35,744 nucleotides of DNA from Melioribacter roseus (GTDB taxonomy: Bacteria; Bacteroidota; Ignavibacteria; Ignavibacteriales; Melioribacteraceae). Made by a program: the position numbers and the translations under genes. Below the pieces are notes generated by a model. It saw nothing but the letters and a program-made list of their open reading frames with translations, was not told the origin of the DNA and did not search any database. Each line of letters starts with the position of its first letter. The first letter of the stretch is position 1. The stretch is from NCBI GenBank assembly GCA_020723165.1, contig DYJK01000028.1:1-35744 (forward strand). Reading direction: 5' to 3'. Positions 1 to 35,744 of the stretch are shown here, piece after piece.

Positions 1-1082
1 CAACTGAACAATTCAAGTCGATTTATTCGTCTGACGAAAAACAAACTTTACTTTCTTTCTGGGGTGATTGGGATGGAAGCAATCGTCCTTCTGGACAAGG
101 GCACACTTTAGTTGCATCTGCGTTAATCGAAAATGTTAACCAGTTATCAAGCATAATAAAAACAATAATATCAATCGATAAATCGGTTAATATTGATAGA
201 AATCTTCTCCAAGCAATCGATCAGCTTTCGTTGACTAATAAAAAATTCTGGGAGCTTCTCAATCATATTACTTCGCTTACTAATAAACTTGAAAAAAGGT
301 ATAAGGGCGTTCTTCCATTCAACATAGAATCCAACCCGTTCCGTAAAGTTGGTATGAAGATAGGTGTTGCTAAAGACCCGGTTGTAAAACTTTGGCAACA
401 TAACGACCGGCTTGAACAAAGAATGTTAGAAATGCGGCTTGAGAGAAGAAGAAAATTAGAATACTATTTTAAGTTAAATAAAGAATTAAGAAAAACTCTA
501 CACGGACTGATCCCGGTAATTTTGAAAAATTCACACAGCACAGAACTTATACTTAAAGCCGGGTTGTACCGGGATATTCTTAAACGGTTTATTCTTACAC
601 CTCGCATTCATCAAAAACTGATTTCTGCAAAAGACCAGTTTGCAATTAATACAACGGTAAATAATATAACAGAGATAAACGAGATCGCCGGCAATTTTGG
701 TAATCCGGGTATGGTGCTTGGACTGCAAGTTAGTATGTCAACAAATCCGGAAGCTTTGATTTCACTCGATAAAAAATTTGTTGCCGAAAGCGAACGAATT
801 AGCAAAACAAATTCAGCAGCACTTCCGAAAGTTTGGTCAATTCCTTTATTCGAAGATATCAATACAGTTTCCGGTATAGAAAATTATCTTGATATGCGGT
901 TCAATCGAGAAGTATCGATCAAGAAACTAAAGTTCGGTTCACCGAAATTATTTGTGAAGTTTTTATTGCTGGTTCAGATCTCAGTCAGCAAGTCGGACAG
1001 ACTGCTTCTACACTCTTATATAAGACAGCAAAGCACAAAACAATCGAGTGGCTTGCAAAGAAAGGTTTGGTTGAATATGTAA
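1..1082 (+). pseudogene. PEP-carboxylase-like protein, 5' part (frameshifted, cut by left edge)
   Basis: The frame is open from base 3, so the gene begins left of the window; the first in-window start-like codon (231) is not a true start. Divergent landmarks of phosphoenolpyruvate carboxylase (PEP + bicarbonate to oxaloacetate) appear in the right order: FWGDWDGSNRPSGQGHT near base 60 resembles the family's SWIGGDRDGNP, and WSIPLFEDI near base 835 resembles the VPLFETIDDL segment. After about base 953 the homology moves to another frame and this frame continues as unrelated residues to a stop at 1082. Restoring one missing base near 945-956 would join it to the next entry. It could be a real inactivating mutation or a sequencing error. 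The family call rests on motif likeness; a full PEPC activity is doubtful because key loops are altered. Confidence 0.6.
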
Positions 1083-2653
1083 GAATAAAACTCGGCAGCG
1101 GCGAACCAATGCAAAGGCAAGGCGGTTACTATGCCGAATTTTCGAGCAAGCCGGCTTTCATTAAAAACGATATTAATGAAATTAGATTATCAGGATATTT
1201 GAGCGATTCTACAAAAATGAGTACCGAGTTTGCTGTAAGCCCGCTTCATGGTATTTATGCCGGCGGCGATTTAAGAACTTTGCAAAGTGCAATCTCAGAA
1301 AAACTCCGCCATTTAAGAATTGAAGAACGCTCACAAGTGCTGCATCACTTAAATAAAACCCAAGAGTTTTACCATTCCGAATTGATTAGAGCTTCCGAAC
1401 CATTCATTGATACAAGATTGATTTACGAATCAAAAAGTCTTAAAGAGTTGGAACGATTAACACTCGGGAAAAAGGACGATGTCTTTGAGGCATTTAGTGA
1501 TCTCACAAAAAATAATTTTCAGCAGATTGTTTACGGTAGGGAAGATGATGTAGTTGGAATACACATAATTTCTTATTTCATTTCAAAGGCGTCGCCTTCA
1601 TTGCGTGACCGCCCCGTTGAAAGACCATCACGAAGTATCGGTGATAATAAAAGCCAAAAGATTATCGAAAGAATTGCATCGACAATTCCATTGTGCAAAC
1701 ACGGAAGTCTTTTACGTGCAATCAGTCATAACAAAGCTCAAACATTTGTATTGGGAATCAATCAATTAACAACCGGTTTATTCCGTGCGCTCAATCAATT
1801 TTCACAAATGGATTTTGTGGGTGGTACCGGTTACCAGATGCTGCATGATAGAATTTTACCGCAGCTTCCCGTTTATGAAATATTACACACTTTAAGAATC
1901 TTTCAAGATTACAACTTGAAGCATCTTCAGAAATTTTCAAACTCTTTTCAGCCGGGCAATTCTATTTTTTCATTATTAAGAGAAGATACTGATTCGATTG
2001 GAATATTTATTCCGCTTTTCCAAAAAGAACTTTTAAGAAGGCATGGAATTAACGTAACAGAATTTTTTAGAGGTGATGAATTTATCCCCGAATTGCTTCC
2101 AACTTTACGACCTGACCTGGCAGTTCTGCTTCAACATGATTTTTTTAACACTAAGCTGGAAAATGTTACGGCAGAAATTGAATATGAAATTCCCAAAGAA
2201 TGGCTCGATGAATTTTCATCTCTTTTAATAATTCCGGAAAAGATCGAATATTGGAGAGAAAAGATTTGGCTGTTGCTTGAAGAACCGGTAATAAACCAGG
2301 TAAAATCGTTTGTTGAACTTGCGATAGCGCTCGACAATTTTTCAAAGGAAATCGGCTCAAAGGAATTAACATTATCTACCACCTCAGTTAAGAAAACAAA
2401 ATTTAAAACATCACTCGCAGACCTACTCAAGGGAAGTGTGGATGATTCAATGCGTCAATTTTTGACTGCCGCGGTTCAGTATCTTACACAGCTTCCTTCG
2501 GAAATGGTCGAAGTTCCGGTCGATATCGTTCGTGCACTCAATGATGTTGAACAAATACTACGCATCGAAGAGCAAGCATTAAGCAAAAAGAAACAAGAGC
2601 TGCTTAATTTCTACCTTATTCAAATTGCAAGACATGTTGGAGATAATGGGTAA
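953..2653 (+). pseudogene. PEP-carboxylase-like protein, 3' part (after frameshift)
   Basis: This continues the previous gene in the +2 frame. Its homologous part begins near base 953 (EVFIAGSDLSQQVG, matching the family's MLGYSDSNKDGG) although the first ATG-type start is at 1067. IKLGSGEPMQRQGG lies where PEPC has the catalytic glycine/arginine loop FHGRGGxxGRGG; the second Arg and the GG survive, but the first HGRGG is replaced by LGSGE. The rest (to residue ~528 of this frame) is a helical C-terminal half ending in HVGDNG, with only vague likeness to PEPC. It stops 8 bp before the convergent methylase gene. It belongs functionally with the PEP carboxykinase downstream if active. Alternative: a non-catalytic PEPC-fold paralogue. 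Confidence is good that both parts are one gene, moderate on function. Confidence 0.6.
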
Positions 2654-2661
2654 AGCAAAAA

Positions 2662-3654
2662 TTATTTATTTTTTTTCTTTTTACGTTTGTAATTAATTTT
2701 CTTTTCGAATAGAGTAGGTTGCACAAAAATATCTGCTTTATAAGTACGTTTATAATCATTTGTAATTTCTTGTAAGCGCAATACTGCTGTTTTGAAAAAA
2801 TCCTCATTAATCTCAAATCCAATAAATTGTCTTCCTGTAATTTTTGCAGCAACAGCAGTGGTTCCACTACCAATGAATGGATCTAAAACAATTTGTTTTT
2901 CTTTGGTTGTTAGTTTTATTAAAAATTTCATTAAGTCTTCTGGTTTTTGTGCTTCATGGTAACGGATTTCATTTGATCTAAAACCAAATTCTAGAATGTT
3001 TGTCGGATTAGAATCATTAATTTGACAATCTGATAAATTAATTGCTCCAACGTCGTTTAATAAAATATTATCAGTTATAGTTCCACCTATTTTATATGGC
3101 TTCATAAACCAGGCAATTGGTTCATAAATAGGGGCTAGATTTCCTAAACGCCATCCATCCCATTCAGTAGCTTTATTTAGTAAACCTCTTTTTTCTAAAA
3201 TATTACTTAACTTTTGAGCTCTATGATGTGCTGAAGGTTTTTTCCAAGCTAATATATCCTTTATTAGAAATCCAACATTTTCAAAAGAATTTATTACACG
3301 ATGAATTGTTCTGCGTGCACCAAAAATAAAAACAAATGAACCACTTTTCATTTTAGGATATACTAGGCTAGCCCATTTAGTACACCATTCTTGATATTCA
3401 ATACCGATATTTCTATCTGCTTGTGACCAACCGTTTATTGGTTTCCCTCTTCTTTTAAATGCGGATTTTCCTAATTGTGCCGGAGACTGTCCCAAGAGAG
3501 CAGAATTTGTATTATTGTGTAAGACATCCCAATCGTCAATACTTATACCATAAGGTATATCAGATAATAGTAAATCAATACTTCCATCATCAAGTAGTGA
3601 TAAATGATTTGTGCAATCATCATTAATTATTTTATTTAAATATTTTTCATTCAT
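2662..3654 (-). CDS. beta-class DNA methyltransferase, partner of HindIII-type enzyme
   Basis: S-adenosylmethionine-dependent DNA methylase, expected to protect the site cut by the neighbouring HindIII-like enzyme (AAGCTT, inferred from that partner). The catalytic motif IV is SDIPYG at residues 31-36, a variant of DPPY, and the AdoMet-binding motif DPFIGSGTT is near residues 258-266; motif IV before motif I defines the beta class of N6-adenine/N4-cytosine methylases. QKPEDLM before motif I is also typical. I start at ATG 3654, which overlaps the endonuclease stop by 8 bp (translational coupling); a longer form from TTG 3693 is possible but adds 13 poorly supported residues. The 330-aa length suits the class. 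The C-terminus is a lysine-rich tail. The region is markedly A+T-rich, suggesting transfer. Confidence 0.85.
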   Translation of the reverse strand: MNEKYLNKIINDDCTNHLSLLDDGSIDLLLSDIPYGISIDDWDVLHNNTNSALLGQSPAQLGKSAFKRRGKPINGWSQADRNIGIEYQEWCTKWASLVYPKMKSGSFVFIFGARRTIHRVINSFENVGFLIKDILAWKKPSAHHRAQKLSNILEKRGLLNKATEWDGWRLGNLAPIYEPIAWFMKPYKIGGTITDNILLNDVGAINLSDCQINDSNPTNILEFGFRSNEIRYHEAQKPEDLMKFLIKLTTKEKQIVLDPFIGSGTTAVAAKITGRQFIGFEINEDFFKTAVLRLQEITNDYKRTYKADIFVQPTLFEKKINYKRKKKKNK

Positions 3655-4507
3655 ATGAAATTTTTTTATTAATGGTTTTCTTAATTGTTTCAATCTTTGA
3701 TTCTATTTTTTCTGCTTTAATTAGTAATTCAATGGCTTTTTCTTTTGTAAGTTTTTTGAACTCTTTTATTTTATTTTCCCAATATTTTATCCCTTCCAAT
3801 CCTAATTCTTGAGTTTTAGTTATTTCCAAAGTTTTTATTTTATTTAAATCTTTTGTTGACTTTGAAAGTGTATAACATATAACACGATCAATGTTGTCCC
3901 AATATTTAGCAGAGTATAATTGTTCGCTATTGCCCAACTCAGTTTTTAATAAATTACCAATCTCCCAAATTTCTTTAAGTTCTTGTCCTTTATAATTTGC
4001 TATTAAAAAGTACAGATGAGTATAAGAAATAATAGTAACATTGTTTTCAATAGCTTGTTTGTAAATTTGACTTTTATTAGTTGGGTATTGAATCAAAGGA
4101 GAAACTAATAATGCATAATTATTTTTTTCCCGCCAACTATCTAAAGCTTCTACCTTAAAATCTTTTTGATTTTTTGCTGAACGACTTAGACGAAAAGTCT
4201 TTGCATCAGCAACTAAAGTATATTTATTAGTTTCACCAATTACATCAGCAGAATTACCTCGTGCGCCCAGAACTTTTGAATTGATTCCGATGTAATTTAA
4301 TGCATGCGATAAAATAATATCAGAATACTTTGACCATAATTTTTCTTCGCTGCTATCATGATTAAACATCTCTGGTAAAATACCACATTCTATAATACTG
4401 TTTAATAGCGATATCTTACTTAGTCTTTTTAATTTTTTCTCAAGAATATCAAAAGCATCTTTTTCTCTAGATATTTCAAAAATCAGGTTTATTATCTCTG
4501 ATCTCAA
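3647..4507 (-). CDS. HindIII-family type II restriction endonuclease
   Basis: Close relative of R.HindIII (from memory of that sequence): shared blocks include EKLWSKYSDIILSHAL (56-71), ADAKTFRLSRSAKNQKDF (100-117) and QYPTNKSQIYKQ (140-151). The PD-(D/E)xK active site reads D88 ... D101-A-K103, matching HindIII Asp108/Asp123/Lys125. It should cleave AAGCTT as a homodimer. Length 286 aa versus 300 in HindIII. The only start that fits is TTG at 4507, with an in-frame stop six codons upstream; no ATG occurs before residue 47, which would cut off conserved sequence. It is the first gene of a minus-strand pair with the methylase. There is no controller protein. G+C is very low (14 of 60 bases in 3721-3780). 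One AAGCTT site lies inside this gene (4144-4149). Confidence 0.93.
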   Translation of the reverse strand: MRSEIINLIFEISREKDAFDILEKKLKRLSKISLLNSIIECGILPEMFNHDSSEEKLWSKYSDIILSHALNYIGINSKVLGARGNSADVIGETNKYTLVADAKTFRLSRSAKNQKDFKVEALDSWREKNNYALLVSPLIQYPTNKSQIYKQAIENNVTIISYTHLYFLIANYKGQELKEIWEIGNLLKTELGNSEQLYSAKYWDNIDRVICYTLSKSTKDLNKIKTLEITKTQELGLEGIKYWENKIKEFKKLTKEKAIELLIKAEKIESKIETIKKTINKKISYE

Positions 4508-4527
4508 GTGAGTACCTATTTTTTAAC

Positions 4528-4558
4528 CAAAAATAATGTAGAAGTTGTGTTAAAACAA
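4528..4558 (-). promoter_or_regulatory. candidate Bacteroidetes-type promoter of the restriction-modification operon
   Basis: Read on the minus strand, TTG (4558-4556), 20 bases, then TATTTTTG (4535-4528), which fits the TAnnTTTG -7 element of Bacteroidetes/Chlorobi sigma factors. It would give a leader of roughly 15 bases before the TTG start at 4507. The upstream element is only TTG rather than TTTG and the spacing is 20 not 19, so this is a moderate candidate. Confidence 0.35.
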
Positions 4559-4672
4559 TATATGAGATCAATAATTTACCTTAAGTTACATATTCATTGT
4601 CTTGCTAATAAATCTTATTACCGATAAGTTTCAGACACAAAAATTCTATTTTGTAATTAGATCAAGGCAAAA

Positions 4673-5890
4673 ATGAGTCTGAGTCAAATCGCACGATCCA
4701 TCAAAGCATCACCCACCTTAGCATTAAATGAAAAAGCTGCAATCCTGAGAGAGAAAGGAGACCCGGTAATACATCTTGGAGGTGGAGAACCAAAGAGCAG
4801 AGCGCCTATGGATGCACTGCTTGCTGCTGTTAATTCACTCAATTCTGGCGAAATCCGTTATGCCCCGGCAGATGGGACACCCGAAATTAAAAAAGCAATT
4901 ATCCGTTATACGGAAGAATATTATCACAGAAAGGTAAACCCTGAAAATGTTATTGCAAGCAGCGGTGCTAAACAAGCAATTATGGTTGCGCTGCAAGCTA
5001 TTTTAAATCCGCAAGAGGAAGTTATTTTTCCGGCACCGTATTGGGTTAGCTATCCAGATATGGCAAAACTATGCGGCGCTATCCCGGTTGCAGCATTGCC
5101 GGAAGACGGAACATTTTATCCGCGGTTAAAAGATATTGAACAGAGAGTTGGTTCATACACAAAAGCAGTTATCATCAATAGTCCAAATAATCCAAGCGGC
5201 GCTTATTACTCGCAAGAATTTATTGCAGATATAGTTGACTTCTGCGAACGAAAAGGAATTTATTTAATTATGGATGATATCTATCATCGATTATTATTCG
5301 ATGGTAAGAAACCATACAGCGCATACGACTTCACAAAAAAATCTGTTGAGGAATCAAAACTATTAATTGTTAACGGTGTGTCGAAGCAATATGCAATGAC
5401 CGGATTTAGAATCGGCTGGGCTGTTGGAAATAAAAAGTTAATCGAGGCGATGGCAAATATTCAAGGGCATCAAACATCGGGTCCTTCCGTTTTATTACAG
5501 AAAGCTGCTGTTGGTGCGCTTAATGGAATTCAATCCAGTGTTGAAAGTTTACGCGTTACACTTGAAAACAACCGGAATGTTTTAGTTGAACTATTACAGT
5601 CATTCAGCGGTGTTAAAGTCCATATACCCGATGGAACATTTTATTTATTTGCAGATTTTTCAGCTTACGAAAAAGATTCTCAAAAACTTTCGAATTATTT
5701 GATTGATAAAGTAATGGTACTAACAGTACCGGGTAAAGAATTTGGTATGGATGGTTATTTAAGAATTAGTTATTGCGGAACGATAAAAGATATAACTGAT
5801 GGAATTGAAAGAATGAAATGGGCGCTTGATCCGAATTCTCCCAACGAACTTTACATTGGTGATCGTAAACTTGTGAGGGATTGGTCATGA
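4673..5890 (+). CDS. class I/II pyridoxal-phosphate aminotransferase (aspartate aminotransferase-like)
   Basis: Transfers an amino group between an amino acid (probably aspartate) and 2-oxoglutarate in the cytosol. Fold-type I landmarks are all present: SGAKQAI (97-103), NSPNNPSG (169-176), DDIYHRL (201-207, with the Asp/Tyr that bind the cofactor), VSKQYAMTGFRIGW (236-249, Lys238 forms the internal aldimine) and a final Arg in LRISYC. Length 405 aa is normal. ATG 4673 follows an AAGG ribosome site. It overlaps the PEP carboxykinase start by 4 bp (ATGA), so the two are co-translated; together they link aspartate, oxaloacetate and PEP. A paralogue lies at 7936. Exact substrate not provable from sequence. 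Confidence 0.88.
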   Translation: MSLSQIARSIKASPTLALNEKAAILREKGDPVIHLGGGEPKSRAPMDALLAAVNSLNSGEIRYAPADGTPEIKKAIIRYTEEYYHRKVNPENVIASSGAKQAIMVALQAILNPQEEVIFPAPYWVSYPDMAKLCGAIPVAALPEDGTFYPRLKDIEQRVGSYTKAVIINSPNNPSGAYYSQEFIADIVDFCERKGIYLIMDDIYHRLLFDGKKPYSAYDFTKKSVEESKLLIVNGVSKQYAMTGFRIGWAVGNKKLIEAMANIQGHQTSGPSVLLQKAAVGALNGIQSSVESLRVTLENNRNVLVELLQSFSGVKVHIPDGTFYLFADFSAYEKDSQKLSNYLIDKVMVLTVPGKEFGMDGYLRISYCGTIKDITDGIERMKWALDPNSPNELYIGDRKLVRDWS

Positions 5891-7545
5891 GCAAATATTT
5901 GGAATTCAATACACCGGCAAGCAAGCAAGCACAAGAATTAGCTTCGGATTTCCGTCTGAAGAATCAAGGTTTAACTTATCTCGATCGTGTTTACTGGAAT
6001 TTGCCGGAAGAAGCACTTTACGAAGAAGCCGTTTTCCGTAATGAAGCCAAGCTTGTTAAAGGCGGTGCAATTTTAGTAAACACCGGCAAGCATACAGCAC
6101 GTGCTGCTGCGGATAAATTTGTTGTTCGGGAAGAATCAACCCAAAAAGATATTTGGTGGGGAACATACAACCGTCCCTATGCACATGCAAAATGGTCGCA
6201 GTTAATGGGGCGTTTGCAAGCATGGGCGCAAGGCGAAGAATTTTTTGTGCAAGATGTTTATGCCGGTGCCGATCCCGATTACAAAATGCCGGTTCGAATA
6301 ATTACAGAGAAAGCATGGCAGTCTCTTTTTGTACGCAACATGTTTATTACAACAGAGAACAAAGACGAATTGAAAAATTTCGTCCCCGAGTTCACTGTTA
6401 TTGCAGTACCGGGTTTCAAAGTTGACCCAATTACGGACGGAACAAGAACAGATACCGGCATAATTTTAAACTTCGATCAGAAAACTGCAATTATTGCCAA
6501 CACTCTCTATGCCGGTGAAATAAAGAAATCTATTTTCACCGTTCTTAATTTTCTCTTAACATATAATGATGTACTGCCGATGCATTGTTCTGCAAACGTA
6601 GGTAATGAAGGTGATGTAGCATTATTTTTCGGTTTAAGCGGAACCGGTAAAACAACTTTATCAGCTGACCCGAAACGTAGATTAATCGGCGATGATGAAC
6701 ACGGCTGGAGCGGACAAGGTGTTTTCAATTTTGAAGGAGGGTGCTACGCAAAAGTGATTCGTCTTTCGCAAGAAAGTGAACCGCAGATTTATGAAACAAC
6801 ACACCGTTTCGGTACAATTTTAGAAAATGTTGTGTTCGACCCGGTATCAAGAAAGGTTGATCTGGATGACGATACTATTACGGAAAACACACGCTGCTCA
6901 TACCCCATTGAATTTATTCCAAATGTTATTGAAGAAGGATATGTGCGTACACATCCGAGAAACATTATTTTCTTAACATGCGATGCATCCGGAGTTATGC
7001 CGCCAATTGCACGGTTAACACCGGAACAAGCGCAGTATCATTTCATAAGCGGATACACATCAAAGATAGCCGGAACGGAAATCGGTTTGGGTATTGAACC
7101 GCAGATAACTTTTTCGGCATGCTTCGGCGGGCCGTTCATGGTTCGTCATCCATTCGATTATTCTGAAATGTTGAAACAAAGATTACTTAAACACAAAGCA
7201 AATGTTTGGTTGGTGAATACCGGCTGGGTAGGCGGAAGATTTGGTGTCGGAAAAAGAATCAGCATCCGCCACACAAGAAATTTGTTGAATGCTGCTCTCG
7301 ATGGAAAACTAGATAATGTGAAATACAGAAAAGATAAATTGTTCGGGTTCGAAGTCCCGATGAGCTGCCCCGAAGTGCCTGAAGATGTTTTGTACCCCGA
7401 AAACTCATGGGGCAATAAAGACGAATACTGGAAAAAGTACGATGCGCTTGCTGCTCGGTTTGTAGAAAATTTCAAGCTCTTTGAAAAAGGATGTACCCAG
7501 GAAGTAATCAACGCCGGACCGAAACGGCTTTCACAAATTAAATAA
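5887..7545 (+). CDS. pckA: phosphoenolpyruvate carboxykinase (ATP)
   Basis: Interconverts oxaloacetate + ATP and PEP + CO2 + ADP; key step of gluconeogenesis or anaplerosis in the cytosol. The kinase P-loop GLSGTGKTT is at residues 249-257 and the metal/ATP motif LIGDDEHGW at 267-274, preceded by YAGEIKKS (208-215) with the active-site lysine, all hallmark of the ATP-dependent family. The N-terminal Arg-containing substrate loop reads GKHTARAAADKF (67-78), looser than the usual GRSPKDKF. Length 552 aa is typical. I choose ATG 5887 (overlapping the aminotransferase stop as ATGA, preceded by GAGGGA) over TTG 5881. The PEPC-like gene upstream makes the region a PEP/oxaloacetate cluster interrupted by the restriction island. 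Confidence 0.95.
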   Translation: MSKYLEFNTPASKQAQELASDFRLKNQGLTYLDRVYWNLPEEALYEEAVFRNEAKLVKGGAILVNTGKHTARAAADKFVVREESTQKDIWWGTYNRPYAHAKWSQLMGRLQAWAQGEEFFVQDVYAGADPDYKMPVRIITEKAWQSLFVRNMFITTENKDELKNFVPEFTVIAVPGFKVDPITDGTRTDTGIILNFDQKTAIIANTLYAGEIKKSIFTVLNFLLTYNDVLPMHCSANVGNEGDVALFFGLSGTGKTTLSADPKRRLIGDDEHGWSGQGVFNFEGGCYAKVIRLSQESEPQIYETTHRFGTILENVVFDPVSRKVDLDDDTITENTRCSYPIEFIPNVIEEGYVRTHPRNIIFLTCDASGVMPPIARLTPEQAQYHFISGYTSKIAGTEIGLGIEPQITFSACFGGPFMVRHPFDYSEMLKQRLLKHKANVWLVNTGWVGGRFGVGKRISIRHTRNLLNAALDGKLDNVKYRKDKLFGFEVPMSCPEVPEDVLYPENSWGNKDEYWKKYDALAARFVENFKLFEKGCTQEVINAGPKRLSQIK

Positions 7546-7562
7546 TTCGTAAAATTACAACT

Positions 7563-7614
7563 CCTCCCCGTCACACTGAGCGACTCGACTGAGCTCGTCG
7601 AAGTGAAGGGGGGG
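7563..7614. repeat. G+C-rich extragenic repeat with a 'gagc..gtcgaag' core
   Basis: A G+C-rich island with a C-run at the left, GTCACACTGAGCGACTCGAC and GAGCTCGTCGAAGTGAA in the middle and a G-run at the right, so the ends can pair. It resembles dispersed 'CCCTGAGCGAAGTCGAAGGG'-type extragenic repeats that recur in many bacterial genomes of this group. It is the first of several palindromes between pckA and the next aminotransferase. Copy number in the genome cannot be seen here. Confidence 0.55.
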
Positions 7615-7637
7615 AAAGAATCAATGTACGAAATTTG

Positions 7638-7662
7638 TAGGTCGATTCGCTGAATCGACCTA
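7638..7662. repeat. perfect extragenic palindrome (11-bp arms, 3-base loop)
   Basis: TAGGTCGATTC and GAATCGACCTA flank the loop GCT. No T-run follows, so it is not an ordinary terminator. A further weaker palindrome (ACGCA at 7678-7682 with TGCGT at 7694-7698) follows directly. The form suggests a REP/MITE-like dispersed element. Confidence 0.6.
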
Positions 7663-7768
7663 ATTGTTAAGAACACAACGCACCGCGATGTATTGCGTCC
7701 CTTAACTATAATTCAATCTTAACCTAACATATTGGGGACAAAGGGTGGCGCCGGATTTGTAAAAAAAT

Positions 7769-7792
7769 CGGAATGGTCATGAGACCATTCCG
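7769..7792. repeat. perfect extragenic palindrome (10-bp arms, ATGA loop)
   Basis: CGGAATGGTC (7769-7778) and GACCATTCCG (7783-7792) are exact inverse complements around ATGA. It belongs to the same palindrome cluster as its neighbours and is not followed by a T-run. Confidence 0.6.
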
Positions 7793-7810
7793 TACACAAT
7801 AAATTTGTAA

Positions 7811-7862
7811 AGACGCACTATCTATCGGGGCTCTATCTCGCCGAGAAGTGCGTCTCTGTTTT
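7811..7862 (+). terminator. long hairpin with T-rich tail, possible pckA terminator or further extragenic repeat
   Basis: AGACGCACT (7811-7819) pairs with AGTGCGTCT (7847-7855); inside lies a second palindrome TCTCGCCGAGA. CTGTTTTTCTTT follows at 7856. It could end the aminotransferase-pckA transcript some 270 bases after the pckA stop, or it may simply be another member of the palindrome cluster. The whole gap 7546-7935 has no credible gene. Confidence 0.45.
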
Positions 7863-7935
7863 TCTTTCCATTCTAATTTCCAAATATTATATTGTGCCGA
7901 AAAATTTCACATCTTAAATAATAACGGGGTTTAGA

Positions 7936-9129
7936 TTGCCGATATCAAAACATGTGCATAAAATAGGCATATCGCATACGATGAAAGTTGCGCAAGAAGC
8001 AAAAGAGCTTCTGGCTAAAGGCGAAGATATAATTGATTTAAGTGTAGGCGAGCTCGATTATCCAACGCCGCAAAATGTAAAAGATGCTGCTATTCGTGCT
8101 ATTAATAATAATCAAACTAAGTATACTTTAAATGCCGGTACAATAGAACTGCGTAAAGCAATTTCAGAAAAATTAGAAAGGGAAAACGGAGTTGAATACT
8201 CACCGAATGATATAATTGTCTCCAACGGAGCGAAACAATGTCTGTTCAATGCAATCAATGCAATTGTTTATGTTGATGATGAAGTAATTTTTTCCGCACC
8301 ATACTATGTTTCTTATCCCGAAATGGTTTCCCTTGCCCACGGCACATCGGTGATTATTCCAACTACGGAAGAAACCGGGTTTAAAATTACTGCCGAAATG
8401 TTAAGACAAAAGATTACTACACACACCAAACTTTTGATTCTTTGTAATCCATCAAATCCGACCGGTTCTGCATTCTCAAAAAAAGAATTGGAAGAGATTG
8501 CCGATGTAGTTGAAAAAGGGAAATTTTATGTTCTTACTGATGAGATTTATGAAAAGATGATTTATGATGATAACAAGTTTGTATGTTTTGCATCGCTGAG
8601 TCAAAAAATAAAAGAGAAGACAGTTGTAGTTAACGGAATGTCTAAATCATTTGCAATGACCGGCTGGCGCCTCGGTTATGCAGCCGGACCGGAACATATA
8701 ATTAAGGCGATGAATAAAATTCAAAGTCACACAACATCCAACGCATCATCAATTTCACAAGCCGCTGCTGTTGAAGCACTTAACGGACCGCAAGATTTTA
8801 TCGAGACTATGAGAAAAGATTTTGAAGAACGCCGGGATTCATTTTACAACGAACTAACATCTATAAAAGGAATTACTTGTTATAAACCGGAAGGTGCATT
8901 CTATTTGTTCCCGAATGTCTCTTCATATTTTGATAAATCATCTAACGTAATGAAGATTACAAATTCATTCGACCTTGCAATGTATTTGTTGTATGATGCC
9001 AAGGTTGCGGTAGTACCCGGAAGCGGTTTTGGTTCGGAAGGTTACATCCGCCTCTCTTATTCTACTACAAAGGAAAAATTGAGTGAGGCTGTTGAGAGAA
9101 TAAAGAATTCACTTTACAAATTATCTTGA
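7936..9129 (+). CDS. class I/II pyridoxal-phosphate aminotransferase (aspartate aminotransferase family)
   Basis: Second aminotransferase of the same family as the one at 4673. Visible landmarks: SNGAKQCLF (96-104), NPSNPTG (171-177), DEIYEKM (202-208), MSKSFAMTGWRLGY (235-248, Lys237 binds pyridoxal phosphate) and LSYSTT near the end. Length 397 aa is standard. The start is TTG 7936, preceded by ACGGGG; the next ATG (7981) would remove the conserved N-terminal segment ISKHVHKIGISHTMK, so TTG is preferred. It probably acts on aspartate or another common amino acid. It lies downstream of the palindrome cluster and is likely transcribed separately from pckA. It ends 3 bases before the convergent aroE stop. 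Confidence 0.88.
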   Translation: MPISKHVHKIGISHTMKVAQEAKELLAKGEDIIDLSVGELDYPTPQNVKDAAIRAINNNQTKYTLNAGTIELRKAISEKLERENGVEYSPNDIIVSNGAKQCLFNAINAIVYVDDEVIFSAPYYVSYPEMVSLAHGTSVIIPTTEETGFKITAEMLRQKITTHTKLLILCNPSNPTGSAFSKKELEEIADVVEKGKFYVLTDEIYEKMIYDDNKFVCFASLSQKIKEKTVVVNGMSKSFAMTGWRLGYAAGPEHIIKAMNKIQSHTTSNASSISQAAAVEALNGPQDFIETMRKDFEERRDSFYNELTSIKGITCYKPEGAFYLFPNVSSYFDKSSNVMKITNSFDLAMYLLYDAKVAVVPGSGFGSEGYIRLSYSTTKEKLSEAVERIKNSLYKLS

Positions 9130-9132
9130 AGA

Positions 9133-10011
9133 CTATAAGGTCATGTAAGACTGCAAAGCTTTGTAGACTTTTTCCACATGCATTTTTTCGCCGGTCCACA
9201 ATTCATAAGATTTAGCACCTTGTTCAACGAACATAGTCAAACCGGTAATGATTTTTGCTCCTTGTGATTCAGCAATCTTAAGTAATTTTGTTTTAACCGG
9301 GTTATAGATCACATCAAAAACGATTTGGTCCTTCGTGAATGATTCCGGGATTGAAGTGGCGGAATCGTCAACATTAGGATGCATTCCCATTGAAGTAGTA
9401 TTAACAATCATTTTTGAATTTTTAAAGATATCTACTAAATCAGGCGGCATAAGAGGATGAGCTTTAAAATTGTTGAACAACATTTTAACCGAAAAATATT
9501 CTTTAAGAGATTCACCTATCTGTTCGGTACGGTTTACAATATGTATCTGCTCGACTTTAAAATACCGGATCAATGCATAAATAACACTACGTGCTGCACC
9601 CCCGGCACCAATCACGGTTACTGTTGATCCTTGGAGTTCATCTTTGAAGGGATTCAAAGTTTCAATTACGCCCATAACGTCTGTGTTGTAACCGTGAAGA
9701 ATCCCGTCTTCGTTAACAACTGTATTAACTGCACCAATAATATTTGCTTCTTCCGATACATCTTTAAGCAGAGGTAAAATTTTTTCTTTTAACGGAAGTG
9801 TAACATTAAATCCTTTTATTCCCAGAGCCACCATTCCTTTGAGAGCATCTTTAAGAGAACTTGCCGGAACATCAAAAGGTAGATAAATAAAGTTCAGCCC
9901 GGATAATTCGAAAGAGATATTATGCATCAAAGGTGAATAGGAATGTCTAATCGGGTGGCCGATTATACCTACAATTTTAGTATTAAAGTTAAATTTATTT
10001 TGTGACTGCAT
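9133..10011 (-). CDS. aroE: shikimate dehydrogenase
   Basis: Reduces 3-dehydroshikimate to shikimate with NADPH in the chorismate pathway. The substrate site GHPIRHSYSPLMHN is at 18-31, NVTLPLKEK (69-77) supplies catalytic Lys75, GYNTDVMGV (107-115) supplies Asp111, and the NADP-binding VIGAGGAARSV is at 133-143. The end LWTGEKM is also family-typical (usually the MLxxQA region). Length 292 aa is slightly longer than the E. coli enzyme. ATG 10011 follows the TPR gene stop by 8 bases, so the two form a minus-strand operon with the TPR gene first. Confidence 0.95.
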   Translation of the reverse strand: MQSQNKFNFNTKIVGIIGHPIRHSYSPLMHNISFELSGLNFIYLPFDVPASSLKDALKGMVALGIKGFNVTLPLKEKILPLLKDVSEEANIIGAVNTVVNEDGILHGYNTDVMGVIETLNPFKDELQGSTVTVIGAGGAARSVIYALIRYFKVEQIHIVNRTEQIGESLKEYFSVKMLFNNFKAHPLMPPDLVDIFKNSKMIVNTTSMGMHPNVDDSATSIPESFTKDQIVFDVIYNPVKTKLLKIAESQGAKIITGLTMFVEQGAKSYELWTGEKMHVEKVYKALQSYMTL

Positions 10012-10019
10012 TTTCTCGA

Positions 10020-11444
10020 TTAGGATTTATTGTCATCAATTAATTTAGTAAAAAGTTTTGAAGATTTAACTTCGGGATAATCTCTTGTAAATTCATTCCT
10101 GATATTGGGGTCGAGTTCGAATGCGGAACGTAAACATTCAATTGCTTCGTTTGTTTGACTGATTAGGAAATGTATTTTTGCTTTTCCGTAGAAAGAGTTG
10201 GCGTGTTTCGGTTTCAATTTAATGCATTCATCGTAAGCGTTTAAAGCTTCTAACCATCGCCCGGCTTCGAATAATGTTTCGGCAAGTTTAAGCCGCGAAT
10301 GAAAATTATCCGGATTTATTTCAACAGCTTTTTTAAAACTTTCTATCGAGTCATTCATCTGACCCAATGAATATTCCAGATCGGCTTTTGCAAACCACGC
10401 ATCTTCGGGATTACTTGTAAGGGCGATTGCAGAATTAAAATCTTTTAATGCTAACTGGTATTTGCCGACTACATCATAACAATAACCTCTTGCAAGAAAT
10501 GCTTCATAATATTCTGCATCAAGTTTAAGAGCTTCAGTATAGCATTTAATTGCTTGTGGATAAGAATCTAACTCTTCGTATAATTGTCCTAAGTTGAAAA
10601 GAACAGTTTCATCATAGGGATCTAGTTCGTAAGCTTTCTTATATGAATTCATCGCATCTTGTGTTCTACCGGTTTTTGCGTATGCAAATCCGCAGTTAAA
10701 CCATGAACTAGAAAAATCGTCTTTAAGTGCTATCGATAATTCAAAAGCATTGATAGCTTTTTCGAATTGTTCTTGTCTAAGGTGAACAATTCCTTTGTTG
10801 TACCAGCCGGTAAAACTATCCGGCTCGATTTCTAAGTACATATCATAGGAATAAGATGCAGAGTTGAGTTGGTCCATACTTTCGTAACAATAACCGAGTT
10901 CATACCATGCTTCGGCGTAATTTTTATCCATCTGGACAGTTTTATTGAAATAGCCGATTGCTTCATTAAATTTTTCTTTTTTCTCGTAAAGTACGCCCAG
11001 GTTAAAAATTATTTCTTCGTTACCCGGTTCGATAAGGAGGGCTTTCTTGAGCGAATCTACAGCATCATCAAACAAGCCAAGATTATCTTCGGCTATAGAA
11101 ATGTTTATATAAGTTTCAACATCGTTGGGATTTAACGATAATGATTTCTGAAAACATTTATATGCCTCATCGAACAAAAAAGAGTTGTTTAGAAAAATTC
11201 CTTTGTACTGCCATGCTTCGGAATTGTAAGGTGCCACTGAAAGTACGGCATCTATGATGTAAAGTCCATCCTCAATTAAATCGTATTCTAAACAAAGTTG
11301 GATTGAATCTTCTATGAAATCCAGAAAAGCAAGAACTTGTCCGTTCTCTATATATTCTTTACAAGTTTTAATTTTCGCTTTTGCTTCATTCTCATCATAA
11401 TATGTATCGTAATCGTCACCTAAATAGTCTTCGGGAAAACTCAT
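10020..11444 (-). CDS. tetratricopeptide-repeat (TPR) protein
   Basis: From about residue 75 to 460 the sequence is a run of roughly eleven 34-residue TPR units (for example AWYELGYCYESMDQLNSASY and SWFNCGFAYAKTGRTQDAMN), which form a helical protein-binding superhelix. The first ~70 residues are acidic and tyrosine-rich without a signal peptide, so it is probably cytosolic. There is no catalytic domain. ATG 11444 has a good GGAG site 8-12 bases upstream. It is the first gene of the operon with aroE; the partner it binds is unknown. Conserved linkage with aroE would need comparison with related genomes. Confidence 0.9.
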   Translation of the reverse strand: MSFPEDYLGDDYDTYYDENEAKAKIKTCKEYIENGQVLAFLDFIEDSIQLCLEYDLIEDGLYIIDAVLSVAPYNSEAWQYKGIFLNNSFLFDEAYKCFQKSLSLNPNDVETYINISIAEDNLGLFDDAVDSLKKALLIEPGNEEIIFNLGVLYEKKEKFNEAIGYFNKTVQMDKNYAEAWYELGYCYESMDQLNSASYSYDMYLEIEPDSFTGWYNKGIVHLRQEQFEKAINAFELSIALKDDFSSSWFNCGFAYAKTGRTQDAMNSYKKAYELDPYDETVLFNLGQLYEELDSYPQAIKCYTEALKLDAEYYEAFLARGYCYDVVGKYQLALKDFNSAIALTSNPEDAWFAKADLEYSLGQMNDSIESFKKAVEINPDNFHSRLKLAETLFEAGRWLEALNAYDECIKLKPKHANSFYGKAKIHFLISQTNEAIECLRSAFELDPNIRNEFTRDYPEVKSSKLFTKLIDDNKS

Positions 11445-11490
11445 CTATACTCCGTATTAATTCTGTGGGAAAATGTATTACTAAGGGAAG

Positions 11491-11511
11491 TTAAAATCAA
11501 GTTGATTTTAA
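11491..11511. promoter_or_regulatory. perfect odd palindrome upstream of the TPR-aroE operon
   Basis: TTAAAATCAA (11491-11500) and TTGATTTTAA (11502-11511) flank a single central base. A 10+1+10 symmetry with no T-run following is more like a dimeric-regulator operator than a terminator. It lies 47 bases upstream of the TPR start codon, where a repressor or activator could act. A low-complexity A+T coincidence cannot be excluded. Confidence 0.35.
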
Positions 11512-11530
11512 TATTAGAATTTTTGGCTTG

Positions 11531-11551
11531 AAGTAAAAATAATTTTTACTT
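11531..11551. promoter_or_regulatory. second perfect odd palindrome, centred 40 bp from the first
   Basis: AAGTAAAAAT (11531-11540) and ATTTTTACTT (11542-11551) flank one base. It sits 4 bp beyond the stop of the galactokinase-like gene, so a terminator role for that gene (RNA hairpin followed by T-poor sequence) is also possible. Its centre is exactly 40 bp from that of the other palindrome, close to four helical turns. Confidence 0.3.
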
Positions 11552-11555
11552 GACT

Positions 11556-12764
11556 TTAGCAAAGAATTTTTTCTATCTCATTAGAAGGAATATCTTTTAT
11601 TCCTTTTGAAATGTGGAAAGAATAAACATCTAGACCCGTGTTAAATTTTCTATTAAAGGATTCTTTTATATGTTCAACATAGCGATTAGTAGAATCTCTA
11701 CTTACTAAATGAAAAGTGCTTCTCTTGGGCGTACAACTGATCATCTTAGAGCCGAAAACGCCGGGATAGTTTGCGGATTTTTCTACGATGTAATCACACG
11801 TGTCACAGCTCAATTCATAATCCTGGGATAAACTCCAGTGTGATTCGGTTATATATTTACCGAAATCCGAGAGCAGATTTTTTTTAAGTACCTTTATTGC
11901 ACTTTCGGATCGTGTACGTTCTTTTACATTATATAGAACCCTATTAAATATTTTACGCGGCAGCATATGATAATGTCTTAATAGAAAATCCAATTCTACA
12001 TCTCTTAAATTTTTTATTCCCCAGATGTAAAGTCTCAATCCTTTAACACCTACATCGCATTCTTCAATCCTTTCGTTACAAGTATTTTGCGGATTGATGA
12101 TTTTTTCACCGGTATCAAAAATTATAAGCTCGAAATTATCCGACTTTGGTAATATCGTTTTATATTCCAGTGTCCTAAGGTCAATGTAAAATAGGCGGTT
12201 CTCTTTTTCGAATCTTGTGGTGTATAGATGTGCGTAATTGGAAATCTTGCCTATAACCGATAAATCATTCTTTCTTATTAGATTCATAAGACTATCACAT
12301 TCAATAGAAATGTTGAATGCTTTTTTCAAAGCATAAGCAAGACCTACTTGATGGGAAGATGTTTTTCCAAGCCCTAAACATTCCGGTATGTCGGATGTTA
12401 TCAATAGATCGCATCCTTTATTTAGATATCTTTCCTGGTATAATAATTTTATAATTCCTAAAGTTAGTTTGTCTTGCTGGGAATATTTGTCAATGCTCTC
12501 CAAATGAAAAGTGTTAATTATTTTTGTCTGTGCATCTGCAATATTAATTAATGTATCATGCCTTTTTCTTATAACAACAGCGGTGTATTTATTTAATGCC
12601 ACCGATACCAATACCCCATCGTTATAATGAGTATGATCTCCGAGAAGGATTAAACTTGCCGGGGTTAGAGTTGCGTGAACGCCTTTCGAATCGCCATATA
12701 TCTCTGTGAATTTTCTTTTGGCTGATATTAGTTCTTGCGAAACTATACTACTTCCATTTCCCAT
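11556..12764 (-). CDS. galactokinase-like GHMP-family protein, divergent active site
   Basis: The order of GHMP sugar-kinase motifs is recognisable: TPASLILLGDHTHYNDG (34-50) stands where galactokinase has APGRVNLIGEHTDYNxG, ECLGLGKTSSHQVG (128-141) where it has GxGLSSSAS, and GVFGSKMISC in the C-terminal part where it has GAKxTGAGxGG. Several key residues differ: Glu to Asp in GEH, Asp to His in TDY, the serine triplet is broken, and the last glycine motif lacks its GGG core. It may phosphorylate an unusual sugar or have lost activity. I use ATG 12764 (402 aa) with AGGAACG upstream instead of TTG 12791. It stands alone on the minus strand between the YebC gene and the TPR operon. Confidence 0.7.
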   Translation of the reverse strand: MGNGSSIVSQELISAKRKFTEIYGDSKGVHATLTPASLILLGDHTHYNDGVLVSVALNKYTAVVIRKRHDTLINIADAQTKIINTFHLESIDKYSQQDKLTLGIIKLLYQERYLNKGCDLLITSDIPECLGLGKTSSHQVGLAYALKKAFNISIECDSLMNLIRKNDLSVIGKISNYAHLYTTRFEKENRLFYIDLRTLEYKTILPKSDNFELIIFDTGEKIINPQNTCNERIEECDVGVKGLRLYIWGIKNLRDVELDFLLRHYHMLPRKIFNRVLYNVKERTRSESAIKVLKKNLLSDFGKYITESHWSLSQDYELSCDTCDYIVEKSANYPGVFGSKMISCTPKRSTFHLVSRDSTNRYVEHIKESFNRKFNTGLDVYSFHISKGIKDIPSNEIEKILC

Positions 12765-12911
12765 CTCGTTCCTAAATAAAATATCGAGCAAAGAATGTTA
12801 TTGTCTTATTTAAATTTACTTTTTTTTTTGAATTAAAATCAAAGGAATTCTTAAAGGGAATGGAAATAAAAAAATGTCTAAATAATGGGGATCGGTTGAT
12901 TAAAAAAAACT

Positions 12912-13622
12912 TTACTGCATATTATGATAAACCGATTGTACATCATCATCTTCTTCTATTACTTCAATTAACTCATTTACCTCGTTTTGCTGCTCGCTGC
13001 TTAATTCTTTGTAATTACTTGGAATGTATTGGAATTCGGTAGCGTTTATCTCAAGCTCTCTCTCTTCAAGAGCTTTTTGCATATTACCGAATTCCTGGAA
13101 CGGAGTATAAATATAGATGGAGCTATCATCATAATTAAGTTCATCCAGACCGAAATCGATTAAATCAAGCTCAAGTGATTCTAGATCAGTAACTTTAGAT
13201 TTATCAACTTTGAACAAAGCTTTCTTTTCGAACATAAATGAAATTGAGCCGGCATTACCGAGACTGCCTTCATATTTTCTAAAATAATGGCGTACATTGG
13301 CAACAGTTCTTGTGGGATTATCGGTTGCACATTCAACAAGTACGGCAATTCCATGCGGTGCATATCCTTCGTAAACAATTTCCTGGTAGCCGGCAGTATC
13401 TTTAGATGAAGCTCGTTTAATAGCTGCTTCAACTTTGTCCTTAGGCATATTGACGCTTTTTGCATTCTGTATTGCAAGTCTCAGTTTCGAATTCGATTTT
13501 GGATCGGGCCCGCCACCTTTAACAGCAATCTCAATATCTTTACGCACTCTGTTAAATGCTTTAGACATGCGTGCAAAACGCGCAAACATTTTATGTTTTC
13601 TAGTTTCGAATATGCGTCCCAT
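12912..13622 (-). CDS. YebC/PmpR-family DNA-binding or translation-associated protein
   Basis: The N-terminus MGRIFETRKHKMFARFARMS, then KGGGPDPKSNSKLRLAIQ and NMPKDKVEAAIKRA, is the signature of the YebC (TACO1) family; later GYAPHGIAVLVECATDNPTR and GSISFMFEKKALF confirm it. Members have been described as transcription regulators and as factors that relieve ribosome stalling at proline stretches. Length 236 aa is normal, with an acidic C-terminal tail. ATG 13622 is the only sensible start. A TAAATTTG motif on the minus strand at 13672-13665 could be its -7 promoter element, but no matching upstream element is seen. Confidence 0.93.
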   Translation of the reverse strand: MGRIFETRKHKMFARFARMSKAFNRVRKDIEIAVKGGGPDPKSNSKLRLAIQNAKSVNMPKDKVEAAIKRASSKDTAGYQEIVYEGYAPHGIAVLVECATDNPTRTVANVRHYFRKYEGSLGNAGSISFMFEKKALFKVDKSKVTDLESLELDLIDFGLDELNYDDSSIYIYTPFQEFGNMQKALEERELEINATEFQYIPSNYKELSSEQQNEVNELIEVIEEDDDVQSVYHNMQ

Positions 13623-13712
13623 CGGAATTCACCTTTGTTTAGGAAATTGTTAAAAGTGTTTTTTCAAATTTAGTTAATTGTTCCGATATTTTAATGGTTT
13701 GAAGAAAAGAAG

Positions 13713-14549
13713 TTAGACGTAGAGTTTTTGATATTCTTTTTGCAGTATTCCGGTAATTTCCCCCGGTACACCTCTGTTGATTAACTTACCGTCGAATTCA
13801 ACAACGGGGGTTATTTCGTTAATGGTACTTGTGATAAATATTTCGTCGAAGCTATATACTTCATTTATGCTGATAGATCTTTCATCCGTTGCAATTTGAT
13901 TATCGCTGCAAATATTCAATACTTGTTTACGCGTAATGCCGGGCAGAATAAAATTGTTCAGAGACGGGGTGATTACAACACCATCTTTAACAAAAAAAAT
14001 ATTCGTATGTGTTCCTTCGGTAATTATTCCGTTGCGATACCAAATAATTTCCGAGTACCCTTCATCTTTGGCTTTCCTTTGAGAAAGCACATTTGGCAAT
14101 AACAAGGTTGATTTTATATCGCATCTCATCCAGCGAATGTCTTCTTCCAATCCGGCTTTGATTCCTTTAGTAAACTCGTCATATTTAGGAGGGAAAGCCT
14201 CAACATAAATAAAGATATTCGGCGTGATGGAATCATCGTAAGCATGTCTGCGCGGAAACTGGTTACCACGAGTAATTTGGATGTAAGCAGCGGCAAAATC
14301 ATTTATCAGTTTATTTTGTTTAAGTAACTCACTAATAACATTTTCCAGGTTACTTAAATCTGGCTCCGGGATATTAGTTTTTCTTAAACTTTCCTTAAGT
14401 CTTTTCAAGTGCGCATCAAACAAAAATATTTTACCGTTATAACATCTAATCACTTCATAGATGCTGTCACCGAATAATAATCCTCTGTCGAAAGGAGAGA
14501 TTTGAATTTTTTCAAGCAGAAGTATTTTACCATTGTAGTAAGCAAGCAT
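13713..14549 (-). CDS. dat: D-amino-acid transaminase (class IV aminotransferase)
   Basis: Fold-type IV pyridoxal-phosphate enzyme that interconverts D-alanine and D-glutamate type amino acids for peptidoglycan. FDRGLLFGDSIYE (20-32) is the class IV start motif; TRGNQFPRRH (93-102) carries the R-x-H pair that binds the substrate carboxylate in D-amino-acid transaminases; Lys146 in CDIKSTLLLPN is the cofactor lysine; ITEGTHTNIF (176-185) and LPGITR bind the phosphate. Length 278 aa is typical. ATG 14549. The RxH motif favours D-amino-acid transaminase over branched-chain aminotransferase or aminodeoxychorismate lyase. It ends upstream of the tRNA terminator and element border. Confidence 0.82.
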   Translation of the reverse strand: MLAYYNGKILLLEKIQISPFDRGLLFGDSIYEVIRCYNGKIFLFDAHLKRLKESLRKTNIPEPDLSNLENVISELLKQNKLINDFAAAYIQITRGNQFPRRHAYDDSITPNIFIYVEAFPPKYDEFTKGIKAGLEEDIRWMRCDIKSTLLLPNVLSQRKAKDEGYSEIIWYRNGIITEGTHTNIFFVKDGVVITPSLNNFILPGITRKQVLNICSDNQIATDERSISINEVYSFDEIFITSTINEITPVVEFDGKLINRGVPGEITGILQKEYQKLYV

Positions 14550-14620
14550 ATAAGTCGGGAAAAATTTTTAGATTGATGATAAAGATAATCTTAAAGAATT
14601 GATATTGAAATGAAAAAATA

Positions 14621-14653
14621 AAACCCGAAATCTTTACGAAGTCGGGTTTTTTT
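14621..14653 (-). terminator. original terminator of the tRNA-Thr gene, now separated from it (bidirectional)
   Basis: AAACCCGA (14621-14628) pairs with TCGGGTTT (14642-14649). T-runs follow on both strands (TTTTTTT on +, TTTTATTTTTTC on -). Before integration this would have directly followed the 3' end of the minus-strand tRNA-Thr gene; it now abuts only the tRNA fragment of the left attachment site. Confidence 0.75.
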
Positions 14654-14696
14654 GAGCTGGCGGACGGATTTGAACCGCCGACCGGCTGATTACAAA
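14652..14696 (-). repeat. attL: 45-bp copy of the 3' part of tRNA-Thr
   Basis: Identical, base for base, to 26996-27040. It contains the acceptor 3' strand, T-arm, variable region and anticodon stem-loop through the anticodon of tRNA-Thr(UGU), then stops abruptly at GGGGAGGG. This is the original 3' end displaced by the element. Its outer neighbours differ from those of the right copy, so the repeat limits are exact. Confidence 0.92.
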
Positions 14697-14777
14697 GGGG
14701 AGGGCTATCATAGCCAATTTCCCGGATTAAATGTGTATTCAAATAGTGAGTGCTTTTGTGGGTAATAGACCTACATT

Positions 14778-15797
14778 ATGTACTTAATAAAATATAAAAC
14801 TTCACCTTACTGGCAAGTTGTTTATAAACGCAATGGTAAAAGAACAAAAGTATCAACCAAAGAAAAAAAGAAATCTGATGCGCTCAGATTTCTATTAAAT
14901 TTTGAAGATAACCTTAAGAAAAAGTTAATCACTCCTATAATTTCTCTTCAAGATTTTAAGAAATCTTACATCAATTATTTAGAAATATCCAAATCAAGGA
15001 CCTATAAAAGAAGCGTAAAAGCTTCATTTGATGAATTACACAAAGCTGTAGGTGAAAGAACAATTAATAATATTACAAAACAAATTGCTGAATCTTTCGT
15101 TCTTAACAAATTTAAGGATTCAAAATATGTTGCTCATTCGCACTTAAGAAACCTTAAGGCAGCTTTCAATAAAGCTATTGAATGGAATTACATTCCGGTT
15201 AATCCTTTCGTAAGAATTAAACTTCCTACAATACCAACACCTATACCGGCATTCATTACTGAAATTGAACTAGAAGAAATTCTTGAAAAAACTAATAGTG
15301 AATTGCTTAAAGATATATTTGTTACTCTCTACAATACTGGTATGAGAGCTGGTGAAATATGTAACCTTGAATGGAATGATATCGATTTAGACAAACGGTT
15401 TATAAAAATAAGTAACAAAGAAGATTTCCTAACAAAGAATCGAAAGGAAAGGGTTGTGCCTATTAATGATAACGTAATGAAAATACTTGATAGAAGATTT
15501 CCCAAAATCATAAATATTAATTCAAAACAATATGTTTTTTACAGAGTGCTGGGGGTAAAGCTAAATGTTGATTATCTAAGTAAGAATTTCAAACGTGCTG
15601 TTAGAGCTGCTGGAATTGGTGACCAGATACACCTACACACGTTACGGCATTCTTTCGCATCATGTTTGGTACAGAAAGGTGTTAGTTTGTATGTAATCCG
15701 GGATCTGCTTGGCCATTCAGATTTAAAGACTACACAGATCTACAGTCACCTTCAGCAGCAAAACTTATTTGATGCAGTTAATCTGTTATCAAAATGA
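14778..15797 (+). CDS. int: tyrosine-recombinase integrase (element end)
   Basis: Site-specific recombinase expected to join the element to the tRNA-Thr gene. Complete catalytic set: Arg190 (TGMRAGE), Lys220, His287 and Arg290 (LHTLRHS), His313 (LLGHS) and nucleophile Tyr322 (TTQIYSH). The N-terminal 60 residues form an arm-binding type domain starting YLIKYKTSPYWQVVYKRNGK, followed by a SAM-like core-binding domain (about 57-150). Length 339 aa. ATG 14778 lies only 81 bp from attL, normal for an integrase. A short inverted repeat GGCTAT/ATAGCC (14703-14715 region) between attL and the gene may bind an accessory factor. It shows the same domain plan as the second recombinase at 19323. Confidence 0.94.
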   Translation: MYLIKYKTSPYWQVVYKRNGKRTKVSTKEKKKSDALRFLLNFEDNLKKKLITPIISLQDFKKSYINYLEISKSRTYKRSVKASFDELHKAVGERTINNITKQIAESFVLNKFKDSKYVAHSHLRNLKAAFNKAIEWNYIPVNPFVRIKLPTIPTPIPAFITEIELEEILEKTNSELLKDIFVTLYNTGMRAGEICNLEWNDIDLDKRFIKISNKEDFLTKNRKERVVPINDNVMKILDRRFPKIININSKQYVFYRVLGVKLNVDYLSKNFKRAVRAAGIGDQIHLHTLRHSFASCLVQKGVSLYVIRDLLGHSDLKTTQIYSHLQQQNLFDAVNLLSK

Positions 15798-15816
15798 ATT
15801 CAATCCATGTGAGTGA

Positions 15817-15892
15817 AATACCGGCGGTATATTTGTGAGCTGAGGGATAAAGCGAACAATTATACTTGAGCAAAGCGAGAAAAGCCGGTATT
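15817..15892 (+). other. structured intergenic element E1, nested stems after the integrase
   Basis: AATACCGGC (15817-15825) pairs perfectly with GCCGGTATT (15884-15892). Inside, GTATATTTGT (15827-15836) pairs with ACAATTATAC (15856-15865) except for one T-T mismatch. No T-run follows, so it is not a plain terminator. It may be a structured RNA leader, a small RNA, or a DNA site. The stretch 15798-16052 otherwise carries no gene I can support. Confidence 0.4.
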
Positions 15893-15967
15893 GAACATAA
15901 ACATAAAGTTAATTATGTAATACTGGCTGCCTATAGATTGATGAGCTGAAATTATACACATAAAAGG

Positions 15968-15996
15968 TTGACCTATTATTAAAATGGTCTTAAAAG
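15968..15996 (+). promoter_or_regulatory. weak candidate sigma70-type promoter with palindromic spacer
   Basis: TTGACC (15968-15973), 17 bases, TAAAAG (15991-15996; four of six consensus positions). The spacer begins and ends with GACC...GGTC symmetry, which could be an operator. It would start transcription of the operon headed by the HTH gene at 16053. The host consensus may differ, so confidence is low. Confidence 0.22.
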
Positions 15997-16052
15997 TGAT
16001 TTAATACACAATAGCACATAAATTATTAACTAACTAAGAAAGTGAGATAAGC

Positions 16053-16262
16053 ATGGAAAAATTCATTCCTCTATGGGAAAGAAGGAGATTAAAATTAACT
16101 CCTAGAATGAAAGAATACCTTTACCTGAAAAACAGAAATTACAAACACGCACAAATTGCTAGTATAATGGGTTTAAAAATATCATCTGTTAACTCTTTAT
16201 CGTATGAAACAAAACAGAGATTAAAAAACCTCCGATACTATGAGGAAATATCAAAAATGTGA
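16053..16262 (+). CDS. small helix-turn-helix protein, sigma region 4-like
   Basis: A 69-aa basic protein. Residues ~28-58 (YKHAQIASIMGLKISSVNSL then SYETKQRLKNL) look like the helix-turn-helix of sigma region 4 / LuxR-type proteins, where an 'xxIAxxMGxxxxSV' stretch precedes the recognition helix. No other domain is visible. It is likely a DNA-binding regulator of the element's early genes or an excisionase-like factor. ATG 16053 with AGTGAGATAAGC upstream is acceptable. It lies 7 bases before the small membrane gene and probably shares its transcript. Function is inferred only from the HTH likeness. Confidence 0.65.
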   Translation: MEKFIPLWERRRLKLTPRMKEYLYLKNRNYKHAQIASIMGLKISSVNSLSYETKQRLKNLRYYEEISKM

Positions 16263-16268
16263 GGTAGT

Positions 16269-16442
16269 ATGTTACTGATAAGAATATTTTTTTATTTATT
16301 CATTTGGATAATCTTTCTAATCATTTCAATGGTCGTAGGAAACTATAAAAAGAAATTCTTACTAAGCTTTTTACTTGGATTCTTTTTAGGACCGGTAGGA
16401 TTAATAATTTTATTCTTTATACCCAGAAAAGTAATTAAGTAA
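16269..16442 (+). CDS. 57-aa membrane protein with two transmembrane helices
   Basis: A small open frame starting at ATG 16269, with GAGGT six bases upstream, ending TAA at 16442. It encodes a hydrophobic segment (IFFYLFIWIIFLIISMVVG, ~6-24), a basic turn NYKKKF, then a second one (LLSFLLGFFLGPVGLIILFF, ~31-50) ending in PRKVIK. The layout fits a hairpin inner-membrane protein. The LGFFLGPVGLII motif occurs in many small membrane proteins of unknown function. In a phage-like element it could serve superinfection exclusion or helper interaction, but that is a guess. Confidence 0.6.
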   Translation: MLLIRIFFYLFIWIIFLIISMVVGNYKKKFLLSFLLGFFLGPVGLIILFFIPRKVIK

Positions 16443-16595
16443 AGGAGCAGCTCTAAATTGAATTAGCTTGAAAAATCATATTGATTTTATCATAACAGAA
16501 TCTTAGTTTAACTATTGACGATAACATAAAGCGGTGATCCTTCCCGATAGAAAGGAATTTTTATTTTAAATGATTCTGATATTTGATAATATAAC

Positions 16596-16671
16596 AAGCC
16601 TTGAGATTCCGGTATCCGTGAGGACCGGCGGTTACTTTATGTACCGCGTCAATCTCAAGGCTTTTTATTTT
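16596..16671 (+). ncRNA. structured element E2: three-way-junction RNA candidate with T-rich tail
   Basis: A 13-bp perfect outer stem, AAGCCTTGAGATT (16596-16608) with AATCTCAAGGCTT (16651-16663), encloses two hairpins: CCGG-TCC-GTGA-GGA-CCGG (16609-16627, GNRA-type GTGA tetraloop, two-base bulge) and GCGGT...ACCGC (16628-16647). TTTTTATTTT follows. It lies 24 bases before the SD/ATG of the next gene. It might be a terminating small RNA, an attenuator for the downstream operon, or a replication/packaging structure. No known family recognised by eye. Confidence 0.5.
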
Positions 16672-16694
16672 GACTAAAACATAAAGGAGTAATT

Positions 16695-17099
16695 ATGCAA
16701 AACCTAAAATCAAAACCAGTAAAAAATCTCTGTAGATTGAAATTCCAGAACAAAAATGGTTGTATTGATTCAGAAGTAATAGAAAAAAAAGAAATTGAAT
16801 CAGTTCTTTCTTTTGATTTATCGAGTATTAGAGAACATATTGACAATATTGTAGAAATAAGTCCATTAAGACCGGGAGATGGTTGGAAGATTAACGATTG
16901 TACTCAAAGAGCAAAGTTCATTCTTCAGCTTTTCGAAGAGCATTTTTCTTTTGCTATGGACAAGGTGTTAAATGTAAGAGAAGATAGTGCTTACTTTAAT
17001 AATGCTATAAAAACACTTGATAGCATTATTGATCAAATAAACATTGCAAAAGAAGAATTACAAATACATTTGAGTTATATAGATTTTAAAGAAGATTAA
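16695..17099 (+). CDS. unknown element protein (134 aa)
   Basis: No family recognised. Basic N-terminus (about 1-25, KSKPVKNLCRLKFQNK), then a helical acidic part with heptad-like leucines/isoleucines (FNNAIKTLDSIIDQINIAKEELQIHLS, ~100-128). The central stretch ISPLRPGDGWKINDCTQRAK resembles nothing I can name. No signal peptide or membrane helix. ATG 16695 follows an excellent AAAGGAG ribosome site and directly follows the E2 hairpin, so expression may depend on read-through of that structure. Probably a cytosolic accessory protein of the element. Confidence 0.6.
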   Translation: MQNLKSKPVKNLCRLKFQNKNGCIDSEVIEKKEIESVLSFDLSSIREHIDNIVEISPLRPGDGWKINDCTQRAKFILQLFEEHFSFAMDKVLNVREDSAYFNNAIKTLDSIIDQINIAKEELQIHLSYIDFKED

Positions 17100-17120
17100 A
17101 GCACATAATTAATTTTACTA

Positions 17121-17154
17121 ACCCACAGCAGAATAGAAATATTTTGCTGTGGGT
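17121..17154. other. hairpin E4 between two element genes
   Basis: ACCCACAGCA (17121-17130) pairs perfectly with TGCTGTGGGT (17145-17154) around a 14-base loop. No T-run on either strand, so intrinsic termination is unlikely. It sits 20 bases before the ATG of the Nu1-like HTH gene and would hide or expose that ribosome site if formed in RNA, or act as an operator. Confidence 0.4.
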
Positions 17155-17174
17155 AATTATTAAAAGGTGATGAA

Positions 17175-17543
17175 ATGAAAAAATCAGAATTATGTACTAC
17201 CCTCGAATTATCAAAGTTGTTTGGAATAACCCGTAGCGATGTAATCAAATGTGTTGCCGAGGGAATGCCGATTATAAAAAGGAATCAGTATAATTTTGTA
17301 GAATGCTTTAATTGGTACGCTGATAAGAAAAATCTTTCGATACATCCGGAGAGAGTTTATAAAATTAATATGGATTTTGTTGGAAGGAAATTTTTGCAAA
17401 TTGAACATTCTAAAGGAATAAAAATTTCTAATCAGGATAGCAAAGGTAGATTAAAAACAGCGCCAGGAGCTTGGGCAAATTTATTGAAAGAAGTCAAGCC
17501 GTTGCTAGATGGATTACGTTCTAAAAATAAATCTGTTGGCTAA
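17175..17543 (+). CDS. small winged-helix protein related to Nu1-type terminase small subunits
   Basis: 122 aa. The first ~50 residues (TTLELSKLFGITRSDVIKCV then AEGMPIIKRNQYNFVECFNW) follow the same pattern as the N-terminus of the element's small terminase at 21797 (NTTELAKILGITRRYVNILA, then GLPKKGRGKYDTSKAVPWF): a MerR/Nu1-like winged helix that reads DNA, followed by the 'ydl..avrWy' segment. The C-terminal half is basic and unrelated. It could be an excisionase, a repressor, or a second DNA-recognition subunit that retargets packaging. ATG 17175, SD AAAGG upstream. Two Nu1-like proteins in one small element are unusual. Confidence 0.6.
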   Translation: MKKSELCTTLELSKLFGITRSDVIKCVAEGMPIIKRNQYNFVECFNWYADKKNLSIHPERVYKINMDFVGRKFLQIEHSKGIKISNQDSKGRLKTAPGAWANLLKEVKPLLDGLRSKNKSVG

Positions 17544-17573
17544 TATTGATGTTGTAAATATAAAGGTGGCAGA

Positions 17574-18236
17574 ATGAAATTAAATGAATTTGAATACCTT
17601 GAGGAATACTCTGATGAGAAATTACAACAAGAAATTGATTTTACCAGAATAAGATTATATGACATACTTAAGAACATACGACCTGATCTATCCCTAGAAC
17701 TATACAACTTGGTTTGGAACATTCCAGCTTTGAAAGATCAACTCTTGAATGTCCCGGATTTAGATTACAAAAAGAAAAGGAAAGAAGAATTAAAACTCGC
17801 TGAGAAGAGACAAATCGAACTACAAATGAAGATTGAAAATCTTGATGAAGAATATAGGATGTTAGAAAGAAAATATAATTTCATTAGTGAATTAAATAAC
17901 GATAGAATATTAGGTCATGATAAAGACAAAATAAAAAAAGAATTAAAGGATCACAGAGATAAAAACAGTACAACTGAGTTAAAACATATTAAGTGGACAA
18001 AAAATATTAATCAGTTAGCAGTAGAAATTCTTGAGAAATACATAGAGGATCCTTCGAGGTATAGTTTTAATATTAGGGAAGTGATACAAATTGAATTACT
18101 GAAGTATGATTTTTTTACAAATCCAAATTTCAAAAGATGGACAACATTCAATTGCGTTGAAAAGATGTATCGTAATATGAAAAAATGCGGAGATATTTGG
18201 ACGAAAGCACAACAATTACCGGAAAAGTTACTGTGA
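17574..18236 (+). CDS. unknown element protein with central coiled coil (220 aa)
   Basis: No family recognised. Acidic N-terminal helix (MKLNEFEYLEEYSDEKLQQE), then a long charged helical stretch at about 65-125 (KKKRKEELKLAEKRQIELQM, then ENLDEEYRMLERKY) predicted to be a coiled coil, then a more globular aromatic C-terminus (FFTNPNFKRWTTFNCVEKMY). No membrane segment or signal peptide. ATG 17574 has AAAGGTGG eight bases upstream. Position between the HTH gene and the replication genes suggests an early function. Its 3' end leads into the GGAGAA repeat region, and a 33-codon frame starting at GTG 18233 overlaps its stop. Confidence 0.6.
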   Translation: MKLNEFEYLEEYSDEKLQQEIDFTRIRLYDILKNIRPDLSLELYNLVWNIPALKDQLLNVPDLDYKKKRKEELKLAEKRQIELQMKIENLDEEYRMLERKYNFISELNNDRILGHDKDKIKKELKDHRDKNSTTELKHIKWTKNINQLAVEILEKYIEDPSRYSFNIREVIQIELLKYDFFTNPNFKRWTTFNCVEKMYRNMKKCGDIWTKAQQLPEKLL

Positions 18237-18259
18237 AGTGTGAAATATCTACGCATCTT

Positions 18260-18318
18260 GGAGAAAACAAAAGGAATTTTGGAGAAAGGTTAGGAGAATT
18301 ATGGAGAAACATGGAGAA
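18260..18318 (+). repeat. five direct GGAGAA repeats
   Basis: GGAGAA occurs at 18260, 18281, 18293, 18303 and 18313; the last three are spaced 10 bp, one helical turn. The repeats lie in a gap (18237-18454) between genes. They could bind a replication, regulatory or packaging protein. A short frame from GTG 18233 (33 codons) also crosses them and would encode repeated G-E pairs, so they could instead be coding. Confidence 0.4.
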
Positions 18319-18347
18319 TGAAATGATTTAGTAGATTAACGATTTTT

Positions 18348-18445
18348 GCCACATGTTAAAAGTGGCCAAACATAATGTAAAAATTTTTAATCGGAAGCCG
18401 TTAGAGGTCATTGCCACTGCCTTTAACGGCTTTCTTAATTTTTGG
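18348..18445 (+). promoter_or_regulatory. structured leader E3 with mutually exclusive pairings
   Basis: GCCAC (18348-18352) can pair with GTGGC (18362-18366); AAGCCGTTA (18395-18403) pairs with TAACGGCTT (18424-18432), followed by TCTTAATTTTT, as in an intrinsic terminator. The loop of this second hairpin holds another GCCAC (18413-18417) that could take the same GTGGC, forming a pseudoknot or alternative fold. The next gene starts at 18455, so this looks like an attenuator-type leader or transcription punctuation. Confidence 0.4.
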
Positions 18446-18454
18446 AGTACTGCT

Positions 18455-19021
18455 ATGCCACAACAAGAAGCAAACGAAATACTTGAGTTACTATCTGAGA
18501 TTAGTGTTAAAGCTGATGAGTTAAAAGAGAAACTCAACAGTTATAAACCTGATGATGAGTTCGATCAAATAATGGTTGATTGTTTGAAAACATATCTCAA
18601 CAGTAATTTGTATCTGCTGCTTGAGACATATTCATACTACCATGATCACGTTAATGGCAAATCCCAAACCATCCCTTATGCTGAGTTGATGAATGCCGCT
18701 AATGCACTATTAGAATTTACAGAGAGAATAAAGAACGAAAAGAAACAGCCGGCTACAACCGAAGAAGAGCAATTAGCATGGACAAGTTTAGAACAGAAGA
18801 AAATTAAATATTCTATTTCTGTTGGTGATTTAATTAGTCAATTAAAAGCTTTTTCTCCTGATGCAAAGACATGGTTTGGCGGTTTGGACTTTAAAAGATT
18901 AAAACTACGTGACCACAATCTGCTGGATTTTGAATTTGCTCAGAACGTGTCTATAGGTAAAAATCGCAAAATAGTTGTGAATGAATTACTTGATGAATCA
19001 GAGCTGTACCCGGAAGAATAA
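18455..19021 (+). CDS. unknown element protein (188 aa)
   Basis: I start at ATG 18455, preceded by TTTGGAG; the longer open frame from 18353 would translate through the E3 hairpins. The protein has no recognised family: an acidic helical N-terminus (EANEILELLSEISVKADELK), a Tyr-rich middle (NLYLLLETYSYYHDHVNG, ~52-69) and a C-terminal part with SDLISQLKAFSPDAKTWFGG-like sequence (actual GDLISQLKAFSPDAKTWFGG, ~131-150). No signal peptide or transmembrane helix. It is followed 44 bases later by the 85-aa gene and then the second recombinase, probably one transcript. Function unknown. Confidence 0.55.
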   Translation: MPQQEANEILELLSEISVKADELKEKLNSYKPDDEFDQIMVDCLKTYLNSNLYLLLETYSYYHDHVNGKSQTIPYAELMNAANALLEFTERIKNEKKQPATTEEEQLAWTSLEQKKIKYSISVGDLISQLKAFSPDAKTWFGGLDFKRLKLRDHNLLDFEFAQNVSIGKNRKIVVNELLDESELYPEE

Positions 19022-19065
19022 AGACATTAGTAATCTGTAACAAAATACTTTAGGAGATGGGTGTT

Positions 19066-19323
19066 ATGCTAGAATCATTAAAACAAGTTAACGAGAAAAT
19101 AAAAGGGATTATTACTCAGATTGATGCAGTACAAAATGAACTGAGCATTTTAAAAACGCCGAACCGTAATGAAAATGAATTAGCCCAGATATTAGTTAGA
19201 AGAGTAAGCGCTGCCGGTGTAGAATTGATAGTTGCAAATGATATTATTTATGAAGCGGAGGAATGCATCGATGAGATAGAACTCCAAAATTTTATTAATG
19301 AATACTCCGGCGATGCAGCTTAA
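19066..19323 (+). CDS. small helical element protein (85 aa)
   Basis: ATG 19066 is chosen because AGGAG (19052-19056) lies at proper spacing; the in-frame ATG at 19057 would sit directly on that site. The product is a helical, coiled-coil-like protein (LKQVNEKIKGIITQIDAVQN at the start) ending in an acidic tail. No family recognised. Its stop TAA overlaps the next ATG by one base (TAATG), so it is translationally coupled to the second recombinase and may assist it, for example as a directionality or accessory factor. That role is inference from coupling only. Confidence 0.55.
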   Translation: MLESLKQVNEKIKGIITQIDAVQNELSILKTPNRNENELAQILVRRVSAAGVELIVANDIIYEAEECIDEIELQNFINEYSGDAA

Positions 19324-20378
19324 TGAATGATCCTTCCCAAATATTGTTAAGCAGTAATAATTCTGAGATTGAGAGCTCATTAAACCCTCAGCAAGTACAA
19401 ATGATTTCCAATATAGTTTCGCAGACTGTATATTCTTTACTGTCCAACAAAAGCATTCTTACTAATCTTATTCAATCGAACACCGGTAATAAACCATTAG
19501 GCGAGGCATTCAATGAATATGAGAACTATCTTAAAGGTACTGGTTACTCCGATCAGTACCAACGCTCTGTAAAAGCTACATTAAATAAAACAGTAAAATT
19601 CTTTAATGAAAACACTCCTCTAAAAAATATTTATGTAAGACAAATCGAGGAGTTTATAATACAATTAATGAAAAGTATGCCTAGAGGTTATAGAGTTCAC
19701 TTTAGAAATTTAAAAGCGTGTTTCTCAAAGCTGGTAGCATGGGGTCACATAAACAACAGCCCCTTCACAAAAATAAAATTACCAAAGATGCAGAAACAAG
19801 AAAATGTTTATGTAACACGCGATGAATTGAACACGATAATTTCTAAAACCACACACCCGGTAATGAAAGAAATGTTCTTGTTTGCGTTTCTAACAGCTTT
19901 ACGCCTTTCTGAAATTACTAACCTGAAGTGGAATGAAGTAAAATTAGCTGAGGGTATTATAACAATTGGAAGTGCTGAATTTATAACCAAGACTAGAAAG
20001 ATCCGGCAGATCCCCTTGGTTGATGAACTGATAATAATGTTAAGGAACAAATCCAAAATAATGAATATTGATGGTTATATTTTTTGTAAGGCTGATGGCA
20101 AAAAGTATACTGATGACTTTGTTAGTAAATCATTTAAACGAGCATTAAGAAAAACAAATCTTGATCAACATACCCATTTCCATTCTCTCAGGCACTCGGG
20201 GATAAGCTTTATGTTAAACAACGGTGTGCCGGTAAACGTAGTAAAAGAGATCGCCGGACATTCTTCAATAGCAGTAACAAATATTTACACACACACCAAT
20301 CTTGATGAGTTAAAGAATGCAGTAAAATTATTGAACAATAAAAATAATTTTAAAAAAGCTGAGAGTAACAATGGCTAA
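19323..20378 (+). CDS. second tyrosine recombinase, internal to the element
   Basis: Complete catalytic residues: Arg194 (TALRLSE), Lys223, His287 and Arg290 (FHSLRHSG), His313 (IAGHSS) and Tyr322 (TNIYTH). It aligns end to end with the integrase at 14778 in its core-binding and catalytic domains (YQRSVKATLNKT versus YKRSVKASFDEL), but the first ~58 residues are different and rich in Ser/Asn/Gln. No second pair of attachment sites is obvious. Roles to consider: resolving multimers of the replicating element, an inversion system, or a leftover of a second integrated element. It overlaps the replication gene by 8 bp, tying it to replication. Confidence 0.88.
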   Translation: MNDPSQILLSSNNSEIESSLNPQQVQMISNIVSQTVYSLLSNKSILTNLIQSNTGNKPLGEAFNEYENYLKGTGYSDQYQRSVKATLNKTVKFFNENTPLKNIYVRQIEEFIIQLMKSMPRGYRVHFRNLKACFSKLVAWGHINNSPFTKIKLPKMQKQENVYVTRDELNTIISKTTHPVMKEMFLFAFLTALRLSEITNLKWNEVKLAEGIITIGSAEFITKTRKIRQIPLVDELIIMLRNKSKIMNIDGYIFCKADGKKYTDDFVSKSFKRALRKTNLDQHTHFHSLRHSGISFMLNNGVPVNVVKEIAGHSSIAVTNIYTHTNLDELKNAVKLLNNKNNFKKAESNNG

Positions 20379-21099
20379 TGTTGAATGGCTCAAAATATAT
20401 GTAGATTTATTCGATAATAGGAAATTCAGATTGTTGGAAATAGAGAACCCAAAAGACGGAGATCTGTGTATTGCGATCTTTTTCAAATTACTTGTTATGG
20501 CTGCACGAATGAACGGGTTTGTATGCTTTAATGAAGACAAATCATATACAAAACAACAGCTATCTAATTTACTCAACCGAAATCAAAAACAAGTTGAAAG
20601 AGCTTTAAAGTTGTTAAAACAGTATACACTAATTGATGATATTGGCAAAAAGAACTTTATTAAAATTCATGGATGGGACAAATATCAAAATAGTGAAGCG
20701 ATAGGAGAGATAAATAGAATTGGACGAGCTGCATACATGAGAGAATACCGGAAAAAGAGAAAAGAGGGACAGCAAACAAAGGAAACTGGAGATAATTCAA
20801 CCGATAGTGATGTTACAAGTAATGTTACGCGTGATATTACGAGTAATGTTACGGATGATGAGAGTAACAATACAGATAAGAATAGAACAGAGAAAAAAGA
20901 AAATAGTAGAAGAAGAAGTAAAGAAGACGAAATAAGAAAGGCGGTCCTTAAGAAGAAAAAATCTCTCGATACTATAAAAGATAAAATTTCTATCAATGAT
21001 TACAACTATCTAAAAAATCTTCTTGATAAGAAAAAACTTGATGAATTTAACGCTGAATACATGAAGCTCATTCAAGAAATCGAATCAATAGATAAATAG
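20371..21099 (+). CDS. phage replisome organiser / replication initiator
   Basis: The N-terminus VEWLKIYVDLFDNRKFRLLE, then NPKDGDLCIAIFFKLLVMAA and YTKQQLSNLLNRNQKQVERA, matches the phage replisome-organiser N-terminal domain (winged helix that binds the origin and recruits host helicase). Residues ~125-170 are basic then polar, with a tetrapeptide repeat VTSN-VTRD-ITSN-VTDD encoded by the iterons, and the C-terminus is charged and helical. Length 242 aa. ATG 20371 overlaps the recombinase end. This gene would let the element replicate after excision. The layout, origin inside the initiator gene, is that of lambdoid phages (gene O). Confidence 0.8.
   Translation: MANVEWLKIYVDLFDNRKFRLLEIENPKDGDLCIAIFFKLLVMAARMNGFVCFNEDKSYTKQQLSNLLNRNQKQVERALKLLKQYTLIDDIGKKNFIKIHGWDKYQNSEAIGEINRIGRAAYMREYRKKRKEGQQTKETGDNSTDSDVTSNVTRDITSNVTDDESNNTDKNRTEKKENSRRRSKEDEIRKAVLKKKKSLDTIKDKISINDYNYLKNLLDKKKLDEFNAEYMKLIQEIESIDK
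20811..20858 (+). repeat. four 12-bp iterons inside the replication gene, candidate origin
   Basis: Tandem units start at 20811, 20823, 20835 and 20847: TGTTACAAGTAA, TGTTACGCGTGA, TATTACGAGTAA, TGTTACGGATGA; consensus TGTTACRMGTRA. An inverted GTAAC follows at 20864-20868. Exact 12-bp period is also four codons, so the protein shows a matching repeat. Downstream sequence (20870-20960) is A- and purine-rich, as in a lambda-type origin beside iterons. Confidence 0.6.
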
Positions 21100-21120
21100 A
21101 AATTAGATTGTGGTGATAAG

Positions 21121-21672
21121 TTGATCGGTATAAAACATAATATTAATGAAGCAGTAAAAGCATTTAAGAATATGCAGCAGAGTGTAGTTAAAGCTGAATT
21201 ATCTGCTAATAAAAAGGTTGCAAAGCAAGTAGTTACTGAGATTGTTAAGAATGCACGCGAGAGGTATTCTATAAAAGCTTCTGACTTGAAAGATTCAATT
21301 GATGTTAAACACGGAACCGGTAAGAAAGTTACTGCACGGATAGTTATTTCAAACAGAAGAATTCCTCTAATCAAATTTAATGCTAAACCTACAGCAACCG
21401 GTGTGAGTGTAATGGTATTACGAAGTAGAAGAAAAATTATAAAGGGCTCATTTATCCCGGTCCTAAAAAGCGGTCATGTAAATGTATTTGTTAGAAAACG
21501 TGTAGGTAGTATACGTGTACATCGTTTACCGATAAAACAGCTTTATGGTTTATCGGCTGCTAAGATGTTAGTTAATGAAAGAACAATGCAGATTGCTGCA
21601 AATAAAGTATTCGAAAAATTTGACGAGATATATGCACATGAACTTGAATATTATCTTAATAAGAAACCTTAG
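21121..21672 (+). CDS. prophage minor tail protein Z-like protein
   Basis: Resembles the lambda gpZ / minor tail protein Z family, which acts late in tail assembly near the head-proximal end. Telling segments are RSRRKIIKGSFIPVLKSGHV (~101-120), NVFVRKRVGS, and LPIKQLYGLSAAKML (~138-152; the family usually has LPIxxLxGPS). The N-terminal ~60 residues are helical and basic. Length 183 aa is close to the family's. TTG 21121 is used, with GGTGATAAG upstream; ATG 21172 is an alternative that drops 17 residues. Unusually it precedes the terminase genes, whereas in siphophages it follows head genes. It suggests the element affects tails as well as packaging. Confidence 0.75.
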   Translation: MIGIKHNINEAVKAFKNMQQSVVKAELSANKKVAKQVVTEIVKNARERYSIKASDLKDSIDVKHGTGKKVTARIVISNRRIPLIKFNAKPTATGVSVMVLRSRRKIIKGSFIPVLKSGHVNVFVRKRVGSIRVHRLPIKQLYGLSAAKMLVNERTMQIAANKVFEKFDEIYAHELEYYLNKKP

Positions 21673-21676
21673 CATA

Positions 21677-21796
21677 ATGGATTTTGGGTCCTTTCTCGAT
21701 CTTTTTCTTGAACGGCTGGCTCCGACGCCTCGAATTTGTATTCTGGGTGATAAGCTAGAAGATGATTTCCCGTTCCCATTTTTAGGTATAAATTGA
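21677..21796 (+). other. 39-codon frame or packaging-site region before the small terminase
   Basis: ATG 21677 to TGA 21796, whose stop is immediately followed by the ATG of the terminase gene. The predicted peptide (MDFGSFLDLFLERLAPTPRI ... DDFPFPFLGIN) resembles nothing known. The stretch 21700-21740 is much richer in G+C than its surroundings. In lambda the cos site lies just upstream of the small terminase gene, so this block could be the element's packaging site instead of, or as well as, a peptide. Evidence is positional only. Confidence 0.3.
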
Positions 21797-22363
21797 ATGG
21801 ATGTAAATACTACAGAGCTAGCAAAAATACTGGGAATTACAAGGCGATATGTAAATATACTTGCTGATAAAGAAGGTTTACCAAAAAAGGGACGTGGGAA
21901 ATACGATACATCTAAAGCAGTACCCTGGTTCATTGAATTTGTTAAAGCTGAAATAGAAAAGAAGTACAAGAAAAAACTTGAGAAAGTTAGTAGTGCGGAT
22001 CCACAGACAAGGCTTAATAATTACAGAGCTGATGAAGCATTATTAAATTTATTGGAAAGACAAAGAAAACTTATACCAGTTGATGAACAACTTCAAGTAT
22101 GGAAAAATGAGACGCTTTCGATCAAAAGGGAATTATATGGGATCCCCAATAAAATATCTCATAAATGTTTAACAGCACAATCGAAAAACGAAATAAATGA
22201 AATTTTAACTCATGCTATCAATAATGCATTAGAAAAATATGCAAATGGAACAATCGACATACCCCCAGCCAATACCTGGGACAATAATTTACCAGACACT
22301 TTACAGAATGGTAACAGACCTGAGAACATATCTCAGACCGAAGCCAAGAATAAGCGTAAGTGA
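21797..22363 (+). CDS. terminase small subunit, Nu1-like
   Basis: DNA-recognition subunit of a cos-type packaging motor. The N-terminal winged helix NTTELAKILGITRRYVNILA ... GLPKKGRGKYDTSKAVPWF (4-47) is typical of lambda Nu1 and related proteins. The following LNNYRADEALLNLLERQRKLIPVDE (~73-97) matches the 'R..a..AeL.e..rrg.lv' linker of the family, and the rest is helical (large-subunit binding). Length 188 aa is normal. ATG 21797. The large-subunit gene begins inside its 3' end, the usual arrangement. A second Nu1-like winged helix is found at 17175. Confidence 0.85.
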   Translation: MDVNTTELAKILGITRRYVNILADKEGLPKKGRGKYDTSKAVPWFIEFVKAEIEKKYKKKLEKVSSADPQTRLNNYRADEALLNLLERQRKLIPVDEQLQVWKNETLSIKRELYGIPNKISHKCLTAQSKNEINEILTHAINNALEKYANGTIDIPPANTWDNNLPDTLQNGNRPENISQTEAKNKRK

Positions 22364-24197
22364 ATGGGTTGAAAAATACCGGTATTTATCGCCTGAAGAT
22401 TGTGAGAACCCCGGGCAGTGGAGTTTTCAAGGTTTTGAATATCTAAGAGGATTTATGGATGTTTTTAATGATCCAACGGTGAAGATGATTACAGCAATAA
22501 AATCAGCGCAGACTGCTTTTACTCAAGCGGCATTGAATATGATTGGGTATATAATCGACATACAGCCAGGACCTATTCTTATTGCTTATCCAACTGAGGG
22601 AAGTGTAAAAAAATTCTCGAAAAGGAAATTAAATCCCATGCTGAGGGATACATCAGTTTTAAGTGGAAAGGTTTCTGAACCTCGTAAACGTGATGGTGAT
22701 AATGCAATTTTGGAAAAATCTTTTCCCGGCGGATTTATATCAATGATTGGTACTAATTCACCTAATGCCCTCAGCTCACAGAGTGTACAATACTTATTCA
22801 TTGATGAATTAGACAGAATTCCTTTTGAAGCTGGATTTGAGGGTGATACTATAAAGGTATTACAGAAAAGACAACAAGGATTTTCAAATTATAAGTGTGT
22901 GGTAATATCAACTCCAACAATAAAGGGAATAAGCAGAATTGAAGATTCATTTGAAAAATCTGATCAACGATTTTATTTCGTTCCTTGTCCGCATTGTAGT
23001 CATTTTCAAACACTAAGATTTGAAAACTTGAAAGGTTGGAGGATTGATAAAGGATTGTACGATTTAGAAAACACATATTATGAATGTGAGAATGAACAAT
23101 GTAAAGCTGAGTTGAGAGAAAGAGATAAATTTTACATGGTAGAAAATGGAGAATGGAGAGCACAAAAACCGGAAATAAAAGATCATGCCGGGTTTTTCAT
23201 TAATGAGTTATATTCTCCTCTTTCTACTTGGGCAAATATTGTTAAGCAGTTTATAGACGCAAAAAATAATCAGCTAAAATTAAGAAGCTTCAAAAATCTT
23301 GTATTAGGTGAAGTATGGGAAGATATGACAACAAAGGATATGGATTCAAATGAACTAATGAAAAGATGTGAGCATTATGGACCTGAATTACCTAATAGCA
23401 TAGCAATTTTAACTGCCGGTGTTGATGTCCACGATGATCGTTTAGAAATAATTGTAAAGGGATGGGGATTGTTTGAAGAGAGTTGGTTAATTGATTATAA
23501 AATATTACGTGGTGATCCATCAACAAATAAATTATGGATTGATTTAGACCAGACGCTTTCGAAAGCGTATCCTCACACCTTTGGAGCCTCACTTCTTATA
23601 TCTGCTGTTTGTATCGATGCAATGGGCCATTTCACACAGCAAGTTTATAATTATACAAAACATGATGCTCGTAAGAAAAGAAGGATATATGCTATTTACG
23701 GAAAGAGTGGTGATAATCTTCCTATTATAAATTTTCATCCATCACAAACAAGAAAGGGAAATTCTTTTGCTGTGGGTGTTGATACTGCTAAAGAATTAAT
23801 CTATTCAAGATTATCAATTACTGAGTTTGGCCCGGGTTATATGCACTTTCCGTATGAAGTTTCAATTGATCGGCAAACCAAGAAAGGATTTGTGATAGAT
23901 AAAGAGTATTTCGAACAGTTAACATCTGAAAAACTAATTACGTTATATGATAAGGGAATTCCAAAAAGAATTTGGAAAAAGTTAAGAGCCAGGAATGAAG
24001 CTCTTGATCTTGAAGTGTATGCAACTGCGGCATATTACACACTGCAACTTGATGAACATAGAATATCAAAAATTTTGGAAGATATTAAATACAAATCAGA
24101 ATTATTGAAGAATCCGCCGGATAAAAAGGAAAATGAACAAAAACCGATAAGTGTTTATAAAAATAATTGGGTTAACAGCTGGCGTGATGGATTTTAA
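22239..24197 (+). CDS. terminase large subunit, GpA family
   Basis: ATP-driven DNA translocase with nuclease that cuts concatemers. SVSEWVEKYRYLSPED (39-54) and the following region match lambda gpA. The Walker A-like IKSAQTAFTQ has Lys88, Walker B reads YLFIDELD with Asp189-Glu190, and the coupling motif is VVISTPT (221-227). A zinc-finger-like set is C250PHC253 ... C283-x4-C288. The nuclease acids are Asp396 (TAGVDVHDD) and Asp460 (AVCIDAMG) with a later DLEVYATAA. So it appears fully active. ATG 22239 aligns best with lambda gpA's N-terminus; 22245 and 22308 are alternatives. It overlaps the small subunit by 125 bp in another frame. No portal gene follows, which is exceptional. Confidence 0.92.
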   Translation: MQMEQSTYPQPIPGTIIYQTLYRMVTDLRTYLRPKPRISVSEWVEKYRYLSPEDCENPGQWSFQGFEYLRGFMDVFNDPTVKMITAIKSAQTAFTQAALNMIGYIIDIQPGPILIAYPTEGSVKKFSKRKLNPMLRDTSVLSGKVSEPRKRDGDNAILEKSFPGGFISMIGTNSPNALSSQSVQYLFIDELDRIPFEAGFEGDTIKVLQKRQQGFSNYKCVVISTPTIKGISRIEDSFEKSDQRFYFVPCPHCSHFQTLRFENLKGWRIDKGLYDLENTYYECENEQCKAELRERDKFYMVENGEWRAQKPEIKDHAGFFINELYSPLSTWANIVKQFIDAKNNQLKLRSFKNLVLGEVWEDMTTKDMDSNELMKRCEHYGPELPNSIAILTAGVDVHDDRLEIIVKGWGLFEESWLIDYKILRGDPSTNKLWIDLDQTLSKAYPHTFGASLLISAVCIDAMGHFTQQVYNYTKHDARKKRRIYAIYGKSGDNLPIINFHPSQTRKGNSFAVGVDTAKELIYSRLSITEFGPGYMHFPYEVSIDRQTKKGFVIDKEYFEQLTSEKLITLYDKGIPKRIWKKLRARNEALDLEVYATAAYYTLQLDEHRISKILEDIKYKSELLKNPPDKKENEQKPISVYKNNWVNSWRDGF

Positions 24198-24219
24198 TTA
24201 AACTAAAAAGGTAGTGAAG

Positions 24220-24504
24220 ATGAATAATAACAACCAATATGAAAATGAGAAAGTAAAAATTAAGGGAGAAAGAAAAGTTTTAGAATTACCTTTGCTTGAA
24301 TTAGTATTAATGCTTTCTCAAAAAATTATCCATCTTGAAGCAACACAAAAAGTAATGAATGAAAAGTTCTTACAATTGCTGAAGGTTGTTATAAAAGATA
24401 CAGTACACGAAAACAATCTTGAAAAGATTATGAGTCATATTAATAATGAAATTGAGGTAGAGAAATCAAAAATTATAAATGAAATTATCCAGCAGCATAA
24501 ATAA
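24220..24504 (+). CDS. small coiled-coil protein before the tape measure (94 aa)
   Basis: Start ATG 24220, eight bases after AAGG; GTG 24214 is a poorer choice. Mostly helical: LLELVLMLSQKIIHLEATQK (~26-45) then QLLKVVIKDT and a charged tail ending NEIIQQHK. It shares layout with the 81-aa gene on the other side of the tape measure (FNEFIVQKLIDIEAKLQWQN ... AEIIKRYT): a helix of similar heptads, a middle KxxxxKD stretch and an 'xEII' end. The pair may be diverged duplicates acting as tape-measure chaperones, like lambda gpG/gpGT, which also lie just before the tape-measure gene. Family not recognised. Confidence 0.6.
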   Translation: MNNNNQYENEKVKIKGERKVLELPLLELVLMLSQKIIHLEATQKVMNEKFLQLLKVVIKDTVHENNLEKIMSHINNEIEVEKSKIINEIIQQHK

Positions 24505-24515
24505 GGAGATTTGTT

Positions 24516-26489
24516 ATGGCAAACAAAGGTATAGTAAATACAGTAACACTTATCATAGACGGCAAAAACAATTCAGTAAGTGCAATTAAGTCCGCAGAGG
24601 GTGACATTACCAAATTATCAGATTTAATTAAAAATACCGGTTTGAGTGTAGATTCACTTGGCGGTGCACTTGGTAAAATGTTTGCCGGTTTTTCAGTGGG
24701 CTGGGCTGCCAGTGAACTATTTCAATTCATGAAAGGTGTTATTAACACTGCTGATGAATTATATAAAATGTCTCAAAAGACTGGTATCAGTGTTGAATCC
24801 TTATCCACCTTAAGATATGCAGCTGATTTGAGTGGGGTGGAATTAGAGTCTTTTGAATCTTCAATTATAAAATTTAATAAAGCAATTTATGAAGCAGAGG
24901 ACGGGAGTGGAGAAACTGCAGAAGCTTTCAAAAAACTCGGTATAAATTTGAAAGACTCTAATGGAATTTTAAAAGATGCAGAGCAATTATTCTTTGAAAC
25001 TTCCGATAAACTATCCGTAATGGAAGACGGTACACAGAAAGCAGCTCTCTCTTTGAAATTGTTCTCGAAGTCTGGTGCTGATATGATTCCCTTATTGAAT
25101 GAAGGGACTACCGGGCTTAATAAATTAATGCAAGAAGCTCGTAATCTTGGAATTGAAATGTCTACAAATACAGCAATGCAAGCGCAAATGTTCAATGATC
25201 AATTAACTACATTAAAGTATCAAGCTGAAGGTATAGCAGTTGAAGCATTACCGGGGTTATTAGATGAACTCTCTGAGATTGCATATTGGTTTCAAAATTT
25301 CAACTGGGAAAATTTTTGGAGAGTGATGGTCCTTTGGGAAGAACCAAAAGGATTTTCTGAATGGAAGAAAAATGCTGCAGAAGCTGCGAAAGCCAGAAAT
25401 GAACAATTGCAAAAGCAGAATGAAATTAATGCTGCAAAGGAAAAAGAAGAAATTCTTACACAAAACCAGTTAAGAATGCAAAAAGCTCTCAGTGACGGTT
25501 GGCGTGAACAAAAACTAATCATCGTTAATGAGCTAATTGGAAATGGAATCGATAAAACTACGATCGCTTTCTATCAATTGATGAATAATGTAGAAGCCCT
25601 GAAAGAAAAATATAAAGGTATTCCCGAAAGTCAGAAGATCCTCAATTCCTACGTTGAAGAATGGATGTTGCAAAATGATATAATGAATAATACTAACCTT
25701 CCATCTTTATTAACCAAAATGAATTTGTTAAGCGATAAATTTGGCACGATACCGGCAGCACTAGAACTAGCAAATTTTTACGCTGATCAGTTAGCACAAA
25801 AAGCCGGCAAGATGTATGGAAGTGATGATGTTACTCCAACCGGACCAGAAAGAATGCCTGGGCAAACCAACCAACCAATAAAAACATTATTACCTTTACC
25901 GGATATGGAAGAAATTATGAAAAGATTCCATATAATTGAAGCAAGATCCACAGAGGTTACCGCTGGTATGACCTTAGAGTTTTTAGTTCTAGAAGGTGTT
26001 ATATCTAATTCACTTGGAAATATGGCATCGGCAGCGGAAATGGCATTTGTCGGATTTGGTGAAAAGAATCGTGCATTCTTTGAAGCATACAAAGCATTCG
26101 CTGTAGCTCAAGCTTTAATTGACACATATACTAGTGCCAATGCAGCTTACAAAGCTATGGCGGGAATTCCATTCTTCGGACCAGTACTGGCTGCCGCTGC
26201 TGCAACAGCAGCTATTGTCTATGGTTTAGGAAATGTTGGGCGGATTGCATCTTTACAACCAGGTTCGCGCGGCAGCGGCGGAGGATCGGCAAGTACGCCA
26301 GCTCTTCATATTCCAAGTTATAATAATTCTCAAGTAATTAACAACAATACACAAACAGATAATACTAAAACAGTAACCATTCACATACATTCATACGGTG
26401 GGTATGGAAGCGATGCTGACCGGGAAGTAAGAGAAAGACTTGCGCCAGCGATTAACCGAGCTTACCGGGATGGTGTATTTGATTTTTAA
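24516..26489 (+). CDS. phage tail tape-measure protein
   Basis: Sets tail length and is ejected with the DNA. The N-terminal part (VNTVTLIIDGKNNSVSAIKS, GWAASELFQFMKGVINTADE, then YKMSQKTGISVESLSTLRYA, ~76-95) is typical of tape-measure proteins. The centre is a long alpha-helical region, and a C-terminal hydrophobic segment GIPFFGPVLAAAAATAAIVY (~549-568) is followed by a Gly/Ser linker and a His-rich beta-like end (VTIHIHSYGGYGSDADREVR). 657 aa would mean a tail of roughly 100 nm by the usual 0.15 nm per residue. ATG 24516 has AAGGAGA upstream. It is the largest gene of the element and looks intact. Confidence 0.88.
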   Translation: MANKGIVNTVTLIIDGKNNSVSAIKSAEGDITKLSDLIKNTGLSVDSLGGALGKMFAGFSVGWAASELFQFMKGVINTADELYKMSQKTGISVESLSTLRYAADLSGVELESFESSIIKFNKAIYEAEDGSGETAEAFKKLGINLKDSNGILKDAEQLFFETSDKLSVMEDGTQKAALSLKLFSKSGADMIPLLNEGTTGLNKLMQEARNLGIEMSTNTAMQAQMFNDQLTTLKYQAEGIAVEALPGLLDELSEIAYWFQNFNWENFWRVMVLWEEPKGFSEWKKNAAEAAKARNEQLQKQNEINAAKEKEEILTQNQLRMQKALSDGWREQKLIIVNELIGNGIDKTTIAFYQLMNNVEALKEKYKGIPESQKILNSYVEEWMLQNDIMNNTNLPSLLTKMNLLSDKFGTIPAALELANFYADQLAQKAGKMYGSDDVTPTGPERMPGQTNQPIKTLLPLPDMEEIMKRFHIIEARSTEVTAGMTLEFLVLEGVISNSLGNMASAAEMAFVGFGEKNRAFFEAYKAFAVAQALIDTYTSANAAYKAMAGIPFFGPVLAAAAATAAIVYGLGNVGRIASLQPGSRGSGGGSASTPALHIPSYNNSQVINNNTQTDNTKTVTIHIHSYGGYGSDADREVRERLAPAINRAYRDGVFDF

Positions 26490-26500
26490 TTGGAGGATAA

Positions 26501-26746
26501 ATGAATAATGAAGAAATAGTAAACTTCAAGATCCCACCTGAAAGGTTTAATGAATTCATTGTACAAAAACTCATTGATATTGAAGCAAAATTACAATGGC
26601 AGAATAATCAAATAAATGGGATTGTCATATTACTTAAGAATAAGGATGAAAAATTCAACGTGATCGAATATGTAAAAAATTCTAAAGAAGAAATCAGAAA
26701 TATTCGGTTAGAAATAATTGCAGAAATAATTAAGAGGTATACTTAG
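26501..26746 (+). CDS. small helical protein after the tape measure (81 aa)
   Basis: ATG 26501 follows a strong TTGGAGG site 11 bases after the tape-measure stop, so the two are co-transcribed and likely co-translated. The product is helical and charged (ERFNEFIVQKLIDIEAKLQW, then QNNQINGIVILLKNKDEKFN, ending EIIAEIIKRYT). No signal peptide, membrane helix or known family. Its plan resembles the 94-aa gene on the other side of the tape measure. It is the last credible gene before the right attachment site. Possible tail-assembly helper; function unknown. Confidence 0.6.
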   Translation: MNNEEIVNFKIPPERFNEFIVQKLIDIEAKLQWQNNQINGIVILLKNKDEKFNVIEYVKNSKEEIRNIRLEIIAEIIKRYT

Positions 26747-26956
26747 GGTTGATTATTTGATTTCACTTCGATAAGTTCAAAATCGAAAAAGCAGAAAAGT
26801 TCGCAAATGATAAAAGTTTCTTTACAAAGAGAAAGCTGGATCGATTATAGGGATTGCGAACCCCTTTGCTTGTCGATACAGCTTTTTCATTTTAAACCTA
26901 CAAAAACACTCGGTACATTTTCGGTACACATTAATCAGAGGGACATTAAAAAACAC
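26747..26956. other. non-coding right end of the element, with CGGTACA repeats
   Basis: No credible gene (a 62-codon frame at 26807 lacks a ribosome site and runs into the tRNA terminator). It holds two direct CGGTACA copies at 26911 and 26922, 11 bp apart, and a TTCGCAA/TTGCGAA inverted pair around 26795-26870. Being 70-90 bp inside attR, these are plausible arm-type sites for integrase or an excision factor. Confidence 0.35.
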
Positions 26957-26993
26957 AAAAAGAAAAGCCCCTATATCTTTCGATTTCGGGGCT
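26957..26993 (-). terminator. element-supplied terminator for tRNA-Thr
   Basis: On the minus strand, AGCCCC (26993-26988) and GGGGCT (26971-26966) form a stem around GAAATCGAAAGATATA, followed by TTTCTTTTTGTG. It lies immediately downstream of the reconstituted tRNA-Thr and replaces the original terminator left at 14621-14653. Confidence 0.7.
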
Positions 26994-26995
26994 AA

Positions 26996-27040
26996 TTGAG
27001 CTGGCGGACGGATTTGAACCGCCGACCGGCTGATTACAAA
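26996..27040 (-). repeat. attR: 45-bp copy inside the intact tRNA-Thr
   Basis: Exact duplicate of 14652-14696. It covers the tRNA from its anticodon loop to the 3' end plus three bases. Crossover inside the anticodon-loop to 3'-end segment is the usual choice of tRNA-targeting tyrosine integrases. Flanks differ at both sides (A versus T before, T versus G after). Confidence 0.92.
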
Positions 27041-27071
27041 TCAGCTGCTCTACCAGCTGAGCTACGCCAGC
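26999..27071 (-). tRNA. tRNA-Thr (anticodon UGU)
   Basis: Complete 73-base cloverleaf on the minus strand: acceptor GCTGGCG/CGCCAGC with discriminator T, D-stem GCTC/GAGC, anticodon stem GCTGA/TCAGC around loop TTTGTAA, T-stem GGCGG/CCGTC with loop TTCAAAT. The anticodon TGT reads ACA threonine codons. No CCA is encoded. The 3' half is supplied by the integrated element, and the gene remains functional in appearance. The 5' flank lies in host DNA upstream of the TrmH gene, divergently arranged. Confidence 0.95.
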
Positions 27072-27154
27072 ATCTCAAAAATTGCGGCACAAATCTAAAA
27101 TAAATTACCATTCTATGCAAACTTTCGTAATTTTCTGGAAAATAAATTTGAGTT

Positions 27155-27916
27155 ATGATTACAAAAAACGAGTTAAAATATTATTCCGATCTTAATTTGA
27201 AGAAAAATAGAAATGAAGAGAGAAAATTTATTGTTGAAGGTCCAAAACTAATAACCGAGGCATTGGTTTCTAACTATGAATGCGAATTGATTTTGTCTTC
27301 ATTTAAGTTTTTTGAAGATAGCCCTGAGTTTTTTAATCATAGATATGTTAAGAAAAATAATATCGAATTGATAAAACAAAAAGAACTCGAAAAAGTCTGT
27401 GATACAACAACTCCGCAAGGAATAGCTGGTGTTTTTAGGTTTCGCGAAGCAGACGAAATAAATAATATAGTAGGAAGTCTAATCGTAGCGTTAGAAAATG
27501 TTTCTGATCCGGGGAATATGGGAACAATACTTCGTAACTGCGATTGGTTTGGAATTAGAACTGTTATGTTGAGTGAAAATTGTGCGGAAGTTTATAATCC
27601 CAAAACAATAAGAGCTTCTGCCGGATCTTTGTTTCATCTAAATATTATAGCGGTAAAAAATTTTTATGAAGAAATTAAAAAAGTAAAAGATAATGGGTAC
27701 AAAGTTCTTTGTACTGATATTAAAGGCGAGAATATTTTTAAGTTTGGGTTACCGGAAAAGTTAGTAATAGCATTATCAAGCGAAGCACACGGACCTACCG
27801 AAAAATTATTATCCATTTCAGATCATATTGTAACAATTCCTAAAAAGGGAAAAGCCGAATCGCTGAATGTTGCAAGCGCTTCGGCTGTTTTGCTTTCGGA
27901 ATTAACGAGAGACTAA
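27155..27916 (+). CDS. TrmH/SpoU-family RNA 2'-O-methyltransferase
   Basis: AdoMet-dependent methylation of a ribose in rRNA or tRNA. The three SPOUT motifs are visible: ENVSDPGNMGTILRNCDWFG (114-133), SSEAHGPTE (~209-217) and IPKKGKAESLNVASASAVLL (~228-247), which form the knotted cofactor site. An N-terminal RNA-binding domain (NEERKFIVEGPKLITEAL, 20-37) is of the L30e-like type. Length 253 aa is typical. ATG 27155. TAAATTTG at 27143-27150 fits a -7 promoter element and would leave almost no leader. The 3' end overlaps the convergent DinB gene by 15 bp. The exact RNA target cannot be told. Confidence 0.9.
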   Translation: MITKNELKYYSDLNLKKNRNEERKFIVEGPKLITEALVSNYECELILSSFKFFEDSPEFFNHRYVKKNNIELIKQKELEKVCDTTTPQGIAGVFRFREADEINNIVGSLIVALENVSDPGNMGTILRNCDWFGIRTVMLSENCAEVYNPKTIRASAGSLFHLNIIAVKNFYEEIKKVKDNGYKVLCTDIKGENIFKFGLPEKLVIALSSEAHGPTEKLLSISDHIVTIPKKGKAESLNVASASAVLLSELTRD

Positions 27917-28363
27917 TTTCCTTTTGTAAAAAATGTAATCTGTTTGTACCGGCTCAAAAGAATTTTGCCTGAGCAGTAAATTAATTTGTGCACGATGGTA
28001 TGTTGAATGATTTATCAGGTGTGTGATAATATCTTTTAATTTGGAAACGGCTTCAATCCCTTTTGTGTTTCGGTACTGATATTCTTTTTCAAGATTGTTT
28101 TCCACCGGATTATTTAAAAGATCGAGCCAATCGCTTGTACTTTTCTTTGAGCGCTGTTGCAACTCTTTAAGTGAAAGCACTTTCCAGAAAACATTATCGT
28201 AATTACCCCTTACTCTTCCGAGCCAGTTTTCTTGACTTAAAATAATATGGCCCAATAATTCCAAAATTTTTTCCGGCGGATTTTCAACTTTGACTAATGT
28301 TAAAAATATTTGCTCATTAGCCCAATCGTTGTATTCAAACAAATTTATGAAATGGTTTTGCAT
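27902..28363 (-). CDS. DinB-family four-helix metal-binding protein
   Basis: YNDWANEQIF (11-20), a His in LLGHIILSQENWL and HLINHSTYHRAQI near residue 120 give the three-histidine metal site of the DinB/YfiT fold. Members include bacillithiol or mycothiol-dependent transferases and damage-inducible proteins of unknown action. Length 153 aa fits. ATG 28363 is 7 bases after the amylase stop on the same strand, so it may be read from that transcript. It overlaps the TrmH gene tail-to-tail by 15 bp. The substrate is unknown. Confidence 0.85.
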   Translation of the reverse strand: MQNHFINLFEYNDWANEQIFLTLVKVENPPEKILELLGHIILSQENWLGRVRGNYDNVFWKVLSLKELQQRSKKSTSDWLDLLNNPVENNLEKEYQYRNTKGIEAVSKLKDIITHLINHSTYHRAQINLLLRQNSFEPVQTDYIFYKRKLVSR

Positions 28364-28370
28364 GGATTTC

Positions 28371-31214
28371 TCATTTTAATAGAATCATCTTCTTAGTTTG
28401 TACAAAATTGCCCGACTGAAGTTTGTAGAAATAAACGCCTGATGATAGTTGTAAGTTGTTATTAGTTGATAGTTGTATAGAATATTGCCCAGCTTCTTTG
28501 TATTCGTTAACAAGTGTTGCAGCCTCCCTTCCGAGAATATCATACACTTTCAAGGTTGTGTAACCTGAAACTTGTAACGCGTAACGAATAGTAGTTGTTG
28601 GATTAAACGGGTTGGGATAGTTTTGTGAAAGGGAAAATTCCGCCGGTAAATTTTCTTCTTCATCATCACCAGTAATTATTTCTCTACCATCTTCAGGGGT
28701 AGGTAATTTTACTGTTGTATAAATTTTGAATTCACCGGGCTGTAAATTAATTTGATCACTCACGTTTACAACATTCAAACTATCGCCCGTGAAATAATCA
28801 TACCACATCCCGGTATTTTGGAAGGAAGGATTCATACTTCCGGCAGTAACTCCAAAATTGCCGATTATGTTCACGTTCATCGAACCGTGATTGATGCTGA
28901 TTCGTTTGAATGTAGATGCAACATTCATGGAAAAATCCGAACTTGAAAACGCTTCGTAATTTGTTTTTAGTTTTATCAGCCCGGAATAAACTTTGAATAA
29001 TTTTTGTCTTTCCGATTGGGATGAGTTTGTGTAGTAATCCCAGCGAATTGGTTTTTCACCCACACGATCGTTATAATTTATAGAATAATCATAACCAAGC
29101 TCGCCGAACTGCCAAATCATTTTTGGACCGGGTACGGTTATAAAAAATGTGGCGGCAAGTTTAATTCTGCTTAATGCGTAGTTCAATTTTTTAATGTTGT
29201 AATCGCCGCTTGAATTTCCGAACTGTAAATTTTTGTACATCAATCTTTCTTCATCGTGACTTTCCATGTAGCCGACAAGATGCGGCTGTGTCCAGGTTCT
29301 ATTTTTATAAGAGATATTACTGAAGTTAGATGTGCTGACCCATCCCATCGTTGCTTCGTTGTAATTGTAGTTGAGGTTGCCCCAAAGCATCATGCCGTGA
29401 TCGGAAAGAATTTTCTCTTCGTAGTTATCGGCAAAGTGCTCAAGAATTACATAAGCGGTTGAATCGACTTCCCAAATTTTATCCGCCATTCTTTTTAGGA
29501 TTGTAATTCGCGAAGCATCATACGCACTGCCGTCGCCGGATTTGTTGGTAAATCCTTTTGTAAAATCGAAACGGAAACCATCAAATTTGTAGTCTGTTAA
29601 CCAGTATGATGTAACCCGATCGACAAAATATTTTGTGTCTTTGCTTTCATGATTAAAATCATAACCCCAAGAAAAAACCGGGTTTGGTGAAACTTGATTG
29701 AACCACGGATTATCTGCCGAAGGTCTGCCGCTCGTTTCATCCCAATACATCCGTACCATTGGATTCAAACCATATGCATGGTTCAGAACGATATCCATAA
29801 TTACCGCAATCCCGTTTTGATGACATGCATCGATGAATGATTTTAATGAATCGCGGTGACCATAATATTTATCAACCGCAAAGTACATCATTGGATTGTA
29901 ACCCCAACTGCTGTTATTCTCAAACTCACTTACCGGCATTAATTCAATTGCATTGATTCCGAGTTTTTTGAAGTAGCTCAAAGTGTCTTTGAGAGTTTTA
30001 AAATTATGTGTAGAAATAAAATCTCTCACCAGCAGTTCGTAAATAACAAGTTTTTCTTTTTGAGGTTTAACAAAATTATTGTTGTGCCATTGATACGAAT
30101 CTGGTATTGTACTGTATATGCTGACAATATTTTCAGTGTATCCGGTAGGGTATGGTTTTAAATTTGGATATGTTGAAGATGATATATAATGATCATTCCA
30201 TGGATCAGAGATTTTTTTAGAATAAGGGTCAGGGATTCTTACAGTTCCATCTATTAAATATTGATATCCATATTCATCAACATCTGGAATGGGTATATTT
30301 CCTATCCACCATATAACGCTGTCAGGCTTTGGTTCGTATCGATTCATAAAATAATTAGTATCGACTTTCCAAGCAGTTAAATCACTAATCATATAAACAA
30401 AATTTTTCTTTGGAGCATAAAGGGTAAAAATGCCAGTATCTTCAGCTTTTCCTACAATTACTCCATCTGGTAACGGTAAATTTTTCACGGTCGGATTTCT
30501 CATTATAACAAATTCAACGGTATCTGTTAGACTAGCTGTGTCCTCTGCTATTATTGCTATATTATTTACTCCACCGGCATAATCATCGGCAATAAAAATG
30601 TAATCAAGATTTTGTGTAGTAGTTTCTGATTTTAATTGGTCATTCACATAAAGTTTGATTGATGATGTCTTTGTTCCGAGTTCCACGGTTTCAGCGGATA
30701 TATCCAAACTATCACCTTGAGAAACGAACACCGGCGAGCGAAGCGGATCGCCGAAGTTATTGTTTACAGTTGGAGTGTTTAGTACAAGTGATAATCCGGG
30801 TTCAAAAACTGAAACATAAATATCTTCTGTTTGTTTTGAACCATCCGAACTTCTTAAGACAAGACACAACTCTGTAATTTTTTCGCTTGAAGATACGGCA
30901 TAATAAATTCTTGGATTATCAATAACAAGCTGATAAACATTAGTTCCGGTTCTTGTCAACTTTGGTTGTGTAGAGTTATTGCCCCAGCTTCCGATTACAT
31001 GCTGCCATCTTCCGGCTTGTGTAGTAACGCCGGTGTGTGCGTAAACATCACCGTTATAACCAGCAATTTTATTTGCATGTGTTGCATTAGTTACATCAAA
31101 TGTTAAAACAATGCTGTCTGTTTCTGTTGGATATGTTGGAACAGTTGTTACGACAGTTTGTGCAAATGAAAACGAAGAAATAAAAAATAAAATATAAATA
31201 GTTCTAAAATTCAT
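28371..31214 (-). CDS. secreted GH13 alpha-amylase-family glycosidase with type IX sorting domain
   Basis: Signal peptide MNFRTIYILFFISSFSFAQ (1-19), two beta-sandwich modules (~20-240, starch-binding or E-set type; ~255-345, CBM48-like, YQYLIDGTVRIPDPYS), then a GH13 barrel (~385-760). Catalytic regions are intact: DIVLNH (474-479), GFRFD with nucleophile Asp550, VILEHF with acid/base Glu592, and SHDEE with His653-Asp654. The last ~85 residues (NYPNPFNPTTTIRY ... YFYKLQSGNFVQTKKMILLK) are a C-terminal type IX secretion sorting domain. It cleaves or remodels alpha-1,4-glucans outside the cell. ATG 31214 is used because it opens the signal peptide; 947 aa. It lies 46 bp downstream of the TonB-plug protein gene, same strand. 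Confidence 0.92.
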   Translation of the reverse strand: MNFRTIYILFFISSFSFAQTVVTTVPTYPTETDSIVLTFDVTNATHANKIAGYNGDVYAHTGVTTQAGRWQHVIGSWGNNSTQPKLTRTGTNVYQLVIDNPRIYYAVSSSEKITELCLVLRSSDGSKQTEDIYVSVFEPGLSLVLNTPTVNNNFGDPLRSPVFVSQGDSLDISAETVELGTKTSSIKLYVNDQLKSETTTQNLDYIFIADDYAGGVNNIAIIAEDTASLTDTVEFVIMRNPTVKNLPLPDGVIVGKAEDTGIFTLYAPKKNFVYMISDLTAWKVDTNYFMNRYEPKPDSVIWWIGNIPIPDVDEYGYQYLIDGTVRIPDPYSKKISDPWNDHYISSSTYPNLKPYPTGYTENIVSIYSTIPDSYQWHNNNFVKPQKEKLVIYELLVRDFISTHNFKTLKDTLSYFKKLGINAIELMPVSEFENNSSWGYNPMMYFAVDKYYGHRDSLKSFIDACHQNGIAVIMDIVLNHAYGLNPMVRMYWDETSGRPSADNPWFNQVSPNPVFSWGYDFNHESKDTKYFVDRVTSYWLTDYKFDGFRFDFTKGFTNKSGDGSAYDASRITILKRMADKIWEVDSTAYVILEHFADNYEEKILSDHGMMLWGNLNYNYNEATMGWVSTSNFSNISYKNRTWTQPHLVGYMESHDEERLMYKNLQFGNSSGDYNIKKLNYALSRIKLAATFFITVPGPKMIWQFGELGYDYSINYNDRVGEKPIRWDYYTNSSQSERQKLFKVYSGLIKLKTNYEAFSSSDFSMNVASTFKRISINHGSMNVNIIGNFGVTAGSMNPSFQNTGMWYDYFTGDSLNVVNVSDQINLQPGEFKIYTTVKLPTPEDGREIITGDDEEENLPAEFSLSQNYPNPFNPTTTIRYALQVSGYTTLKVYDILGREAATLVNEYKEAGQYSIQLSTNNNLQLSSGVYFYKLQSGNFVQTKKMILLK

Positions 31215-31260
31215 GGTGCTCTCTAATAAATGTGAAAACAAAATATAAATGTTGGGTTAG

Positions 31261-33351
31261 TTAATCAAGGAATTCCCACGCCACTCCGAAACGGAGACCT
31301 CTTTCTTGTTTTGGGTAGTATGGTACAACAAAATACTGGTTGTTTAGTAAATTCTCGAATACAAAATAGATAATTGCCCTATCCTGGATTTTACCGGCAA
31401 AGAAGAAATCAAACTGGAATTCAGGTGAGAAATATTCGAATGAGTTTATCATTGTACCGTTATAATAGCTATCGACTAAATATGGTGTTGAAATTCCTTT
31501 TTCAAAATCGAAGTAAATCTGACTACGCTCGCCTATCGAATAATAATTAATACCCGTTTTTAATTTTAGATTGCTGTTGAATAAAGTATCTATATAATAC
31601 AAACCTCCAGTTGATGTAAATTCAGGCAGCCCGATTTCACTCCGATCCTTGTTGTTGAAATAATAACTGGTGTTTGAATGGATAAGCAGTTTCCAAACGT
31701 TTAAATCAAAATTCAGATTTAATCCATTTAGAGAAAGATCCTTTTTATCAAAATATACTGCCTGATCTTTCTTTGAACTATCCTGGTTTACTATCGCTGA
31801 TATCAGCTTATCCTTTTGTGATTGACTGAAATAGCCAAGCGAAAAATTAAAAAGATCGCTTCTAAAAATTAGTTTGAATTCTATATTGGTATTTTCTGAT
31901 TTCCCGATGGAAGGTGAATCTGTTAATAAATCATCAGCAATTATTAACTGGGGAATGAATTCAAAAATACTTCTTGGTTTTTCGAAACTAGAAAAACCGC
32001 CGTAAACTTTTATTTTATCGGTTAGATTAACGAAGCCGTCAGCTCCAAATCCGAAATTATTTTCACCGTCATAGTTGAGATATTTACCAAAGATGGATGC
32101 TGAAATAAATTGTGAATCAGGGAAGAAAGTCATTCTGTTAGCAGTAGAAAAATTTGATAGACTTCTACTTGTATTATTTCCGATAGATCTTAGCTTATTT
32201 TCTTCAATGAAATTAACAGAAAGGAAATTGATAAATGAAGTGTTATGAACGAATTGTAATTTTGCACCGTAAGTCTCATAGCGGTTATTATTAACTATTA
32301 CTGCTATGTCGTTTGTACTGCTGCTGTCTTCGTTTTGTCTAAACTCTGTAAGGTTAGATTGGGAATAGAGTGATAAATCTAAGAAACTATTATCGTAGGG
32401 CTGAATAGAAAAGCCAAATGAAAAGTTATGATTTCTAATTTTTTGGTATCTGTTTGAATATCTCACCGGTGCGACATCTGTGCTGAGTAATACATCATCA
32501 AATTGTTCTACCGGATATGAGTTACGTATGCTATCGGCATCAGCGCCGCCGTAAAGCTGCTGGTTAGTCTGTGAGTAGTTATAACTAAAATTGATATTTA
32601 TTTTGTTTGACCATAAGTATCTTATTCTTGCCGAGCCGATCCACTGACTGTAATCACTGTTAGTAAATCTAGGATCAGTACTTTGGTTGGTAATTTCGAA
32701 AAATGTACTTAACCTTTGTCCAAAGTTGGAACTGAAAATTCCATCAAACATTCCCTCCTCGTTCGGAGCTTGATAAAATTTAATCCGTGAATAAGGACAA
32801 TTCGTACTGAAATCTTTTGACACAAAATTTATCGTGGAAGTGTTGTTATTATGGCTCCATAGAAAACTTTGCGGAAGCGGAAAAACCTCAATAGAATCAA
32901 TGCTTTCCGATTGGAAAAGGTTTAGATCAAATGAATTTTGCAGTCTATTTGTAACATCTATTCCGTTAAACAAATATGATGAGTTATTAAATCCTTGTCC
33001 GTAGATTAGCATTTCATTTGGCTGCCCGATAGTGCCGAGATCTCTAACGAAACCGTATGGTGATTGTGAAAAATAATCGCCGGTAAATCTGTAATCCGAA
33101 TAATTTAATTTTTCTTTGTGTTGTGTAAAATCCGCTCTCTTATAATTATTGTAAGAAAAAGTTTTTAGCGGATATAATTTTTCTTTAGGAACAATTTTAG
33201 TTGAATCAACTTCTGATGTTTTAAGCGAATCTTTCTTAAATGTAGTTTTTGTTTTAATTGTATCTGGAAATGAAAAAGTGTTATGGTGGTAATCGAATCC
33301 GAAAATTTTATAGAAAGTAAGAAAGAATAAAAGTAGAGAAAAATATTTCAC
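31261..33351 (-). CDS. TonB-dependent receptor plug-type outer-membrane protein
   Basis: Signal sequence MKYFSLLLFFLTFYKIFG (start is GTG 33351). A plug-like segment at ~95-180 (LIYGQGFNNSSYLFNGIDVT, then SIDSIEVFPLPQSFLW, followed by INFVSKDF) is followed by many alternating aromatic/polar beta strands and a closing strand GLRFGVAWEFLD, all as in TonB-dependent barrels. It is short (696 aa) and lacks an N-terminal carboxypeptidase-like domain, so it may be a reduced receptor. It precedes the amylase on the same strand, so it may import or bind the released oligosaccharides, as in Sus-like systems, though no SusD homologue is here. Function inferred from context. Confidence 0.78.
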   Translation of the reverse strand: MKYFSLLLFFLTFYKIFGFDYHHNTFSFPDTIKTKTTFKKDSLKTSEVDSTKIVPKEKLYPLKTFSYNNYKRADFTQHKEKLNYSDYRFTGDYFSQSPYGFVRDLGTIGQPNEMLIYGQGFNNSSYLFNGIDVTNRLQNSFDLNLFQSESIDSIEVFPLPQSFLWSHNNNTSTINFVSKDFSTNCPYSRIKFYQAPNEEGMFDGIFSSNFGQRLSTFFEITNQSTDPRFTNSDYSQWIGSARIRYLWSNKININFSYNYSQTNQQLYGGADADSIRNSYPVEQFDDVLLSTDVAPVRYSNRYQKIRNHNFSFGFSIQPYDNSFLDLSLYSQSNLTEFRQNEDSSSTNDIAVIVNNNRYETYGAKLQFVHNTSFINFLSVNFIEENKLRSIGNNTSRSLSNFSTANRMTFFPDSQFISASIFGKYLNYDGENNFGFGADGFVNLTDKIKVYGGFSSFEKPRSIFEFIPQLIIADDLLTDSPSIGKSENTNIEFKLIFRSDLFNFSLGYFSQSQKDKLISAIVNQDSSKKDQAVYFDKKDLSLNGLNLNFDLNVWKLLIHSNTSYYFNNKDRSEIGLPEFTSTGGLYYIDTLFNSNLKLKTGINYYSIGERSQIYFDFEKGISTPYLVDSYYNGTMINSFEYFSPEFQFDFFFAGKIQDRAIIYFVFENLLNNQYFVVPYYPKQERGLRFGVAWEFLD

Positions 33352-33371
33352 AAGTACCCAATAAATTTTTG

Positions 33372-33402
33372 CAAAAATAATTTTAATTATTCATACGTAA
33401 AA
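33372..33402 (-). promoter_or_regulatory. candidate promoter of the TonB-plug/amylase genes
   Basis: TATTTTTG on the minus strand (33379-33372) fits TAnnTTTG; nineteen bases upstream lies TTTT (33402-33399) rather than TTTG. Initiation would fall about 15 bases before the GTG start. Only the -7 element is convincing. Confidence 0.3.
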
Positions 33403-33496
33403 ATACTATAATCTTTGCCGGAATTTCAGATTTAAAAATTGCTTAATGATCATCCAGGGGGATTAATCAAAAAGTGGATAAAAAAGACAAAAACTG

Positions 33497-33527
33497 TTTG
33501 TTTTATTATAAAAAAGTGCTAAATTTG
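33497..33527 (+). promoter_or_regulatory. Bacteroidetes-type promoter of the HU gene
   Basis: TTTG (33497-33500), exactly 19 bases, then TAAATTTG (33520-33527): a full match to the Bacteroidetes housekeeping-sigma consensus TTTG-N19-TAnnTTTG. Transcription would start near 33533, leaving a ~30-base leader that contains the AAAGGGG ribosome site. Confidence 0.65.
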
Positions 33528-33564
33528 AAGTGAATTTACATCCAATAAATAAAGGGGTAAAACA

Positions 33565-33849
33565 ATGGCAATGACAAAAGGTCAAGTACTAGATTACATG
33601 GCAAAAAAGACCGGTGTAACAAAAAAAGACGCCGGAATTTTTATCTCCGAGTTAGTTAAACTCTCCTATAAGGAAGCAAAGAAATCTTTTGTAATCCCTG
33701 GTTTAGGAAAATTAGTTCTGGTTGATAGAAAAGCAAGACAAGGCAGAAATCCTAAAACCGGTGAAACAATAACAATCCCCGCAAAGAAAGTTGTAAAATT
33801 CAGAGTGGCTAAAGCAGCTAAAGATGCAATCTTAGTTTATAAAGCTTAG
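33565..33849 (+). CDS. HU/IHF-family DNA-binding protein
   Basis: Small basic nucleoid protein that bends DNA as a dimer. The N-terminal helices (MTKGQVLDYMAKKTGVTKKDAGIFI) are followed by the beta arm GKLVLVDRKARQGRNPKTGE with the DNA-intercalating proline Pro63 region (RNPKTGE) and KVVKFRVAKAAKDAIL at the end. Length 94 aa is typical. ATG 33565 follows AAAGGGG. A strong intrinsic terminator follows 10 bases after the stop, so it is monocistronic. HU could also serve as host factor for the element's integrase, as is common for tyrosine recombinases (inference). Confidence 0.95.
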   Translation: MAMTKGQVLDYMAKKTGVTKKDAGIFISELVKLSYKEAKKSFVIPGLGKLVLVDRKARQGRNPKTGETITIPAKKVVKFRVAKAAKDAILVYKA

Positions 33850-33859
33850 ATAAAATTAA

Positions 33860-33890
33860 AAAGCCCGCCGATAAGCGGGCTTTATTTTTT
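33860..33890 (+). terminator. intrinsic terminator after the HU gene
   Basis: AAAGCCCGC (33860-33868), loop CGATAA, GCGGGCTTT (33875-33883), then ATTTTTT. The complementary strand carries a T-rich tract too (TTTAATTTTA), so it may also end transcripts of the membrane protein gene from the right. Confidence 0.88.
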
Positions 33891-33898
33891 CTTCACTT

Positions 33899-34381
33899 CT
33901 ATTTTTTTTCCTTAATCTTATCAATAAGATCGTTATATATTTTTTGAGGTATGTTGCTTAAGATTATGGTGAGTAATTTTTGAAATTTGCTTACATGTGA
34001 ATAAAATCCGATTGTAATGTTGTTCTTGCCGTCTAAGATATAAATTGGCCGTGTCGGATACGTACTGAATATACCCCCATCGATTTTGGAAATATCCCCG
34101 TGCTTAATTTCGATTTTTTTCTTACTTAAAAAGAAATTACTGCAAATCATTTTTTCATTGTCGGTCATTATTTTAAAGGGAAATAACTTATACGTTTTAA
34201 TATAGTAAACATTGACTATTATTAATATTGCAAGATTTACCAGAGCTAAAATTGTAAAGTACCATCCTTTGGTAATCAAAAATATGGAAGAGGCCAAATG
34301 AATAGATAATAACGGAGTAATTATAAAATTACCGTATCTATAAATTAATTTTGCCGGCAGTGAATATTCAAATGTTTGCAT
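33899..34381 (-). CDS. small membrane protein with PH-like cytosolic domain
   Basis: Two adjacent transmembrane helices near residues 17-58 (NFIITPLLSIHLASSIFLIT, then WYFTILALVNLAILIIVNVY), followed by a soluble ~90-residue domain (FFLSKKKIEIKHGDISKIDG, then TYPTRPIYILDGKNNITIGF) with beta-rich character, as in bacterial PH-domain (bPH) membrane proteins. ATG 34381 (160 aa) is preferred over TTG 34405. The function of this family is unknown. It is alone on the minus strand between HU and serA. No close family could be named with certainty. Confidence 0.6.
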   Translation of the reverse strand: MQTFEYSLPAKLIYRYGNFIITPLLSIHLASSIFLITKGWYFTILALVNLAILIIVNVYYIKTYKLFPFKIMTDNEKMICSNFFLSKKKIEIKHGDISKIDGGIFSTYPTRPIYILDGKNNITIGFYSHVSKFQKLLTIILSNIPQKIYNDLIDKIKEKK

Positions 34382-34578
34382 AGAGACCCAACTGTTACAA
34401 AACAAATTTACAAAATTATTTTAACCGATTGAATAATTACTTTGCTCTCATTCAAAGGAAAATACTCTTATATGTGTTGTCAATGGTGATTGAAAATTTT
34501 AGTAATGATATAAAATATTTCGTGAAATTATTTAATTTGCAGCTATCATAATTGAATCTAATAATTGAGACATAATAG

Positions 34579-35744
34579 ATGAATACAAAGACAAAATCCC
34601 ATTCGTTATCTAAAGACAAAATTAAAGTGCTTCTACTTGAAGGACTACATAGTAACGCAGCAAATTTATTTTATGATCACGATTATACAAATCTTGAACT
34701 TGTTAAATCGTCCCTTGAAAGTGAAGAGCTTAAAGAAAAAATAAAAGATGTTCATATTATCGGGATTAGGAGCCGGACAAACCTTACATCCGATATTTTG
34801 AAACATGCAAATAAGCTAATATCTATTGGCTGTTACAGCATTGGCACCAACCAGGTCGATTTGCACGCAGCTAAAATAAAAGGGATCCCGGTATTCAATG
34901 CACCGTTTTCTAATACAAGATCGGTGGCTGAACTTGTAATAAGTGAAGTAATATTTTTAATCCGGAATATAGCCGAGAAGAATTACAATGCCCATAACGG
35001 TAAGTGGATTAAAGATGCATCAAATTCTTACGAAGTACGCGGTAAGAATATCGGGATTATCGGTTATGGTCATATCGGTTCCCAGGTTTCAATATTAGCC
35101 GAAAGTTTGGGAATGAATGTTTACTACTATGATATTGTAAAAAAATTAAGTCTTGGTAATGCGAAATCATGCAGCTCTTTAAACGAACTGCTATCAATTT
35201 CCGATGTTGTTACATTGCACGTTCCCGAAACAGAACTGACCAAGAACATGATCGATTATGATAGGTTGAAACAAATGAAGAGAGGATCTTACCTTATCAA
35301 CTCTTCGAGGGGAACTATTGTAAATATACCCGACCTTGTGCAAGTACTTGAAGAAAAATATTTAGCCGGTGCAGCTATTGATGTTTTCCCGGTTGAACCG
35401 GTTTCAAATAAAGAAACATTTGTAAGTGAACTTCAAAAATTTCATAATGTAATACTAACACCTCATATTGGCGGCAGTACATCAGAAGCGCAAGCAAATA
35501 TTGCTTTAGAAGTGTCGGAAAAACTGATTAGGTATTGCGATGTAGGTTCTACAATCGGTGCAACTAATTTTGTAGAAATTTCGCTTACGCCGAATATTGA
35601 TAAGCAGCGTTATCTTCACATTCATAAAAATCAGCCGGGTGTTCTGAATAAGATTACAAAAATTTTTACTTCACGTAAGCTTAACATTGCATCACAATAT
35701 CTTCAAACCGATCCATACATAGGTTATGTGATTATTGATATCGA
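34579..35744 (+). CDS. serA: D-3-phosphoglycerate dehydrogenase (partial, runs off right edge)
   Basis: First step of serine synthesis: oxidises 3-phosphoglycerate with NAD. The frame starts at ATG 34579 and is open to the window end (388 codons). GIRSRTNLTSDILKHANKLI and GTNQVDLHAAKIKGIPVFNA are highly typical of the E. coli-type enzyme; GIIGYGHIG (159-167) is the NAD site; NSSRGTIV and TPHIGGST carry the active-site Arg and His. The C-terminal ACT regulatory domain (HIHKNQPGVLNKITKIFTSR) has begun and only about 20-25 residues are missing. This is the short, serine-feedback-type form. It is preceded by a 170-base gap without other features. Confidence 0.95.
   Translation, partial: MNTKTKSHSLSKDKIKVLLLEGLHSNAANLFYDHDYTNLELVKSSLESEELKEKIKDVHIIGIRSRTNLTSDILKHANKLISIGCYSIGTNQVDLHAAKIKGIPVFNAPFSNTRSVAELVISEVIFLIRNIAEKNYNAHNGKWIKDASNSYEVRGKNIGIIGYGHIGSQVSILAESLGMNVYYYDIVKKLSLGNAKSCSSLNELLSISDVVTLHVPETELTKNMIDYDRLKQMKRGSYLINSSRGTIVNIPDLVQVLEEKYLAGAAIDVFPVEPVSNKETFVSELQKFHNVILTPHIGGSTSEAQANIALEVSEKLIRYCDVGSTIGATNFVEISLTPNIDKQRYLHIHKNQPGVLNKITKIFTSRKLNIASQYLQTDPYIGYVIIDI

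Follow-up and report, generated by a model that had tools for sequence, protein, structure and literature searches.

A probable C4-type antisense RNA with two-part target sites before a 134-aa gene in a small phage-like element

Results

A stable three-way-junction RNA fold in a small tRNA-Thr-integrated element

The DNA analysed here (the window) is a 35,744-nucleotide stretch from Melioribacter roseus. The RNA of interest sits in a small phage-like element of 12.4 kb that is integrated at tRNA-Thr and is flanked by perfect direct repeats. Its genes encode two tyrosine integrases, a replisome organiser, the small and large terminase subunits, a neck/tail-completion protein and a tape measure, while no portal or capsid gene was recognised among the element proteins scanned and the element gave no DNA match among phages. 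The large terminase led us to the viral contig L003 (14.4 kb) and the genome locus L009, with 76% identity in this protein. Much of the gene set recurs in both (elements of 12-14 kb), which suggests a genuine small satellite-like element and not a prophage in decay. The features of the element and of the RNA are as follows.

14652 to 27040, no strand: host element with 45-bp perfect direct repeats at 14652-14696 and 26996-27040 (3' part of tRNA-Thr)
16570 to 16677, + strand: 35-codon leader open frame through the RNA, also at the same place in L003 and L009
16596 to 16608, + strand: 5' arm of stem P1 of the putative C4-type RNA (fold, covariation)
16609 to 16628, + strand: P2 hairpin, nearly invariant, with a GNRA loop (fold, relatives)
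16629 to 16646, + strand: P3 hairpin, variable and covarying (fold, relatives)
16651 to 16663, + strand: 3' arm of P1 (fold, covariation)
16662 to 16671, + strand: T-run after P1, terminator-like (sequence)

The three-way junction of the original prediction was recovered exactly as described. A perfect 13-bp stem P1 (16596-16608 / 16651-16663, AAGCCTTGAGATT / AATCTCAAGGCTT) encloses two hairpins, CCGGTATCCGTGAGGACCGG (P2, 16609-16628) with the GNRA-type loop GTGA and CGGTTACTTTATGTACCG (P3, 16629-16646), and is followed by a T-run that reaches 16671. The minimum free energy (MFE) of 16590-16680 was -33.9 kcal/mol, whereas 200 dinucleotide shuffles of the same segment averaged -16.85 (z -5.78) and none of them was equally stable. 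The end of the T-run is separated by 23 bases from the next ATG at 16695. The RNA does lie inside the 250-base gap reported earlier, but this gap also contains the 35-codon open frame at 16570-16677.

The RNA is closest to the Rfam family c4-2

As the best Rfam match, the window copy (80 bases) gave 37.3 bits (E 3.4e-7) against RF02944 c4-2 (clan CL00128), which is below the curated cut-off of 41 bits. The copies in L003 (39.1) and L043 (38.9) also scored below this cut-off, and it was passed by seven places in six of the 20 loci given to Rfam. At gathering thresholds Rfam listed only tRNA and not the RNA of interest, a search of 331 bases at E up to 10 gave nothing, RF01695 (C4 of P1/P7) was unlisted for the window in the Rfam searches, and blastn of the RNA against phages produced weak matches only. 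The comparison with known RNA families suggested by the original prediction did lead to a related family, with the window copy just under its cut-off. The c4-2 model shares the three-way fold and size of the window RNA but has extra unpaired bases inside P1. The family reportedly goes back to a 2017 paper and is, in the sources consulted, a predicted one.

Detailed knowledge of C4 RNA comes from two E. coli phages. Like the predicted window RNA, the C4 of phages P1 and P7 has about 77 nt and a P1-P2-P3 fold. The C4 of phage P1 likewise carries one antisense segment (b') in the P3 loop and another (a') in the P3-P1 junction, and its targets are arranged as in the window, with a1-b1 upstream and a2-b2 at the next ribosome-binding site; TTGAC is the a-site core common to both. 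Accordingly ordered features a1, b1, c4, a2 and b2, with icd behind, are annotated in the phage P1 record AF234172. The a-to-b spacing differs, being 3-4 bases on both sides in the window and 7 and 22 in P1 by the record coordinates. Unlike P1/P7 C4, the window RNA has a T-run directly after the P1 stem. Its 5' arm starts with AAGCC and lacks the GGW motif, which is described in excerpts of PMC5320573 as the RNase P site at the 5' end of the C4 P1 stem. The same excerpts report C4-like sRNAs of Acinetobacter baumannii that share the C4 fold and a variable targeting loop with the window RNA; those sRNAs are expressed, occur in many copies per genome and are processed from longer transcripts, whereas the genome of the window holds a single copy. 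With high probability, the window RNA belongs to the C4-type antisense RNAs; its nearest family is c4-2, of which it falls formally just short.

Relatives of the RNA covary in P1 and P3

In both L003 and L009 the RNA is found at the corresponding position; CCGGTATCCGTGAGGACCGG is identical there, and P1 and P3 have changed on both strands. Public DNA was scanned with the P2 GNRA hairpin alone, P1 and P3 being outside the search patterns, and the scans matched 31 viral stretches (16-mer), 22 viral loci and 33 bacterial loci. A covariance model was built from seven copies and applied at E up to 0.001. The first MAFFT alignment had misplaced the 3' arm in two rows; the second was made without L013 and L035, and the model recovered both of them. 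The complete fold was matched in 25 of the 33 bacterial and 17 of the 22 viral loci, as well as in 8 of the 31 stretches of the 16-mer scan. The other 8 bacterial and 5 viral loci had no model match at this level, and many P2-pattern matches without the fold look like coding stretches.

For the counts of covariation and leader frames, identical RNAs were merged into 47 distinct rows, with L054, L060 and L062 (model matches resembling L053) outside this later set. All 12 pairs of P1 and all 7 pairs of P3 showed changes on both sides, and 93.6% of the cells were paired. The covariation score was 0.703, compared with 0.168 after shuffling and at most 0.123 when the structure was slid; fitting the alignment to the structure works in favour of the score, but a one-column slide lowers it to 0.12. 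The original prediction would have been contradicted by relatives without stem-preserving substitutions, and compensating changes in the outer stem were found instead. The conserved segment might also be explained by a structure at the level of DNA or by constraint on the 35-codon frame, as the frame is open and is kept in L003 and L009. The GNRA loop and the stem-preserving changes nevertheless point to RNA, and the reading frame of the hairpin differs among relatives (PVSVRT versus GIRKDR), so that we find this explanation barely credible.

Record titles of the bacterial matches include Desulfovibrio, Desulfobacterales, Fibrobacter and Bacteroidales. Within the phylum of the window the model matched 3 of 395 genomes, its own included; therefore the RNA is rare there. 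In the own genome, covariance model R1 matched one copy.

The P3 loop and the P3-P1 junction match two-part sites on both sides

The P3 loop CTTTATGT and the junction CGTCAA(T) are complementary to TTGAC..ACATAAAG sites that flank the RNA on either side; the second site lies over the ribosome-binding site of the next gene.

16515 to 16520, + strand: site a1, TTGACG (ATTGACG from 16514), complementary to a'
16524 to 16531, + strand: site b1, ACATAAAG, complementary to b'
16635 to 16642, + strand: antisense loop b', CTTTATGT, complementary to b1/b2
16647 to 16652, + strand: antisense junction a', CGTCAA, between P3 and P1, complementary to a1/a2
16670 to 16674, + strand: site a2, TTGAC, by complementarity; the leader frame stops just after it
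16679 to 16686, + strand: site b2, ACATAAAG, by complementarity, overlapping the Shine-Dalgarno sequence AAAGGAG at 16683-16689
16695 to 17099, + strand: 134-aa gene, putative target, with b2 over its ribosome-binding site

All eight positions of b' form Watson-Crick pairs with the downstream site b2, which covers the start of AAAGGAG before the ATG of the 134-aa gene at 16695. The upstream pair is present as well, with ATTGACG and ACATAAAG at 16514-16531 complementary to CGTCAAT and CTTTATGT. Among 100,000 trials with dinucleotide-shuffled flanks, the a-b match of the window was reached in 0.24% on the upstream side and in 0.15% on the downstream side. In the 3.8-Mb genome, the pattern TTGACN{0,25}ACATAAAG occurs at the two sites, in the complement of the RNA itself and at one other place. 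The predicted pairing amounts to -12.6 kcal/mol for site 2 (a2-b2) and -18.4 kcal/mol for site 1 (a1-b1), and shuffled sites paired equally well in 42 and 9 of 2,000 cases, respectively.

The loci L009, L003 and L044 have other loops and, matching those loops, other sites. This correspondence was evaluated by permutation among 46 non-redundant members, of which the model supplied 38 and Rfam searches 7, P1 being the last. Near-duplicates were removed at a ratio of 0.8, and the window, as a near-duplicate of L009, is absent from the 46; L037 and L072:440, for which MFE gave no separate P3, were left out of the loop and site tests. The complementarity of b' to its cognate flank exceeded that of permuted pairs both upstream (16.24 versus 13.36) and downstream (15.24 versus 12.69), each with 0 of 20,000 permutations. 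For a', the values were 10.02 versus 8.34 upstream (0/20,000) and 10.28 versus 9.16 downstream (3/20,000), the a2 signal being the weakest of the site signals. Under a stricter two-part rule, whose thresholds were chosen after the permutation results were seen, 10 of the 46 cognate pairs had both sites, compared with 7 of the 2,070 non-cognate ones, and 25 of 46 against 142 of 2,070 had either site. Neither two-part site criterion was passed by 24 of 60 members, which means either that not all members share the layout or that the thresholds were set too strictly.

These results also bear on a simpler reading, in which the structure is an elaborate intrinsic terminator or attenuator before the 134-aa gene and the match between the loop and the Shine-Dalgarno sequence is incidental. 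The T-run directly after the 13-bp stem would suit it, and many relatives have a T-run after the stem too. But the sequence of P2 is nearly invariant across unrelated phages, a constancy that a terminator would not require (P2 was also the search pattern); moreover, the loop and the sites co-vary, and the two-part sequence is repeated upstream of the RNA. We therefore regard a mere terminator as quite improbable.

The gene behind the RNA changes among relatives

Neither Pfam nor PHROG gave a match for the 134-aa protein, no antirepressor domain was recognised in it, and a protein search found no relative of it in viral contigs or in 57 other related genomes. A 57% identical homologue lies behind the RNA in L009. 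A different gene stands at this position in L003, where no homologue of the 134-aa protein was found; hence the RNA cassette stays while the gene behind it changes. Antirepressor domains occur in downstream genes of other loci, namely Bro-N (L063, L073) and AntA (L017). The remaining downstream genes scanned comprise one integrase and one resembling the end of phage primases, otherwise with no assignment. In contrast to P1/P7 C4, the putative target in the window is thus no known antirepressor.

Leader frame and promoters

An open frame that starts upstream and runs through the RNA was detected in 22 of the 47 members, against 21% for shuffled upstream sequence, and was missing in 25 by the test used. 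Short frames through the RNA were also seen in L003, L009, L037, L040 and L095; in many cases they stop at the following start codon or overlap it. Of the 47 members, 12 have sigma-70-type promoters upstream of the RNA, compared with a null mean of 0.29, while the window has no such match on the + strand between 16250 and 17200. A promoter just before P1, suggested by TATAAC-like letters in close relatives, was discarded, since these letters are part of the leader frame and those 12 members have their clear sigma-70 promoters further upstream. A terminator suspected from the letters at about 16537-16560 did not appear in the terminator prediction.

Discussion

From the directly observed fold, its covariation, and the two-site complementarity that co-varies with the loop, we infer transcription of the leader, release of the RNA, repression and immunity. 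The likely explanation is that translation of the 134-aa gene is blocked by a C4-type antisense RNA encoded in the element. The leader transcript would contain, in order, site 1 (a1-b1), the C4-type RNA, site 2 (a2-b2 over the ribosome-binding site) and the 134-aa gene. By analogy with phage P1, b' in the P3 loop and a' in the P3-P1 junction would pair with site 2 and block translation. In a cell carrying the element, the 134-aa gene would stay off, also on a newly entering copy, and the same transcript would be adjusted upstream through pairing with site 1. In phage P1, full repression of ant needs the C4 antisense RNA, according to excerpts of PMC8198154, PMC8546580 and PMC12197685.

The original prediction had offered a small regulatory RNA of the element or an attenuator of the 134-aa gene. 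The former agrees with the stem-preserving substitutions in relatives. The latter is correct in part, since the RNA probably targets this gene and is shaped like a terminator at its 3' end, but a plain attenuator does not fit: the specific signal lies in the antisense match to two flanking sites, which resembles C4 of phage P1.

The same complementarity could also operate in cis only, as a leader switch in which the loop and junction pair with a site on the same molecule (pseudoknot or alternative fold) and no free RNA is made; ribosomes on the leader frame 16570-16677 would unfold the RNA and so set the switch. The P3/junction strand could indeed pair with site 1 or site 2 at the energies given above, and the excess of open frames over shuffled sequence is in line with it. 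However, the frame is missing in more than half of the members, the isolated fold is far more stable, and the P1 C4 is described as trans-acting in excerpts of PMC8546580. We give this reading little chance.

An extension of the antisense reading that we consider unlikely is that the leader frame makes the RNA a self-locking switch and the C4-type RNA a gene-swappable immunity cassette beyond antirepressors. C4-type RNA covering site 1 would keep the leader frame untranslated, so that the RNA would fold and terminate and more C4 RNA would be made; in its absence, ribosomes would cross and unfold the RNA and the gene behind would open. If this holds, the switch in the window would control an uncharacterised regulator of 134 aa within a minimal packaging element.

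For c4-2-like RNAs, the two-part target sites that co-vary with the RNA provide a concrete and testable function. Such sites are spread over phages and prophages from widely differing bacteria, and they would make the target gene readable from sequence.

Some minor observations concern the number and arrangement of copies. A weak model match with an odd junction (L032:10528-10606) lies close 3' of an apparent tRNA 3' end and may be due to chance. Tandem head-to-tail C4-type RNAs were seen at L072:363-512, L061:6377-6530, L067:7244-7397, L058:1611-1775 and L100/L106; in the L072 tandem, inspection by eye suggests that both loops have their matches close by in the same leader. Within the phylum of the window, three genomes of a single genus (G125, G254 and G258; loci L098-L111) hold 6, 3 and 4 c4-2 RNAs, respectively, several of them with matching sites on both sides.
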